A stretch of DNA of 64,000 nt from an uncultured bacterium (GTDB lineage: Bacteria; Bacillota_I; Bacilli_A; RFN20; CAG-826), in assembly GCA_949299335.1 (NCBI GenBank), contig CASGAD010000031.1, positions 1 through 64,000 of the forward strand. The letters run 5' to 3'. Made by a program: the position numbers and the translations under genes. The notes beneath the pieces are model-generated. The model had not been told where the DNA came from. It did not search any database and saw nothing but the letters and a program-made list of their open reading frames with translations. Positions within the stretch are counted from its first letter, which is position 1, and each line of letters opens with the position of its first letter. Below, piece after piece: positions 1 to 64,000 of the stretch.

Positions 1-283
1 ACTTGTTTCAACCCTAATAATTCAAAGTAATTTTTAGTAGCAAATAATTACTTTGCAACCTAATTTAGAAAGTTCTGCACTAAGAACTCTTTTTGTCATA
101 TAAATAATTTTTTCCTTGATTTCTAATAGTTAATTACCTCTATAATCTAATTTATATATAATATAAATTATACCCCCTTTTGACTCAGATTTACCACTAG
201 TATAATTAAAGCATAATTAGAGACCTTTTTTAATACTTTTTTATCCCTGTATTAAAGGTGATTTCCTCTAAATCTTTAATAAA
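1..283. other. AT-rich intergenic edge with a 21-codon ORF
   Basis: I see no convincing full gene here. The minus strand has a 21-codon ORF (start 99, stop 34) preceded by AAGGA, with the N-terminus MTKRVLSAELSKLGC. That loosely resembles the first residues of class II Asp/Asn tRNA synthetases, but the frame closes at once, so it may be a remnant or chance. A weak inverted repeat (ACC-TTT-AATAC against GTATT-AAAAAA-GGT, 224-266) lies downstream of the P-type ATPase without a clean T-run. The rest is plain AT-rich sequence. Confidence 0.3.
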
Positions 284-2761
284 TTATATTTTTTGTTTCT
301 TGTTTACTCTACTTTTATGCTTATTAATTATGAGTGTTACTAATTTATTTATAAGTTTATCTAATCCTAAATATAGTGGATATCCAATAATTAAATAGAT
401 TATTGGAATTAAGTATTCCTTGTATGATAAACGGTAGAATACATCAAAATTAAAGAAGGCCTCTTTTAATAATCTAAGTTGGTCAGAAAGATTGTTTGCT
501 TGTTTTAAGTAAAGTGGATCAAGGAATATACTTGGGAAAGCCAATAATGAAAGTAAGGACAAAATAAATCCTATAATAAAAACAGTCAAAGTATATTTAT
601 TAAATGGTCGACATATTGTAAATAAAATTACTAATCCTGAGATTGTAATATTTAGCGTAATAATTTCTGGAAGAGAATCTATTCGATAAATTAAATTGAT
701 TAAAATTGGAATAATGGCACTAATAAACATGAATAGTCCAAATAAGAGTGCTTTAGTCAATACACTACGAACAAAGTTTCCATCATCAGCTTCGACATCG
801 TTATTTTCAATAGACAATAAGAATCCACATAAAGCTACTGAAATAAATTCATAAATATATATAGATTCAATTTCAACAGGCATACCTTTTTCAAAGAAAA
901 CACTAAAAATAGAGAATAAGCCAATAAAAATTGATTTAGTTAAAAAGAGTAATATAGATCTTTTAATATTTACAACTACTCTTCTTCCTTCGTTTAATAC
1001 GCTTGGTAAATGTGAAAAATCATCATCTAAAAGAACGACATCACTAACCGCTTTAGTCGAATCTGCTCCACTTTTTAAAGCAATTGAACAATCTGCTTGT
1101 CTTAAAGATAAAGTGTCATTTACACCATCCCCAATATATCCAACAGTTTCTCCTTTTTCTTCAAGTGTCTTGATAATTTCTTGCTTTTGATCTGGACTTG
1201 TTCTAGCAAAAATAGTGTATTCATTAGCAATTGATTTAATATCTTCTAGTTTTACATCTTCCATTGATATAGCATTTTCATAATCCTTAACTCCAGCACT
1301 TTTAGAAATTTCTTTAATAGTTGAAACATTATCTCCACTAATTATTTTAATTTTTACTCCTAGTCTAGAAAAGTAATCAAGGGTTTCTTTTATGCCTGTT
1401 CTAAGCTCATCTTTAAGCAAAAATAGTGCAATTCCTTCGTTATTTTTTGTTAATGCAAGCACTCGGAACCCATCTTTAGAGTATTTATCTACTAGTTCGA
1501 TTGCCTTTTTATCTTTAATTATAAAATCAGGTGCTCCTAAAGAATATTCGTCTCCATTTTTAAAAATAACCTTTGAACATTTCTTTTCACTACTAAAAGG
1601 TTCAATTGATTTATAGGTAATATTTGTTGTTACGCCAAAATATTTTTTTAAGGCAAATTGGGTAGAATTATCATCGTTAAACGCACCAAGATATTCTTTC
1701 ATAATACTATCAATATCTTCTTCCTTTAACTTTATGACTTCATCAACAAAGAAATTTTGAGTTGTCAAAGTACCTGTTTTATCTAAGCATAGCAAAGTTA
1801 CTCGACTCAAGTTTTCAATAGCGTACAACTCTTGAACCATTGTTTTTTGTCTATATAACTTAATAATCGCTTCAGACAAAGTAATTGAAGATAATAAAAT
1901 CATGCCAATAGGTATCATCCCAACTAAAGTTGAGGCACTTTTTGTTATAACATCTAGTGTAAAAACCCAATGTCTTCCATCGACACCGACATAATAAATT
2001 TTCAAGCCAACAAGAAAAACAGCCGGAAATAAAAATATTAAAAGATACTTAATAATCTTATATATATTAACCATTAAAATAGACTTTTTCTTTTTTATAA
2101 GACTTACTTTACTTTCCAAACTAGAAATAAAAGTATCATTACCTACTTTATTTGCTAAAGCAACTGCATTCCCAGCTACAATAAAACTTCCAGATAAAAT
2201 TTCTTCCCCAACACTCTTTTTTAATGCCTTGCTTTCACCAGTTAACATTGATTCATTAACATAGACTTCACCTTTTCTAATGATTAAATCACAAGGAACT
2301 TCGTTTCCGGTTTTTAAAATTACTAAATCATCTATTACTATATCTTTAACATTAATATTAATGGTTTCACCATTTCTTAAAACATTAGCTTTAGGATCGC
2401 TAATTAATTTCATTTTTTCGACGGTTCTTTTAGAAAGCTCTTGAGAAATTATTGAAGTTAAAGCATTACATAAAATTACAAAAAGGAAACCATACTTAGT
2501 TATTGGAATAAATTTTAAACCATTAGGATAAAATAATTGGAACATTAAAAAGATAAATGCCAAAGCATATAAAATTATATTAAAAAATGTGAAGAAACTA
2601 GAAAAAATAATGCTAAGATGAGACTTGCCCTTAACTTTTTTACTAACATTAACTAAGCCATGTTCTTTTCTTAGTTTTACTTCTTCTTCGTTTAAACCAT
2701 ACTCTAAATTAGGTTCAATTCTTTCAATTTTGCTTTTATTTTCCTTTTTAAATAGACCCAT
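284..2761 (-). CDS. CtpE-like cation-translocating P-type ATPase
   Basis: Membrane ATPase of the P-type family that couples ATP hydrolysis to cation movement. The 825 residues contain the actuator motif MLTGES, the phosphorylation motif CLDKTGTLT, and the hinge motif GDGVNDTLSLRQAD. The arrangement of an N-terminal hydrophobic hairpin, M3-M4 before DKTGT and a C-terminal hydrophobic block matches the CtpE-type (HAD-IC) branch, as do the words VQEL-AIE-L-RV just before DKTGT. The M4 segment reads GMIPIGM; SERCA-like calcium pumps have PEGL there, so the acidic M4 ligand is absent and the ion is uncertain. The ATG has no Shine-Dalgarno, but TATAAT ends six bases upstream, predicting a leaderless transcript. 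Family assignment is firm; substrate is not. Confidence 0.9.
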   Translation of the reverse strand: MGLFKKENKSKIERIEPNLEYGLNEEEVKLRKEHGLVNVSKKVKGKSHLSIIFSSFFTFFNIILYALAFIFLMFQLFYPNGLKFIPITKYGFLFVILCNALTSIISQELSKRTVEKMKLISDPKANVLRNGETININVKDIVIDDLVILKTGNEVPCDLIIRKGEVYVNESMLTGESKALKKSVGEEILSGSFIVAGNAVALANKVGNDTFISSLESKVSLIKKKKSILMVNIYKIIKYLLIFLFPAVFLVGLKIYYVGVDGRHWVFTLDVITKSASTLVGMIPIGMILLSSITLSEAIIKLYRQKTMVQELYAIENLSRVTLLCLDKTGTLTTQNFFVDEVIKLKEEDIDSIMKEYLGAFNDDNSTQFALKKYFGVTTNITYKSIEPFSSEKKCSKVIFKNGDEYSLGAPDFIIKDKKAIELVDKYSKDGFRVLALTKNNEGIALFLLKDELRTGIKETLDYFSRLGVKIKIISGDNVSTIKEISKSAGVKDYENAISMEDVKLEDIKSIANEYTIFARTSPDQKQEIIKTLEEKGETVGYIGDGVNDTLSLRQADCSIALKSGADSTKAVSDVVLLDDDFSHLPSVLNEGRRVVVNIKRSILLFLTKSIFIGLFSIFSVFFEKGMPVEIESIYIYEFISVALCGFLLSIENNDVEADDGNFVRSVLTKALLFGLFMFISAIIPILINLIYRIDSLPEIITLNITISGLVILFTICRPFNKYTLTVFIIGFILSLLSLLAFPSIFLDPLYLKQANNLSDQLRLLKEAFFNFDVFYRLSYKEYLIPIIYLIIGYPLYLGLDKLINKLVTLIINKHKSRVNKKQKI

Positions 2762-2767
2762 ATATTT

Positions 2768-2773
2768 ATTATA
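2768..2773 (-). promoter_or_regulatory. -10 hexamer of a predicted leaderless promoter (P-type ATPase)
   Basis: TATAAT on the minus strand, followed by exactly six bases and then the ATG at 2761. A start site seven bases after the hexamer would be the A of ATG. The -35 region is weak (TGTAGT at a 17-base spacer). Inference from spacing only. Confidence 0.5.
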
Positions 2774-2828
2774 TAAGAAAGATGCTTTTTACTACAGTAA
2801 TAAAATATATTATTTTTTAAATAAAAAA

Positions 2829-2859
2829 GCGCAAAACCTTAATTAATTTAGTCTTGCGC
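2829..2859 (-). terminator. intrinsic terminator of the decarboxylase gene
   Basis: Inverted repeat GCGCAA/TTGCGC with a T-rich tail on the minus strand. The upstream arm overlaps the last codons and the loop holds the TAA stop of the decarboxylase gene, so translation and hairpin formation are tightly spaced. Confidence 0.7.
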
Positions 2860-4359
2860 ATTTTCTCCTTTAAAATAATCCCGATTTTCTTCATCAACAA
2901 CACTAACTTCATTAATATTATTCCAATCAGATAAAATTGTAGCTTTAATGTTAGAGTAATGTTTAATTTCATCAATTACTTGCTTTGTAAAAACCTCGCC
3001 AGGTACAATAATCGGAATTCCTGGAGGATAAATCATAATCATCTCTTTAGAAATTTTATTTAATGCGTCGTCCAAAGATGAAACCTTTAAAGGTGCATGG
3101 AAAGCAACTCTAGGTCTGATTTTCATAGTTGGGAAACCATCGATAAAATGCTTATTTTCTAAATAAGTAATGGATGGATCATAATACATATCACTGATTT
3201 CTTTTAAAGTTTCAACTATACGGTCAACATCTTTTTGCTCACTTCCAATTGTAAATAAAAGTAAGAAAACGTAAGTTTCAGCAAGTTCAATTTGAACTTT
3301 ATACTTATCCTTTAAAAGTTTATATAATTCAAATCCACTGATTGATAATTTATCTATTTCAACACAAAGTTTTGTTTCGTCATAACTATATGCATCACAA
3401 TTAGAAACAAAGTAATCTTTAGAATGAGCTATAAAGCCAGGGATTTTATTAATTCTTTCTTTAGCTTGTCTAGCTAATTTAATAGCATTATAAATATATC
3501 TACTGCCCTTAAATACCAAAAATTTTCTAGCAGCGTCTAAACTTGCTAGCAAAATCGAACTTGGTGAAGTTGTTGTAATCAAATTAAAAGACTTGTTTAC
3601 TTCATACATTGAGATTCTTTCGCCTTTTAATAAAAGAACTGATGATTGAGTTAAACTTCCTCCAGTTTTATGAATTGATAAAGTAGCCATATCAGCTCCT
3701 GCATCCATTGCAGTAATTGGTAACTTATTAGAAAAATAAAAGTGGGTACCATGAGCCTCATCTACTAATACTGAGATATTATGTAAATGAGCATATCTAA
3801 CTACTTTTTTTAAATCACATGTAGCACCAAAATATGTTGGATTAATAATAAATATTGCTTTAGCATCGGGATTTTCATCAATTGCTTTTTTCCATTCTTT
3901 GTAAGTTGGTTGATTAACAATTTCAGTAGCTTTATCGACTTCAGGCATTATAAAAACAGGCTTAGCACCACTTAAAATTAATGCATTTATCGCACTTTTA
4001 TGAACATTTCTAGGCATTATGATTTTTTCATTAGCTTTAACAGCTGACATAATCATAATTAAATTTCCACTAGTTGACCCATTAACTAAGAACTTACAAA
4101 AATCTGCATGACATGCTTTAGCAAATATTTCTTGAGCTTCTTTAATTGCACCGGTAGGATGTAATAAATTATCCATACCTCTAGGACAATTAACATCATT
4201 TTTATAAACAATATGACCAAAAATATGATCAAAATCTGTACGTATTTTTCCTTGGTGATGACCTGGAACATCAAATACAGTCGTTTGTTCTTTTAAATAC
4301 TTCGAATAGGCATCAAGATATGGTGTCTCTCTTTGTTCGTTTTTCTCTTTTATAGTCAT
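2848..4359 (-). CDS. Orn/Lys/Arg decarboxylase (fold type I, PLP)
   Basis: PLP-dependent basic amino-acid decarboxylase of the Orn/Lys/Arg family, 503 residues from this start. Visible landmarks are the N-terminal VPGHHQG, NGSTSGN (cofactor phosphate region), VDEAHGTHF (Asp that holds the pyridine nitrogen, His that stacks on the ring) and SIHKTGGSLTQSS with the Schiff-base lysine. The family makes putrescine, cadaverine or agmatine; which substrate is used cannot be told from sequence. I chose the internal ATG because a TATAAT lies just upstream and family N-termini begin near here; an in-frame ATG at 4386 would add nine residues and has no Shine-Dalgarno either. It stands alone between the ATPase and a divergent phosphoesterase. 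Confidence 0.88.
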   Translation of the reverse strand: MTIKEKNEQRETPYLDAYSKYLKEQTTVFDVPGHHQGKIRTDFDHIFGHIVYKNDVNCPRGMDNLLHPTGAIKEAQEIFAKACHADFCKFLVNGSTSGNLIMIMSAVKANEKIIMPRNVHKSAINALILSGAKPVFIMPEVDKATEIVNQPTYKEWKKAIDENPDAKAIFIINPTYFGATCDLKKVVRYAHLHNISVLVDEAHGTHFYFSNKLPITAMDAGADMATLSIHKTGGSLTQSSVLLLKGERISMYEVNKSFNLITTTSPSSILLASLDAARKFLVFKGSRYIYNAIKLARQAKERINKIPGFIAHSKDYFVSNCDAYSYDETKLCVEIDKLSISGFELYKLLKDKYKVQIELAETYVFLLLFTIGSEQKDVDRIVETLKEISDMYYDPSITYLENKHFIDGFPTMKIRPRVAFHAPLKVSSLDDALNKISKEMIMIYPPGIPIIVPGEVFTKQVIDEIKHYSNIKATILSDWNNINEVSVVDEENRDYFKGENAQD

Positions 4360-4428
4360 ACTTTTATCAATGTTTATTATATACATTTAAATTGAAAATA
4401 AAATATTCTTTTATCAAAAATAATAATA

Positions 4429-4456
4429 TTGATATACAAAGATAACGAGTTAAAAT
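4429..4456 (+). promoter_or_regulatory. promoter abutting the yfcE-like start
   Basis: TTGATA, a 16-base spacer, then TAAAAT ending six bases before the ATG at 4463. The spacing predicts a transcript that begins at or next to the start codon. Confidence 0.5.
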
Positions 4457-4462
4457 TATTGT

Positions 4463-4918
4463 ATGAAAATTTTAGTGTGTAGCGATAGTCATGGAGATTA
4501 TTTCTCTTTAAATGACATAGTCTTTAAAAATTACGATTGTGACTATTTTTTTCATCTTGGAGATAGTGGATTGCCTGAGTACTTATTAAGCAATTTTTCA
4601 GGGGTCAAAGGCAACTGTGATTTTAATGATTTGCCAAAAATTAGAGAAATCGAAATTGAAGGATTAAAGATTCATCTAGAGCATGGTGATTCATTTCATT
4701 TTATGACTAATCCAACTAAATATGTCGAATCGTTAGATTGTGATATCTTTTTATTTGGTCATACACATAAAAAATTATCAGAAAAAATAAATAACAAATA
4801 CATCTTTAATCCAGGCAGCCTAACTAGACCTAGAGATGGCGATAAAGGTAGTTATTTAATTATTGAGATTAAAGATAAAAAAGTTTTGTCATATAAATTT
4901 GTCGAGGTAAAAGAATGA
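4463..4918 (+). CDS. YfcE/MJ0936-type metallophosphoesterase
   Basis: Small calcineurin-like phosphoesterase (151 residues). The full metal-binding set is visible: CSDSHGD near the N-terminus, HLGDS, KGNCD, EHGD, and the GHTHK plus NPGS motifs near the C-terminus. This is the length and motif order of the YfcE/YsnB family, which hydrolyses phosphodiesters in vitro with a dinuclear metal centre; the physiological substrate is unknown. No Shine-Dalgarno precedes the start, but a -10-like TAAAAT sits six bases upstream. The stop TGA overlaps the start of the next gene (ATGA), so both are probably translated from one mRNA. Confidence 0.88.
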   Translation: MKILVCSDSHGDYFSLNDIVFKNYDCDYFFHLGDSGLPEYLLSNFSGVKGNCDFNDLPKIREIEIEGLKIHLEHGDSFHFMTNPTKYVESLDCDIFLFGHTHKKLSEKINNKYIFNPGSLTRPRDGDKGSYLIIEIKDKKVLSYKFVEVKE

Positions 4919-5484
4919 ATAGAAAGCAAATTAAAGAAGCTCAAGAAAAAATGCTTAGTAATTTTTTCACAATCAAAGATGATGTAGCCACTTTTGATGT
5001 TAATTATAAAAAGATTGATGATATATTAGATCCAAATTTTAAAGGTCAAAAAAAGCCTATTATTTATGGTAACTTTTTTGAAGATATGAAGCGTTACACT
5101 TCTTTGCTTCCTAAAAAATATAAAATAGAAATGAATATAAATATTGAGGATTTACAGGGCTATTCATTAAAAGATGTAGAAGAAATCGTTTTCGATAACA
5201 AAAATCTATTCTTTATAAAACGCCATCAAACTAAAAAGAATAAAGCCGTTTCATCTATAATTATGCTTATTTTAGGAACAATCTTCTTCTCTCTTTATTC
5301 AATAGGTATTAAATTTGAATGGGAACAAATTTTAAATGAGTTTGTTTATATCGCTTGTTGGGTCTTTTATTGGGAAGCAGTTAGCATTGTCTTTTTAGAA
5401 ATATTTGGTGAAGATGCCAAACTAAAACAATTTATTAACCGTATTAATAAAATTAATATTACAAATAATAAAGTTAATGACTAA
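4915..5484 (+). CDS. unknown two-TM membrane protein
   Basis: I do not recognise this 189-residue protein. The first about 110 residues are polar and soluble-looking, rich in Lys, Asp and Asn. Two hydrophobic segments follow at about 111-131 and 143-164, and a short basic tail ends the protein. The start overlaps the stop of the yfcE-like gene by four bases, indicating translational coupling. It ends immediately against the stop of the convergent flavoprotein gene, with no intergenic base. Its codon use and AT content resemble its neighbours. Confidence 0.7.
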   Translation: MNRKQIKEAQEKMLSNFFTIKDDVATFDVNYKKIDDILDPNFKGQKKPIIYGNFFEDMKRYTSLLPKKYKIEMNINIEDLQGYSLKDVEEIVFDNKNLFFIKRHQTKKNKAVSSIIMLILGTIFFSLYSIGIKFEWEQILNEFVYIACWVFYWEAVSIVFLEIFGEDAKLKQFINRINKINITNNKVND

Positions 5485-6666
5485 TTAATTTAAAACTTTT
5501 TTATGGGCTCTATATGCACTAGCTATAGCAAACATAATATTATAGCCACCACAAAGTCCATCAGCATCTAAAACTTCTCCTATAAAGAAGACATTCTTTT
5601 CAGTTTTAGATTCAAGATTTTCATCTACATCACTAAATTTAATTCCACCAATAGAGACTTGTGAATCATTAAATCCATACGATTCTTTATAAGTAAATTC
5701 AATATTCTTTAAATAAAGTGCTAATTTTCTTATTTCACTTGGTGTGAAAATGTATAAATTTTTCATTCCAGAACTCTTTCTAAGGAATTCTGCGATTTCT
5801 TTAGTAAACATACCTGTTAATAAAGACTTTTGGCTAATTACATTAAGTGCAGTTAGTTCTTTATATAATTCATCAGTAGATTTTTCAGGGAATAAATCAA
5901 GTCTAATAATTGCTTTTTTAAATTTTGGACTTCTAGCAAGGATTGATGAAGCGTTAAAAATTGCAATCCCACTTAGACCATCTTTTTTAAAAAGTACTTC
6001 ACCATTTTCTTCATAGACTGTTTTTTTATCAATTATTAAAGAGACATTGCATTTAACTCTTTGATTTTCAACCGTTCTAACATTTTCTTCTACTCTAATT
6101 GGACATAATCCTGGCTTAGAATCAATAACATGATAACCTTTTTTAGTAAGCAAAGATAAAACCGAAGTTGATCCTCCTAGTTGAGGATAGCTTCCATTAC
6201 CTGAAGCAATTACGAACTTATCAAAACTAAAGTTTTTCTTACTAGTAACAACTTTGACTTTATCGCCAAACATTTCATAGTTTAATAAGCTTTCATTATT
6301 AACAAATTTAATTTTTCTTTGTTTAGCATATTCAACTAAATAATCAACAAAGCTTTTTGCACTTAAAGAATATGGATAAATTAAATTTCCAATTTCTCTA
6401 GTAAGTAAACCTATATTTTCTAGTAATTCTACTTGTTTAGTTACATCAAATTCCTCAACAATTGCTTTTGCTTCTTCACAATTATACGAATTATCTTCAA
6501 TTACTTTATTGCCTAAATTACAACGTCCATTTCCTGTTGCTAGTAATTTTCTTCCTGGATTCGCATTTTTGTCGATAATTGTAACGTCAATTGATTCATC
6601 TTCATACTTGAGCATCAAAGCAAGAAATATTCCTGATGCCCCTTGTCCTAAAATTCCTACTTTCAT
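5485..6666 (-). CDS. BaiN/HI0933-family FAD-dependent oxidoreductase
   Basis: Flavoprotein of the HI0933/YhiN/BaiN family, 393 residues from this start. The N-terminal dinucleotide-binding motif GILGQGASG is followed by NPGRKLLATGNGRCNLGN, the family hallmark, and the C-terminal FAD segment reads GEVLDADGLCGGYN. Family members are flavin-dependent oxidoreductases; BaiN acts in bile-acid dehydroxylation, but most members have no known substrate, so no function is claimed. I use the ATG at 6666 rather than an in-frame GTG at 6675, because that GTG is part of the AAGGTG ribosome-binding sequence six bases before the ATG. It diverges from the ZIP transporter gene. Confidence 0.9.
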   Translation of the reverse strand: MKVGILGQGASGIFLALMLKYEDESIDVTIIDKNANPGRKLLATGNGRCNLGNKVIEDNSYNCEEAKAIVEEFDVTKQVELLENIGLLTREIGNLIYPYSLSAKSFVDYLVEYAKQRKIKFVNNESLLNYEMFGDKVKVVTSKKNFSFDKFVIASGNGSYPQLGGSTSVLSLLTKKGYHVIDSKPGLCPIRVEENVRTVENQRVKCNVSLIIDKKTVYEENGEVLFKKDGLSGIAIFNASSILARSPKFKKAIIRLDLFPEKSTDELYKELTALNVISQKSLLTGMFTKEIAEFLRKSSGMKNLYIFTPSEIRKLALYLKNIEFTYKESYGFNDSQVSIGGIKFSDVDENLESKTEKNVFFIGEVLDADGLCGGYNIMFAIASAYRAHKKVLN

Positions 6667-6706
6667 AATATGCACCTTATTTCTTTAATTTTATCATAAA
6701 TTTTAA

Positions 6707-6712
6707 TATAAT
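6707..6712 (+). promoter_or_regulatory. -10 hexamer of the ZIP transporter gene
   Basis: TATAAT eleven bases before the ATG at 6724. Transcription starting seven bases downstream would leave a leader of only about five bases with no room for a Shine-Dalgarno. Confidence 0.45.
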
Positions 6713-6723
6713 GTGTAAATTGT

Positions 6724-7557
6724 ATGATATACGCAATACTTTTTAGTCTTCTAGGCACTATATTTGGCACTTTATTAGGTGCTCTTTTTGGTTGTTTCTT
6801 CAAATCAATCAATAAAGAAGCTACAAGTTTTTTAACTAGTTTTTCGGTCGGCTCTTTACTCTCACTAACTTTTATTGACTTATTTCCAGAGTCCATCGAA
6901 TTAATGACTGAAACAACCAATAATGAATTTTTATCGACTTTATATGTATTGCTAATAGTTATGTTTGCTGGACTCTTATTTTACTTTTTACACGAGTGTT
7001 TACATCTATTAACTCACCATCATTCTAAAGACCATAGCGATGAAGATACTTGCAAGGATCATGCACATTCAGTCGAAGTTTTTAATGAAAAATATTTTGC
7101 TTTTGCAAGTTTTATTTTTTTTATTGCCATTTCAATTCATAATATTCCAGAAGGTTTAACTCTAGGAATATCTTTTTCCAAAGAAGTAAATAATGTCCCT
7201 CTAAATGGTATTTTAACTAGTGTTGTCTTATTAATTCATAATTTTATTATCGGATTTACTCTTTTTAATTCTTTTTATAGCCATCAAAAGACTAAATCTT
7301 TTTCTTTCATGATGACTTTAATAAGTTCTTTACCTGCCTTTATTTTTGCTTTAATAGGCTACTTTATTACTACATTTACAATTAGTGATCTTTACTCAAG
7401 CATTTTATTTGCCGTTTCTACTGGAAGCTTATTATATGTTATCTTTATTGAGATGATACCTAGTGCATTTAAAGAATATAAATCAAAATATACATTTATT
7501 TATATACTTGTTGGTATAGTTGCTTTTACTTTACTTCTTGCGATTGGAGGACATTAA
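6724..7557 (+). CDS. ZIP-family divalent metal transporter
   Basis: Integral membrane transporter (277 residues) of the ZIP family, which imports zinc and other divalent metals. The diagnostic transmembrane motif ISIHNIPEGLTLG (His-Asn-x-Pro-Glu-Gly) is present, followed by a second polar helix LLIHNFIIGFT and the later helix FIEMIPSA. The loop between TM3 and TM4, around residues 90-115, is rich in His, Asp and Glu (THHHSKDHSDED), as usual for metal capture. It has about eight hydrophobic segments. The nucleosidase gene follows after two bases, with its ribosome-binding site inside the end of this gene. Confidence 0.9.
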   Translation: MIYAILFSLLGTIFGTLLGALFGCFFKSINKEATSFLTSFSVGSLLSLTFIDLFPESIELMTETTNNEFLSTLYVLLIVMFAGLLFYFLHECLHLLTHHHSKDHSDEDTCKDHAHSVEVFNEKYFAFASFIFFIAISIHNIPEGLTLGISFSKEVNNVPLNGILTSVVLLIHNFIIGFTLFNSFYSHQKTKSFSFMMTLISSLPAFIFALIGYFITTFTISDLYSSILFAVSTGSLLYVIFIEMIPSAFKEYKSKYTFIYILVGIVAFTLLLAIGGH

Positions 7558-7559
7558 AT

Positions 7560-8246
7560 ATGAGTAAAAAGATTGGACTAGTTGTTGCAACAGAAACTGA
7601 ATTTAACACAATATTTTTTAAGAAAGATTTATCTTATAAAACATTGATAGAAGCGCCTTTTTTAGTTAAAGAAGTTTTGGTTAACAATAGAACAATTATT
7701 GTAATTAATTCAGGCATAGGGGAAATTAATTCTGCTATGGCTACTCAATATTTACTTGACCATTACGAAGTTGAATGTGTTTTAAATTATGGAGTTGTTG
7801 GTTCATTATCAGATAAAATACCTTTAAATTGCGTGGTTTTTATTGAAAAAATATTTGATTATCAATTTGATTTGACTGCAATCGATAAAGTTCCATTAGG
7901 TTATCATAAAGAATTTGACTCAACTTATGTTCCTATTGAAAGCGAACTGTTCACTAAAATTAAAAATTCCTTTACTAATATTCCTGCTGTCAATTGTGCC
8001 TCTAGTAACAAATTTATTGGTGAAATAAAAGAAAAAGAAAAACTACATAATAAATATCATTGTCATATTTGCGAAATGGAAGCATTAGGAATCGCTTTAA
8101 CGTGTCACAAAAATAATAAACCGGTAGTATTTATTAAAGGAGTTAGCGATACAAAAAATGGCGGACCTGAAGAATATAATAAAATGGTCAGTATATCTTC
8201 AAATTTCACATTTGATGTTCTATTAAAAGTATTAACATTAATTTAG
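7560..8246 (+). CDS. MTA/SAH nucleosidase-like (phosphorylase superfamily)
   Basis: Soluble 228-residue enzyme of the PNP/UDP phosphorylase superfamily. The start MSKKIGLVVATETEF, the SGIGEINSA loop, the purine/ribose-site motif CEMEAL and the KGVSDTKNGG segment with a catalytic-type Asp match 5'-methylthioadenosine/S-adenosylhomocysteine nucleosidases, which cleave adenine from MTA and SAH. The central region is diverged from well-studied MtnN, so another nucleoside substrate is possible. GGAGG sits nine bases before the ATG, inside the end of the ZIP gene. Confidence 0.75.
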   Translation: MSKKIGLVVATETEFNTIFFKKDLSYKTLIEAPFLVKEVLVNNRTIIVINSGIGEINSAMATQYLLDHYEVECVLNYGVVGSLSDKIPLNCVVFIEKIFDYQFDLTAIDKVPLGYHKEFDSTYVPIESELFTKIKNSFTNIPAVNCASSNKFIGEIKEKEKLHNKYHCHICEMEALGIALTCHKNNKPVVFIKGVSDTKNGGPEEYNKMVSISSNFTFDVLLKVLTLI

Positions 8247-8295
8247 CGAAGTTCTTATCTTATTAAAATTTTTATACTCTTTAATTAGGCATAAA

Positions 8296-8323
8296 AAAGG
8301 TGGTCCCAACCGGATCACCTTTA
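8296..8323. terminator. bidirectional intrinsic terminator between nucleosidase and tuf
   Basis: Stem AAAGGTGGTCC / GGATCACCTTT (one G-T pair), five-base loop, with a run of six T on the minus strand and a T-rich tail on the plus strand. It can end both the converging nucleosidase and tuf transcripts. Confidence 0.85.
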
Positions 8324-8341
8324 TTTATAAGTATATTTAAA

Positions 8342-9526
8342 TTACTTAATGATTTCGCTAACTGTACCAGCACCAACGGTTCTTCCGCCTTCACGGATTG
8401 AGAACTTAGTACCTTTTTCAATTGCGACTGCGTGGATTAATTCAACTGTGAATGAAACGTTATCACCTGGCATAACCATTTCTGTTCCTGCTGGAAGAGT
8501 AATTGTTCCAGTAATATCTGTTGTGTGGAAGTAGAATTGTGGTCTGTAGTTGCTTAAGAATGCAGTATGTCTACCACCTTCTTCTTTGGTGAGGATGTAA
8601 CATTGACATGTGAATTTTGAATGTGGTGTGATTGAACCTGGTTTTGCTAAGACTTGTCCTCTAACGACTTGATCTCTTGCAACACCTCTTAAAAGGATAC
8701 CTGCGTTATCACCTGCTTCAGCGAAGTCAAGTGTTTTTCTGAACATTTCAATACCAGTAACGACTGAGGAAATTGTTGGTCTAATACCGACGATTTCAAC
8801 AGCATCGTTTAATTTAACAGTACCTCTTTCAACTCTACCAGTGACGACTGTACCACGACCTGTAATTGTGATGACGTCTTCGATTGGCATTAAGAATGGT
8901 TTATCTGTATCTCTTACTGGATCTGGGAAATATGAATCAACAGCATCCATTAATTCTAAGATGCTCTTTTCAGCTTCTGCATCACCATCGAGAGCTTTTC
9001 TAGCACTACCTCTGATGATTGGGATTTCATCACCTGGGAATCCGTATTTGCTTAATAAGTCTCTGACATCCATTTCGACTAAGTCGATTAATTCTGGGTC
9101 ATCAACTAAATCACATTTATTTAAGAATACACAGATGTAAGGAACACCAACTTGTCTAGCAAGTAAGATGTGTTCTCTAGTTTGTGGCATAACACCATCA
9201 GTTGCAGCAACAACGAGGATAGCACCATCCATTTGAGCAGCACCAGTAATCATGTTCTTGACATAGTCTGCGTGCCCTGGACAGTCAACGTGTGCATAGT
9301 GTCTTTTTGCTGTTTGGTACTCGATGTGAGCTGTATTAATTGTAATACCTCTTGCTTTTTCTTCTGGAGCAGCATCAATTTGGTTATAATCCATTGATTT
9401 TGCCATACCAGTCTTTGAAAGGACGTGTGTGATAGCAGCTGTTAAGGTTGTTTTACCATGGTCAACGTGGCCGATGGTACCAATGTTCATATGGACCTTA
9501 CTTCTATCAAATTTTTCTTTTGCCAT
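8342..9526 (-). CDS. tuf: elongation factor Tu
   Basis: GTPase that delivers aminoacyl-tRNA to the ribosome; 394 residues, the usual length. G1 is GHVDHGKT at about 19-26, G3 is DCPGHADY and G4 is NKCD; the C-terminal beta-barrel domains read through to [15 protein letters not shown] lies 13 bases before the ATG. It is the last gene of the rpsL-rpsG-fusA-tuf string, 104 bases after fusA, and ends at a strong terminator. Confidence 0.98.
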
Positions 9527-9630
9527 AAGTAACTTTTTTCCTCCTACTTAATAAATAGCATTTGCAATAAGTAAATTTTACTTAATTTTTGTTTTATAAT
9601 CAATATTTATCTATCTAGATAAATACACGA

Positions 9631-11703
9631 TTAACGATTGGACATGCCACTCTTTTTGACAATTTCTTCTTGAATGAATTTTGGACATTCTCCGAAATGA
9701 TCAAATTCCATTGAGTAGCTTCCTCTACCTTGAGTAAATGAACGTAAATCTGTGACGTAACCAAACATTTCTGATAATGGTACTTCAGCTTCAACGATTT
9801 TCGCATTTCCTCTTTGACTTTCACCAGTCATATTTCCTCTTCTACGAGAAATATCACCGATAACATCGCCATAATAATTTTCTGGGACTGTAACTTCAAC
9901 CTTCATAATAGGTTCAAGAATTACAGGATCACACTTTTTAGCAGCTTCTTTAAGTGCCATACTTGCAGCAATCTTATAAGCGGCTTCACTACTATCAACA
10001 TCATGGTAAGAACCATCATGTAATGTAGCTTTAATATCAATTACTGGATATCCAGCAATTAAACCTCTTTGTAAAGCATCAGCTAAACCATCTTGGGTAG
10101 GTTTAATATATTCCTTAGGAACTGTACCACCAACAATAGCGTTGACGAATTCAAATCCTTTTCCTGGATTTGGTTCAAAGTCGATAACGACGTGACCATA
10201 TTGTCCTCTACCACCAGATTGTTTAATGTATTTACCTTCACAATCTCCTTCTTTTCTGATTGTTTCACGGTAACCAACTTGAGGTTTACCAACATTAACT
10301 GAAACGTTGAATTCTCTTCTTAATCTATCAACAATAATGTCTAAGTGAAGTTCACCAACACCAGCGATAATTGTTTGACCACTATCTTCACTTGTGTGAA
10401 CTTTAAAGGTTGGGTCTTCTTCAGCAAGTTTAGCTAAAGCTAATGACATTCTTTCTTGATCTGCTTTAGTTTTTGGTTCAACAGCTTCTTCGATAACTGG
10501 TTCTGGGAATTCCATCTTCTCTAATGTAACTTCAATTGATTCATCACAAATAGTTTCACCAGTAGTTGTATTTTTTAAACCGATAATTGCACCAATTTCA
10601 CCAGCGTGAAGTGCTTCTACTTCTTGTCTATGATTTGAATGCATTAAGACTAAACGTCCGATTCTTTCTTTTGCATTCTTATTTGAATTTAAGACATAGC
10701 TACCAGCTTTTAAGATACCACTATAGACTCTGACATAAGCTAATCTTCCAACGAATGGGTCTGTTGCAATTTTGAATACAAGACCGACCATCTTTTCGTC
10801 ATCACTTGGCTTACAGAAGAATTCTGAACCATCTGGTAAAGTACCTTTTGCTGGAGGTATATCAAGTGGTGAAGGTAAGTAATCAATAACGCCATCAAGG
10901 AGTAATTGAATACCTTTGTTTTTATATGCTGATCCACAGAAAACAGGGTGGAATTCACCTGAAATTGTAGCTTTTCTAATGACAGCTTTAATTTCTTCGA
11001 CACTTGGAGTTTCACCTTCAAGGACTTTCATACAGAAATCATCATCAAATCCAGCTAAATCTTCGATTAAATCAGCTCTTAAAGCTTCACATTTTTCACG
11101 ATATTCTTCTGGAATATCAATGAGTTTAGGATTTTTGACATCTGCATAATCCCAAGCTTCCATTTTAACTAAATCGATAACACCGGATAATGTGTTAGAA
11201 ATTCCGATTGGGTATTGAACTGGTCTTGCATTTGCACCAAGTTTTTCTTTAATTGAATGCCAGCTCATATCAAAGTCAGCACCAATTGCATCTAATTTAT
11301 TAACAAACACGATTCTTGGAACACCATATTTTGTTCCTTGTCTCCAAACTGTTTCAGTTTGTGGTTCAACACCATTTTTTCCATCAAGAACTGTAACAGC
11401 ACCATCAAGAACTCTTAAAGAACGTTCAACTTCAACTGTAAAGTCGACGTGCCCAGGAGTGTCGATGATATTGAATCTATTTTCCTTCCAAAAGCAAGTT
11501 GTTGCAGCACTAGTAATAGTGATACCTCTTTCTTGCTCTTGAGCCATCCAGTCCATTGTTGCAGCACCTTCGTGAACTTCACCAATCTTATGAATTTTGT
11601 TTGTGAAGAACAAGATACGTTCTGTTGTTGTGGTTTTACCGGCATCAATGTGAGCCATGATACCAATGTTACGAGTATGTTCTAAATCGTATTCTCTAGC
11701 CAT
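9631..11703 (-). CDS. fusA: elongation factor G
   Basis: Ribosomal translocase GTPase, 690 residues, complete. The G1 motif is [13 protein letters not shown]3 is DTPGHVDF and G4 is NKLD, followed by the five-domain EF-G layout with domain IV (GGRGQYGHV) and the C-terminal domain ending in the EIVKKSG region. AGGAG is six bases before the ATG. It sits 14 bases after rpsG in the str operon order. Confidence 0.98.
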
Positions 11704-11717
11704 AAATTGCTCCTAAA

Positions 11718-12188
11718 TTACCATTTATAATGAGCGTAAGCTTTATTAGCTTCAGCCATCTTATGAACGTCTTCTCTCTTCTTAACACTAGCACCTGTTC
11801 CATTAGCTGCATCGATGATTTCGTTACAAAGTTTTTCTTCCATTGATTTTTCTTTTCTTAATCTGGAATAGTTAACTAACCATCTTAATCCTAAAGTAAC
11901 TCTTCTTTCTTTTGAGACTTCAGTAGGAACTTGATAGTTTGCAGCGCCAATTCTTTTAGCCTTTAATTCGACTTCTGGCATAATGTTATTAATTGCTGTA
12001 GCAAAAACGTCCATTGCTGGTTTTTGAGTTTTAGCTTCAATTCTCTTGAAAGCATCGTATAAAATTGTTTGGGCTGTACCTTTTTTACCATCTAACATAA
12101 TTTTGTTAATTAATCTTGTAACTAACTTTGAATTATAAATTGGATCTGGTAAAACATCTCTTTTTGTTACATTACCTTTTCTTGGCAT
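11718..12188 (-). CDS. rpsG: 30S ribosomal protein S7
   Basis: Primary binder of the 16S rRNA 3' major domain; 156 residues as in other bacteria. The start [16 protein letters not shown] and the conserved [15 protein letters not shown] segment are typical. A purine-rich GGGAGGG precedes the ATG. It lies 13 bases after rpsL. Confidence 0.98.
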
Positions 12189-12201
12189 CGTCTATCCCTC
12201 C

Positions 12202-12624
12202 CTATTCACTCTTTTCTTTTGGTTTCTTAGTACCATATAAGGATCTACCTTGTCTACGTGATTCAATACCAGCGCAGTCTAAGCATCCTCTGATAATATG
12301 ATATCTAACACCTGGAAGGTCCTTGACTCTTCCGCCACGAATCATAACTGTTGAGTGTTCTTGTAAGTTATGTCCTTCTCCACCGATATAAGCTGTAACT
12401 TCATATCCGTTAGAGAGCTTAACTCTAGCGTATTTTCTTAAAGCTGAGTTAGGTTTTTTAGGGGTCATTGTACCAACACGGGTGCAAACTCCTCTTTTTT
12501 GAGCACTATTTTGGTTTGTTTCTTTTTTATTTAAAGAGTCAAATCTTTTTAATAATGCTGGTGATTTTGATTTGAAAACAGTTTTTGTTCTGCCTTGTCT
12601 AACTAATTGATTAATAGTTGGCAT
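12202..12624 (-). CDS. rpsL: 30S ribosomal protein S12
   Basis: Decoding-centre ribosomal protein, 140 residues from the ATG at 12624 ([12 protein letters not shown]). An in-frame GTG eight codons upstream lies across the ribosome-binding sequence GGGAGG, so it is not the start. The loops [11 protein letters not shown] and [13 protein letters not shown] are wild type: both lysines whose change gives streptomycin resistance in other bacteria are present. This is the first gene of the str operon; the 160-base upstream region holds a TTGACA-like element flanked by two inverted copies of a CACCAGG repeat. Confidence 0.97.
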
Positions 12625-12640
12625 TTTCTTCCTCCCTTTT

Positions 12641-12767
12641 ATACACACAATACCTGGTGTATCATCACATTTACTAAAAAATAAAAACTTTTCAGTCGCT
12701 CCGTTATTTTTTCATAATTATAAATGGTTGTCAAGAGAATTTTTACACACCAGGAAATGTGTGAATA
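12641..12767. repeat. 20-bp inverted repeat pair flanking the rpsL promoter
   Basis: ACACCAGGTATTGTGTGTAT on the minus strand (12660-12641) and ACACCAGGAAATGTGTGAAT on the plus strand (12747-12766) match at 17 of 20 positions. Each copy is itself an imperfect dyad (CAC or CACAC against GTGTG). The proximal copy ends just before the rpsL ribosome-binding site; the distal copy lies upstream of the TTGACA. It may be an operator pair or an RNA stem if both arms are transcribed. Confidence 0.6.
12706..12734 (-). promoter_or_regulatory. putative rpsL operon promoter
   Basis: Consensus TTGACA at 12734-12729 with an A-rich -10 candidate (AAAAAT) at a 17-base spacer. A perfect TATAAT (12722-12717) also lies in the interval but too close to that -35, so the exact -10 is uncertain. 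Confidence 0.4.
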
Positions 12768-12784
12768 AGCGCACTCTAAAAAGA

Positions 12785-13981
12785 CTATTTTATTTTAATT
12801 TTTGACATTCCTTTTTCACTAGTCTCACGATATCCTTTTTGTAAATCTAGACCGGTTTCATACATTGTATGAACAATTTGATCAAAATTAATTTTGGATG
12901 ATTTAGATGAAATAGACATAGCTAATGATGCACTATTAATCGCTTTTAAAGCAAATATACCATTTCTTTCGATACATGGAATTTGAACATACCCTTGAAT
13001 CGGATCGCAAGTCAATCCTAAAGAATGTTCTAAAGCGATTTCGCTTGCCTGAGCTATATTTTCGTTATCAAGATGAAAAGCATGCATAATCATTGCTGCA
13101 CCCATTGCAGTTGCAGTTCCGATTTCAGCTTGACATCCAGCCACAGCCCCACTCACTGTAGCATTAGTTTTTATTATTTTACCTATTAGACCACCAACCA
13201 ATAAAGATTCTACTATTCTTTCATCGTTCACACTGTTTTGCCTTAGATAAGCAATGACTCCAGGGATAATTCCACAACTACCACAAGTAGGAGCTGTAGC
13301 AACTATTCCTCCAGAAGCATTTTCCTCACTAGCAGCATAAGCATTGGACATTATATAAAGTTGCTCTCTAATAAAAGCATTTTGTTCTTCTTTTGATTTA
13401 TTTAATATTTCTTTAGCCTTACGCTTTACCTTTAATTTGCCAGGCAAATAATCTTCCTTGTCTAATCCTCGCTTAACACTATCATCCATAACTTTTAAAA
13501 CTTCTTTTAAATAGTTAAGAATATCATTGCCTTCTTTACTTAAGGCATATTCATATAAAGATAAATTTCTTTTTTTGGTAAATCTTAATATGTCAGTTAA
13601 TGTTGGTAAATCATAAATTTCATTTCTAGAGAAACTAGAATCCTCAGTTAAAATGGTCCCTCCACCTAATGAAACTATCATCTCTTCAATAACTTTATCT
13701 TTGAGAGTAATCTTAAATGACATTGTATTAGGATGATTGACTTCAGTAGTATAATCAAAAACAATTTCACAAGGAATTTTATACTCTTTAAAAGTTTTAA
13801 TAATTATATAATCAGTTAAATGGCCTTTCCCTGTTAAAGCTAGCGACCCAAATAATGTGACCTCAACTTTTTTAATGTCTTTATATTTATTAATAATATA
13901 TTTCGAAGCAAAAGAGGGACCCATCGTATGAGATGAAGATGGACCATTTCCAATTACGTAAATATCCTTAATTGATTGCAT
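12785..13981 (-). CDS. sdaA: L-serine dehydratase, fused single-chain [4Fe-4S] type
   Basis: Iron-sulfur L-serine ammonia-lyase that converts serine to pyruvate and ammonia. The N-terminal beta domain (NGPSSSHTMGP) and C-terminal alpha domain are in one 398-residue chain, as in SdaA of E. coli, though shorter. Candidate cluster cysteines lie in APTCGSCG, AGCQAEIG and LTCDPIQG. The gene sits between rpoC and rpsL, an unusual place, and has its own TATAAT ending seven bases before the ATG. No Shine-Dalgarno is seen. The rpoC terminator just upstream supports independent transcription. Confidence 0.93.
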   Translation of the reverse strand: MQSIKDIYVIGNGPSSSHTMGPSFASKYIINKYKDIKKVEVTLFGSLALTGKGHLTDYIIIKTFKEYKIPCEIVFDYTTEVNHPNTMSFKITLKDKVIEEMIVSLGGGTILTEDSSFSRNEIYDLPTLTDILRFTKKRNLSLYEYALSKEGNDILNYLKEVLKVMDDSVKRGLDKEDYLPGKLKVKRKAKEILNKSKEEQNAFIREQLYIMSNAYAASEENASGGIVATAPTCGSCGIIPGVIAYLRQNSVNDERIVESLLVGGLIGKIIKTNATVSGAVAGCQAEIGTATAMGAAMIMHAFHLDNENIAQASEIALEHSLGLTCDPIQGYVQIPCIERNGIFALKAINSASLAMSISSKSSKINFDQIVHTMYETGLDLQKGYRETSEKGMSKIKIK

Positions 13982-13988
13982 ATAATTT

Positions 13989-13994
13989 ATTATA
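13989..13994 (-). promoter_or_regulatory. -10 hexamer of a predicted leaderless promoter (sdaA)
   Basis: TATAAT on the minus strand followed by seven bases and then ATG. The expected start of transcription falls on or next to the first codon. Confidence 0.5.
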
Positions 13995-14080
13995 AATTTA
14001 ATAAGTAAACTAGAAAATAAGTTTATTAAATTTTATTCCTTTTTAATAAATCTGGCTTATTTAAAGCTTTAAATTTATGC

Positions 14081-14109
14081 AAAAAGACCTGCAAATTGCA
14101 GGTCTTTTT
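14081..14109. terminator. rpoC intrinsic terminator
   Basis: Perfect palindrome AAAAAGACCTGCA - aat - TGCAGGTCTTTTT, with T-runs on both strands. It closes the rpoBC transcript twelve bases after the rpoC stop. Confidence 0.9.
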
Positions 14110-14121
14110 ATAAATTTAGTA

Positions 14122-17100
14122 TTAATACTTGGAATTGATGTAATCATCTTCAGTTGGTAATGACTCTAATTCATTTAATGATTCATCGCCAACATCGTTT
14201 TCATCATATTCGCTATCATGAATACCTATATATTGTTTTTCAACTTCTTTCATTCTTTGAGTGACATCGAAGTTATCAACAAGTTCTTTAGCCTTATCAC
14301 GAGCTAAGAGACCTCTACCGGCAGGAATTAATTTACCAGTAATAACGTTCTCTTTTAAGCCATGTAAACTATCAACTTTTCCTTTAATAGCAGCATCTGT
14401 TAAGACACGAGTTGTTTCTTGGAAGGATGCAGCTGAGAGGAAGGAATCTGTTTCAAGAGCAGCTTTTGTAATACCTAAGACAAGTGGTCTAGCAACTGCT
14501 GGACGTTTTCCAGCAAGTAAAGCGACTTTGTTCTTTTCAGTAAATTCAACAATTGAAACTCTTGTTCCAGGAATCATCTCAGTGTCACCACCATCGATAA
14601 TAACAACTTTTCTAAGCATTTGACGTACGATGACTTCAATATGCTTATCACTAATTGCGATACCTTGGACTCTATAAACTTTTTGAACTTCTTTAACGAT
14701 ATAACGCTCAACTGAACCAATATCACTAACTTCAAGAAGTTTCTTAGGAGAAATAGCACCTTCAGTAATCTTATCACCATTACGGATTGTATCGCCTTCT
14801 TTGACTCTTAATCTAGCGCCAAAGTTAGTTGTATATGTTTTTTCTTCTAATTCGTTAGTAACTGTAACAACGAATGTACCATTTCTTTCTTCAATACGAG
14901 TAACTTTACCTGGGATTTCACTAATTAAAGCTTCACCTTTTGGATTTCTAGATTCAAATAATTCTTGAACTCTAGGTAAACCTTGAGTGATATCTTCAGT
15001 AGTAGCAACACCACCAGAGTGGAAAGTACGCATAGTTAATTGGGTACCAGGTTCACCGATTGATTGAGCAGCCATAATACCAACAGCTTCACCAATTTCG
15101 ACTGGTTTACCAGTAGCTAAGTTACGTCCATAACAATGTTGACAGACACCATCCTTAGTATTACATCCAAATAAGGATCTAATTTCAACACGAGTAATAC
15201 CAGCATTAACAATTGCTTTAGCATCTGCTTCTTCAATTAAAGTGTTGCCTTTAACGATGACTTCACCAGTTTGTGGATGAATAACATCGTGGCAAGCATA
15301 TCTACCAATTAATCTTTCTTCTAAAGAAACAATAATTGTATTTTGTGCAGTATTAATAATATCGCTAACTACAGTACCGTGATCAGAATGACAATCTTCT
15401 TCTCTAACGATAACATCTTGAGAAACGTCAACAAGTCTACGAGTTAAATAACCAGAGTCAGCAGTCTTTAAAGCGGTATCAGCACCACCTTTTCTAGCAC
15501 CGTGGGTACCTGTGAAGAATTCACTAACGTTAAGACCTTCACGGAAACATGATTTAACAGGTAATTCAATAGTATCACCACTTGTTGAAGCCATAAGACC
15601 TCTCATACCCATTAATTGTGCGAAGTTTGATTTACTTCCTCTAGCTCCAGAGTTCCGCATGATATAAAGTGGGTTACGATTATCAGCTCTTAAAGTTTCT
15701 TCAACTCTATCACCAACTTCTTTATTTACAGCGTTCCAGACATCAACAACCTTTGCATGTCTTTCTGCATCTGTTAATAAACCTTTTTCGTATAACATTT
15801 CAATCTTATTGACTTGTTTATCACCGGTATCAACTAATTTATCTTTGTTATCAATGACATAAATATCACTAATAGCGACTGTTAAGCCACTAATTGTTGA
15901 ATATCTATAACCTTGGTCTTTAATCTTATCAAGAACAGCACTTGTTTTAGTTGTACCATAAACTTGATAAATTTGATTGATTATTGCAGTGATTTGTTTC
16001 TTTCCAATAGGATCTTTTGTTGGTAAAGATGCGATATATTCAGGAATATTTGTTCCACGTGGAACAAAGAATTCTTTCTTGTTATGTAATAAGTTCTCAC
16101 TTGATCCATCATTAATAAATGGGAAATCTTTAGGAAAAACAAAGTTAAATATGACTTTACCAACTGTAGTAACGAGGTAAGAATTGTTCATTTCTGGAGT
16201 AAACGAAGTTCTCTTCATTTCTCTACCAGGAATTGCAATTCTATTATGTAAATGGATTAATCCCATTTCATAACATTTATAACATTCATCAATATCTTTA
16301 AAGACTTTACCTTCCATATTAGCAAAGTTACGATATTGTTCAGCTCTTTCGATATCACCTACAGATTCGTATTTTGCAGCTTTTTTAAGGAAATCTTCTT
16401 TATTGGATTCCATTGTTAAGTAATAGTTGCCAATTAAGATATCTTGAGATGGAGTAACAATTGGTTTTCCATCTTTTGGAGCAAGAATGTTATTACTTGC
16501 TAACATTAAATCTAATGCTTCTTCTTGTGCTGCTTTACTGATTGGTACGTGGACAGCCATTTGGTCACCATCGAAGTCAGCGTTAAATCCTGTACAAACG
16601 AGTGGGTGAAGTCTAATAGCTCTACCTTCAACTAAGATTGGTTGGAAAGCTTGGATACCAAGTCTATGTAATGTAGGAGCACGGTTTAATAAGACTGGGT
16701 GTTTGGAAATAATTTTTTCGATTACATCATAAACATCTGGGTCTTTGTTATCAATTTTCTTATCAGCTTGTCTATGTAAAGTACATTTGCCTTCTTTAAT
16801 TAAGACAGCAGCGATAAATGGTCTAAGTAAATTAATAGCCATTTCACGTGGTAATCCACATTGATACATTCTTAATGTTGGTCCAATTGCGATAACCGAA
16901 CGTCCAGAATAGTCAACACGTTTACCAAGTAAGTTTTGTCTAAATCTACCTTGTTTACCTTTTAATGCACCGCTCAATGATTTTAATGGTCTTCCGTTTG
17001 GTCCAGTGACTGGTTTGCCATTTCTTCTACCATTATCAATTAAAGCATCGACTGCTTCTTGGAGCATTCTCTTTTCGTTCATTAAAATGACGTAAGGAGC

Positions 17101-18102
17101 GTTTAAATCAATCAACTTCTTTAAACGATTATTACGGGTAATAATTCTACGATATAAATCGTTTAAATCGCTTGTTGCAAATCTTCCACCATCAAGTTGT
17201 AACATTGGTCTTAAATCTGGTGGTATGACTGGTAATGCATCTAAAATCATCCATTCAGGTTTGTTATTTGATTTTCTAAATGCATCTAATACTTCTAATC
17301 TTTTGATTAATTTTTGTAATTTTTGACCGCTAGCTAATTTGATTTCTTTGCTAACTTTTGTAAACTCGCCTTCAACTAAGACTTCATTTCCAAATTCATC
17401 TCTTACTTTATAATCATTGATTTTGATTTCTTTTAATAAACGTTTAATAGCTTCAGCACCTTCGCCAAATTCAGCTCCAGTGTATTCACTAATATAGGAA
17501 GCACATCCAAAGAAATCGAATGGTTCGTTTGGATTGCCTAATCTATCAAGTAACTCATCTGCATAATTATAACCAGTTGAACCAGTTTCTAATCCTGCTT
17601 GAATTTCTTTGATTGCCATGATGAAAGTTTCTCTACCAACTTTATCATCAAGGAATTGCTTATAATAAAGTGATTTACAAGTGCCTGGATTTAAGCAAAT
17701 ATGAGCACTAAAATAAATAACTTCTTCAAGGTTTTTTGGTGAAACATCAAGAACTAAGCCCATTCTTGATGGAATACCTTTTAAATACCAAATATGAGAA
17801 CAAGGTGAAGCAAGTTCAATGTGGCCCATACGTTCTCTTCTAACTTCTTTAGAAATAACTTCAACACCACATTTTTCACAAACGACACCTGCGTATCTAA
17901 TTTTCTTATATTTTCCGCAATGACATTCGTAATCCTTACTAGGTCCAAATATTTTTTCGCAGAATAAGCCATCCATTTCTGGTTTTTGGCTTCTATAGTT
18001 AATAGTCTCTGGTTTTGTAACTTCACCATGTGACCATTCTCTAATTTTTTCAGGAGAAGCTAGTCCGACTTTAATACTAGCTAATTTTTCTACATCAAAC
18101 AT
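14122..18102 (-). CDS. rpoC: RNA polymerase beta' subunit
   Basis: Largest catalytic subunit of RNA polymerase, 1326 residues. The absolutely conserved metal-binding motif NADFDGD lies at residues 507-513. The N-terminal zinc site is visible as [19 protein letters not shown] near residues 58-76 and the C-terminal one as [11 protein letters not shown]. The trigger-loop region (TMRTFHSGG) is normal. AAGGAGG precedes the ATG and rpoB ends 13 bases upstream. The protein ends in an acidic tail (about the last 40 residues rich in Asp and Glu). Confidence 0.98.
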
Positions 18103-18115
18103 TCCTTTGTCCTCC

Positions 18116-21100
18116 TTAGTTTAAAAATTCACTCATATCACTGTCATTAAAGTTAATACTGTCATCAACTTCAACATCATCAGAATTTCTCATAGAAGAT
18201 GAAGTTTCATTTCCAATATTTCTTAATGATCTTAAGGAACGTTGCTCTTCTTGTTGAGTTTGCCTTGCTAAACTATCCATATCAATGACTTTGCCATCTT
18301 TATCGAATAATTCAACATCCATACCTAAACCCATAAGTTCTTTTGTTAAAACTTTGAAAGCTTCTGGAATTGATGGTTTTGGTAAAGCTTTACCTTTAAT
18401 AATTGATTCATAGGTTCTTCTTCTACCAACTCTATCATCGGATTTAATAGTCATCATTTCTTGGAGAATATTTGCAGCACCATAAGCTTCAAGTGCCCAA
18501 ACTTCCATTTCACCAAATCTTTGACCACCATTTTGTGCCTTACCACCTAAAGGTTGTTGTGTAACCATTGAATATGGTCCAGTTGCACGAGCATGTAACT
18601 TATCATCAACCATGTGGACAAGTTTAATCATGTACATGACACCAACATTGATTCTATCATCGAATTTTTCGCCGGTTCTGCCATCATATAAGGTATATTT
18701 ACCATCTTTTGGCATCTTTGCTTCTTCCATCATGCTCATGATTTCATCATTTGAGATACCATCAAAAACTGGGGTTGCAATCTTTAATCCACCTAAAGCT
18801 TTACAAGCCATACCTAAGTGAACTTCAAGAATTTGTCCGATATTCATACGGGAAGGGACACCTTGAGGATTTAATAAAATATCAACTGGTGTACCATCTG
18901 GAAGGAATGGCATATCTTCAACAGGAACAATACGTGAAATAACACCTTTGTTACCGTGACGTCCACTCATCTTATCACCTTCAGAAATCTTACGTTTTTG
19001 AACGATATAGACTCTGACTTTTTTATTTACATCTGGTGGTAATTCATCACCATTTTCTCTAGTGAAAACTTTGACATCTAATACTGTACCAGCACCACCA
19101 TGAGGTACTCTTAATGAAGTATCTTTACCATCTTTTGATTTATCACCAAAAATAGCATCAAGTAATTTTTGATCTGGTGAAGGTTCTGTTGTACCTTTTG
19201 GTGTAACTTTACCTACTAAGATATCTCCTTCATTAACATCTGTTCCTGGATAAACAATACCATCAGCATCAAGATGTGCTCTTGCTTCTAATGATTGATT
19301 TGGAACATCTGGAGTAATAATTTCTTCACCATTTTTTGTATTTCTGCATTCTATTTCGTAGGAATCAATATGAATTGTTGTATAAACATCGTCCTTAACT
19401 AATCTTTCACTCATAATAACAGCGTCTTCATAGTTAAGACCTTCCCAAGTCATAAATGCAACAACAACGTTTTGACCTAAAGCTAAATCACCATTATCCA
19501 TTGAAGGTCCATCAGCAATAATTTGACCTTTTTTAATCTTATCGCCGACATGAACAATACTTCTTTGATTTATACAAGTACCTTGGTTACTTCCTTCGTA
19601 CTTTTGTAAATGATATGTTCTTTCGCCTTCTTTTTCTAATATTCTAATTTCTAATGAATCGACATATGTACATGTACCATCTTCGCAAGCAACAACTGCT
19701 AAACCACAGTCATGAGCGATTGTGTGCTCAAGACCAGTTCCAACGTAAGGAGCGTGTGGTCTTAATAATGGTAATGCTTGTCTTTGCATGTTAGCACCCA
19801 TAAGAGCACGAGTGTTATCATCGTTTTCAAGGAAAGGAATACAAGCAGCAGCAACAGAAACGATTTGCATTGGTGATTCATCAATGTAATCGACATCTTT
19901 TCTATCAGCTAAAATGTTTTTGCCATTGAAACGAGCAACAACTTTATCATTAGCTAAATGATGATCGGCAATATCTTCTCTTGTTGCTTGAGCAATAACG
20001 TGATTGCTTTCTTCATCTGCTGAAAGATATACTGCTTTTTCTGTAATTTCACCTGTTTCTTTATCAACAATTCTATATGGAGTTTCAATGAATCCATATT
20101 TATCAATCTTAGCATATGTAGCTAAGTTATTGATTAAACCAATGTTTTGTCCTTCAGGAGTTTCAATAGGACAGATACGTCCATAGTGAGTAAAGTGAAC
20201 GTCTCTAACTTCCATACTTGCTCTATCACGAGTTAATCCACCAGGACCAAGAGCACTAATTCTTCTCTTATTAGCAAGTTCTGCTAATGGGTTAGTTTGA
20301 TCCATAAATTGTGAAAGTTGTGATGAAGAGAAGAACTCTCTTATTTCACTAGCAAGTGGTTTTATATTAATAAGTGATTTTGGAGTTAAATCTTTAGTTT
20401 CACCTGTGGTAATTGACATCTTTTGAGTAATGTTCTTTGCCATTTTGGTTAAACCAATTCTAAATTGAGTTTGAATTAATTCTCCAACACATCTAATACG
20501 TCTATTGCTTAAGTTATCAATATCATCAACATCTCCAAAGCCATCCATTAAATTCATGAAATAGCTAAAGATTGCTATCATATCTGAAATTGTAACTCTA
20601 GAAACTGACAAATTTAAATCTGTTCCAATGATATTAGAAACAAATTCTTTTTTATCGTTTGTGTAAACCTTAACAATGTTTACTGTGCCATATTGATCAA
20701 TTTTGGTGTTAATTGGTATTGAAAATTGATGAGCACCTTTTTCAAAAAATTCCTCATCACGTAATTCATCAACCATTTCTTTAGTAATGTATGTACCTTT
20801 TGTGTATTTAATTTCACCATCAGCACTTACTAAATCTTCAGCTAATGTTCTACCTTCAAGTCTATTATAAACACCTAATTTCTTAGCGTATTTAAATCTT
20901 CCTGCACGACCTAAATCGTATCTTTTTGCATCAAAGAACTTTTGTACTAAGAAGGTATGAACACCTTCGTCAGTAATTGGTTCACCTGGCTTTAATTTCT
21001 TAAAGATTTCTTTTAATGCTTTAAGACTGCTTTTTGTATCTTGGTCTTTAGCAAGAGTTTGTTTTAAACTTTCTCTATCACCAAAAAGTTTTAATATATC

Positions 21101-21718
21101 TTCATCTGTTTCAATTCCTAAGGCCTTTAATAAAATTGTTGCAGGCATTTTTCTTTGACGGTCAATTCTAACCCAAAGGAAACCTTTTACATCGCTTTCA
21201 AATTCAAGCCAAGTACCTCTTGTAGGAATTAAGTCAGCGTTATATGTATAATGTCCAATCTTGTTATCAAATGTTTTTGATAAATATGCACCTGGAGATC
21301 TAACAATTTGTGAAACGATAACTCTTTCTGCACCATTAACGATAAATGTACCGCTATCAGTCATAAGAGGTATTTCGCCCATGAAGACATCACTATCAAC
21401 AAATTCTCCAGTAACTTTATCTAAAAGTCTAAGATTAACAGTAAGTGGTGAACTATATGTTAAATCTTTTTCTTTACACTCTAAATATGTATGTTTTGGT
21501 TGATCTAATCTAAATGAGTTATAAATAATTGACATTGTTTGACTATAGTTGTCAATTGGGAAAACATCTTTAAAAACCTCATCAATACCATCTTTTAAGA
21601 AGTTTTTATAAGATTCTGTTTGAATTTCAACCAAATAAGGGAGTGGCAATGTACCACTAATTTTAGAGAAATTAATACGATCATTATTGATTTTTGGGTA
21701 ATCTTTATATGATTTCAT
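18116..21718 (-). CDS. rpoB: RNA polymerase beta subunit
   Basis: Second-largest RNA polymerase subunit, 1200 residues, complete from MKSYKDYP (AAGGAG upstream) to an acidic C-terminus. The rifampicin region reads [20 protein letters not shown] then [16 protein letters not shown]. The residue equivalent to E. coli His526 is Asn (residue 483, codon AAT at 20272-20270). Asn at this position is a known resistance substitution and has been linked to natural rifampicin insensitivity of Mollicutes such as Spiroplasma. Other key positions (Gln513, Asp516 and Ser531 equivalents) are wild type. Confidence 0.98.
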
Positions 21719-21724
21719 TCAATA

Positions 21725-22321
21725 CTACTCCTTATTAATACATTCGATTATTAAATATCCTTTTTCTTTATATATGACACTTGTTTCGAATAAAGAAGAA
21801 AGATATTTTTGGTGAGATAATCCGCCTTTATCTTTTCGAATAACAAGATAAAAGTGTCCATTAACTACTAGATTTTGTTTAGTATCCCTATAGATCTCAT
21901 ATATTTTATTTTTTCCAACTGAGATTGGTGGATTAAACAAAATGTAATCAAATTTATCTCCATCGTTTAAGTAGCCATCACTTGTAGAGCATTTACCATC
22001 CAAATCGTAATACTTTAAGTTTCTACTAGTTAATTCTATACATTTAGGATTTATGTCTATAAAGGACACCTCAATATTATCTTTAAATAAAAGTTTTAAT
22101 GATATACCAATAGGTCCATAGCCACATCCAAGGTCGAGAACTTTACCTTTTAAATCAAGTGTAGATAGGAACTTTATAAATATCAAAGTTCCAGTATCAA
22201 TGCTTTTATTTGAGAATACGCCAGAATCACTAATAAGATGAACATTCAAAGAACCGATAGAAAAATCAATATTTCTTTCATGTTTTTTTAGTGTTGGATC
22301 TTCAATAAAATAGTGACTCAT
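21725..22321 (-). CDS. RsmC-like class I SAM methyltransferase
   Basis: Small-methyltransferase family protein (198 residues). The SAM-binding motif is LDLGCGYGPIGI and the catalytic motif FNPPI is the NPPF-type signature of N2-guanine rRNA methylases. Its place between rplL and rpoB matches ybxB of Bacillus, annotated as a 16S rRNA m2G1207-type (RsmC) enzyme; RNA specificity is inferred from that. Only a weak Shine-Dalgarno (AAGAGA) is present and an intrinsic terminator lies upstream, so expression probably depends on read-through from rplL. Confidence 0.82.
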   Translation of the reverse strand: MSHYFIEDPTLKKHERNIDFSIGSLNVHLISDSGVFSNKSIDTGTLIFIKFLSTLDLKGKVLDLGCGYGPIGISLKLLFKDNIEVSFIDINPKCIELTSRNLKYYDLDGKCSTSDGYLNDGDKFDYILFNPPISVGKNKIYEIYRDTKQNLVVNGHFYLVIRKDKGGLSHQKYLSSLFETSVIYKEKGYLIIECINKE

Positions 22322-22340
22322 TTTATTCTCTTAAATAGGC

Positions 22341-22373
22341 AAAAACCTGCCCTCAAAAATTGGTGGCAGGTTT
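22341..22373 (-). terminator. partial terminator/attenuator between rplL and rsmC-rpoB
   Basis: Stem AAACCTGCC / GGCAGGTTT with a 13-base loop and a T5 tract on the minus strand. Its place matches the rplL-rpoB attenuator of other bacteria, lowering rpoBC transcription relative to L10-L7/L12. Confidence 0.8.
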
Positions 22374-22392
22374 CAAGTTTCGTAATTAAAAA

Positions 22393-22767
22393 CTACTTAA
22401 TTTCAACTTGAGCACCAGCAGCTTCTAAAGCTTTCTTGTGTTCTTCTGCTTCAACAGGTGAAATGTGTTCTTTAATGATACTTGGGACAGCATCGACTAA
22501 TTTCTTAGCATCCATTAATCCTAAACCTGTGATAGCTTGGACTGCTTTAATACAAGCAACTTTGTTAGCACCGATTCCTTTTAATGTTAATGTAACTTCA
22601 GCTGGTCCTTTCTTTTCTTCTTCTTCAGCTGGAGCAGCAGCTGCAGCGACTGGAGCAGCAGCAGTAACGCCAAATTCTGCTTCGATTGCTTTAACTAAAT
22701 CATTTAATTCGACAACTGTCATTTCTTTAACAGCATTGATAATTTCTTCGTTTGTTAATTTTGCCAT
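22393..22767 (-). CDS. rplL: 50S ribosomal protein L7/L12
   Basis: Stalk protein of the large subunit, 124 residues. The N-terminal dimerisation helix region ([19 protein letters not shown]) is followed by an Ala/Pro/Glu hinge and the factor-binding C-terminal domain ([10 protein letters not shown]). AGGAGG is well placed. It lies 28 bases after rplJ. Confidence 0.98.
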
Positions 22768-22795
22768 TTTTCTATCCTCCTAATAATTAGCAAAT

Positions 22796-23284
22796 TTATT
22801 TCTTTTCAGCGACTTGGCTTAAGCTATAAGCTAAGTTTCTCATAGGTGCTTGTAATACGCTTAATAACATAGATACAAGTCCTTCTTTTCCTGGCAATTG
22901 TGAAATTGCTTTAACTGTGTCAGCATCACTTACTTTGCCTTCGATAATCCCACCTTTGATTTGGAAGGATTCGTGTTTCTTTGCAAATTTTGCAACATAC
23001 TTTAATGAACCATTTGAATAATCATCCATAAAAATGAATAAATTTGGTCCGCTTAAGTATGAATCGAATTCTTTGTGGTCAAGAGAATTAACTGCTCTTG
23101 TAACTAAGCTATTTTTATAGACATTAGCTCTAGCATTCTTTTCTCTTAATTCCTTTCTTAATGTAGTAATTTCTGCAACTGATAATCCACGATATTCGCA
23201 GACAACAACTGCTTTGCTATTCTTCATTAAGTCAGTAACTTCTGAAACCACTGCTTCTTTTTGCTTTAAAACATCTTGATTCAT
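22796..23284 (-). CDS. rplJ: 50S ribosomal protein L10
   Basis: Stalk base protein that anchors L7/L12 dimers, 162 residues. The N-terminal rRNA-binding domain has the conserved CEYRGLSVAEIT-LR segment; the C-terminal helix that binds L7/L12 ends in LAYSLSQVAEKK. AAGGAGG precedes the ATG. The upstream 125 bases fold as an L10-type leader, suggesting autoregulation. Confidence 0.98.
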   Translation of the reverse strand: MNQDVLKQKEAVVSEVTDLMKNSKAVVVCEYRGLSVAEITTLRKELREKNARANVYKNSLVTRAVNSLDHKEFDSYLSGPNLFIFMDDYSNGSLKYVAKFAKKHESFQIKGGIIEGKVSDADTVKAISQLPGKEGLVSMLLSVLQAPMRNLAYSLSQVAEKK

Positions 23285-23307
23285 TTTCTACCTCCTTAAT
23301 ATATTTT

Positions 23308-23398
23308 GAGGCTAAATATACATGAGGAATCTATTTCTAACCTCGGTAACATTATTAAGGTTTATAACCCGTTACTGTCTATGGTATATTCGCCTACT
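23308..23398 (-). ncRNA. ribosomal protein L10 leader
   Basis: The rplA-rplJ gap has the shape of the L10 leader RNA (Rfam class L10_leader). A closing stem pairs AGGC-AATATAC with GTATATT-GCCT (one internal loop); inside it lie GTAAC...GTTAC and the ACAGTAACGGG / CCGAGG words seen in other Firmicutes. L10(L12)4 is expected to bind it and repress the rplJL mRNA. I could not score it against a covariance model. Confidence 0.7.
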
Positions 23399-23409
23399 AA
23401 ACAATTTAA

Positions 23410-24084
23410 TTAGAGACTAATCTTAATTGATGGTCCCATTGTGGAACTAATGTAACAGCTAATTACATAGTTTCCTTTAACTGTGCTTGGTCTAACTTTT
23501 AAGATTTGGTTAACTAAAGTTTTTGCATTTTCAACGAGTTTTTCTGTATCAAATGAACTCTTGCCAATACCAACATTGACGTTTCCATCTCTATCAGCTC
23601 TATATTCAACTTTACCAGCTTTTAATTCTTTTACCATCTTAGCGATGTCAGGACCGACTGTACCTGTTTTTGGGTTTGGCATTAAACCTTTTGGACCTAA
23701 AACTCTACCATTTTTACCAATTTCACCCATCATTTCAGGTGTTGCACACATAACATCGAAATCAAACCATTTTTCAGTAACGATTTTTTCGAGTAATTCT
23801 TTACCACCAGCATAATCTGCACCTGCTTTGAGAGCATCATCTACTTTATTTGTAATTGCAACTACTCTAACGTTTTTACCAGTTCCAGCTGGAAGAATAA
23901 CAGTTCCTCTGACTTGTTGATCAGCTTTCTTTGTATTAATGTTTAATCTCATCGATAAACCGATTGTTGAATCGAATTTAGTAACTGTTGTTTTCTTAAT
24001 TAATTCGCAAGCTTCTTCAATTGTGTAAGCCTTTGTTTTGTCGACTAACTTTAAAGCTGCTTCATATTTCTTACCATGTTTCAT
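23410..24084 (-). CDS. rplA: 50S ribosomal protein L1
   Basis: L1-stalk protein, 224 residues. The two-domain L1 fold is recognised from MKHGKKYEAALKLVD, the NPKTGTVG segment (GLMPNPKTGTV) and the STMGPSIKI C-terminus. GGAGGG lies upstream. It follows rplK by 15 bases, the standard L11-L1 pairing in which L1 commonly represses the mRNA. Confidence 0.98.
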   Translation of the reverse strand: MKHGKKYEAALKLVDKTKAYTIEEACELIKKTTVTKFDSTIGLSMRLNINTKKADQQVRGTVILPAGTGKNVRVVAITNKVDDALKAGADYAGGKELLEKIVTEKWFDFDVMCATPEMMGEIGKNGRVLGPKGLMPNPKTGTVGPDIAKMVKELKAGKVEYRADRDGNVNVGIGKSSFDTEKLVENAKTLVNQILKVRPSTVKGNYVISCYISSTMGPSIKISL

Positions 24085-24099
24085 TTAGCATCCCTCCAA

Positions 24100-24513
24100 T
24101 TAATCAACAACCTTAATGCCCATATTTCTTGCGCTACCTTCAATAATTCTCATAGCACTTTCAATGTCATTAGCATTTAAATCAGGCATTTTGTATTCAG
24201 CTATTTTCTTGATGTCAGCCTTTGTAACTTGGCCAACAATAGTTGATTTACTATTAGCACTACCCTTTTTAATTCCGGCAGCTTTTAATAATAAACCTGT
24301 AACTGGTGATGTTTTGATATCCATGCTGAATGTTTTGTCTTCGTAAGCTGTAATAATTACAGGTACGACTTCACCTTTTCTATCAGCAGTTTTTGCGTTA
24401 AATTCTGTACAGAACTTAGGCATAACAACGCCAGCACTTGCAAGTTTTGGTCCTGGTTTAGCTTCACCACCAGGTAATTCCATCTTGACTACTTTTGCGA
24501 CTTTTTTACCCAT
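24100..24513 (-). CDS. rplK: 50S ribosomal protein L11
   Basis: GTPase-centre protein, 137 residues from ATG at 24513 (AAGGAG nine bases upstream; a TTG two codons earlier is too close to it). The C-terminal rRNA-binding domain is normal (KMPDLNANDIESAMRIIEGS). The N-terminal loop is not: where most bacteria have NPxPPVGPALGQ-GVN, this protein has KPGPKLASAGVV, about four residues shorter and lacking the adjacent prolines that contact thiostrepton. From memory, Mycoplasma L11 proteins share the GGQAKPGPALA form. Confidence 0.96.
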   Translation of the reverse strand: MGKKVAKVVKMELPGGEAKPGPKLASAGVVMPKFCTEFNAKTADRKGEVVPVIITAYEDKTFSMDIKTSPVTGLLLKAAGIKKGSANSKSTIVGQVTKADIKKIAEYKMPDLNANDIESAMRIIEGSARNMGIKVVD

Positions 24514-24596
24514 TGTCAAATTCTCCTTTCAATGTGTTCGTGGTTCGAAGTAGTTCGCCTCTTCTCCCACCAATATACGCACATAAATATACGCGC
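24514..24596 (-). promoter_or_regulatory. rplK-rplA 5' leader, possible L1 target
   Basis: About 83 transcribed bases between the promoter and the L11 start. They hold a CGTATAT direct repeat and a GTGG...CCAC inverted repeat around GGGAGAAGAGGCGAAC. L1 usually represses rplKA by binding such a leader; I cannot confirm an L1 fold by eye. Confidence 0.35.
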
Positions 24597-24602
24597 TCGT
24601 AA

Positions 24603-24631
24603 ATTATATATATCTATAAAGTAATTGTCAA
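24603..24631 (-). promoter_or_regulatory. consensus sigma-A promoter of rplK-rplA
   Basis: TTGACA at 24631-24626, a 17-base spacer, and TATAAT at 24608-24603: a perfect match to the housekeeping consensus. Expected start about 24596. Confidence 0.88.
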
Positions 24632-24699
24632 TGGAAAATAAAAATTATTATACAACATTTTAAAAACATATCTATATTTATTGTATAATTAAAGAGCAT

Positions 24700-24728
24700 A
24701 GAAAAAGAGACCCGAGGGTCCCTTTTAT
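24700..24728 (-). terminator. nusG intrinsic terminator
   Basis: Stem GGGACCC / GGGTCTC-type inverted repeat with flanking A and T runs (AAAAG...CTTTT), just after the nusG stop. It separates rpmG-secE-nusG from the rplK promoter. Confidence 0.78.
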
Positions 24729-24730
24729 TT

Positions 24731-25327
24731 TTAGATTTTAACAATTTCACTAAAGTCAACTTCAACAGGTGTACGTCTACCAAAGAACATAGTTTCAACT
24801 GTTACAGTGCCGTTTTCCTTATTGATTGAAATAATCTTTCCTTCAACTGAGTCAAATGTACCATGAATGACTTTAATTAAATCACCAACATGATAGCCTT
24901 CATACATTGAACTATCGACCATACCCATTCTCTTAAGAACTGCTTCAATTTCTCTACTAGAAACTGGGGTTGGTTTTTGTCCTCCACCACTTGATCCAGC
25001 AATACCAGTAACTCCTGGAGTATTTCTAATCATGAACCAACTTTCATCAGTCATAATCATTTCAACAAATACATATCCTGGATAAAGATTAATGACTTTC
25101 ATTTTTGGTTCTTCAATTCCTGTTTCAGGATTTTTAACCATTAATTGTTGGCCATCTTTACCTTTAGCTGGTATTTCTTCTTCAGCGACTACAATTCTGA
25201 AAATGTAGTCTTTTAAATTCATACTTTCAATACGTCTTTTTATGTTGTCAGCAACTTTTTGTTCGTGTCCACTATAAGTAGTAGCAATATACCATTGCTT
25301 CTCTGCTAATTTATTTGTTTGATCCAT
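24731..25327 (-). CDS. nusG: transcription factor NusG
   Basis: Transcription elongation/termination factor that binds the beta' clamp. The 198 residues hold the NGN domain (KQWYIATTYSGHEQKV, YPGYVFVEM, RNTPGVTGI) and the C-terminal KOW domain (VGDLIKVIHGTFDSVEG). An insertion of about 20 residues in the NGN domain (KGKDGQQLMVKNPETGIEE) makes it slightly longer than Bacillus NusG, as is common in Mollicutes. It follows secE by six bases, with GAGGG before the start. Confidence 0.96.
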   Translation of the reverse strand: MDQTNKLAEKQWYIATTYSGHEQKVADNIKRRIESMNLKDYIFRIVVAEEEIPAKGKDGQQLMVKNPETGIEEPKMKVINLYPGYVFVEMIMTDESWFMIRNTPGVTGIAGSSGGGQKPTPVSSREIEAVLKRMGMVDSSMYEGYHVGDLIKVIHGTFDSVEGKIISINKENGTVTVETMFFGRRTPVEVDFSEIVKI

Positions 25328-25333
25328 ACTTTC

Positions 25334-25537
25334 TTACCCTCTAATTGATTCAAAAGCATCTCTAAGTTGAGCAACTAAAATTCCACTAGCATAATCTTCC
25401 AAAACAAGGAATATTGCAGCAAATAAAGTAATGCATATAACGACGGCAACCGCAGGAAAGAAAACATCCTTTTTAGGCCATCTTACACGCTTTCCTTCTC
25501 TAAAAACACCTTTGAAATAATTTCCGATTTTTTTCAT
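25334..25537 (-). CDS. secE: preprotein translocase subunit SecE
   Basis: Single-spanning stabilising subunit of SecYEG, 67 residues. The amphipathic part (YFKGVFREGKRVRWPKK) with the conserved VRWP is followed by one transmembrane helix at about 28-46. Its ribosome-binding AGGAG overlaps the rpmG stop codon. Confidence 0.95.
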   Translation of the reverse strand: MKKIGNYFKGVFREGKRVRWPKKDVFFPAVAVVICITLFAAIFLVLEDYASGILVAQLRDAFESIRG

Positions 25538-25548
25538 TGCTAATTCTC

Positions 25549-25698
25549 CTATTTGCTCTCTTTATGAACTGTATATTTTCCACAATGAGGACAAAACTTT
25601 CGAAATTCAAGTCGAGTTGTACTATCTTCAACTCTTTTGGTAGTTGTATAATTTCTAGAAAGACATTCAGAGCAAATTAAAATAACTTTTTTTCTCAT
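25549..25698 (-). CDS. rpmG: 50S ribosomal protein L33
   Basis: 49-residue ribosomal protein reading [17 protein letters not shown] and ending [13 protein letters not shown]. The two CxxC pairs (CSEC, CPHC) bind zinc, so this is the zinc-type L33. GAGG is present before the ATG at 25698. The rpmG-secE-nusG order is standard for Firmicutes. Translated directly from the sequence. Confidence 0.95.
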
Positions 25699-25797
25699 AA
25701 TTCATCCTCTATATTTATAAACTATCATAAATGATAAATATAAGTAAGCACATTGTCAAATGATATAAATTAGCAGAGAGCATTTTTAAAGTTTCGT

Positions 25798-26382
25798 TTA
25801 GTATTCTTCTGTTACTAAAATATTACGTAATTTAAATATCATGTTATCGAACATTCTTTTGGTCTTATTATAACTAAAATGTAATTTTTGAGAAATTTCA
25901 TTAATATTGTATCCAAGATGATAAAAATTAATAATTGCTACTTCGTTATAATCGAATTTTTCACGATTATTATCAACAAATTTTAAAACTTCTGCATCTG
26001 ATAAAGCTTTTCTAGTAGGATCAAAAGAAATATTTTTGTTTTTAGCACTTATTTCTTCTTGATCTTCTAGTCTTTCAAATGGAACTTGTCCCTTATAGTA
26101 ATTTCTATTTTTAAGTATCAAGTTTAAAATACAATATTCATATCTTTTTCTAAGGTATGATTCAAAATTTTCAAAATGCATATTTTCATTTTTAAAAATG
26201 ATATAAATTGCATCAGCGATACAACTAAAAATATCGGCTTCATTACATCCGTATTTTTGACCAATTCTTACATATCTTGCGTACACAGGATATAAAATCT
26301 TTACGCAATCGTTATAAAAAACTTTTTGATAAGCTATTTCTGTTCGAGCTCTCTCTAGTAATATCTCGTAATTACCTTTCAT
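25798..26382 (-). CDS. diverged SigH-like sigma factor
   Basis: Probable alternative RNA polymerase sigma factor, 194 residues from this start. It lies between rlmB and rpmG, exactly where sigH lies in Bacillus. Residues about 20-100 resemble sigma region 2 (YARYVRIGQKYGCNEADI), and the C-terminal 50 residues form a region-4-like helix-turn-helix (LGYNINEISQKLHFSYNKTK). Sequence is far from canonical sigma-H, so promoter specificity cannot be given. The ATG at 26382 lies eight bases after the rlmB stop; longer ATG starts at 26400 and 26442 are possible. Transcription from cysS-rlmB is likely. Confidence 0.68.
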   Translation of the reverse strand: MKGNYEILLERARTEIAYQKVFYNDCVKILYPVYARYVRIGQKYGCNEADIFSCIADAIYIIFKNENMHFENFESYLRKRYEYCILNLILKNRNYYKGQVPFERLEDQEEISAKNKNISFDPTRKALSDAEVLKFVDNNREKFDYNEVAIINFYHLGYNINEISQKLHFSYNKTKRMFDNMIFKLRNILVTEEY

Positions 26383-26389
26383 TTCACCA

Positions 26390-27094
26390 CTACTGGCCAT
26401 TTCGAATTGCATACAATGCGATTCCACAAGCAACGCTAGCATTCAAGCAATTTACTTTACCAAACATAGGAATTTTAAGGATTAAATCACAATTTTCCTT
26501 AACTAGTCTAGAAATTCCAAAGCCCTCTGAACCTGTTACAATTAATAACGGGACATCTTTTGGAGTATCTTTTAAAGTTTGGTTACTATCTCCATCAAGA
26601 CCTATGACCCAAAAGCCATTTTCTTTAAATTTCTTAATAGCTTGAGTTAAATTGGTTACTTCCGCACATTTAACAAAGTTTGCCGCACCTGTTGAAACTT
26701 TTATAACAGTATCATTAAGTGATACTTGACCTCTTTTTTTATAAACTATTCCACTAACATCAAAAGCATCACTGCTTCTTAAAATAGCACCTAGGTTATG
26801 AGGATCATTTAATTCATCAAGCATGACAACAATAGGGTTTTTCTTCTTTTTGGCGATAGCAAAAATTTCATCCAGTCCAACTGTATGAATATCTTTTACT
26901 TGTGCTACAGCACCTTGTGATCCCTTAAATATAGTGTCCAGTTTATCTTTAGACACAATTTCATAATTTACGTGTAACTCTTTTATTAATTTCAAGACGC
27001 TGTCATTTTTAAAATTTTCTGTCATGAAAACCTTAATAACAGTCCTTGCTTCTAGAGCAGCTCTAATAGAGTTAGTATTCCCAATTATACGCAT
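26390..27094 (-). CDS. rlmB: SpoU-family 23S rRNA Gm2251 methyltransferase (RlmB-like)
   Basis: SAM-dependent 2'-O-methyltransferase of the SPOUT class, 234 residues. The N-terminal substrate-binding region (GNTNSIRAALEAR) is followed by the three SpoU motifs: LDELNDPHNLGAILRS, VTGSEGFGIS and IPMFGKVNCLNASVA. The last has Cys where Ser is common (SLNVS). The start at 27094 has AAGGAG eight bases upstream; an upstream in-frame start would run into the cysS end. Gene order cysS-rlmB-sigH-like follows Bacillus but lacks the mrnC and yacP genes usually between. Confidence 0.92.
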   Translation of the reverse strand: MRIIGNTNSIRAALEARTVIKVFMTENFKNDSVLKLIKELHVNYEIVSKDKLDTIFKGSQGAVAQVKDIHTVGLDEIFAIAKKKKNPIVVMLDELNDPHNLGAILRSSDAFDVSGIVYKKRGQVSLNDTVIKVSTGAANFVKCAEVTNLTQAIKKFKENGFWVIGLDGDSNQTLKDTPKDVPLLIVTGSEGFGISRLVKENCDLILKIPMFGKVNCLNASVACGIALYAIRNGQ

Positions 27095-27146
27095 TTCTAA
27101 TCTCCTTTTAAACACTTTTTTGCAAAAAAGTTAAAAATTTTTAAAT

Positions 27147-28487
27147 TTATAAGATTTTTTTCTCAAAAAGTTGTTTTCTTAACGTGTCCGATTTTTCAAA
27201 ATCTTTATTTTTCTTAGCCTCAATATATTCGTTATAAAGGTCTAGATCATCTTTATTGAACTTATTAGGTTTAAAGCTAAGTCCTAAAATGAATGATATA
27301 TTCACAAGTGTATAAAAATATTCCTTAATTGCTTTAAAGTCTTTTTCACGTTTTCTCAATTCAATGTTTGAATTTTTAATTACTTCAAGCATGGCGGTAA
27401 TACCATTAGCAATATTTATGTCATTACTTAATGCTTCTAAAAATGGTTCAATGCCATTCGAAGGCTTATATCCCTCTTGGAAAAGGTTATTTACATTCAT
27501 TTCAAGGTTTAATTGCTTGAAAACAGTTTCAAATTTTTGAAGAATTGAGTGGGAATCTGCAATGGTTTCGTCGCTAAAATTGATGATACTTCTATATGGG
27601 GCATTTAATAAAGTTAATCTAATTAAATCTCCTCCATATTCTTTAATAGCATCTTTAGCTAATATAACATTGCCTAAAGATTTAGACATTTTTTCACCCT
27701 TGATATTCATCATGGCGTTATGGATCCAATAGTTTGCTAGATGATTATGATGCATTGCTTCCGCTTGAGCAATTTCATTCTCATGATGAGGGAAACGTAA
27801 ATCCATTCCTCCTCCATGAATGTCAATCATACCGTTAAAAATCGTATCAATCATGACACAACATTCTGTATGCCATCCAGGTCTACCATCACACCAAGGG
27901 GTATGCCATTTTATGCCTTTTTCTGTTTTCTTCCATAATAAGAAGTCTAAAGGGCTCTTTTTCTTTGTGTTTTCTTCAACACGAGCTCCACTTATCAAAC
28001 TATCTTTGTCTATTTTTGAGAGCTCACCATATTTATCATCCTTTAAAACATCAAAGAATACCTCTCCATCATTAACATAAGCAGCATCTAATTGAACTAA
28101 TTTATCAATATAACTGATAATTGAATCCATATAATCCGTAACTTTAGGATTTGCGTATGCTTTTTGAACATTTAACTCTCTTAAACAATTAAAGTATTCA
28201 TTTATATAATGAGTAGTAATCTCTTTTTCAGTAGTATTATTTTCAATGGCTTTATTGATAATTTTATCATCTACATCTGTAATGTTAGAAACGTACTTTA
28301 CATTATATCCGATATATTTAAGAAACCTAGAAAATGTGTCGAAGAAAACTACCGGTCTCATATTTCCAATATGTGGATCGTTATAAACTGTTGGTCCACA
28401 TACATACATACTGACCTCCCCTTCTTTAATAGGTTTAAATACTTCAATATCGTTTGTAAGCGTGTTATAAAATTTAATCTCTCTCAT
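27147..28487 (-). CDS. cysS: cysteinyl-tRNA synthetase
   Basis: Class I synthetase charging tRNA-Cys, 446 residues. The HIGH motif appears as PHIGNMRP and KMSKS as GEKMSKSLGN; the zinc ligands are the Cys in MYVCGPT, the Cys in HTECCVM and the HHENE segment. The C-terminus stops about 15 residues after the last anticodon-binding helix and lacks the tail common in Bacillus. I start at the second ATG (MREIKFYNTLT), with GGATG nine bases upstream; ATG at 28496 adds three residues. Confidence 0.95.
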   Translation of the reverse strand: MREIKFYNTLTNDIEVFKPIKEGEVSMYVCGPTVYNDPHIGNMRPVVFFDTFSRFLKYIGYNVKYVSNITDVDDKIINKAIENNTTEKEITTHYINEYFNCLRELNVQKAYANPKVTDYMDSIISYIDKLVQLDAAYVNDGEVFFDVLKDDKYGELSKIDKDSLISGARVEENTKKKSPLDFLLWKKTEKGIKWHTPWCDGRPGWHTECCVMIDTIFNGMIDIHGGGMDLRFPHHENEIAQAEAMHHNHLANYWIHNAMMNIKGEKMSKSLGNVILAKDAIKEYGGDLIRLTLLNAPYRSIINFSDETIADSHSILQKFETVFKQLNLEMNVNNLFQEGYKPSNGIEPFLEALSNDINIANGITAMLEVIKNSNIELRKREKDFKAIKEYFYTLVNISFILGLSFKPNKFNKDDLDLYNEYIEAKKNKDFEKSDTLRKQLFEKKIL

Positions 28488-28560
28488 AATCTTCATCCAA
28501 TCTAATAAATAATATCATAATGTATCGTTTCCTTCATTAATTAACATTAAAATCAATATT

Positions 28561-28592
28561 TAGACTTTTAATTTTGCTCTCCTTAAAGTCTA
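28561..28592. repeat. inverted repeat in the cysS-trpS divergent region
   Basis: TAGACTTT and AAAGTCTA separated by 16 bases, just upstream of the trpS promoter. It could be an operator. I see no T-box specifier or AGGGUGGNACCGCG-like element near either synthetase gene. Confidence 0.4.
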
Positions 28593-28613
28593 TATTTTTA
28601 TACTTGTTTCCGT

Positions 28614-28619
28614 TATAAT
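28614..28619 (+). promoter_or_regulatory. -10 hexamer of trpS
   Basis: TATAAT 25 bases before the trpS ATG, which has a normal AGGAGG. The -35 is weak. It shows that conventional leadered promoters also exist in this genome. Confidence 0.5.
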
Positions 28620-28644
28620 ATTTGAGACACACAGGAGGATGACT

Positions 28645-29646
28645 ATGGAAGAAAGGAAAAGAGCTTTAAGTGGTATTAAACCAACAGGTAACCTAACATT
28701 AGGTAACTATATAGGTGCATTAAGGGAATTTAAGAAATTTCAAGATGATTATGAAACTTTCATTTTTATTGCTGATTTACACGCATTAACCTTGCCAATA
28801 GAACCTTCTTTTTTAAAAAATAATACAAAAGATATCGTGGCTTTTTATTTAGCAGCTGGTTTGGATCCTCAGAAAACGACAATCTTTTTGCAAAGTGACG
28901 TAAGTGCTCACGCTGAATTAAATTCAATTTTGATTAACTTCTTATACATGGGCGAACTTAGTAGAATGACTCAATTCAAAGAGAAATCTCAAAAGTTAAA
29001 TCATGAAGCAATTGGTGTTGGTTTATTTGCTTACCCAGTTTTAATGGCTAGTGACATTCTTTTATACAACGCTGACATTGTTCCGGTTGGCGATGATCAA
29101 ACTCAACACGTTGAATTAACACGTGACCTAGTCCATAGATTTAATGAACGTTATAAAAAAGAAGTCTTCATTATGCCTAAAGCTGTTAAACCAAAGGTAG
29201 GCTCTCGAATCATGTCCCTTTCTGATCCTACTAGAAAAATGTCAAAGTCCGACCCAAAAGGTGATATCTTCTTAAAAGATGATATAAACATAATTAGAAA
29301 AAAGATAATGTCTGCTGTAACCGATACAGGTCACGAAATTAAATATGACCCAGAAAATAAACCTGGTATCTCAAATTTATTGACAATTTATGCTTCTTTA
29401 AGTGATATCACTATTGAAGAAGCTGAAAATAAATTCAAAGATATAACCCAATATGGTGAATTTAAGAAAACTGTTGCAGATAAAGTTATTGAAGTAATTG
29501 AACCATTTCAACAAAGATATAAAGAAATCTTAAATAGTGGCGTGATTGACCAAGTTTTGAGCGAAGGTGCTAAAAGAGCTTCCTATATAGCAAATAAAAC
29601 TTTGCGTAAAGTTAAAAAAACTGTAGGACTATATTTACATGAGTAG
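28645..29646 (+). CDS. trpS: tryptophanyl-tRNA synthetase
   Basis: Class I synthetase charging tRNA-Trp, 333 residues. GIKPTGNLTLGNYIGA holds the HIGH-like motif (TLGN), and RKMSKSDPKGD is the KMSKS loop. AGGAGG lies seven bases before the ATG at 28645; an in-frame ATG at 28639 is too close to it. The last codons overlap the start of the downstream phosphatase gene by eight bases. Confidence 0.97.
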   Translation: MEERKRALSGIKPTGNLTLGNYIGALREFKKFQDDYETFIFIADLHALTLPIEPSFLKNNTKDIVAFYLAAGLDPQKTTIFLQSDVSAHAELNSILINFLYMGELSRMTQFKEKSQKLNHEAIGVGLFAYPVLMASDILLYNADIVPVGDDQTQHVELTRDLVHRFNERYKKEVFIMPKAVKPKVGSRIMSLSDPTRKMSKSDPKGDIFLKDDINIIRKKIMSAVTDTGHEIKYDPENKPGISNLLTIYASLSDITIEEAENKFKDITQYGEFKKTVADKVIEVIEPFQQRYKEILNSGVIDQVLSEGAKRASYIANKTLRKVKKTVGLYLHE

Positions 29647-30472
29647 GAAACAAGCCAAATATTTAATTGCTTTAGACCTTGATGGTACACTTTTAAATGA
29701 TGAAAAAACCATTTCACCACTAAATCAAAAAATTCTTACATACTTAGAAAACCAAGGAAACAAAGTAGTTTTATGTAGTGGGCGTGCTTTACGAAGCGTT
29801 TCTTATTATTATGACATTTTAAATTTAAAACATTCTCCAGTCATAACTTACAATGGACATTTAGTAAAAGATTTACATGATATAAATTTTCCAGAAATTT
29901 CCTATTCTTTAAACCAAAATACAGTAAAGTTAATTTATAAGGAACTATTCGAAAAGAAATTAATTACTTCAGCTATGAGCGAAAGCTTATCTACCATTTA
30001 TTGCGATGACACAGAAGACAATTTTCTTTTTGCCTTTTATGACACTAAAAACATGGTGGTAAAACCAGGACTATTGCATGAAACAATCGATGAAAATGTT
30101 TTTACTTGTGTCTTTAAATATGAAACCGGTCACGGGCACGAAGAAAAAATAAAATGCGTAGTAGAAAAATTTCCAGATGTTAAAGTTCGTTTTTGGTTTG
30201 GAGGTAACTATTGCGAGCTTTACATTGAAGATGTTTCTAAAGCTAGAGCTATAAAACATGTCGCTAAATATTACGGTATCCCGGAAGACAACATTTATGC
30301 CTTTGGAGATTCTGATAACGACAGAGAAATGTTAAGAGAACTTAAAAATTCTTATTTAATGAAAAACGGAAACCCAACTTTAATACCTGATGCAAAGCAT
30401 ATAACTACTTACACAAATAATGACGATGGAGTTGGTGTCGAGCTTATAAAGATTTTCAAATTAAAAATTTAA
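29639..30472 (+). CDS. Cof-type HAD phosphatase
   Basis: Haloacid-dehalogenase superfamily phosphatase of the Cof/YbiV class, 277 residues. Motif I is LDLDGTLLND, motif II falls in CSGRA, and motif III/IV is FGDSDNDREM. The large cap domain sits between motifs II and III, as in Cof proteins, which dephosphorylate sugar phosphates, flavins or PLP. The substrate cannot be predicted. It overlaps trpS by eight bases in another frame, so the two are likely co-transcribed. Confidence 0.88.
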   Translation: MSRKQAKYLIALDLDGTLLNDEKTISPLNQKILTYLENQGNKVVLCSGRALRSVSYYYDILNLKHSPVITYNGHLVKDLHDINFPEISYSLNQNTVKLIYKELFEKKLITSAMSESLSTIYCDDTEDNFLFAFYDTKNMVVKPGLLHETIDENVFTCVFKYETGHGHEEKIKCVVEKFPDVKVRFWFGGNYCELYIEDVSKARAIKHVAKYYGIPEDNIYAFGDSDNDREMLRELKNSYLMKNGNPTLIPDAKHITTYTNNDDGVGVELIKIFKLKI

Positions 30473-30527
30473 AAAGTACGTCCTAATTGCTGCTCTTACT
30501 AGTACAACAAGTCGAAACGTACTTTTT
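30471..30527. terminator. terminator between Cof phosphatase and pepF
   Basis: Perfect 11-base arms AAAAAGTACGT / ACGTACTTTTT separated by an unusually long 35-base loop, with T-runs on both strands. It serves the two converging genes. Confidence 0.72.
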
Positions 30528-30547
30528 TTCTATTTTATTTAATTGTT

Positions 30548-32242
30548 TTAAAAATTTTTATCATCAAAAGAATTAAGAACCTTCACTTGAGGCTTAATAA
30601 CTTTTTTTACATTTCCATCAACGAATGGATTTCTTAATTTAGCTTTTTCTAATAAAGTTAAGAAAGGATATTTTCCACCCATTTTAAGCAATTTTATATA
30701 TTTTTTCCAGGCTCTTGCATGGTTTTTATCCATAATACACTTAAATTCCAAAGCAATTACTTGTGCTAAAGTATAGTCAATATAATAGAAAGGGGTGCAG
30801 AAAATATGAGATTGTTTAACCCGATACTTTCCATTTTTTAAATAATCAAAGCCCTCATAATTAAGCCATGGTCTATATTTTTTCTCGAGTTCGGACCATT
30901 TTTTGCACCTCTCTTCATGAGTTGCATTTGGATTTTCATAAACATAATGTTGGAATTCATCCACTTCCACACCATAAGGTAAAAATGAAATTGCGCTATC
31001 TAAATGTGAAAATTTATACTTCTCTGCTTGATCTTTAAAGAAAAGATTCATCCAAGGCCATGCAAAGAATTCCATAGACATAGAATCAATTTCACAAGCT
31101 TCTAAAGTAGGCATTCTATATTCTGGTACCATGACATTGGCACATAAGTATCCTTGGAAAGCGTGACCAACTTCATGAGTTAATGTATCAACATCATTAC
31201 TTGTTCCATTACTATTTGCAAATATAAATGGTGACTTATACTTAGGAATAAAGGTCATATAGCCTCCGCCTCTTTTCCCGGCCTTAGCGTCTAAATCCAT
31301 CAAGTGATTATCAACCATAAAGTCAAAAAATTTACCAGATGTTTCACTCATTTCATGATACATTTTACTAGCGCACGAAACCAAATATTCTGTGTCTCCA
31401 CATGGCTTTGCATTTCCACTTAAATAGTCTAAATTATAATCTAAAAATAATGGCTTTTTGATTCCTAATCTTTCTGCTTGTCTTTTTCTTAATTTTTTAA
31501 CTACAGGGACAACTGTTTCATAAATTTGATCTCTATAGCCTTTAACCATCTCGCTATTATAATCTAATCTTTCAAGTCTTAAATAACCTAGTTCCGTATA
31601 ACTTTTAAATCCTAATTTATGAGCGATTTCTGTCCTTGTTTTAACAAGTTCATCATATATTTCTCCAAATCTTTTATCGTTTTCTTCTAAGAATCCATAA
31701 AATAATTTGGCTGCTTCAATTCTTGTATTTCTATCAGAATCACTTAAAAACTTACCTAATTGACTAAGATTTCTTTTTTCACCTTTATACTCAATTTGAG
31801 CACTAGCCATAAGTTTTTCATATTCAGTTACAAGTTTATTTTCCTTTTGCAAATCTGGGATAATACTTTCATTAAAAGTTTTGAAACTTGCTTCAATTTT
31901 ATCAAAATAAAATTTACCGAATTTTTCTTCTAATTCAGGTTTAAATTTAGAGGCTACTAATGCTTTTTTAAAGTTTTGTGTATATCCATTGATTATTGGA
32001 AAAATTTCATCGCATACTTCCATAGCTTTTTCATAAACTTCATCTTGTGTATTTATTGAATTCCTAATAGAAATAATTGTAATCTCACTTTCCAATTCAT
32101 CAGAAACTTTAAAAAAGTCTTTAACGACTTTAATAGCCTCTTCTTTAGTTGACGCATTGTTAATTCTTTCTACAAGTTTTTTAAATGTTTTTTCTGCCTT
32201 TTTTAAATTTGGCACAATTAATGGCATTTCTTCAAATTTCAT
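30548..32242 (-). CDS. pepF: M3-family oligoendopeptidase (PepF-like)
   Basis: Zinc metallopeptidase that cleaves short peptides in the cytoplasm; 564 residues. The zinc site is HEVGH in DTLTHEVGHAFQG, about residue 356, with the third ligand Glu in the following helix (PTLEACEIDSMSMEF). The long helical N-terminal half and length match M3B oligoendopeptidase F. GAGG lies ten bases before the ATG. It is downstream of the LemA-like gene with an 11-base gap, so they form an operon. Confidence 0.92.
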   Translation of the reverse strand: MKFEEMPLIVPNLKKAEKTFKKLVERINNASTKEEAIKVVKDFFKVSDELESEITIISIRNSINTQDEVYEKAMEVCDEIFPIINGYTQNFKKALVASKFKPELEEKFGKFYFDKIEASFKTFNESIIPDLQKENKLVTEYEKLMASAQIEYKGEKRNLSQLGKFLSDSDRNTRIEAAKLFYGFLEENDKRFGEIYDELVKTRTEIAHKLGFKSYTELGYLRLERLDYNSEMVKGYRDQIYETVVPVVKKLRKRQAERLGIKKPLFLDYNLDYLSGNAKPCGDTEYLVSCASKMYHEMSETSGKFFDFMVDNHLMDLDAKAGKRGGGYMTFIPKYKSPFIFANSNGTSNDVDTLTHEVGHAFQGYLCANVMVPEYRMPTLEACEIDSMSMEFFAWPWMNLFFKDQAEKYKFSHLDSAISFLPYGVEVDEFQHYVYENPNATHEERCKKWSELEKKYRPWLNYEGFDYLKNGKYRVKQSHIFCTPFYYIDYTLAQVIALEFKCIMDKNHARAWKKYIKLLKMGGKYPFLTLLEKAKLRNPFVDGNVKKVIKPQVKVLNSFDDKNF

Positions 32243-32253
32243 CGATTACATCC

Positions 32254-32811
32254 TCACTTTATCGTATTAATATTTTTAATAAATAACAAATTTTTAATCC
32301 ATCTTGTTGAAAATAAATTTCTCCAATAGTTATATCCGATTACGTTGGTATTATATAACTGTATAGCTTGTAAATATTTGTTATTTAATTCACTAATAGT
32401 TAAAAATAAATCCCTTACAAAAGACTCTTTATCTTCAATAGCGTATGTAACATATGCTTTTTGAACATAACTAAGCATTTTTTCAAGAAAATTATAAAAG
32501 TCTTCAAATTCTTCTACTTTAAGTTCGGTGAATTTTTTATACTCTTCGTTATTTAAATATCTAACTATTGGTGTGTCGTTTGCCAATTTATCTCGATATA
32601 ATGCAGATAATTTTAACAAACAATCATTTTTTTGGTATAAAATTAAATTAATTGATTGTTTCCCTTTTTTTAATTTACGTTTAAAGACATGCATAAAAGT
32701 AAATGATAGAACCACTACCATTACATACACTAGTAAGCATAATACTACCAAGACAATAATCGCAATTAAAATCGCGGTATAATCAACACTTATTAACTTT
32801 TCCAAAAACAT
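32254..32811 (-). CDS. LemA-like membrane protein
   Basis: Probable LemA-family protein, 185 residues. One N-terminal transmembrane helix spans about 14-40. A helical soluble domain follows, and near the end is the LemA-like pattern of repeated Tyr-Asn (LYNTNVIGYNYWRNLF) before a short hydrophobic run. The family is widespread and its function is poorly understood. Divergence from typical LemA is considerable. AAGGTG lies 13 bases before the ATG. It shares an operon with the peptidase. Confidence 0.6.
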   Translation of the reverse strand: MFLEKLISVDYTAILIAIIVLVVLCLLVYVMVVVLSFTFMHVFKRKLKKGKQSINLILYQKNDCLLKLSALYRDKLANDTPIVRYLNNEEYKKFTELKVEEFEDFYNFLEKMLSYVQKAYVTYAIEDKESFVRDLFLTISELNNKYLQAIQLYNTNVIGYNYWRNLFSTRWIKNLLFIKNINTIK

Positions 32812-32832
32812 ATTGTTAAAATATCACCTTTT

Positions 32833-32861
32833 TTGACTAAAATCCATTATTTTGATAGAGT
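32833..32861 (+). promoter_or_regulatory. promoter of the HAD-ispD-S1-pgi operon
   Basis: TTGACT, a 17-base spacer, TAGAGT, then a GGAG before the ATG at 32883. A conventional leadered promoter. Confidence 0.6.
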
Positions 32862-32882
32862 TTACATAGGAGATTAGATGAA

Positions 32883-33716
32883 ATGAATAAACCAATTATT
32901 GCTTTAATGTACGATTTTGATAGGACTTTAGCACTCTCAGATATGCAAAATTTTTCATTCATTCCTAAACTAGGCTACACTCCAGAAGAATTTTGGGGAC
33001 TTACTGAAGAATTTTGTAAAAAATATGACATGGACAAAATATTAGGTTACTTGTACATGATGATAAAACTCTCTAAAGTAAAAAATATAAAATTAACAAA
33101 AGAGTTCTTATATGAATGTGGTAAAAATATTAAATTCTACGATGGAGTCACAACCTGGTTTAATAGAATAAACGAATATGCAAAAAGTAAAGGTATAATT
33201 TGTGAACACTATTTAATCACTAGCGGTAATAAAGAAATAGTTGAAGGCTGTCCTATATATAAAGAATTTAAACAAGTTTTTGGATGCGAATACTTGTTTG
33301 ACGAATCTGGAGAAGCTTTCTGGCCACGTTCTATGATTAATTACACTTTAAAAACTCAATATATTTTTAGAGTTTCGAAAAACGCTATTGATTCTAACGA
33401 TGATAGAAAAGTAAACGAAAAAACACCTCAAAGACGTATCATTTATCAAAATATGATTTATCTCGGTGACGGAATGACTGATGTTCCTTGTATGGTTTTA
33501 GTTAAGCAAAACGGAGGAACAAGTATAGCTGTTTATCCAAAAGGAAAGAGCCAACAAGTTGCCCACTTATTTGAGGATGGCAGAGTAAATTATATTTGTA
33601 AAGCAGACTATAGCGCAGGCTCTGAATTGGAAAAAGTTGTTAAATTGATTATTGACGGCATTTCTGTTAGAGAAACTCTTGAGGAAAAAAGAGAAAGAAC
33701 AGAAAAAATATTATGA
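32883..33716 (+). CDS. HAD-superfamily phosphatase, unassigned
   Basis: HAD-fold hydrolase, 277 residues. Motif I is YDFDRTLALSD (nucleophile Asp11, acid/base Asp13), motif II falls in LITSGNKE and motif IV is YLGDGMTDVPCM. It resembles the phosphoserine-phosphatase-like branch with a helical cap between motifs I and II. I do not know a substrate. It heads an operon: its end overlaps the start of ispD by four bases. GGAG is ten bases before the ATG. Confidence 0.8.
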   Translation: MNKPIIALMYDFDRTLALSDMQNFSFIPKLGYTPEEFWGLTEEFCKKYDMDKILGYLYMMIKLSKVKNIKLTKEFLYECGKNIKFYDGVTTWFNRINEYAKSKGIICEHYLITSGNKEIVEGCPIYKEFKQVFGCEYLFDESGEAFWPRSMINYTLKTQYIFRVSKNAIDSNDDRKVNEKTPQRRIIYQNMIYLGDGMTDVPCMVLVKQNGGTSIAVYPKGKSQQVAHLFEDGRVNYICKADYSAGSELEKVVKLIIDGISVRETLEEKRERTEKIL

Positions 33717-34408
33717 TTTATGCTCTTCTAATGATGGCTGGCTCATCATCACGAATGGGCCTTGATATTCCTAAGCAATACATCGAAATCAATGGAAAAT
33801 ATTTATTTGAGTATCCATTAGAAACTTTTGATAACAATAAATCAATTGACCGTATTGTTTTAATTATCAATGAAGACTATAAAGAAAAAGTAAAATCCAT
33901 TATAAATTCTAGAAATTATAGACATGAAATTGAAATTATAATTGGTGGATCAACTCGCCAAGAAAGTGTTTTTAATGGCCTTAAATATTTATACGAAGAC
34001 GAAAAATCATCAGAAAAGGATTATGTCTTAATTCACGACGCTTGTAGAACCTTATTAACTGATAAATTAATTAATGAAATCATAAATAATCTTCAAGAAA
34101 ATGTTTCAGTTGTCCCTGCACTTGGTTCTTCTGATTCCATTTGTCTTAGTGATGAAGGAAATTATATTGAAAAGTCATTAGATCGCTCTAATTATTATCT
34201 ACTACAAACTCCTCAAGCTTTTAATCTTTACTTTATTTTTAAAGCGCATAAAAACGCTATTAAAGATAACATAAACAATTTTACAGACGACACTTCACTT
34301 GCTATAATATGCGGTGGTAAAGTTAAAATTATCAAGGGTGACAAATTTAACTTTAAAGTTACAACTTTTGAAGATTTGTTTATAATCAAAAAAATAATTG
34401 GAAATTAG
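33713..34408 (+). CDS. ispD: 2-C-methyl-D-erythritol 4-phosphate cytidylyltransferase
   Basis: MEP-pathway enzyme that attaches CMP to methylerythritol phosphate; 231 residues. The nucleotidyltransferase signature is MMAGSSSRMGLDIPKQY, with conserved GGSTRQESVFNGL and HDACRTL segments and the C-terminal FKVTTFEDL. IspF lies at 40.7 kb in this window, so the pathway is probably complete. It overlaps the HAD gene by four bases and is followed after one base by the S1-domain gene. Confidence 0.95.
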   Translation: MIYALLMMAGSSSRMGLDIPKQYIEINGKYLFEYPLETFDNNKSIDRIVLIINEDYKEKVKSIINSRNYRHEIEIIIGGSTRQESVFNGLKYLYEDEKSSEKDYVLIHDACRTLLTDKLINEIINNLQENVSVVPALGSSDSICLSDEGNYIEKSLDRSNYYLLQTPQAFNLYFIFKAHKNAIKDNINNFTDDTSLAIICGGKVKIIKGDKFNFKVTTFEDLFIIKKIIGN

Positions 34409-34409
34409 T

Positions 34410-34799
34410 ATGTATCAATCAATAAGTTATAAGGAAAACGACATTACAAAGGGGATAGTAACCAGTATTAAAAAATATGGTGCTTTTTTATCTTTTGAAG
34501 GCGGATACATCGGCTTATTGCATATTAGCGAAATTTCTACAAACTTCGTTAATAACATTGGTACATTTTTCAAAGTTGGAGATGTAATTACTGTCTTAAT
34601 TAAGTCTATTGATAAAAATACAAAATTCCTTAAATTATCCATTAAAGATTTACCAGATGATTTGAACGAATTTAAAGAGATTTTGCCATCAAAAAAAGTA
34701 ACTACATACATTAAGGATATTGATTTTTCTAAACTAGAAAAAATCTTACCTAAAATGATACAAGACGAGCTTGAGAGGGAGAAACACTATGAAGTTTGA
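34410..34799 (+). CDS. S1-domain RNA-binding protein
   Basis: 129-residue protein with one S1 (OB-fold) domain at about 8-75, containing GIVTSIKKYGAFLSF, GLLHISEIS and VGDVITVLI. Similar small S1 proteins (YabR, GSP13/YugI) bind RNA or the ribosome in Bacillus. The C-terminal 50 residues look helical and are not recognised. I start at the ATG one base after the ispD stop rather than the upstream in-frame TTG. The gene ends with TGA inside the start of pgi, evidence that TGA is a stop here. Confidence 0.82.
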   Translation: MYQSISYKENDITKGIVTSIKKYGAFLSFEGGYIGLLHISEISTNFVNNIGTFFKVGDVITVLIKSIDKNTKFLKLSIKDLPDDLNEFKEILPSKKVTTYIKDIDFSKLEKILPKMIQDELEREKHYEV

Positions 34800-36078
34800 T
34801 TTGAGGTTTGATTATGTTAAGAAAGACAAATTATTTGATCCTGAAAGTTATCGAGAACTAGTCAAAAAATACGACAAAATGTTAATCGATGGCACAGGAC
34901 CAGGTCATGAATTTCTTGGTTGGATGCATTATGCTTCTGAAATAACAGATGATTTTATCGATGCAATCAACGCAAAAGCCCAATATTTTCGTGAAAATTA
35001 CGACACATTTGTTGTTTGTGGAATTGGCGGAAGCTATTTAGGATCAAGAGCTGTTATTGAAGCTATTAATGGTATTTATAGCAATGATAAAATGAAGATT
35101 CTTTATTTAGGTCACACACTTGATAGCAACTACACTGCACAAGTTATTGATTATCTTAAAGATAAGAATTTCTGCGTTTGTGTCATTTCTAAGTCCGGAA
35201 CAACAACTGAAACAAGTATCGCTTTTAGAATTTTAAAGGAGATGCTTGAGAAAAAACTAGGCAAAGAAAAAACTAGAGATGCAATAGTTGCTGTTACTGA
35301 CAAAGAAAAAGGTGCTTTAAGAACTCTTGCTAACCAAGAAGGTTACACCACATTCGAATTACCTGGAAATATCGGTGGAAGATATTCAGTAATTTCCGCT
35401 GTTGGCTTATTCCCAATCGCAGTTGCAGGAATTAATATTAGAGAATTTATAAAAGGTTTCATTGAAGGTGAAAAAATGTTTGGTAGTGATAATCTTGATG
35501 AAAACCCTGCTTATCAATATGCTTGTCAAAAAAATACACTATACAAGATGGGCTATAAAGTCGAATTTGCTGTAACTTATGAACCACGCTTAGCTATGTT
35601 AAACGAATGGGCTAAACAGTTATTTGATGAATCTAACGGTAAAGAAGATAAAGGATTGTTAATTATGAGTTCTGTCTTCACTACTGATCTTCATTCTATT
35701 GGTCAATTTATACAAGAAGGAAGCAAGATTTTATTTGAAACAGTCCTTACATTTAAAAATCCTAACGAAGACATTGTCATACCTTATGATGAAGAAAATT
35801 TAGATGGTTTAAATTATATAGCCGGTAAGAAACTTTCTTATGTATGTGAGAAAGCTCATGAAGGAACTACTATTGCACATGCTTTCAATGGTAATGTACC
35901 AAACATTTCCCTTCAAATTGATAAATTAACACCTGAATCTTTAGGCGCATATATGTACTTCTCAATGAAAGCTTGCGCTATGGGTGGATATTTATTAGGA
36001 ATAAATCCATTTAACCAACCAGGCGTTGAAGTATATAAACGCAATATGTTCCACCTTTTAGGTAAAAAAGGTTATTAA
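34789..36078 (+). CDS. pgi: glucose-6-phosphate isomerase
   Basis: Glycolytic enzyme interconverting glucose 6-phosphate and fructose 6-phosphate; 429 residues, the short Firmicutes form. Substrate-binding motifs are GIGGSYLGSRA and VISKSGTTTETS; the SNGKEDKG segment is the conserved loop after the catalytic helix. GAGGGAG lies seven bases before the ATG at 34789. It is the last gene of the HAD-ispD-S1-pgi string and overlaps the S1 gene by 11 bases. Confidence 0.97.
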   Translation: MKFDLRFDYVKKDKLFDPESYRELVKKYDKMLIDGTGPGHEFLGWMHYASEITDDFIDAINAKAQYFRENYDTFVVCGIGGSYLGSRAVIEAINGIYSNDKMKILYLGHTLDSNYTAQVIDYLKDKNFCVCVISKSGTTTETSIAFRILKEMLEKKLGKEKTRDAIVAVTDKEKGALRTLANQEGYTTFELPGNIGGRYSVISAVGLFPIAVAGINIREFIKGFIEGEKMFGSDNLDENPAYQYACQKNTLYKMGYKVEFAVTYEPRLAMLNEWAKQLFDESNGKEDKGLLIMSSVFTTDLHSIGQFIQEGSKILFETVLTFKNPNEDIVIPYDEENLDGLNYIAGKKLSYVCEKAHEGTTIAHAFNGNVPNISLQIDKLTPESLGAYMYFSMKACAMGGYLLGINPFNQPGVEVYKRNMFHLLGKKGY

Positions 36079-36130
36079 AATTATCTGCTAATTTTTGGAA
36101 AATCCTCTACACGAAATTGTTAAAAAAATA

Positions 36131-36160
36131 TTGACAATGTTCGCCCTACTTTGATATATT
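36131..36160 (+). promoter_or_regulatory. tRNA cluster promoter
   Basis: TTGACA, an 18-base spacer and TATATT (or 17 bases and ATATAT), about 33 bases before tRNA-Val. The region around the expected start is followed by GC-rich GCACGCGTAGG. Confidence 0.8.
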
Positions 36161-36192
36161 ATTAAAGCACGCGTAGGTCGTGTAGATAGGAT

Positions 36193-36268
36193 GGATGTTT
36201 AGCTCAGTTGGGAGAGCATCGCCTTTACACGGCGGAGGTCAGAGGTTCGAGCCCTCTAACATCCACCA
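36193..36268 (+). tRNA. tRNA-Val(UAC)
   Basis: 76 bases; acceptor GGATGTT/AACATCC, anticodon loop TTTACAC giving UAC, T-loop GGTTCGAGCC, and an encoded CCA end. First of five tRNA genes in one array. Confidence 0.97.
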
Positions 36269-36281
36269 GTGTGTTAGCCTT

Positions 36282-36365
36282 GGGAGGGTAGCGAAGTGGC
36301 TAAACGCGGTTGACTGTAAATCAATTCCTTCGGGTTCGGCAGTTCGAATCTGCCCCCTCCCACCA
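36282..36365 (+). tRNA. tRNA-Tyr(GUA)
   Basis: 84 bases with the long variable arm expected for bacterial tRNA-Tyr (TTCCTTCGGGTTC). Acceptor GGGAGGG/CCCTCCC, anticodon loop CTGTAAA giving GUA, encoded CCA. Confidence 0.97.
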
Positions 36366-36373
36366 CAAAAGCT

Positions 36374-36449
36374 TGGGGTGTAGCCAAGAGGTAAGGCAAC
36401 AGACTTTGACTCTGTCATTTCGCTGGTTCGAGTCCAGCCACCCCAGCCA
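36374..36449 (+). tRNA. tRNA-Gln(UUG)
   Basis: Acceptor TGGGGTG/CACCCCA, anticodon loop CTTTGAC giving UUG, T-arm CTGGTTCGAGTCCAG, encoded GCCA end. Confidence 0.97.
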
Positions 36450-36455
36450 ATACTT

Positions 36456-36531
36456 GACTCATTAGCTCAGTCGGTAGAGCACTTGACTTTTAATCAAGGG
36501 GTCTGGAGTTCGAATCTCCAATGAGTCACCA
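36456..36531 (+). tRNA. tRNA-Lys(UUU)
   Basis: 76 bases; acceptor GACTCAT/ATGAGTC, anticodon loop CTTTTAA giving UUU, T-loop GTTCGAATC, encoded CCA. Confidence 0.97.
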
Positions 36532-36542
36532 ACCAAAATGAT

Positions 36543-36629
36543 GCCCAGGTGGCGGAATAGGTAGACGCGCAGGACTTAAAATCCTGTGGTAGCAATACCG
36601 TACCGGTTCGATTCCGGTCCCGGGCACCA
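36543..36629 (+). tRNA. tRNA-Leu(UAA)
   Basis: 87 bases with a long variable arm. Anticodon loop CTTAAAA gives UAA. Acceptor GCCCAGG/CCCGGGC has one A5-C68 mismatch; the T-arm ACCGG/CCGGT is perfect and CCA is encoded. Confidence 0.96.
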
Positions 36630-36640
36630 TCTCAAAAAAT

Positions 36641-36672
36641 ATGAGGTCTCTTAAAAGGGTCTTTTTTTTACC
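36641..36672 (+). terminator. weak terminator after the tRNA array
   Basis: A short CTCTT/AAGGG stem followed by eight T. The stem is weak, but the T-run and the position after the last tRNA support termination. Confidence 0.45.
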
Positions 36673-36715
36673 ATAAAAGTTGAAATTACTATAGGAATGC
36701 ATTTAAACTAATACC

Positions 36716-36991
36716 ATGGAAAACGAAGAAACGATTAAATTAATTATTAAAACATTAGATAAAATAAGACCATTTTTGCAAAGAGATGGCGGAGACGTCA
36801 CTTTTGATAGTTATGAAGATGGTATCGTTTATGTTAATGTTTCTGGAGCCTGTGAAGGTTGTGCATTAATTAATGAAGATATTGAAAGTGGTGTTGAAGT
36901 TATATTAATGGAAGAGGTGCCTGGAGTAATTGCTGTAAGATTAGCAAGCGAAAAAGAACTCGTTAAAGAGGCATTAAAAAAAGCAAATTAA
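36716..36991 (+). CDS. NifU C-terminal-domain Fe-S scaffold-like protein
   Basis: 91-residue protein with a single Nfu domain: IRPFLQRDGGDVTF near the start and the cluster-binding CxxC in GACEGCAL. The residues after CxxC (INEDIE) differ from the usual PSSTMTL, so it may be a diverged Nfu. Such proteins carry or assemble Fe-S clusters; Fe-S clients in this window include the serine dehydratase. No other SUF genes are adjacent. The ATG has no clear Shine-Dalgarno. Confidence 0.85.
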   Translation: MENEETIKLIIKTLDKIRPFLQRDGGDVTFDSYEDGIVYVNVSGACEGCALINEDIESGVEVILMEEVPGVIAVRLASEKELVKEALKKAN

Positions 36992-37021
36992 AAAGATTGG
37001 ATGCAAATTCCAATCTTTTTT
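36990..37021. terminator. bidirectional terminator between nfu-like and cysQ-like genes
   Basis: Perfect stem AAAAAGATTGGA / TCCAATCTTTTT with a seven-base loop. It serves the two converging genes. Confidence 0.9.
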
Positions 37022-37800
37022 TATAATAAAATATTTTCTTTATTATTTATAACTATATATCCACCTCTATTATATACATCTTCTCGATTATATCTTATTG
37101 GTGTACCATCAAGTTTTAAAACATAACCACCCGCTTCTTCTACTATAATTTGGAAAGCACAAGTATCCCATTCCTTTGTTCCGTCAGATAATCTATATGT
37201 TAGTTCAGCAGTTCCTTCGGCAATATCACAAGCTTTAATACTTGAGCCTCTTTTTGAAACATGTGTTATCTTATCTTTGTGTTTTTCAATCAAATCAATT
37301 TCAACTTGTGAAAGGTGAAATACACTTGTCAAACAAGTCAAATCGCTTGTTTTGTTTGAAACATGAATTCTAGTAATGTTTCCATTTTTATCGATTTTAT
37401 AAGCACCATTTCCTTTTACTGCATAATAAATTTCATTTTTTGCTGGTATTCCAACAACGCCCATTACAGCTTCATGCTTATAGCTTAATCCAACATTACA
37501 AGTAAATTCATCATCTTTATGAACAAAGTCTTTTGTGCCATCGAGCGGATCAACTATAAAGACATAATCATTATCTAATCTTGATTTATCATCTTCGCTC
37601 TCTTCTGTTAAAAAAGCATATTTAGGAAATAATTTTGACAAATATTCTCTTATCATTTTATCAGTGGTTTTATCTGCTTCTGTAACAGGGCTATTATCAG
37701 ACTTAATTTCAGTGTGGAAGCCATGGGTATAATAATTCATTATATTCTTCATCGCTTCTTTGACAATACATAAAGTTGCTTCCAATTCTCTTTCAAACAT
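37021..37800 (-). CDS. CysQ/inositol-monophosphatase family phosphatase
   Basis: Magnesium-dependent, lithium-sensitive-type phosphatase, 259 residues. Motif 1 is DPLDGTKDF and motif 2 EWDTCAF, with EESEDD supplying the metal-binding Glu. This set fits 3'(2'),5'-bisphosphate nucleotidases (CysQ) that remove pAp, or inositol monophosphatases; I favour CysQ. I start at ATG 37800 (AAGGA ten bases upstream), because the longer in-frame start would lie inside the fba terminator. Confidence 0.87.
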   Translation of the reverse strand: MFERELEATLCIVKEAMKNIMNYYTHGFHTEIKSDNSPVTEADKTTDKMIREYLSKLFPKYAFLTEESEDDKSRLDNDYVFIVDPLDGTKDFVHKDDEFTCNVGLSYKHEAVMGVVGIPAKNEIYYAVKGNGAYKIDKNGNITRIHVSNKTSDLTCLTSVFHLSQVEIDLIEKHKDKITHVSKRGSSIKACDIAEGTAELTYRLSDGTKEWDTCAFQIIVEEAGGYVLKLDGTPIRYNREDVYNRGGYIVINNKENILL

Positions 37801-37817
37801 AAAAGAATTCCTTTCTA

Positions 37818-37848
37818 AAAAATAAGTCGCCTTTATGAGGCGACTTAT
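37818..37848 (-). terminator. fba intrinsic terminator
   Basis: ATAAGTCGCC / GGCGACTTAT stem, seven-base loop, T-run on the minus strand, eleven bases after the fba stop. Confidence 0.88.
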
Positions 37849-37859
37849 CACTTATTTAA

Positions 37860-38735
37860 TTATTCAGCTTTTCCGTAACTACCGAATTCTTTAAGTAATT
37901 CAGTAACTTTAGCTTCGATTGCATCGCATCCTGGTTTTAATACTTTACGAGGATCAAATCCTTTATTCTTTTTATCAAGATCTTTTCCTGCTTCGAAATA
38001 AGCTCTCTCACCTTCTGCAAATACAAGTTGTAATTCTGTATTAATATTGACTTTAGATACACCAAGTTTAATTGCTTGTCTTACCATATCATATGGAATT
38101 CCTGTACCACCATGTAAGACTAATGGTTTACCATTTGTAGCTTCTTGAATTTTCTTTAAGACTTCAAAATCAAGACCCTTCCAATCAGCTGGATAAATTC
38201 CGTGAATATTGCCAATACCTGCAGCTAAAAAATCAACACCTAAGTTAGCAATGATTCTACATTCTTCTGGATCTGCCTTTTCACCAGCACTTGTAACACC
38301 ATCTTCACTTCCGCCAATTCCACCGACTTCACATTCAACTGAAACACCTTTTGCATGAGCTAAATCAATAATTTCTTTTGATTTTGCGAGGTTTTCTTCG
38401 AAATCATAGTGTGAGCCATCAAACATAACTGATGTATATCCGGCTTCAATACAAGCCTTTGCTCCATCATATGTGCCATGGTCTAAATGTAATGCTACTG
38501 GGACAGTAATTTTTAAATAGTCATGAATATTTTTGACCATATTAGCAACTGTCTTATATCCACACATATATTTATTAGCGCCTTCGCTAACTTCTAAAAT
38601 AACAGGTGCTTTTGCTTTTTCACAAGCGATTAAAATTGATTTTGTCCATTCTAAATTATTGATATTGAATGCACAAATTGCGTAATGACCTTCATGAGCT
38701 TTTTTGATCATTTCTGTTGCACTAACTAATGCCAT
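37860..38735 (-). CDS. fba: class II fructose-bisphosphate aldolase
   Basis: Zinc-dependent glycolytic aldolase splitting fructose 1,6-bisphosphate; 291 residues. HLDHGTYDG holds the first zinc-binding His with the catalytic Asp, ECEVGGIGG and VLHGGTGI are further ligands and phosphate loops, and NINTELQL is the conserved C-terminal strand. GGAG precedes the ATG. It lies 27 bases after rpoE; rpoE and fbaA are also near neighbours in Bacillus. Confidence 0.97.
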   Translation of the reverse strand: MALVSATEMIKKAHEGHYAICAFNINNLEWTKSILIACEKAKAPVILEVSEGANKYMCGYKTVANMVKNIHDYLKITVPVALHLDHGTYDGAKACIEAGYTSVMFDGSHYDFEENLAKSKEIIDLAHAKGVSVECEVGGIGGSEDGVTSAGEKADPEECRIIANLGVDFLAAGIGNIHGIYPADWKGLDFEVLKKIQEATNGKPLVLHGGTGIPYDMVRQAIKLGVSKVNINTELQLVFAEGERAYFEAGKDLDKKNKGFDPRKVLKPGCDAIEAKVTELLKEFGSYGKAE

Positions 38736-38762
38736 ATTTGTTACTCCTTTTAAATTATATTA

Positions 38763-39176
38763 TTACAAATCTTCTTTTGAAGATCTGTCATAATCTTCTT
38801 CATCTTCAGAATCTTCATCTAACTCGTCGCTTAATCCTTCAGCTTCGATTTCTTCGTTATCAAATTCTTCAAGATCTCTATTGCCTTTAGTTTCTTCTTC
38901 AATATCGCTATAAACATCGTTCATATCAATATGTACTTTATCGTATGTTTGATTTACTCTTAAATCCCATTCATTATCGCCTAAATTGACAAAACGACCA
39001 TCAAGGGATAAGCATGTATAAAAATTAGAAATATAATCTGATTTTTGTTCCTCAGTTAATTCTAATCTTAAAGCAACTTCGTTAAATAAATCAGAAAATT
39101 TAATAATTTCACCTTTTTCTTTTAATACACTATAAGCAATGTCAACCATTGATTCATTTCTATAATTTTCTGCCAT
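38763..39176 (-). CDS. rpoE: RNA polymerase delta subunit
   Basis: Firmicutes-specific RNA polymerase subunit, 137 residues. The N-terminal HARE-type winged-helix domain spans about 1-80 (MVDIAYSVLKEKGE, LDGRFVNLGDNEWDLR) and the C-terminal third is an acidic Asp/Glu tail that displaces nucleic acid from the enzyme. It forms an operon with fba. Confidence 0.93.
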   Translation of the reverse strand: MAENYRNESMVDIAYSVLKEKGEIIKFSDLFNEVALRLELTEEQKSDYISNFYTCLSLDGRFVNLGDNEWDLRVNQTYDKVHIDMNDVYSDIEEETKGNRDLEEFDNEEIEAEGLSDELDEDSEDEEDYDRSSKEDL

Positions 39177-39229
39177 CTTATTTTCCTCTTTCTCTCAATA
39201 ATTATAATTAATCACATTTAAAATTACTA

Positions 39230-40672
39230 CTAGATTAAACGTGAAAGGGTTTCCTCTTTTCCCAAAATATCAATAATATTAAACATTTCTATTCCATGCA
39301 TAGAACCAGTAAGTTTAATTCTTATTGGCATATACAAATCTTTGCCTTTAAATCCAGTTTCTTTTTGTACTTCTTTAAAAATTGATTTAACTGTATCTTG
39401 ATTGATTAAAGTAAGTTCCTCAAGTTTCTTTTTAAAAGCAGGGATAACAATCTTTGCACTATTTGAATTAACTATCATAGCTTCTTCTTCGCCTAATTCA
39501 GTTTTTCTAACAAAGATGTCATTTAACATATCAGTAATATTTTGACCAATTTCGATTTCATTTTTGAAAATTAAACTAATATTTTTTAATTCATCATCAC
39601 TTAATGTTTCAGGAATGTTAGCTTTTTTTACAAAAGGCATTATGAATTCAAAATATTTTTCATTATCCATATGCTTGATGTAATATTGGTTGGTCCATAG
39701 CAAACGTTTATTATCAAACATAGATGGTGAAGATGATAATCTTGAAGGATCAAAAGCCTTTATAGCTTCTTCCTTTGTAAAAATTTCTTTATTATCATCA
39801 CTAGTCCAGCCAAGTAAGAACAAGAAGTTGAAAATTGCTTCTGGAACATAACCTAAGTTTTTATATTGCGACATAAATTGAAGAATATCATGATCACGTT
39901 TTGATAACTTCTTACCGTTTGAATTAACAATAATTGTCATATGTCCAAATTGAGGTGGTTCCCATCCAAAGTATTCATAGATTTGTAATTGTTTTGGGGT
40001 GTTAGACAAATGTTCTTCGCCTCTTAATACATGTGTAATTTCCATTAAATGGTCATCAATTACAACAGCAAAGTTATAAGTTGGGATGCCATTGGATTTC
40101 ATAATGACAAAGTCACCAATATCATTACTATTAAATTTAACATCGCCTCTTACTAAGTCATGGAATTTAAATTCATGATTTTCCATCATCTTAATACGAA
40201 TAGTTGGTTTTCTTCCTTCTTTTCTGTATTTTTCTTTTTCCTCTTCGGTTAAATTTAAACAATGTCTATTGTACTTGAATGATTTTACACCATTAGCAAG
40301 TTGATCTTCCTTCATTTCAGCGAGTTCTTCTTCTGTACAATAACATTCATATGCAACACCCATATCAACTAATTTTTGTGCATATTTTTTATAAATATCG
40401 AGTTTCTCGGTTTGACGATATGGACCATATTTAGGATTAGGATTTTCTGTAGATTCATCAGGAATAATTCCAAGCCAAATTAAATCGTGTAATTGACTTT
40501 CTTCAGCACCAGGAATATTTCTTTCGATATCAGTATCCTCGATACGAAATACAAAATCCCCATTATATTTCTTAGCATAAAGAAAATTAAACAAAGCGCT
40601 TCTTGCTCCTCCAATATGCAAATATCCAGTTGGGGAAGGAGCATATCTTACTCTTACTTTTTTATCTCCCAT
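39230..40672 (-). CDS. gltX: glutamyl-tRNA synthetase
   Basis: Class I synthetase, 480 residues. APSPTGYLHIGGARSALFN contains the HIGH motif and GKKLSKRDHD the KMSKS-type loop. The tRNA-Gln(UUG) gene here raises the question of mischarging plus GatCAB amidotransferase, as in most Bacilli; no glnS is seen in the window. AAGGAG precedes the ATG, inside the end of ispF (11-base overlap). Confidence 0.96.
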   Translation of the reverse strand: MGDKKVRVRYAPSPTGYLHIGGARSALFNFLYAKKYNGDFVFRIEDTDIERNIPGAEESQLHDLIWLGIIPDESTENPNPKYGPYRQTEKLDIYKKYAQKLVDMGVAYECYCTEEELAEMKEDQLANGVKSFKYNRHCLNLTEEEKEKYRKEGRKPTIRIKMMENHEFKFHDLVRGDVKFNSNDIGDFVIMKSNGIPTYNFAVVIDDHLMEITHVLRGEEHLSNTPKQLQIYEYFGWEPPQFGHMTIIVNSNGKKLSKRDHDILQFMSQYKNLGYVPEAIFNFLFLLGWTSDDNKEIFTKEEAIKAFDPSRLSSSPSMFDNKRLLWTNQYYIKHMDNEKYFEFIMPFVKKANIPETLSDDELKNISLIFKNEIEIGQNITDMLNDIFVRKTELGEEEAMIVNSNSAKIVIPAFKKKLEELTLINQDTVKSIFKEVQKETGFKGKDLYMPIRIKLTGSMHGIEMFNIIDILGKEETLSRLI

Positions 40673-41147
40673 CGTTTTTCTCCTTTAATAAACATACGCA
40701 ATAAGCTTCAATAGCTTCACCTTTTCCTACGGCATCCATTTTTTCATTAGTACCTGCTTTTATTGAGACATTCTTTATGTCGGTGCCTAATAATTCACTA
40801 ACTTTTTGACGCATTGGATAAATATAATCTTTAAGTTTAGGCTTTTCACACGAAATAAATAAATCTATATTTCCAATTGTATAACCTTCTTCATCCATAA
40901 TTTTTTTAGCATCTTCTAAAAAATATGTAGATGAAATATTTTTATATTTATCATCATTTGGTGGATAATGTGCACCTAGGTCACCAACATTCATTGCGCC
41001 AAATATTGCTTCTACAATCGCATGTATTGCACAATCACCATCACTATGTGATTCTAAGCCAAACGAAGAAGGGATATTAACTCCGCATAGAATTAAAGGT
41101 TTACCTTCAGTGATTTTATGAATATCTTTACTAAATCCGACTCTCAT
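40662..41147 (-). CDS. ispF: 2-C-methyl-D-erythritol 2,4-cyclodiphosphate synthase
   Basis: MEP-pathway enzyme, 161 residues from ATG 41147 (MRVGFSKDIHKI). The zinc ligands are the DIH motif and the His in SHSDGDCAIHA; the substrate loops AHYPPNDDKY and AGTNEKMD are present. The ATG directly follows the ychF stop (TAG-T-ATG), so translation is probably coupled. In-frame starts further upstream lie inside ychF. Confidence 0.95.
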   Translation of the reverse strand: MRVGFSKDIHKITEGKPLILCGVNIPSSFGLESHSDGDCAIHAIVEAIFGAMNVGDLGAHYPPNDDKYKNISSTYFLEDAKKIMDEEGYTIGNIDLFISCEKPKLKDYIYPMRQKVSELLGTDIKNVSIKAGTNEKMDAVGKGEAIEAYCVCLLKEKNDGR

Positions 41148-41148
41148 A

Positions 41149-42252
41149 CTAAACATTAAATCTAAAAAAGAAGATGTCTCCATCTTTAGCTACATAATCT
41201 TTTCCTTCAATTCTAATTTTACCTGCTTCTTTTAATGCGGTCTCGTTTTTATACTTCATAATATCTTCATAAGTATAAACTTCAGCTTTAATAAATCCTT
41301 TTTTAAAATCTGTATGAATGATACCTGCACAATCAGGTGCTAACATACCATTTTTAAAAGTCCAAGCCCTAACTTCATCAGCCCCAACAGTAAAAAACGT
41401 AGATAAATTTAATAATTTATATGCGCTCTTAACAAGTTTATCAAGTCCACTACTTGTAGCTCCTAAACTTCTTAAAAATTCTTCTTTTTCTTCTTTTGAA
41501 TACTTAGAAAGTTCTGATTCAATTTCACATGAAACTGGTATGCATTCAGCGTTTTCATTTTTTGCGTATTCTTTTACTAGCTTATATAATTTGCAATTCT
41601 CTATGTCTATTAAATCACTATCACTAACATTAGCGACGTAAATAATAGGTTTAGCAGTCAAAAAATTGAAATTTTTAAGTATTTTTGTTTCTTCTTCGTT
41701 AAAAGAAAGCCCTCTAATAGACTTGCCCTCTTGTAATCTTTCTTTTAGCTTTGTTAATAAGTTGACTTCTATTAAACTTTCTTTATCTTTAGATATTCGT
41801 GCTTTGTTTTCAATCTTACCAAGTCTATTAGAACATGTATCTAAATCAGCCATGACGAGTTCTAAATTAATAATTTCTATGTCTCTAATTGGATCAATTG
41901 TATTTTCAACATGAATTATTTCGCTATCTTCAAAGCATCTAACAACCTCAATAATTGCATCTGTTTCTCTAATATGAGAAAGGAATTGGTTACCTAAGCC
42001 TTCGCCTTTGCTAGCACCTTTAACAAGCCCAGCAATATCATAGAATTCGAATGTTGTATATATAGTCTTCTTTGGGTTAAATAACTTTGATAAGTTATCC
42101 ACTCTTTCATCAGGAACAATAACTGTGCCAACATTAGGATTGATTGTAGCAAAAGGATAGTTTGCTGATTCAACATTGCTATTTGTAATTGCATTAAACA
42201 AAGTTGACTTCCCAACATTTGGTAATCCAACTATACCAGCCTTTAATCCCAT
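41149..42252 (-). CDS. ychF: ribosome-associated GTPase/ATPase YchF
   Basis: Obg-related P-loop NTPase, 367 residues, which prefers ATP in characterised members. G1 is GLPNVGKST, the switch region DIAGLVKGASKGEGLGNQFL is the family signature, and a C-terminal TGS domain ends VAKDGDIFFFRFNV. AGGAGG precedes the ATG. It heads the ychF-ispF-gltX operon. Confidence 0.97.
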   Translation of the reverse strand: MGLKAGIVGLPNVGKSTLFNAITNSNVESANYPFATINPNVGTVIVPDERVDNLSKLFNPKKTIYTTFEFYDIAGLVKGASKGEGLGNQFLSHIRETDAIIEVVRCFEDSEIIHVENTIDPIRDIEIINLELVMADLDTCSNRLGKIENKARISKDKESLIEVNLLTKLKERLQEGKSIRGLSFNEEETKILKNFNFLTAKPIIYVANVSDSDLIDIENCKLYKLVKEYAKNENAECIPVSCEIESELSKYSKEEKEEFLRSLGATSSGLDKLVKSAYKLLNLSTFFTVGADEVRAWTFKNGMLAPDCAGIIHTDFKKGFIKAEVYTYEDIMKYKNETALKEAGKIRIEGKDYVAKDGDIFFFRFNV

Positions 42253-42328
42253 AAATCATCCTCCTAAAAGCGCATTTAATTATTACATAATTAAATACAA
42301 AAATCATTAAAAAAACAATTTTTAGGAA

Positions 42329-45106
42329 TTAATGTAAGTTTTTTTCTAATTCAATATGTGAAATTGTCCCTAATGTTGCAATTGAAGATGCAATACTTAA
42401 AAATAAAATTATTAAGAAATTTACTAATAAATACATAGGATTTGCGAGGTTTATTGTAGATAATCCATAGCTTGATGACAACAAATTACCGACAATTGAA
42501 ATAATAAATAATAGAGAAATAGAACTTAAAATATAAGATGCGAAACATTGAACCATGTTATCAATTACAAATATCTTTAATATTTGATATCGGTCAAAAC
42601 CAAGGATTGTAAAAATAGCAATTTCTTTTTTCGATTCTAAAGCATTTACTAAGCTAATAATAACAAGAAGAATTAAAGAAGAAATTATTGAAACAATAGT
42701 AAATGCGTATAATAGATAATTTAAAAATTTCATTGACTCGTTGACGCTTTCTTCTATAGCTAAAATCGGATTTCTAATTTCATACTCAGCAAAGTATCCG
42801 TTTAATTTCTCAATGTCCTTTTTTGACATGCTTCCATTAGTTTCAAATATGATTGAGGTAGGTATTAACGAAAAGGCAGAAATTTTAAAAAGATCTCTAA
42901 ACAAAGATAATGAAAATTCCTTATTTTGGTAAATAGAAACACTATTGTCTTCTTTCACAACATCTTTAATTGTTAATGTGATAGTTTCAAAACTATTTCT
43001 TATTTCGCCGTTATATTCTTCACTTCCAACAAGCATTGATATATAAATTTCTTGATTGACAACTTCTTCACCGATAATATTTTTGAATCCATTACTAACA
43101 ATTATTTCATTAGGCAAAAGTTCAACTTCAGATGACTTTAGCTTAAGATTACTTGTAGATGGTTTGAATGCATAACCATCCACAACATTATCTGGAACTT
43201 TAATGTTTAAATAATCTTCCTCACTAACCTTAGAATGAGCATCTATAACACTTTCAATTTTTGAAATGTCTTTGCTTAAAAATACAGGCCTAGAAAATCC
43301 AGTAAATAACGATGTACCGTTATTAAAATATCCTTGGCTTGTAGAAAAATAATAGCTTTTGTACTTAAAACCAATGTCATTTAAATGATTAATTATTCCA
43401 ATATCTAAACTATCTTTAAAAATATTATAAACATAAAGTTTATTAGTCGATTGGGTATTATACGCACATGTTAATGGCGAATAATAGTTATTATCGCTAT
43501 CAAATAAATAATCTTTATAATCTTGATCATAAAGAATTTCATTTAAAAAATATGTTTGAAATTTTTTGGTATGAACATAAAACACTTTCTTGAATATCCA
43601 AGGATACTCTTCTATTTTATTTAAACGATTTGAAACCGGGAATTTCATATTCTCTTCAAAAAGGACTGTATTAAATAAGGGATTTGTATGATATATCCTA
43701 TTTTTTGTATCAAGGATAAATGCTTTGATTTTAAATATTTGTTCATCACTATATTGCCGTGAGTCATTTTTAACTCTTAGATTCACATACAAATTATGAG
43801 TTTTAAGATAATTAGATAATGAAGAAATCGTTCTTTCGATCTTTAAATCAAAACAAATTGATTTTAATGTATCAAAATTAAAAGAGATTATAATTTCATC
43901 ATCGTTTAAATCATCAACTATTAAAGGATATGTTTCTAAATTATTGTAATCAGTAATGTATACAAATTCATTGAACATTCTAATATTAAACCCACTAATT
44001 TCACTTGTTTTTCCTGAATTTAATAAAAATAAATTATTTACATCAGGAAAAAAGTTTTCAAAATCAACAATATAATTGCATCCAAAATAATCTAAATATT
44101 CCTTGTATTTATTCATTAAAGAAGCAACATCGTTAATCCCACTCGAATAAAAATCAAAAATTTCATTCTTAGAGTTTTTCTTATTTAACACTACTACATT
44201 TTGGTCAATGATATTTTTAAACGACTCGACTAAAGAATTATTAATACCACTTGATAAACAAATTGATAAACCACTTGAAATTAAAGAAATTGATAGAAAT
44301 ATGCTTTTTATAATATTCCTAAACTTTCTTACTTTAAATCTTGATTGAAGATATCTAAAAATGTATTTAAATCTTAATTTTGAAGAATTGTTTTTATTCA
44401 ATAATTTCATTATTTTTAAAGGTGGATTCTTTTTGCTTCTTTTAATTTTGATAATTTTAATTCTTCTATGTTTTAATTCAAGGATGTAATCAGCATATTT
44501 ATATGCACTTTCCCTATCATGAGTAACACAAATCACAGCTGCATTAATTGAAAGATTTCTAAGAATTTCAAATATGTTCTCTGTATTATTTGTATCTAAA
44601 GCACCTGTAGGTTCATCACAAAAAATAACTTCTGGATCAATTACTATTGATCTAGCTATTGCAACTCTTTGCTTTTCGCCTCCGCTTAAATTTCTAACAT
44701 ATTCATTTTTTAAATTATCTATTTTTAATAATTTTAAAATTTCATTAACTTTATTCAATCTGAATTCTTTATTGAGATTTGAAATCGCATCAAGCATTAA
44801 CAAGACATTATTTTCCACTGTATCATCTTCAAGCAAATTATAATTTTGAAAAATGTAACTAAATTTTGTCGACCTAATCGTACATTTTTCTTTATATTGA
44901 AAATTTGATGTATTTTTATTATCGATAAGTAATTTCCCTCTATAATCATTATCAATTAAAGATAATATGTTTAATAGAGTTGTTTTCCCACTTCCAGAAT
45001 CGCCTAATATGACATAAAATCCGCTATCTTTAAATTCAAAAGAAAAATCTTTAAATAAAGGTTCATCTTCATATTGCTTTGTTAATTTGTCTATTTTAAT
45101 AATCAT
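42329..45106 (-). CDS. fused ABC exporter (ATPase + FtsX permease), second of a pair
   Basis: MacB-like ABC protein, 925 residues, with domains in one chain. The ATPase domain (about 1-220) has Walker A GDSGSGKTT at 35-43, signature LSGGEKQR and Walker B VIFCDEPTGALD. One transmembrane segment follows near 265-290, then a large extracellular domain of about 480 residues, and three C-terminal transmembrane helices with the FtsX/MacB words LESKKEIAIFTILGFDRYQI. No lipoprotein or outer-membrane partner is adjacent. Substrate unknown: antimicrobial peptides or lipoprotein-like cargo are guesses from the family. The start overlaps the preceding gene by four bases. Confidence 0.88.
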   Translation of the reverse strand: MIIKIDKLTKQYEDEPLFKDFSFEFKDSGFYVILGDSGSGKTTLLNILSLIDNDYRGKLLIDNKNTSNFQYKEKCTIRSTKFSYIFQNYNLLEDDTVENNVLLMLDAISNLNKEFRLNKVNEILKLLKIDNLKNEYVRNLSGGEKQRVAIARSIVIDPEVIFCDEPTGALDTNNTENIFEILRNLSINAAVICVTHDRESAYKYADYILELKHRRIKIIKIKRSKKNPPLKIMKLLNKNNSSKLRFKYIFRYLQSRFKVRKFRNIIKSIFLSISLISSGLSICLSSGINNSLVESFKNIIDQNVVVLNKKNSKNEIFDFYSSGINDVASLMNKYKEYLDYFGCNYIVDFENFFPDVNNLFLLNSGKTSEISGFNIRMFNEFVYITDYNNLETYPLIVDDLNDDEIIISFNFDTLKSICFDLKIERTISSLSNYLKTHNLYVNLRVKNDSRQYSDEQIFKIKAFILDTKNRIYHTNPLFNTVLFEENMKFPVSNRLNKIEEYPWIFKKVFYVHTKKFQTYFLNEILYDQDYKDYLFDSDNNYYSPLTCAYNTQSTNKLYVYNIFKDSLDIGIINHLNDIGFKYKSYYFSTSQGYFNNGTSLFTGFSRPVFLSKDISKIESVIDAHSKVSEEDYLNIKVPDNVVDGYAFKPSTSNLKLKSSEVELLPNEIIVSNGFKNIIGEEVVNQEIYISMLVGSEEYNGEIRNSFETITLTIKDVVKEDNSVSIYQNKEFSLSLFRDLFKISAFSLIPTSIIFETNGSMSKKDIEKLNGYFAEYEIRNPILAIEESVNESMKFLNYLLYAFTIVSIISSLILLVIISLVNALESKKEIAIFTILGFDRYQILKIFVIDNMVQCFASYILSSISLLFIISIVGNLLSSSYGLSTINLANPMYLLVNFLIILFLSIASSIATLGTISHIELEKNLH

Positions 45107-47109
45107 TCTTCTTTTAATTCCTCTGCAATCCCATTAATTTTCGTAAACTTCAAAGGTATATAATTAGCGAGAGCGACAAATATAATGCTTAAGACAATAA
45201 TAAATATAATGGCCGCTTCATTAAAAATTATTAAATTACTCGTTATAAAATAATTCTTTAAGAACATATTTAGGAAGTCTTTCAAAAGGTAAGAAATCCC
45301 TAGTCCCATTACTATTCCTGAAATCGAATATACTAAATGTTCAATTAAATAGATTTCAAGAATATTATTTTCATGTCCTCCTAGACATCTAAGTATTGCT
45401 ATCTCTTTTCTATTTGAAACTATTGAAGAGTAAGCTAAAAACCCACTAATAAATAAAGAAGTTAAAACTAGGAGTATTATAAAAAAATTCATTCCTAGGA
45501 ATAAGCTCTCACTGATTGTAATAAATGAAGTTACTAAAGTATAACCTCGACTAGTCAATTCAAGATTTATTAAAGATAGCTCATCACTATTAATAAATTT
45601 TCTCAACTTAAGATTAGTTTCTTTCCCAAAAGAAAATATATTGTATGAGTAATTAGATATTTCACTATCATCTTTTGCTTCACTTACTAGATCATAAAAG
45701 CTAACATTCTTATTTCTATCAATTGATGAATTTAACGCGATTGTATTTTTTAATATTTCCTCAAAATATAATTGTGAATAATAAATACATGGACTATTCA
45801 TGTAATTAAATTCTTTTACTATTTCCTTCACATTAAATGGTATTTCCGCCTCAAAAGTTTCAATAATAGTTATGTTTGTTCTTTCACTAATATAGTTATA
45901 GTCACATTTAATATTTATGCTTAGATCTTGTCCCAAAATACCTTCACCAAGTAAGTCGGCCATTTTATCATTAATAATCAATGAGTTAATTGGCAAGTTT
46001 AAATCTATATAAGGTTTAATTTCAAAATCTTCAAAACTTTTATTATTGAATTTTATCCTTTTAGTCGATTTGAAAAAATAATCGTATGAGTAACCAATCA
46101 TGCAATTATAATCACTAAAAATAGGATAAATTGAACTATAAGATGGTCTTTCACTCCTCACTAAATCAATCGGAGAATCTTTAATTTCTTCAGTTTTCGT
46201 TAAAGAAATCTCATAAGTATTTGCGTCGCCATATGATTCTAATAGCACATCCTTGCATTCAATTATAGAGGAATTAAAAAATATCGAAATTACAAGTACT
46301 ACCATTGAAAAGCATGCAGAAATAAGATTAATTATATCTTTTTTCCAATTATTTCTTACATTTTTCTCTGCAATTTTATAGATGTATTTTCGATTTAGTT
46401 TATTTTCATGGCTTTTAATAGTACAGTCTTTCTCATTTATATTTTTAAAACATTTTTCTTTAATTTCTCCATTTTCTAAAATTAAGTATTCGCATTTATA
46501 GAGTTCAAACAACTTTAAATTGTGTGTAACAACAATTACCAAGAATTCTTCAGATAAAGCTTTTAAATCATCCATAAGTTTTAATGAATTTTCTTCATCT
46601 AAAGCTCCTGTAGGTTCATCACAAAACAATATTTTAGGCTTATTAATTAAAGCTCTAATTAATGAAAGACGTTGTTTTTCTCCTCCGCTTAATTTTTTAA
46701 CAAGTTGATTCTTTTTATTATCTAATTTATATCGAATTAATAAATCCTCAACGAATTTATTATCATTAATTCCTTTAATAGACTTTGCTATTTGTATGTT
46801 TTGAAGAACAGTCATATCTTCAAATAAATTATATTTTTGAAACAAAATAGAAACGTCTTTTTCAAGATAATTTCTTATTTGCTTTTTATTAAATTTTAAA
46901 ATATCTTTATCATTAAATAAAACTTCACCGGAATCAGCTTTAATCAAACCACTTAAAATATTTATTAATGTAGATTTCCCACTACCACTTTTTCCCAATA
47001 CAAAATAAAGACCCTTACTATTAAAAGTAAAGTTTATATTATTTAAAATTAAACTGTTTCTAGTAGAAGAAACTTTATAAGATTTTTTTAATTGCTTAAT
47101 GACTAACAC
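45103..47109 (-). CDS. fused ABC exporter (ATPase + FtsX permease), first of a pair
   Basis: 668-residue MacB-like fusion. Walker A is GKSGSGKST at 39-47, the signature is LSGGEKQR and Walker B ILFCDEPTGALD. A membrane segment near 255-277, an extracellular domain of about 250 residues and three C-terminal helices (NRKEIAILRCLGGHENNI is the cytoplasmic FtsX loop) complete it. The start is GTG; AAAGGT lies 13 bases upstream. The two genes overlap by ATGA and probably encode a heterodimer, since a MacB-type exporter needs two copies. A hairpin encloses the GTG start. Confidence 0.87.
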   Translation of the reverse strand: MLVIKQLKKSYKVSSTRNSLILNNINFTFNSKGLYFVLGKSGSGKSTLINILSGLIKADSGEVLFNDKDILKFNKKQIRNYLEKDVSILFQKYNLFEDMTVLQNIQIAKSIKGINDNKFVEDLLIRYKLDNKKNQLVKKLSGGEKQRLSLIRALINKPKILFCDEPTGALDEENSLKLMDDLKALSEEFLVIVVTHNLKLFELYKCEYLILENGEIKEKCFKNINEKDCTIKSHENKLNRKYIYKIAEKNVRNNWKKDIINLISACFSMVVLVISIFFNSSIIECKDVLLESYGDANTYEISLTKTEEIKDSPIDLVRSERPSYSSIYPIFSDYNCMIGYSYDYFFKSTKRIKFNNKSFEDFEIKPYIDLNLPINSLIINDKMADLLGEGILGQDLSINIKCDYNYISERTNITIIETFEAEIPFNVKEIVKEFNYMNSPCIYYSQLYFEEILKNTIALNSSIDRNKNVSFYDLVSEAKDDSEISNYSYNIFSFGKETNLKLRKFINSDELSLINLELTSRGYTLVTSFITISESLFLGMNFFIILLVLTSLFISGFLAYSSIVSNRKEIAILRCLGGHENNILEIYLIEHLVYSISGIVMGLGISYLLKDFLNMFLKNYFITSNLIIFNEAAIIFIIVLSIIFVALANYIPLKFTKINGIAEELKEE

Positions 47110-47146
47110 TTGTGTAATTATTACCTTTCACTAGTTACAACAAGTG
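47107..47146 (-). promoter_or_regulatory. hairpin enclosing the GTG start of the ABC gene pair
   Basis: CACTTG-T-TGTAA pairs with TTACA-CAAGTG (11 pairs, one bulge). The GTG start codon is the 3' end of the stem and the AAAGGT ribosome-binding candidate lies in the 17-base loop. It could control translation, or be an operator in DNA. Confidence 0.4.
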
Positions 47147-47162
47147 CAAATTTAATTTTTTT

Positions 47163-47810
47163 CTAATATTTTATATTTTCAATAACATTTAATAATTCTT
47201 GATAAGTCGAAACGATAGCAAATGGTTTAGTTTCATTGTCATATACTCTAGGAGCTCCTTTGAAAAGAATGCACTTGATATTAGCATTTTGTGCAGCTAA
47301 AAAATCATACTTAGTATCGCCTATCATAAGAGCTTCTTCTTTATTAATACCCAAGTTATTTATTATAAAATTAATCATTTCTGGATTTGGTTTAGTTTTA
47401 AAATGATCAGAACTAGTTAAGATATAAGAAAAATATTGATTTATATTATATTTTTCTAGTGTTTTAATTGCCATTTCGCGATTTTTGCTTGTCGCAATAG
47501 CAAAGATATATCCATCTTCTTTTAATTTTTTAAGAACTTCCAACTCTCCTGGAAATATATTCAAATATAAATCGTAATACTTTTTAGTTCTTTATCTATA
47601 TTCGTTTAAAATGAATTTTGGATCTTTTTCAGGGAAAGCTCGAGCTATCGACTCCTCAACGGGTGGCCCAGAAAATCCTCTTACAAACTCTCTATCAATT
47701 ACATAATCTTTGGGCTTGTATAAAAGAAATAATTCTTTCCATGTTTGAAATAGCACTTCATCAGTATCAATCAAAGTACCATCCATATCAAAAATTAAAA
47801 GTTTTACCAT
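47163..47810 (-). pseudogene. ppaX: ppaX-like HAD phosphatase broken by one in-frame TAA
   Basis: A PpaX/Gph-type HAD phosphatase of 215 residues if read through. The first part begins MVKLLIFDMDGTLIDTDE (motif I); the second has TSKNREMA (motif II) and MIGDTKYDFLAAQ (motif IV). A single TAA (47594-47592) interrupts the frame after residue 72: NEYR-stop-RTKKYY. There is no frameshift and the downstream part is intact. Lgt-ppaX is a conserved Firmicutes pair, and lgt overlaps this gene by seven bases. A GAA-to-TAA change, a sequencing error or suppression could explain it. Confidence 0.8.
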
Positions 47811-49342
47811 ATATTAAATAAAATGATTATTGCCAAAACAATCAATAATGCGATAGAAGCGACAATAATAATATCTCTTCTTAGTGTCTTTTCATCTCTA
47901 GTATCTTGTACAAGTACTTCATCTACAAAATTATAATTTTTAAATAGCCATAATTTCTTTTCTCTAAGATACTTTAAAATTGCAAAAACTAAAACAATGA
48001 ATAAGCCAGCTCCAATCATAAAATAGGAAGATGAAATACTTAAATCATATTGGAAAGTTCCACTTCTAAGTGGTTCCAAAAGTGCTCTAGTTGCTCCATA
48101 CCATACTAAATACCATCCAGCACCACTTCCTTCAGCATGATATTTTCCTAATCCTCTGCATATACCAAAATAAATAAAGAAGTAACCAATTAAATTTGTG
48201 ATTGTTTCTATTGTTGCTAAAGGAAGGTAAGCCATAGTGGTATTACTAATTTGAGTGGCGTAATTATATTGATAATTTGTCTTTATAAAAGTAGGAAGCC
48301 AAGCGATGCTATCAAGTGGGATTTGATTCCCGTGAACTTCACAATTAAAGAAATTTCCAATTCTTCCAATTGCTTGTGCTACTAAGATTGTAGGAATAAT
48401 AATGTCTGCTAGTCTTAAGTAACTTATTTTTTGATATACAGGGTCTTTTTTCCAATACTTTATAATTAGCATTACACTAACTCCAGCAATAATGCCTAAA
48501 ATTGCTCCACCCATAATGCCTAATCCGCCATCCCACACACTAAATATTTTTGTCCAATCTCTAACATATTGGGATGAGGCACCTTCTTTAGAAATGTCCA
48601 AAACAACATACCATAATCTTGCACCAACTAATCCAGAAGGAAAAGCGACAAAAAAGCAAGTTGTTACAATATCATGTTTTCCATAAATTTTATAAATGAA
48701 ATGATCACAAATCGCTAAAACTAAAAATGCTCCGCTTAGAATAAAAATAGCGTAAAAAGCAATTGAAATGCCACCATCTAGTGAATAACTTTCTCCACTA
48801 TAAGTGTAATATGGTTCTGGATGAACATAACTATTAATAAACTTAATTCCATGTTTACCGATATATATTGAATTACATAACGGATAACTTAAATAAGGAG
48901 CATTCCCTTCGGAAAATAAAATAAAAGTTACAACCATTAAAGGTATCGATGAATACATTATTATTTTAAATACTTTTCTTAATGAAGAATCTAATTCTGG
49001 CAAATAAAAATAATATAAAAAAGAAGTCAAAAAAGTGAAACAAAATACGCTAAATAAAATAATAAAAAAATATGAGAGAAATTGATGACCAGCATCAACT
49101 GTTAAATTATTATTTTCAACCAAACTTATCGTTGCAGGATCAAGATAAAAGGCCACAGTAAAAAGGACTAGTCCAATTAAAATACCAAAAAAACATATTC
49201 CAAGATAAACTAGACATTTTGTTATTAAAATGTTTCCTTGGAGACGAAGTTTATTTTTTACCATAAAATTAAAATATACTCCGTAACTAACTGCCCCTAT
49301 AACAAACAATGCCATTGCTAAATAATAAATAACTTCACTCAT
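47804..49342 (-). CDS. lgt: prolipoprotein diacylglyceryl transferase with N-terminal membrane extension
   Basis: Membrane enzyme that transfers diacylglyceryl from phosphatidylglycerol to the lipobox Cys of prolipoproteins. The Lgt core is in the C-terminal two thirds: VGARLWYV, the signature QAIGRIGNFFNCEVHG and the late YGATRALLEPLR. At 512 residues it is nearly twice the usual 260-290. About 160 extra N-terminal residues carry four hydrophobic segments not in typical Lgt. The usual HGG/YGG motif (E. coli His103) reads GIMGG. Start context is weak (GAAAGAGA). Function is inferred from the signature. Confidence 0.88.
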   Translation of the reverse strand: MSEVIYYLAMALFVIGAVSYGVYFNFMVKNKLRLQGNILITKCLVYLGICFFGILIGLVLFTVAFYLDPATISLVENNNLTVDAGHQFLSYFFIILFSVFCFTFLTSFLYYFYLPELDSSLRKVFKIIMYSSIPLMVVTFILFSEGNAPYLSYPLCNSIYIGKHGIKFINSYVHPEPYYTYSGESYSLDGGISIAFYAIFILSGAFLVLAICDHFIYKIYGKHDIVTTCFFVAFPSGLVGARLWYVVLDISKEGASSQYVRDWTKIFSVWDGGLGIMGGAILGIIAGVSVMLIIKYWKKDPVYQKISYLRLADIIIPTILVAQAIGRIGNFFNCEVHGNQIPLDSIAWLPTFIKTNYQYNYATQISNTTMAYLPLATIETITNLIGYFFIYFGICRGLGKYHAEGSGAGWYLVWYGATRALLEPLRSGTFQYDLSISSSYFMIGAGLFIVLVFAILKYLREKKLWLFKNYNFVDEVLVQDTRDEKTLRRDIIIVASIALLIVLAIIILFNIW

Positions 49343-49360
49343 ACATAGTCTCTTTCATTT

Positions 49361-49383
49361 AATAGTAAATCTTATTTACTATT
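49361..49383. repeat. perfect AT-rich inverted repeat upstream of lgt
   Basis: AATAGTAAAT - ctt - ATTTACTATT: ten-base arms, three-base loop, 18 bases from the lgt start. No T-run follows on the minus strand; it could be an operator or a 5' RNA hairpin. Confidence 0.5.
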
Positions 49384-49487
49384 GAATATCATATAACATT
49401 TTGATTGTTCAAGTCTTTAAAAAATATTTTAAATATTTCAACTTGTTTATAAATTTAAAAAACAATTCTATATAATTAAAGAAAAAT

Positions 49488-49532
49488 GCACTTTTTTGTA
49501 GCTGTTTTGCAACGTTTTATAGTCAAAAGTGC
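49488..49532 (-). terminator. uvrA terminator with long loop
   Basis: GCACTTTT / AAAAGTGC arms with a loop of about 28 bases, followed by T5 on the minus strand, downstream of uvrA. Its large loop resembles that of the terminator at 30471. Confidence 0.65.
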
Positions 49533-49545
49533 TTAATTTAAATTA

Positions 49546-52398
49546 TTATATTTTGCTCTTTCTGCTTTTATCCTCTTCTAAGACTTTCTTTAAATAATGT
49601 CCTGTATAGCTTTTTTCAATCTTGCTGATTTCCTCAGGTGTTCCTGTTGCTATAATTTGTCCACCTTTATCTCCACCTTCAGGTCCTAAATCAATAATAT
49701 AGTCAGCTACTTTAATAACATCTAAATTGTGCTCAATAACTAATATTGTATCTCCATTATTTACGATTCTTTCTAATACTTCGAGCAACTTTTTAACATC
49801 ATCGGTATGTAAACCTGTTGTAGGTTCATCAAGAATATATAATGTTTTGCCGGTTGGTCTTTTTTGCAAATAGTAAGCAAGTTTTACTCTTTGAGCCTCT
49901 CCACCACTTAAAGTTGTGGCTGGTTGTCCAACCTTAATATAACCAAGTCCAACATCAATTAAAGTTTTTAATTTCCTTGCTAGACTTATATGAGGCTTAA
50001 AAAATTCATAAGCATCTTCAATAGTCATTTCTAAAACATCATAAATATTTTTCCCTTTATATGTACATAATAATGTTTCATCATTATATCTTTTGCCATC
50101 ACATTCATCACATTTTACATATACATCAGGCAAAAAATTCATCGGAATTCTAGTTACACCAGCACCTTGGCAGTGTTCACATCTTCCACCAGGAATGTTA
50201 AATGAGAATCTAGATTTATCAAAACCATGAGCTTTTGCTTCGATTGTTTGGCTAAAAATATCTCTAATATCATCAAACGCTTTTACATATGTTGCAGGAT
50301 TGCTTCGTGGAGTTCTACCAATTGGTTCCTGGGAAATATTTATAACTTTATCAATATTTTCAAGTCCTTTTATGGATTTATATACACCAACATCAACATT
50401 TTTGTTTTCAACAATTTTTAATATAGCGTTATATAAAGTTTCATTAATAAGCGATGATTTACCACTTCCACTAACACCTGTAACACAAACAAAATCTCCT
50501 AAAGGGATTTTAACATCAACATTCTTTAAGTTATTAACTTTGCATCCAAAAAGTTCGATAAATTTACCGTTTCCTTTTCTGCGTTCCAAAGGAACTGGAA
50601 TATATTTTTTCCCAGATAAATATTGGCCAGTCAAACTTTTTTCGCAATTTTCAACATCTTCTAAAGTCCCTGAAACAACAACTTCTCCACCATGCACTCC
50701 AGCACGAGGTCCAATATCTACAATATAATCGGCACTTCTAATCATTTCATCATCATGTTCGACAACAATTAAAGTGTTTCCCAAATCTCTCATTTCTTTT
50801 AGAGAATTAATTAATTTTTCACTATCCCTTTGGTGTAATCCGATTGATGGCTCATCTAGTACATATAAGACACCACTAAGTTTAGATCCAATCTGGGTAG
50901 CTAATCTAATTCTTTGACTTTCACCACCGCTTAAAGTCATAGACATTCTGGCCAAAGTCAAATATTCAAGTCCTACATCGATTAAAAATTTTAAACGATT
51001 TAAAATTTCGTTAATTACCATTGAAGAAATAGTTAATTGGTAAGGAGTTAGCTTACTTTTTAACGAATCTATGAAGTCGTAAAGTTTGTCTAACGATAAA
51101 CATGTCATTTCATAAATGTTTAGTCCTTCAATCTTAACACTTAGAACTTTTTCACTTAATCTTGCGCCATGGCATTTTGTGCATTCCTTATCTTTTAAAA
51201 ATGAACCATACCACTCTCTAGAAAATTCACTAGTCGTTTCTTTATATAACCTTTCAATTCTAGTTTTAATTCCTTCAACAAAACCTCTTCTATGTGAAAT
51301 ATTCCCACTTGAACTTTTTAAAGTAATATCTAATGGCTCTTTGCTTCCATTTAAAATAATATCAACTTCTTCATCAGTTAAGTCTTTAAAAGGTTTATCT
51401 AGAGAAATGTGATAATGATTTAACACGGCTTCAAAGGTTTGCCAATCTAAATTATTTGTTCCAACAACATTTTTATAATAAACAATAGCTCCTTCGTTAA
51501 TACTTTTATTCATATCAGGAACAAGCAAAGATAAGTCAACTTCTTGAGAAATTCCTAGTCCATTACAACTTGGGCAGCATCCCATAGGTGAGTTAAAAGA
51601 AAATAATCTTGGTTCAAGTTTAGGAACAGTAAAACCACAAATTGGACAAGCGTTGTGTTCACTGTATAAATGTTCCTCATCGTTAATTAAAGTCAAAACA
51701 AAACCATTTGCCCACTCACTTGCAAGTTCAACAGCCTCGAAAATTCTACTCCTACTTTCTTCTTTTAATACAATTCTATCAATAACAATATCGATATTGT
51801 GTCTTTTATTTTTTTCAAGTTCAGGAACATCTTCAATCAAATAATTTTCTCCATCAATTCTGACTCTAGTAAAACCATTCGTTTTAATTTTTGTTAATGT
51901 GTCCTTAAATGTACCTTTTTCGCCTCTAACTATAGGTGAAAGGATTTGAATTCTTGAGTTTTGCGGACTTTTCATTATAATATCAGTAATTTTTTGAATT
52001 GAAAAAGCGATAATTGGAACATTATGTGTAGGACAATAAGGAACGCCTATGCGAGCATATAAAAGTCTTAAATAATCATAAATTTCAGTAACTGTGCCAA
52101 CAGTACTTCTAGGGTTATGAGAAACACTTTTTTGATCAATAGCAATTGCTGGTGAAAGTCCTTCAATACCTTCAACATCAGGCTTTTCATAATTTCCTAA
52201 AAATTGTCTAGCATAACTTGATAACGATTCGATATATCTTCTTTGTCCTTCTGCGAAAATAGTGTCAAAAGCTAGAGTGGATTTCCCACTTCCGCTTACA
52301 CCTGTAAAGACAATCAACTTTTCTTTTGGCAAAGTTACATCAATATTCTTTAAATTGTTAACTTTAGCCTTTCTAACCTTAATCTCATTTATAGCCAT
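49546..52398 (-). CDS. uvrA: excinuclease ABC subunit A
   Basis: DNA-damage recognition ATPase of nucleotide excision repair, 950 residues. Two ABC ATPase modules are present (GVSGSGKST and GVSGSGKSS Walker A; LSGGESQRI and LSGGEAQRV signatures). Zinc-finger cysteines are seen as CPICG...CCPSC and CEHC...CDEC. The C-terminus is basic (KSRKSKI). The ATG has no Shine-Dalgarno; TATAAT ends seven bases before it. No uvrB is in the window. Confidence 0.97.
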   Translation of the reverse strand: MAINEIKVRKAKVNNLKNIDVTLPKEKLIVFTGVSGSGKSTLAFDTIFAEGQRRYIESLSSYARQFLGNYEKPDVEGIEGLSPAIAIDQKSVSHNPRSTVGTVTEIYDYLRLLYARIGVPYCPTHNVPIIAFSIQKITDIIMKSPQNSRIQILSPIVRGEKGTFKDTLTKIKTNGFTRVRIDGENYLIEDVPELEKNKRHNIDIVIDRIVLKEESRSRIFEAVELASEWANGFVLTLINDEEHLYSEHNACPICGFTVPKLEPRLFSFNSPMGCCPSCNGLGISQEVDLSLLVPDMNKSINEGAIVYYKNVVGTNNLDWQTFEAVLNHYHISLDKPFKDLTDEEVDIILNGSKEPLDITLKSSSGNISHRRGFVEGIKTRIERLYKETTSEFSREWYGSFLKDKECTKCHGARLSEKVLSVKIEGLNIYEMTCLSLDKLYDFIDSLKSKLTPYQLTISSMVINEILNRLKFLIDVGLEYLTLARMSMTLSGGESQRIRLATQIGSKLSGVLYVLDEPSIGLHQRDSEKLINSLKEMRDLGNTLIVVEHDDEMIRSADYIVDIGPRAGVHGGEVVVSGTLEDVENCEKSLTGQYLSGKKYIPVPLERRKGNGKFIELFGCKVNNLKNVDVKIPLGDFVCVTGVSGSGKSSLINETLYNAILKIVENKNVDVGVYKSIKGLENIDKVINISQEPIGRTPRSNPATYVKAFDDIRDIFSQTIEAKAHGFDKSRFSFNIPGGRCEHCQGAGVTRIPMNFLPDVYVKCDECDGKRYNDETLLCTYKGKNIYDVLEMTIEDAYEFFKPHISLARKLKTLIDVGLGYIKVGQPATTLSGGEAQRVKLAYYLQKRPTGKTLYILDEPTTGLHTDDVKKLLEVLERIVNNGDTILVIEHNLDVIKVADYIIDLGPEGGDKGGQIIATGTPEEISKIEKSYTGHYLKKVLEEDKSRKSKI

Positions 52399-52405
52399 AG
52401 TAAAA

Positions 52406-52411
52406 ATTATA
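52406..52411 (-). promoter_or_regulatory. -10 hexamer of a predicted leaderless promoter (uvrA)
   Basis: TATAAT, seven bases, ATG. No LexA-type box is evident nearby. Confidence 0.5.
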
Positions 52412-52532
52412 TATTCAAAACAATCTAAATAAAAGTGTGATGCCTTAAATTGGGTTTCTCTGTATTTATTGAAAACTTAAATTTCCAATATTTTTAATGA
52501 GTAAATCACGAAAAGTCTATTTTTTTGATGGC

Positions 52533-52554
52533 AAATATACATTTATGTATATTT
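52533..52554. repeat. perfect 22-bp inverted repeat between uvrA and typA
   Basis: AAATATACAT - tt - ATGTATATTT: ten-base perfect arms and a two-base centre, midway in the divergent uvrA-typA region. The geometry fits a dimeric regulator's operator. Confidence 0.5.
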
Positions 52555-52605
52555 TTACATTAATTTGTGATATTTTTATATCTAGTTTTTTTGGAGGTAT
52601 TTAGT

Positions 52606-54429
52606 ATGAAGATGAGAAATGTCGCTATTATCGCTCACGTTGACCATGGAAAAACAACTTTAGTCAATCAACTTCTTAAATGTAGCGGAACATTTAGAGA
52701 AAATGAAAAATTAGAAGATAGAGCCATGGATAGTAACGCAATTGAAAGAGAAAGAGGCATTACAATCTTAGCTAAAACAACAAGTATCAAATATAAGGAC
52801 TATAAAATTAACATTTTAGACACTCCCGGACACGCTGATTTTGGAGGAGAAGTCGAAAGAATCATGCATATGGTTGATGGCTGCTTGCTACTTGTTGATG
52901 CTTTTGAAGGAACGATGCCACAAACAAGATTTGTCTTAAAAAAAGCTATCGAAGCTGGTGTAAAACCTGTTGTTATTGTTAACAAAGTTGACCGCCCTAA
53001 TGCTAACGCTGATAAAGCTGTTGATGAAGTTTTACAATTATTTATGGAATTAGGTGCACCTGATAATTTCCTTGATTTCAAGGTAGCTTATACTAGTGCT
53101 TTAAACGGAACAAGCTCATTAAGTAGTGATCCATCTACTCAACAACCTGGTATGGATCCTGTATACGAATTAATTATTAATGAAATTCCTGAGCCAAAGG
53201 TAGAGGAAAATGGACCACTTCAACTTCAAGCTGCTTTATTAGATTACAATGATTATGTTGGAAGAATGGGTATTGGTAGAATTCAAAGAGGAACTATAAA
53301 AGTAGGTTCTACCGTATCATGTGCAAGACTTGATGGAACTTCCAAACAATTCAAAATACTTAAATTAATCGGATATTATGGTTTAAAGAAGATTGAAATT
53401 GAAGAAGCTCATGCTGGCGAAATTGTCGCTGTTGCTGGTTTACCAGATATAAACATTGGTGAAACAATTTGTGATACTACTAATGTTGAACCACTTCCAT
53501 TACTACACATCGATGAACCAACCTTACAAATGACATTTGGTACAAACAGCTCACCTTTCGCTGGACAAGATGGAAAACTATTAACTGCAAGGCAAATCGA
53601 AGAAAGGCTTTATAAAGAAGCTCAAAAAGATGTCTCTTTAAAAGTTAAAAGAGTTCCTAATAGTGAGACCTGGATTGTCAGTGGAAGAGGCGAATTACAT
53701 TTAGGCATTCTAATTGAAAACATGCGTAGAGAAGGCTACGAAATTGAAGTAAGCAGACCTCAAGTTATCATTAAAGAAGTAAATGGTGTCAAACAAGAGC
53801 CTTACGAAGATTTAAGTGTTGAAGTCCCTAACGAATTTGTTGGTGATATTATGACTTCTTTAGGATCAAGAGACGCTGAATTAATTGATATGGATGCTGG
53901 TGATGTTAATACAAAAATTAATTATGTCATTCCATCAAGAGGACTTATTGGTTTTGTAACAAACTTCTTAACACTTACTAAAGGATACGGAATTATAGCT
54001 CATACATTTAAAGAGTACCGCCCTATTGCTCAAGGTAAAATTGGTGAAAGAGCTGTTGGTGTATTAGTTGCTACCGAAAACGGACAATCAACCCCATACG
54101 CAATTCAACACGTTGAAGAAAGAGGCGTAATGTTTATTTACCCAGGCACTCAAATCTATGAAGGTATGATTGTTGGGGAAAATAAATATGATACTGATTT
54201 AAGTGTAAATGTTTGTCAAACCAAAAATTTAACAAACCAAAGAAGCGCTAATAAAGACCAAACTGTCGTTTTAAAATCACCTAGAAAAATGACCCTTGAA
54301 GCATGCTTAGATTATATTAATAGCGATGAACTTGTAGAAGTTACTCCAAATAATTTTAGAATGAGGAAGAAAATTTTAAATAATGCTGAGCGTAAAAAAC
54401 GGGAAGCAAAATTTAAAGTTCAACAATAA
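52606..54429 (+). CDS. typA: ribosome-binding GTPase TypA/BipA
   Basis: Translational GTPase related to EF-G, 607 residues. G1 is [10 protein letters not shown]3 DTPGHADF and G4 NKVD; the domain III/V region and the BipA-specific C-terminus (KSPRKMTLEACLDYI) are complete. BipA helps 50S assembly at low temperature or stress in other bacteria. GGAGG lies eight bases before the ATG; an upstream in-frame GTG at 52567 is not supported. A terminator follows. Confidence 0.97.
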   Translation: MKMRNVAIIAHVDHGKTTLVNQLLKCSGTFRENEKLEDRAMDSNAIERERGITILAKTTSIKYKDYKINILDTPGHADFGGEVERIMHMVDGCLLLVDAFEGTMPQTRFVLKKAIEAGVKPVVIVNKVDRPNANADKAVDEVLQLFMELGAPDNFLDFKVAYTSALNGTSSLSSDPSTQQPGMDPVYELIINEIPEPKVEENGPLQLQAALLDYNDYVGRMGIGRIQRGTIKVGSTVSCARLDGTSKQFKILKLIGYYGLKKIEIEEAHAGEIVAVAGLPDINIGETICDTTNVEPLPLLHIDEPTLQMTFGTNSSPFAGQDGKLLTARQIEERLYKEAQKDVSLKVKRVPNSETWIVSGRGELHLGILIENMRREGYEIEVSRPQVIIKEVNGVKQEPYEDLSVEVPNEFVGDIMTSLGSRDAELIDMDAGDVNTKINYVIPSRGLIGFVTNFLTLTKGYGIIAHTFKEYRPIAQGKIGERAVGVLVATENGQSTPYAIQHVEERGVMFIYPGTQIYEGMIVGENKYDTDLSVNVCQTKNLTNQRSANKDQTVVLKSPRKMTLEACLDYINSDELVEVTPNNFRMRKKILNNAERKKREAKFKVQQ

Positions 54430-54446
54430 TTATTATATTTACGAAA

Positions 54447-54471
54447 AAAAGGCCACAAATGTGGTCTTTTT
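54447..54471. terminator. bidirectional terminator between typA and the FtsX permease gene
   Basis: AAAAGGCCACA - aa/loop - TGTGGTCTTTT with flanking A and T runs, between converging genes. Confidence 0.88.
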
Positions 54472-54478
54472 ATTTGCT

Positions 54479-57238
54479 TTATTCAATGCTCTTTAGTGAC
54501 TCAGCCATTGATACTTTATTTACTCTTGATGATATTAATAAATTAACAACAAATGCCGTCAAAAAACTTATTAGGAAAGCAATCACATATGTCATTGGGT
54601 AAATCACATATTCCCAATCTATTAAATCAACCTTGTTAATTCCTAAAACTAACATTTCTACAGGGAGTCCAAAGAAAAGCCCAAGCACAGCGCCAAGAGT
54701 TGTTAATATCATAACCTCATAAACTAAGCTTGAAGAAATTTCAAAAACTGAAAAGCCTAGAACTCTTAATGTTGCAATATCTCTTCTTCTTTCATTAAAG
54801 TTTAAAATGGCTAAATTGATTAATACAACTACAGCTAACAAAATTGCAAACACTTTAATAGTATTAGTCATCTGACTAACGCTAGACATATAACCATCTA
54901 TTCTTTCAATTGTCTCATCATTAGTCATTATGCTATAGGCTACTTTAGATTCATTAAGGATTGTCTCTTTTACTGCATCAGCAGAATATCCTTCTTTAAC
55001 TGTTACCCATGCAATATTTGGAGTTCTTAAAAATGCTGGCTGTGATTCTTGGTAAACAATCAAGCCATTAGTTGAAAATGCATAATATATTGCTCCAATT
55101 TCGTATTCATATATCTCACCATCAATATTAAAAGAAGCAATATCTCCAACACTTACACCTAATTTTTCTGCTTTTTGTGTTGTTAAAATTACTTTTTCTA
55201 AATCGCCATGTCCATCTCCAAGATAATCGTCATATTTATAGTATTGAGATTCGGCAGAAACAAAATATACATTAGTATTAATAGATTTATTATTACAAGT
55301 TACTTGTGTTTGAGCTAAAGAATATTCTTCTGCGTAAGCAACACCTTCTATAGTCATAAGTTCTTCAGCAGCTTCACCTGGTGTTAATCCAGTATTTAAA
55401 TTAATAACTAAATCACTATTATAGAAATTAATTAAATCTTGGTCTTTTCCATAATTAATTGTATCATCTACACCCATTCCACAAATTAATAAAGCCGTAC
55501 AACCCAATACACCAATTATGACCATGATGGATTTAGTAAAATGAACTTTAATATTTCTAAAAGTCATCATTAATGATGTATTTTTGATACTCTTTTTACC
55601 AGCTTTCAAATTAAAGGAAGGAGCTGCGACCCTCATAGATTCACTCGCTGAATAACTTAACTCTTTTTTAATTAACATAAATGTCAAAAATGAAACTAAT
55701 AAAAGAATTATCGCAAAAAGAATTAAAGCAACCTTAGTTGGAAAAACATATGATAGTTCAGGTAATGTATATAATATTCCATATTTAATATTCATGACCT
55801 GTGGAAGAATTAAAGGTCCACAAATAAAACCAATTACCAATCCAACAGCAGCAACTATATTCATTATTGTCATATAGAAAAGAAGAATTTTTCCTTTAGA
55901 TATGCCTAAAGCTTTCATTGTTCCAATTTGTGTTCTTTCTCTTAATATTAACTGAGCAATAGTAGTCAAAACTATCAATATTGCAACAATAAAGAAAATA
56001 ACAGGAAATACATATGTTAATTGTTTTGCTTGTTTAATATCGTTAGTAACACTAGCAATACTACTATTAGTTTCTCTATCAAAAACAGCTAATAAATTAT
56101 TATTTTCTTTTCTTTTAAAATATGAAGAAATTTGATTAGTAATTAGAGTAACATCAAGCTCAGAATCAACTTTTAACACTATTTGGTTATAAAGATGTGT
56201 AAGTAACTCTTCAATCATCGAATTTGTTTTATGATTTATTGCATAAGTTATATCGCTCGAGACTAACATCATAATTTGATCAAGAGTTTGACTGTTGCTC
56301 TCATCACTAAGAATATTAATTACTTCATCTAATAGCAAAACCACAATAGCGTTGTTGGCATATGCTTCTTTATAGTCATTTAAAGTTTCAATAATATTTG
56401 CGCTACTAATATTATCAAAAATGTCTTCTGTTATTGTAGAAAGTAACATTCTAGAACTTAATAAATAATACGATGAAGAAAACTGCCCGTTATCAACATT
56501 TTCAGGATGTTCCATTATTCCATTAATTTGTATATTAAATGTTATTGTATCTTCACTTAAATAGTTGTTAATAGAATTTGATAAAAGTTCCTGAATAAGC
56601 GGCACATCAGATAACAAAATAGACTTAAGTAAACCATATGTTGTATCAGAAACTTCCAAATTATCTAATAAAGATGTAACAAGCAATTCAATTGTTTCCT
56701 CATTACTTACGACTTGTAAAGCTGTGCTTTTTAAAGTAGATGTTTCAAAAGTTACTGGTAAAAAATCCCCTAAACTAATTGTTTTCCCTGTAGAATCCTT
56801 ATATTTTTGTGCTAATGTTTCATCTATAAAGAAGAAATTATTATCATTATAGTCATTAGAACTATATTCAGATGGTTTATTAATTGTTGGGAAAGACTCA
56901 CTAATTAAGCCGTACGTACTAAAACTAAAAATTTCTGAAGGTATGTATAATCTAGTTTCACTTGAAGAATTCTCTCCACCAATAGATTCAACATACAATA
57001 AATCCTCATCCATTTCATTAAAATCATTTAATATAGGATTCACAGTAACCCAAATGTCACTCAAGTTTCCGTTTATAAAAACTTGATTTACTCTTTTTTC
57101 AAAGCCCTCAGCATTAGCTTCAAGACCTATATAAAGTGTACAAGAAATAGCGATAATAAAAATAATAGAAATAAATTGCTTTATATTTCTAAAAATATCT
57201 CTAATGCACTTTTTAAATAACGATTTAGCCAATCTCAT
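54479..57238 (-). CDS. FtsX-family ABC transporter permease, two-module
   Basis: 919-residue permease. A transmembrane helix at about 22-45 is followed by a large extracellular region up to about 400, then three helices, a fourth near 570-595, a second extracellular region and three C-terminal helices (NERRRDIATLRVLGF is the FtsX loop; an earlier copy reads RERTQIGTMKALGISKG). This is the duplicated FtsX topology of large DUF/YvrN-type permeases. It lies four bases after its ATPase gene. Substrate unknown; such pairs export lipoproteins, peptides or act in antibiotic resistance. Confidence 0.85.
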   Translation of the reverse strand: MRLAKSLFKKCIRDIFRNIKQFISIIFIIAISCTLYIGLEANAEGFEKRVNQVFINGNLSDIWVTVNPILNDFNEMDEDLLYVESIGGENSSSETRLYIPSEIFSFSTYGLISESFPTINKPSEYSSNDYNDNNFFFIDETLAQKYKDSTGKTISLGDFLPVTFETSTLKSTALQVVSNEETIELLVTSLLDNLEVSDTTYGLLKSILLSDVPLIQELLSNSINNYLSEDTITFNIQINGIMEHPENVDNGQFSSSYYLLSSRMLLSTITEDIFDNISSANIIETLNDYKEAYANNAIVVLLLDEVINILSDESNSQTLDQIMMLVSSDITYAINHKTNSMIEELLTHLYNQIVLKVDSELDVTLITNQISSYFKRKENNNLLAVFDRETNSSIASVTNDIKQAKQLTYVFPVIFFIVAILIVLTTIAQLILRERTQIGTMKALGISKGKILLFYMTIMNIVAAVGLVIGFICGPLILPQVMNIKYGILYTLPELSYVFPTKVALILFAIILLLVSFLTFMLIKKELSYSASESMRVAAPSFNLKAGKKSIKNTSLMMTFRNIKVHFTKSIMVIIGVLGCTALLICGMGVDDTINYGKDQDLINFYNSDLVINLNTGLTPGEAAEELMTIEGVAYAEEYSLAQTQVTCNNKSINTNVYFVSAESQYYKYDDYLGDGHGDLEKVILTTQKAEKLGVSVGDIASFNIDGEIYEYEIGAIYYAFSTNGLIVYQESQPAFLRTPNIAWVTVKEGYSADAVKETILNESKVAYSIMTNDETIERIDGYMSSVSQMTNTIKVFAILLAVVVLINLAILNFNERRRDIATLRVLGFSVFEISSSLVYEVMILTTLGAVLGLFFGLPVEMLVLGINKVDLIDWEYVIYPMTYVIAFLISFLTAFVVNLLISSRVNKVSMAESLKSIE

Positions 57239-57241
57239 AAA

Positions 57242-57961
57242 CTACCACTTAATATCATCAACAGTTTTAGGATTTTTAATTATCAAATTGCTAACAACTT
57301 TGCCATCTTGAATCTCGATTATACGGTCAGCAACAACAGTCAAAGCTCTATTATGAGTAACAATTATTACTGTTTTACCTTCTTGCTTAGCAACTTTATA
57401 TAATAAATTTAAAATAGAGGCTCCTGTTTTACTATCAAGCGCTCCTGTTGGTTCATCACAAAGTAATAATGTAGGATTTTTAACTAAAGCTCTAGCAATT
57501 GCTACACGTTGTTGTTCCCTGCCTGATAATTGACTTGGGAAATTTTTAGCTCTATCTTTTAATCCAACAAGTTCTAGCATTTTTGCTGCATCATAATGCT
57601 TTTCAACTAATGCGGATGCAATATAAACATTCTCATATGCGGTCAAAGAAGGCATTAGATTATAAAACTGGAAAACAAAACCTATATCATTTCTTCTAAA
57701 TTTAGCGAGTTCCTTCTCGTTCATTTTTGTTACATCTTTGCCATCAAGAATGTATTTTCCACCTGTAGCTTTATCCATACCACCAAGAATATTTAATAAG
57801 GTCGATTTGCCTGCTCCGCTAGGCCCTAAAATAAAAACTAGTTCTCCTTTTCGAATTGAAAAAGTTGCACCTTTTAAAGCAGTAATTTCAGCTTCATTTT
57901 TCTTGGCGTTGCCATAAACTTTAGAAATATTTTCTATAATTAGTTGTCTTTCTTCTTCCAT
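57242..57961 (-). CDS. ABC transporter ATPase (MacB/LolD-like) with LSGRE signature
   Basis: 239-residue ATPase partner of the FtsX permease. Walker A is GPSGAGKST (46-54), Q-loop FQFYNLMP, Walker B LLLCDEPTGALD, and the H-loop VTHNR. The signature reads LSGREQQR: Arg148 (codon AGG at 57520-57518) replaces the second Gly of LSGGQ/E, the residue equivalent to CFTR Gly551. That glycine contacts the nucleotide gamma-phosphate in other ABC proteins, so activity may be reduced. GAGGT precedes the ATG, nine bases after the cls stop. Confidence 0.9.
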   Translation of the reverse strand: MEEERQLIIENISKVYGNAKKNEAEITALKGATFSIRKGELVFILGPSGAGKSTLLNILGGMDKATGGKYILDGKDVTKMNEKELAKFRRNDIGFVFQFYNLMPSLTAYENVYIASALVEKHYDAAKMLELVGLKDRAKNFPSQLSGREQQRVAIARALVKNPTLLLCDEPTGALDSKTGASILNLLYKVAKQEGKTVIIVTHNRALTVVADRIIEIQDGKVVSNLIIKNPKTVDDIKW

Positions 57962-57970
57962 ATCTCAACC

Positions 57971-59566
57971 TCACAATAAAGGAACAATAATTCTTAAAAA
58001 TGCCCATAATAACTTAGTTCTAAATGGCTTATTTAGATAATCAGTTGCAAGTTGCCTCTTACCTTTTCTTGTCATTTCTTCTAAGTCATCTCGCATATTT
58101 TGAATAACAGGAGAATCTGCAATAAAAACACAATTTTCAAAGTGCAAATAAAAGCTTCTAAAATCAAAGTTGCATGTTCCTGTTAAGGCAATCTCATCAT
58201 CACATACCATCATTTTAGTATGGTTAAATCCTGGTGTATATTCATATATTTTTACACCACTAGCTAAAAGTTTTGCATAATAACTGCGTGTGGCACAATA
58301 GACCATTTTTTTATCTGGGATACCAGGAGTAACAATTCGAACATCAACTCCACTTTTTGCAGCATTTTGCAAAGCTGTAATCAATTCACTGTCTGGAATC
58401 AAATATGGAGTTGATAAATAGCAATATTTTCTTGACCTACTAATCATTGCTAGATAAACATCTCTACACGTATTTTCTCCATCAAACGGCACTTCACCAA
58501 ATGCTTGATAGTATCCTGCTAATGGGGTAAATTTTTCTGTTAAATCCTTATTATATTCATAATGAAATTGTTTAGGATCTTCATCTTTATTTTCAAATCT
58601 GCTATTTAAAGCCCAAGAGCTTAGGAATACATTTGTAAGGCCATTAACAGCCTCACCTTTAAACATAATTATATTATCTTTCCACTGACCAAATCTTTCT
58701 ACTTTATTAATATATTCATCAGCAAGGTTACATCCCCCCGTAAAACCAACGCAGCCATCAATTACCAAAATCTTTCTATGATCACGCATGTTTTGTCTAA
58801 TATCAACTATTGGCCTTACTCGATTGAAAACTAAACATTTAATACCATCGGCTCTAACCGTTTTATAAAAATATTTATCAATTTTAGCGACGCTACCAAA
58901 ATCATCATAAATAAAACGTACTTCAACGCCCTCTTTTACTTTTTGCTTTAAGATTTCATAGATAGTGTCAAAAAATTCACCGCTCTCAATAATGAAATAT
59001 TCAATAAAAATGAATTTCTTTGCTTTTTTAAGTTCAGACACCATTTTTGGAAATCCTAACTCACCTAATTTAAAGTATTCACAATAAGTATTTTGATACA
59101 CTCCACTAAGCGCACTTCGATAAATATAACGTGAAATTGAATATGCGTTTTTATCTTCCTCTTTTAATTGATTTAATACTTTAGATGTATCATCAACACT
59201 TTGTCTTAATTGAAGATTTATTTTGCTTAGTCTTCTTCTTTTTAATCTTTGGGTAGTTACTTTTTGAGCAAAAAGTAAATACAAAAAAGCACCTGCATAA
59301 GGCAAGCACAAAAGAACTGTCAACCAACTAACTTTAAAATCGACTTGGACATCACTATTAGCTATAAATATTCCACAACACAAATCTAAAGCCAAAAGTA
59401 TACCTAAAGAAATGTAAATTGAAATAGTGAACGCACTACCAACTGCAACCAAAGTTAAAGGCACTACTATTATTAAGGTTCCAAGAAAAAAAGCTAAAAC
59501 AGATATTAAAAGTCTAACAGGTGAATTTTTCTTTACTTTTCTTAAAACCTTTTCTTTTTTCTTCAT
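57971..59566 (-). CDS. cls: cardiolipin synthase (PLD family)
   Basis: Membrane phospholipase-D-type enzyme joining two phosphatidylglycerols to cardiolipin; 531 residues. Hydrophobic segments near 15-40, 42-60 and 70-100 precede the catalytic part. The two HKD motifs are DHRKILVIDG with the following GFTGGCNLAD and NHTKMMVCDDE with TGTCNFDFRS. TATAAT ends exactly six bases before the ATG. It is the first gene of cls-ABC ATPase-permease. Confidence 0.94.
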   Translation of the reverse strand: MKKKEKVLRKVKKNSPVRLLISVLAFFLGTLIIVVPLTLVAVGSAFTISIYISLGILLALDLCCGIFIANSDVQVDFKVSWLTVLLCLPYAGAFLYLLFAQKVTTQRLKRRRLSKINLQLRQSVDDTSKVLNQLKEEDKNAYSISRYIYRSALSGVYQNTYCEYFKLGELGFPKMVSELKKAKKFIFIEYFIIESGEFFDTIYEILKQKVKEGVEVRFIYDDFGSVAKIDKYFYKTVRADGIKCLVFNRVRPIVDIRQNMRDHRKILVIDGCVGFTGGCNLADEYINKVERFGQWKDNIIMFKGEAVNGLTNVFLSSWALNSRFENKDEDPKQFHYEYNKDLTEKFTPLAGYYQAFGEVPFDGENTCRDVYLAMISRSRKYCYLSTPYLIPDSELITALQNAAKSGVDVRIVTPGIPDKKMVYCATRSYYAKLLASGVKIYEYTPGFNHTKMMVCDDEIALTGTCNFDFRSFYLHFENCVFIADSPVIQNMRDDLEEMTRKGKRQLATDYLNKPFRTKLLWAFLRIIVPLL

Positions 59567-59572
59567 GAAATA

Positions 59573-59578
59573 ATTATA
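59573..59578 (-). promoter_or_regulatory. -10 hexamer of a predicted leaderless promoter (cls)
   Basis: TATAAT, six bases, ATG. A TTAACA lies 19 bases upstream of the hexamer. Confidence 0.5.
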
Positions 59579-59637
59579 ACAATAGTTTTTTTTAAAATGT
59601 TAAAAAATAACCTTTTTTAACTAAAAAAGAACTAAAA

Positions 59638-60282
59638 CTATAAATTTTTAAGGTAATCGTAAAACTCATCAAAACTATCTATAACTTTAGCATTAGTAGT
59701 TTGAAGGAGAGCTTTTGAATTGTGCCCTTTCGAAAATAATATTGGCTTAAGTTCTAATTCATTAGCCACTTCATAATCATGTAATGTATCTCCAATCATT
59801 ATAGATTCATCGACATTAATATTATGGTTTTTGATAAATAACTTTCCGTATTCAATTTTTCCAAGAGCAGCGATATTATTACTAGCACTAAAGCCATCAA
59901 AATATTCAAGTATTCCTAATTGCTTTAATTGATTAATAAGAATGCTTTCTTCAGAAGCGGTTAAAATGTATAAATTATAGCCATCTTTTTTTAACTTTTT
60001 AAGAAGTTCTTCGATTCCTTCATGTAAACAAGTTTCTTGCTTTTCACGAGACAAATATTTACTAAAAAACTTCTCTGAAATACGATGATAATTTTCTCCG
60101 GAGATGTCAAATCCGACCAATTTATAATAATTTTTTACAGGAAAACAAAAATTATTAAGGTAAAAATCTTTAGTAACGGGCGCGAGGCCTTCTTCTTTTA
60201 TCATCTCATCTTCAATATCAAAACAAAGATCAGTATCATCTAAAATGGTCCCGTTGAAATCAAAAAATATATTTTTAATCAT
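59638..60282 (-). CDS. HAD phosphatase, DFNGT variant
   Basis: Phosphoglycolate-phosphatase-like HAD protein, 214 residues. Motif I is FFDFNGTILDDTD: nucleophile Asp8 is kept, but the usual second Asp, the acid/base residue, is Asn10. Motif II falls in ILTASEES, the Lys region in KIEYGKL and motif IV is MIGDTLHDYEVAN. DFNGT variants exist in the superfamily and some may be active with another proton donor. The start ATG shares its first base with the pepP stop (TAATG). Confidence 0.82.
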   Translation of the reverse strand: MIKNIFFDFNGTILDDTDLCFDIEDEMIKEEGLAPVTKDFYLNNFCFPVKNYYKLVGFDISGENYHRISEKFFSKYLSREKQETCLHEGIEELLKKLKKDGYNLYILTASEESILINQLKQLGILEYFDGFSASNNIAALGKIEYGKLFIKNHNINVDESIMIGDTLHDYEVANELELKPILFSKGHNSKALLQTTNAKVIDSFDEFYDYLKNL

Positions 60283-61544
60283 TAGCGTGAACCCATCGCT
60301 TTCTCAATATCATCAATCTCTTTAATAATTGAACCACTTAAACAATAACTTCCATCTTCCGTAACTAATATATCATCTTCGATTCTTACACCGATTCCTA
60401 ATTCCTTAAAATATAATCCAGGTTCGTCTGTAATAATATTGCCAGGAACTAATGGAAGGTCTCTATTAGCAGGATCGTGTGTATCCAACCCTAGATGGTG
60501 TCCAATTGAATGGAAATAATACTTACGAATTTCAGACTCATTACTCATTAATCCTTCTTCGACGCAGCGTCTAGCCATAAAGTTTGTAGCTATATCGTTT
60601 AATTCTTTTATTGTGATTCCAGGCTTAATAGAATCAATTATTAATTTGTTACATGCTAAAACAATGCCGTAAATTTTCTTTTGTAAATCAGTAAATCTTC
60701 CATTTGCAGGATATGTTCTAGAAATATCGGCGCAATATAAATTGTTTTGACTACCTAAATCAAATAAAACAAGGTCTCCGTCCTTAATCTTTGCTACAGG
60801 AGTTGGATAATGCAAGCATGTTGCATTAACACCACTGGCACAAATTGTTGAGAAACTTAATTCACTATTATCGTAGTCTTGAATCGTGTAATAAAATAAA
60901 CTTGATAATTGATATTCATAAAGACCAGGTCTAATTTTCTTAAGAATATTTTTTAAGCCAATGTTAGTTTTATTAATCGCTTCTTTTAATTCGGCTATTT
61001 CATCTTTACTTTTAACCATTCTTAGACTAATGATTCTATTGTAAATATCCTTAGCTTCAAGCCGAGGATAATTCATTAATAAAACATCTTTAGCTTCCTC
61101 GATGGTCTTAAATCCATCAATTAGATTCTCAGGTTCTAAATCAAAGTATATGGTTGAAATCTTTGCAAAAGCGCTATCTTTTTTGCAAATTAATAAGTCT
61201 AATTCGCTTTCAAAAACATTTAAATACATTACATTATCGATACCACTTAAATCACGAGCTTCATTTGGTCTTAATCTTTTCCCGGTCCATTTTTCTTTAA
61301 CTTCATCGTATTCGCTAATGAATAAATATTCTTTAATTATGCCATCTTGTTTTGCGACTAATAAAATTGAACCTTCTTGTTTAATATTCGTTAGATAATA
61401 AAAATTTCTATTTACAACAAATGGATATGTTTCATCAGCACTTCTTTTTTTACTTACTCCAGCATAAAGAATTAGGATTGAATTATCCTCAAGTGACTCA
61501 TATAATTTCTCTCTTCGAGAAGCAATTTCCTTAACTTCAATCAT
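60282..61544 (-). CDS. pepP: aminopeptidase P / Xaa-Pro aminopeptidase (M24)
   Basis: Dinuclear-metal peptidase releasing N-terminal residues before proline; 420 residues. Metal ligands are the Asp in LFDLGSQ, the Asp in CADISRTYP, His in GHHLGLDTHD, and Glu in ITDEPGLY and RIEDDILV. The N-terminal domain with YPFVVNRNFYYLT fits aminopeptidase P rather than methionine aminopeptidase. GGAG precedes the ATG, one base after the mrp stop region. Confidence 0.94.
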   Translation of the reverse strand: MIEVKEIASRREKLYESLEDNSILILYAGVSKKRSADETYPFVVNRNFYYLTNIKQEGSILLVAKQDGIIKEYLFISEYDEVKEKWTGKRLRPNEARDLSGIDNVMYLNVFESELDLLICKKDSAFAKISTIYFDLEPENLIDGFKTIEEAKDVLLMNYPRLEAKDIYNRIISLRMVKSKDEIAELKEAINKTNIGLKNILKKIRPGLYEYQLSSLFYYTIQDYDNSELSFSTICASGVNATCLHYPTPVAKIKDGDLVLFDLGSQNNLYCADISRTYPANGRFTDLQKKIYGIVLACNKLIIDSIKPGITIKELNDIATNFMARRCVEEGLMSNESEIRKYYFHSIGHHLGLDTHDPANRDLPLVPGNIITDEPGLYFKELGIGVRIEDDILVTEDGSYCLSGSIIKEIDDIEKAMGSR

Positions 61545-61545
61545 A

Positions 61546-62370
61546 TTATTTCTCCAATACTTTTACCACACTATCGATTTCTGGCATTAAATCTACAATA
61601 CTTTCTGTATCTCCTTCATCAATGAGTGCTGCAACACTTTGACGAATTGGTAATCTTGTTAACGCTTTTAATCCTGTTTCAGCAGCAAACTCATCTAATC
61701 TTGATTTGCCATAAATATCGATATGTTCACCACATTTTGGACATTCAACGTAACTCATATTTTCAACTACGCCCAAAATAGGTATATTCATCATTTTAGC
61801 CATGTTAATTGCTTTTTTAACGATTAAAGAAACTAGATCTTGTGGGGATGTAACAACAATAATTCCATCTAATGGAATAGATTGGAAGGTAGTCAAAGTT
61901 ACATCGCTTGTTCCAGGTGGCATATCAATTAATAAATACTCTAATTCGCCCCAAGCAACCTCTGTATAGAACTGTTTTAATAATGAGGATACTAGTCCAC
62001 CACGCCAAATAATAGGGTCTTCTTCATGCTCTAATAAAAGATTTGAAGAAATAATTTTTATACCACTTAATGTTTCGGCAGGAATAATGTGTTGAAAATC
62101 ATTTCCATATGCACTTTGATGAATATTAAAGGAATTTGGAATTGATGGACCAACAATGTCACCATCCAAAATTCCAACTTTATGTCCGTTTTTATTTAGT
62201 TTAGCAGCTAACAAAGAGGTAACAAATGATTTACCAACACCTCCCTTACCACTAACAACAGCTATCGTTTTCTTTATTTTTGTCTCATTATTAGGCTTAA
62301 CCTTCTCTATTCTATCGTGGCAGCCTTCTACTCCACATGTTTCACAGTTATGTGTACAACCTTCACTCAT
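61546..62370 (-). CDS. Mrp/ApbC-family P-loop Fe-S carrier
   Basis: 274-residue MinD-like ATPase. The deviant Walker A is GKGGVGKS, DMPPGTSD is switch II, and YVECPKCGEHI carries the conserved CxxC that binds a bridging cluster in dimers. The N-terminus adds a Cys-rich stretch (CTHNCETCGVEGC), a further potential metal site. Mrp proteins transfer Fe-S clusters to apo-enzymes. AAGGA precedes the ATG. It lies two bases after the yigZ-like gene. Confidence 0.92.
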   Translation of the reverse strand: MSEGCTHNCETCGVEGCHDRIEKVKPNNETKIKKTIAVVSGKGGVGKSFVTSLLAAKLNKNGHKVGILDGDIVGPSIPNSFNIHQSAYGNDFQHIIPAETLSGIKIISSNLLLEHEEDPIIWRGGLVSSLLKQFYTEVAWGELEYLLIDMPPGTSDVTLTTFQSIPLDGIIVVTSPQDLVSLIVKKAINMAKMMNIPILGVVENMSYVECPKCGEHIDIYGKSRLDEFAAETGLKALTRLPIRQSVAALIDEGDTESIVDLMPEIDSVVKVLEK

Positions 62371-62372
62371 TT

Positions 62373-62981
62373 TTATATATCCTTTCCGTATAAATACTCT
62401 ATTTTCCCAATTACATCGATTTTTCCATAGAACATAGAATTCAAATCATCTTTAAATTCTAGAGGTGTTAAAAAATCTAATGATATTCTATCATTAAATG
62501 ACTGTTTCATAATAATAAAACACTGCTTATTTAGGAAACTAAGAAATTTTTGATATGTGTCAATATCAATTTGTACTCTCCATTTATACATTTTATGTAA
62601 CTCTTGTTTCTTAGCTAAATTAATCACCTCTTTAGCACTAGCTAAATATGTTCTTAAAAGGCGACCACTTCCTAGCAAAGTTCCACCAAAATATCTAACT
62701 ACAATAAGCAATGTAAACTTTAACTTATTAACTTCTAATTGACTTAAAATTGGTTTACCAGCTGTTCCTTGAGGCTCACCATCATCACTATATTTTTCCG
62801 CTTTGTCTAAAATGTATGCATAACAATAATGTCTAGCTTTTGGATACTCTTTTTTTACTTCTTCTAATACTTTTGAGATATCATCTTCTGTTTTTACAGG
62901 GCAAATAATAGAGATAAATTTTGATTTATCCACTTCTATTTCATTAATCTTTCTTTCTTTAATCGTTAAAATTGTTTCCAT
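62373..62981 (-). CDS. YigZ/IMPACT-family protein
   Basis: 202-residue protein of the UPF0029/IMPACT family. The characteristic ARHYCYAYILD, SDDGEPQGTAGKPIL and RYFGGTLLGSGRLLR are all present, and a C-terminal RRM-like/EF-G-like domain follows. E. coli YigZ and eukaryotic IMPACT are linked to translation regulation; the role here is unknown. TATAAT is 11 bases before the ATG and overlaps the -10 of the divergent CPBP gene. It heads the yigZ-mrp-pepP-HAD operon. Confidence 0.92.
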   Translation of the reverse strand: METILTIKERKINEIEVDKSKFISIICPVKTEDDISKVLEEVKKEYPKARHYCYAYILDKAEKYSDDGEPQGTAGKPILSQLEVNKLKFTLLIVVRYFGGTLLGSGRLLRTYLASAKEVINLAKKQELHKMYKWRVQIDIDTYQKFLSFLNKQCFIIMKQSFNDRISLDFLTPLEFKDDLNSMFYGKIDVIGKIEYLYGKDI

Positions 62982-62992
62982 TTTGCTATTTT

Positions 62993-63002
62993 ATTATATA
63001 AT
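62993..63002. promoter_or_regulatory. overlapping divergent -10 hexamers
   Basis: ATTATATAAT contains TATAAT on both strands, sharing two bases. The minus hexamer (62998-62993) serves the yigZ-like gene and the plus one (62997-63002) the CPBP gene, nine bases before its ATG. The two promoters can hardly be used at once. Confidence 0.55.
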
Positions 63003-63011
63003 AATAAAATC

Positions 63012-63905
63012 ATGAAAGAAAAAATTAAGTGCAAGAAATGTGGTCTTTTGATTGATGATGATTTAGAAACCTGCCCTTATTGTGGATATTCACAAAAAGA
63101 TGACACAGAAACTCATCCAATTGAAAATAAAAATGAAGAAATTAAAGAGGCACCAAATACAAAAAGCCATTCTTTTTTTAGTTTTCCTTCAAGAACTTTG
63201 GATATAAGCATAACTAAATCAATTGTTTTATTTTTATTTGGTTTAATAGGATTAAAATTTATAGGGTTACTATTTGAATTAATTAGTATAACTACTGGCA
63301 ATCTTTATTTTATTAATAACCTTGAAGCGAGTGCTGCAATTAACTTTTCATGTTACGCAATCCTTTTTGGTGCTTTTCTCATTATATTAAATTTTGATTT
63401 AGACAAATTTTTTAAATCATTTAAAAGTAAAACTCTAGCACTTGATGGCATAGGCTTTGGATTCTTCTTAATGATAGTCTCAAGTGCTGTAACCTTATTA
63501 TTTAAATTTTTCGATACCTCAACCGGATCAAACGCAAACGAGCAAGGTGTTGATGCAATTACTGATATTTATCCTGTTCTTTCATTGCTTATTTTTGGAA
63601 TAATAGGTCCAATTTGCGAAGAATTGACTTATAGAGCTGGATTATTCACTGCTATAAAAAAGTACAATAGAACAGCTGCCTATATTGTGACTGCTATAAT
63701 ATTTGGCTTAATTCACTTCGACTTTGGAAGTATTGGTGGCGAAAGTTTTGTAAGTGAGCTTATTAATATTCCAAGTTATATAGTTAGTGGCTTGCTCCTC
63801 TGTTATTTTTATGACTATAAAGGGATTGGAGTAAGCACAGTTGCTCATGTCACCAATAATTTTATTGCTATATTAGTTCAAATTTTGAGTTCTGCTTTAT
63901 TATGA
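63012..63905 (+). CDS. CPBP intramembrane metalloprotease with zinc-ribbon N-terminus
   Basis: 297-residue membrane protein. Residues 5-25 form a zinc ribbon (CKKCGLLI...CPYCGY). A polar linker and about seven hydrophobic segments follow. The CPBP (Rce1-like) catalytic motifs are EELTYR at about 203-208, GLIHFDF near 234-240 and HVTNN near the end. Such proteins process prenylated or peptide substrates, or give bacteriocin self-immunity; here no bacteriocin gene is seen. It overlaps the next gene by four bases. Confidence 0.88.
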   Translation: MKEKIKCKKCGLLIDDDLETCPYCGYSQKDDTETHPIENKNEEIKEAPNTKSHSFFSFPSRTLDISITKSIVLFLFGLIGLKFIGLLFELISITTGNLYFINNLEASAAINFSCYAILFGAFLIILNFDLDKFFKSFKSKTLALDGIGFGFFLMIVSSAVTLLFKFFDTSTGSNANEQGVDAITDIYPVLSLLIFGIIGPICEELTYRAGLFTAIKKYNRTAAYIVTAIIFGLIHFDFGSIGGESFVSELINIPSYIVSGLLLCYFYDYKGIGVSTVAHVTNNFIAILVQILSSALL

Positions 63906-64000
63906 AAAGAATATTAACTCACTTTGATTTGAAATTAATTGCAGTAATTTCAATGACATTAGACCATATAGGAAGAATGATTCTTTTGTTTTTTCCTACA
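63902..64000 (+). CDS. TraX-family membrane protein, N-terminal part (runs off the window)
   Basis: Starts at ATG 63902, overlapping the CPBP stop (ATGA), and is open to the window end. The 33 visible residues include LIAVISMTLDHIGRMILLFF, matching the TraX/acyltransferase-like N-terminal helix with its conserved DHIG. TraX of F plasmid acetylates pilin; chromosomal relatives have unknown roles. Only a partial call is possible. Confidence 0.6.
   Translation, partial: MKRILTHFDLKLIAVISMTLDHIGRMILLFFPT

Follow-up and report, generated by a model that had tools for sequence, protein, structure and literature searches.

A single in-frame TAA codon interrupts a conserved PpaX-like HAD phosphatase gene next to lgt in the draft genome of an uncultured CAG-826 bacterium

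A conserved gene for a HAD-family phosphatase is broken by one in-frame TAA codon in the DNA stretch analysed here, the first 64,000 nucleotides of contig CASGAD010000031.1 (assembly GCA_949299335.1; hereafter 'the window'). We consider a recent loss-of-function nonsense allele to be the best reading of this interruption, and a probable one. It rests on two inferences, namely that the organism's own DNA carries this TAA and that the gene has lost its function. An assembly artefact is the main competitor of this reading; translation through the stop or in two pieces appears far less likely.

Results

A 215-residue frame with one stop codon

The sequence-only reading of the window had pointed out a single TAA within a HAD-type frame that is open on both sides. 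Translation of the minus strand from 47810 to 47163 bears this out: it yields 72 codons, TAA as codon 73, 142 more sense codons and a TAG terminator, and the read-through frame thus has the 215 residues given in that reading. The features considered in this work are the following.

47163-47810, minus strand: PpaX-like HAD-IA hydrolase gene interrupted at codon 73 (Pfam HAD_2 match of the read-through frame and 23 stop-free genus orthologs)
47592-47594, minus strand: in-frame TAA, codon 73 (translation; missing in 23 of 23 genus orthologs)
47595-47810, minus strand: N-terminal part, 72 codons, with motif I and the stretch behind it (HAD_2 E-value 6.1e-11 by itself)
47163-47591, minus strand: C-terminal part with motifs II-IV (HAD_2 E-value 1.7e-30 by itself for the ORF at 47163-47564)
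47804-49342, minus strand: lgt, 512 amino acids, directly upstream of the HAD gene (Pfam LGT E-value 8.7e-37)

Behind the stop, the coding frame runs for 142 codons free of internal stops. The two alternative frames of this strand have 13 and 20 over the same length, so the openness of the coding frame is not a matter of chance. The four motif strings DMDGT, ATSKN, TKPNP and GDTKYD, starting at residues 8, 106, 139 and 164 of the read-through frame, are all present, in agreement with the earlier statement that all motifs persist. We take them to be motifs I to IV in the usual numbering of the family. Codon 73 falls between the first two, in a region where HAD-IA enzymes presumably have their cap. 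The first possible start codon (ATG, GTG or TTG) behind the stop is TTG at codon 83, which opens the ORF at 47163-47564, followed by TTG 90 and ATG 113. Besides the TAA, no second lesion was found over the whole 215-residue frame of the window's copy. A frameshift pair was considered and discarded, since the read-through aligns without any change of frame to 23 genus orthologs (22 over their whole length; the remaining one, L014, is truncated where its contig stops); the absence of a frameshift had been correctly noted from the sequence.

A PpaX-like member of HAD subfamily IA

The read-through frame scores above the cut-offs of both family models, with 161 bits for Pfam HAD_2 (cut-off 23.8; E-value 4.1e-47, residues 5-182) and 56.1 for TIGR01549 (cut-off 23.3; best stretch 91-177). 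By score it belongs to HAD subfamily IA, and it differs from that subfamily by the break at codon 73: the four motifs are in frame, but the predicted product stops at residue 72 and does not hold them in one polypeptide. In a sequence search of solved structures, 89 distinct sequences matched at E<=0.001. The best of them, 2go7 (3.6e-17), is named just HAD-like hydrolase, and the nearest structures gave no more precise function than that.

The name 'ppaX-like' used in the sequence-only reading stands as a nearest-model label. The pyrophosphatase PpaX (NF009804) is indeed the top NCBIfam model for the read-through, over residues 2-212 with an E-value of 1.8e-37, but the 128.9 bits obtained miss its equivalog cut-off of 218 bits. 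All 23 genus orthologs match this model at E<=0.001, some of them entered only as the matched range; the nearest one scores 121.5 bits, and the best E-value among them is 3.5e-39. In Bacillus, HPr kinase is the partner of PpaX, and the gene order is hprK-lgt-ppaX. The window's gene resembles this arrangement by its best model and by its position next to lgt. It differs by its score and perhaps by HPr kinase, for which no match was found in the genome with PF07475 or TIGR00679. The latter is a soft negative, as only three of the 14 controls (Caulobacter, Bacteroides and Lactococcus) gave a signal and Bacillus subtilis remained silent. On these sequence comparisons, 'PpaX-like HAD-IA phosphatase' would be as far as the identity can be taken.

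The Bacillus subtilis control was silent for both HPr kinase and LGT. This species is known to carry both genes. The control copy may not include the locus, or the first-look search may miss such genes.

An old neighbour of lgt, intact in the relatives

With a threshold of E<=1e-35, the gene was found in 24 of the 26 genus genomes including the window's own, and thus in 23 of the 25 others. The window's own genome has a single match at this threshold, and hence no second ortholog; it has five further HAD-like matches, one of them partial and weak (E-value 3.6e-4). None of the 23 genus orthologs, including the partial L014, has an internal stop, so that among these copies the disabling change is confined to that of the window. 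The nearest ortholog is 74% identical. The site of codon 73 is variable among the relatives, which have T, A, N, K, E, D or S at this position.

One genome that is 96% complete (G018) has no match at the threshold; its best match, at 1.4e-15, was taken for a paralog. As it also lacks an Lgt match, whereas G014 and G002 have one, the whole lgt-HAD block may have been lost from it or may fall in an assembly gap. We therefore dropped the argument that G018 shows the gene to be dispensable. A genome that is 52% complete (G008) was not used as evidence of dispensability either.

In the window, the last seven bases of lgt (47804-47810) are also the first seven of the HAD gene. All 23 genus loci, and all six loci examined from outside the genus, have a tblastn match to lgt immediately upstream of the HAD gene and in the same orientation. 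As for the ABC transporter gene downstream of the window's copy, it has matches within 1,500 bases in seven of the 23 genus loci, L014 having no downstream sequence. Judging from these comparisons, the HAD gene has long been adjacent to lgt, and among the copies seen the window's alone is interrupted.

The lgt product itself has a long N-terminal extension, the LGT domain occupying residues 188-451 of 512. In 22 of the 23 genus loci, the tblastn match starts within this extension, at residues 1-56; the remaining locus, L012, runs off the end of its contig.

Selection on the gene and age of the stop

The window's copy has kept all 27 columns that are invariant in the other 23 sequences. A further set of 46 columns shows at least 90% conservation, and of these it keeps 45, with 23 of 23 ahead of the stop and 22 of 23 behind it. 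Relative to the nearest ortholog, dN/dS is 0.12 before the stop and 0.17 behind it, with dS values of 1.0 and 1.4, respectively, that are near saturation. These ratios indicate that selection acted on the gene for most of the lineage. Behind the stop, 13 derived residues were assigned to the window's copy and six to the nearest ortholog, compared with one and three before it, and 30 differences could not be assigned. Neither a binomial test (p 0.17) nor Fisher's test (p 0.26) finds this excess significant. The comparison with the nearest ortholog thus gave no significant signal of relaxed selection behind the stop, as is expected if the lesion is very young.

We simulated neutral drift of the downstream part, assuming AT-biased substitution and an indel frequency that is 10% of the substitution frequency. 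The chance that it acquires no new stop, indel or loss at a conserved site is 30% at 0.01 substitutions per site, 9% at 0.02, 3% at 0.03 and below 1% at 0.04. If the gene is no longer under selection, the stop must then be very recent. From the alignment and this simulation, it would either be that recent, with less than about 0.03 substitutions per site of neutral drift since it arose compared with a dS above 1 to the nearest ortholog, or not be real. A wrong base, or a gene that is still functional, would leave the remainder just as intact; the simulation dates a lesion and proves none.

Discussion

The sequence-only reading had left three explanations side by side, a very young pseudogene, an error and a suppressed stop. 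The first two remain, with the first favoured, and suppression has found no support. According to the second, the organism has an intact gene, and the TAA came in with the assembly, either through a wrong consensus base or because strains were mixed and the base of a minority strain was fixed. We regard this as a serious but clearly less probable explanation. The genome is a draft in 37 contigs (98.29% complete, 0.36% contamination), the remainder of the gene is conserved where expected, and a screen of the window for adjacent ORFs, each 60 residues or longer, found no other gene split in the same manner. Besides the HAD pair, it returned two pairs in the same frame that are separated by a single stop, and both consist of separate genes, NusG/SecE and an FtsX permease/ABC ATPase. 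Against an artefact, the change is a clean substitution that leaves the frame unaltered, and the surrounding sequence, judged by eye, has no long homopolymer. Scans of genome contigs for other strains brought no relative among 29 stretches at the protein level and no hit with a DNA pattern, but near-identical records may be missing from them, and the protein scan says little as it also missed known genus orthologs.

The stop might also be tolerated, with a little full-length enzyme arising from misreading of UAA or with separately made halves that assemble, in which case the gene would be down-regulated rather than lost; we hold this to be very unlikely. Suppression at a useful rate, yielding some full-length phosphatase, is by itself improbable. 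It would fit the preservation of the downstream frame and of all invariant residues, and the variability of the codon 73 site means that many inserted residues could be accommodated. Passages of a study of E. coli (PMC11126739) report that readthrough is commoner than expected, with context-dependent hotspots, and that alanine, glutamine and tryptophan are the main residues inserted at TAA. The same source describes TAA as the most accurate stop in its reporters, for which a legend gives means of 0.01-0.05, expressed as a percentage of the wild-type signal. A suppressed stop would moreover be expected at the same site in the relatives, and it occurs in none of the 23 orthologs. No tRNA with a UUA anticodon is among the 42 tRNA genes found, all of which have sense anticodons, in a search that left nine of 159 first-look candidates unscored and does not cover near-cognate misreading. 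A mechanical list of the window's non-overlapping ORFs with 100 residues or more has 51 entries, of which 31 end in TAA, 13 in TAG and 7 in TGA. TAA thus ends most genes, as had been stated, and the wholesale recoding that the earlier reading excluded is indeed unlikely. A change of genetic code had also been considered because six HAD paralogs among the matches listed (L003 and L079-L083) seemed to have a stop inside. It was rejected, as these stops are the genes' own terminators, which the alignments reach or run past. The remaining possibility, two cistrons whose products of 72 and about 133 (from TTG 83) or 126 residues (from TTG 90) come together as a single functional HAD enzyme, is the least credible of all. 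TTG 83 lies ten codons past the stop and opens an ORF of 133 residues, but no ribosome-binding site is visible by eye before it; the ORF from TTG 90, of about 126 residues, is directly preceded by a ribosome-binding-like GGAGAG that by eye is too close. HAD_2 still matches each half separately. Both downstream pieces nevertheless lack motif I, the break lies inside the presumed cap, and such a split is found in none of the 23 orthologs. Neither readthrough nor a split enzyme has positive support.

We therefore return to the recent null allele. A recent nonsense substitution would have inactivated the HAD-family phosphatase gene behind lgt, of which the genome has no second ortholog. Translation would end after 72 residues, and this product, with the first catalytic motif and without motifs II-IV, should be inactive. 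Motif I would be missing from any product restarted at TTG 83, TTG 90 or ATG 113. HAD catalysis depends on an active site to which each of the four motifs contributes, so a break between motifs I and II would entail loss of function. The rest of the frame would be intact solely because the time for decay has been too short. The five other HAD-like matches make functional overlap possible, and these genes may blunt the effect of the loss. Recent single-nonsense pseudogenes or null alleles are an established kind in bacterial genomes, and the present case resembles them by its one substitution, its intact remainder and its uninterrupted orthologs; we saw no difference from them. Some points weigh against this reading. 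The same picture would result from an error in the sequence or from a mixture of strains, there is no second lesion to prove decay, the hint of faster change behind the stop is not significant, and the presence of the gene in 23 of 25 relatives argues against easy loss.

If the stop is real, the window would have captured gene loss at its first step in a genome of 1.4 million bases, a conserved phosphatase gene behind lgt being stopped by a single base while the rest of it has not begun to decay. The interruption is otherwise ordinary in kind and is mainly a caution for annotation.
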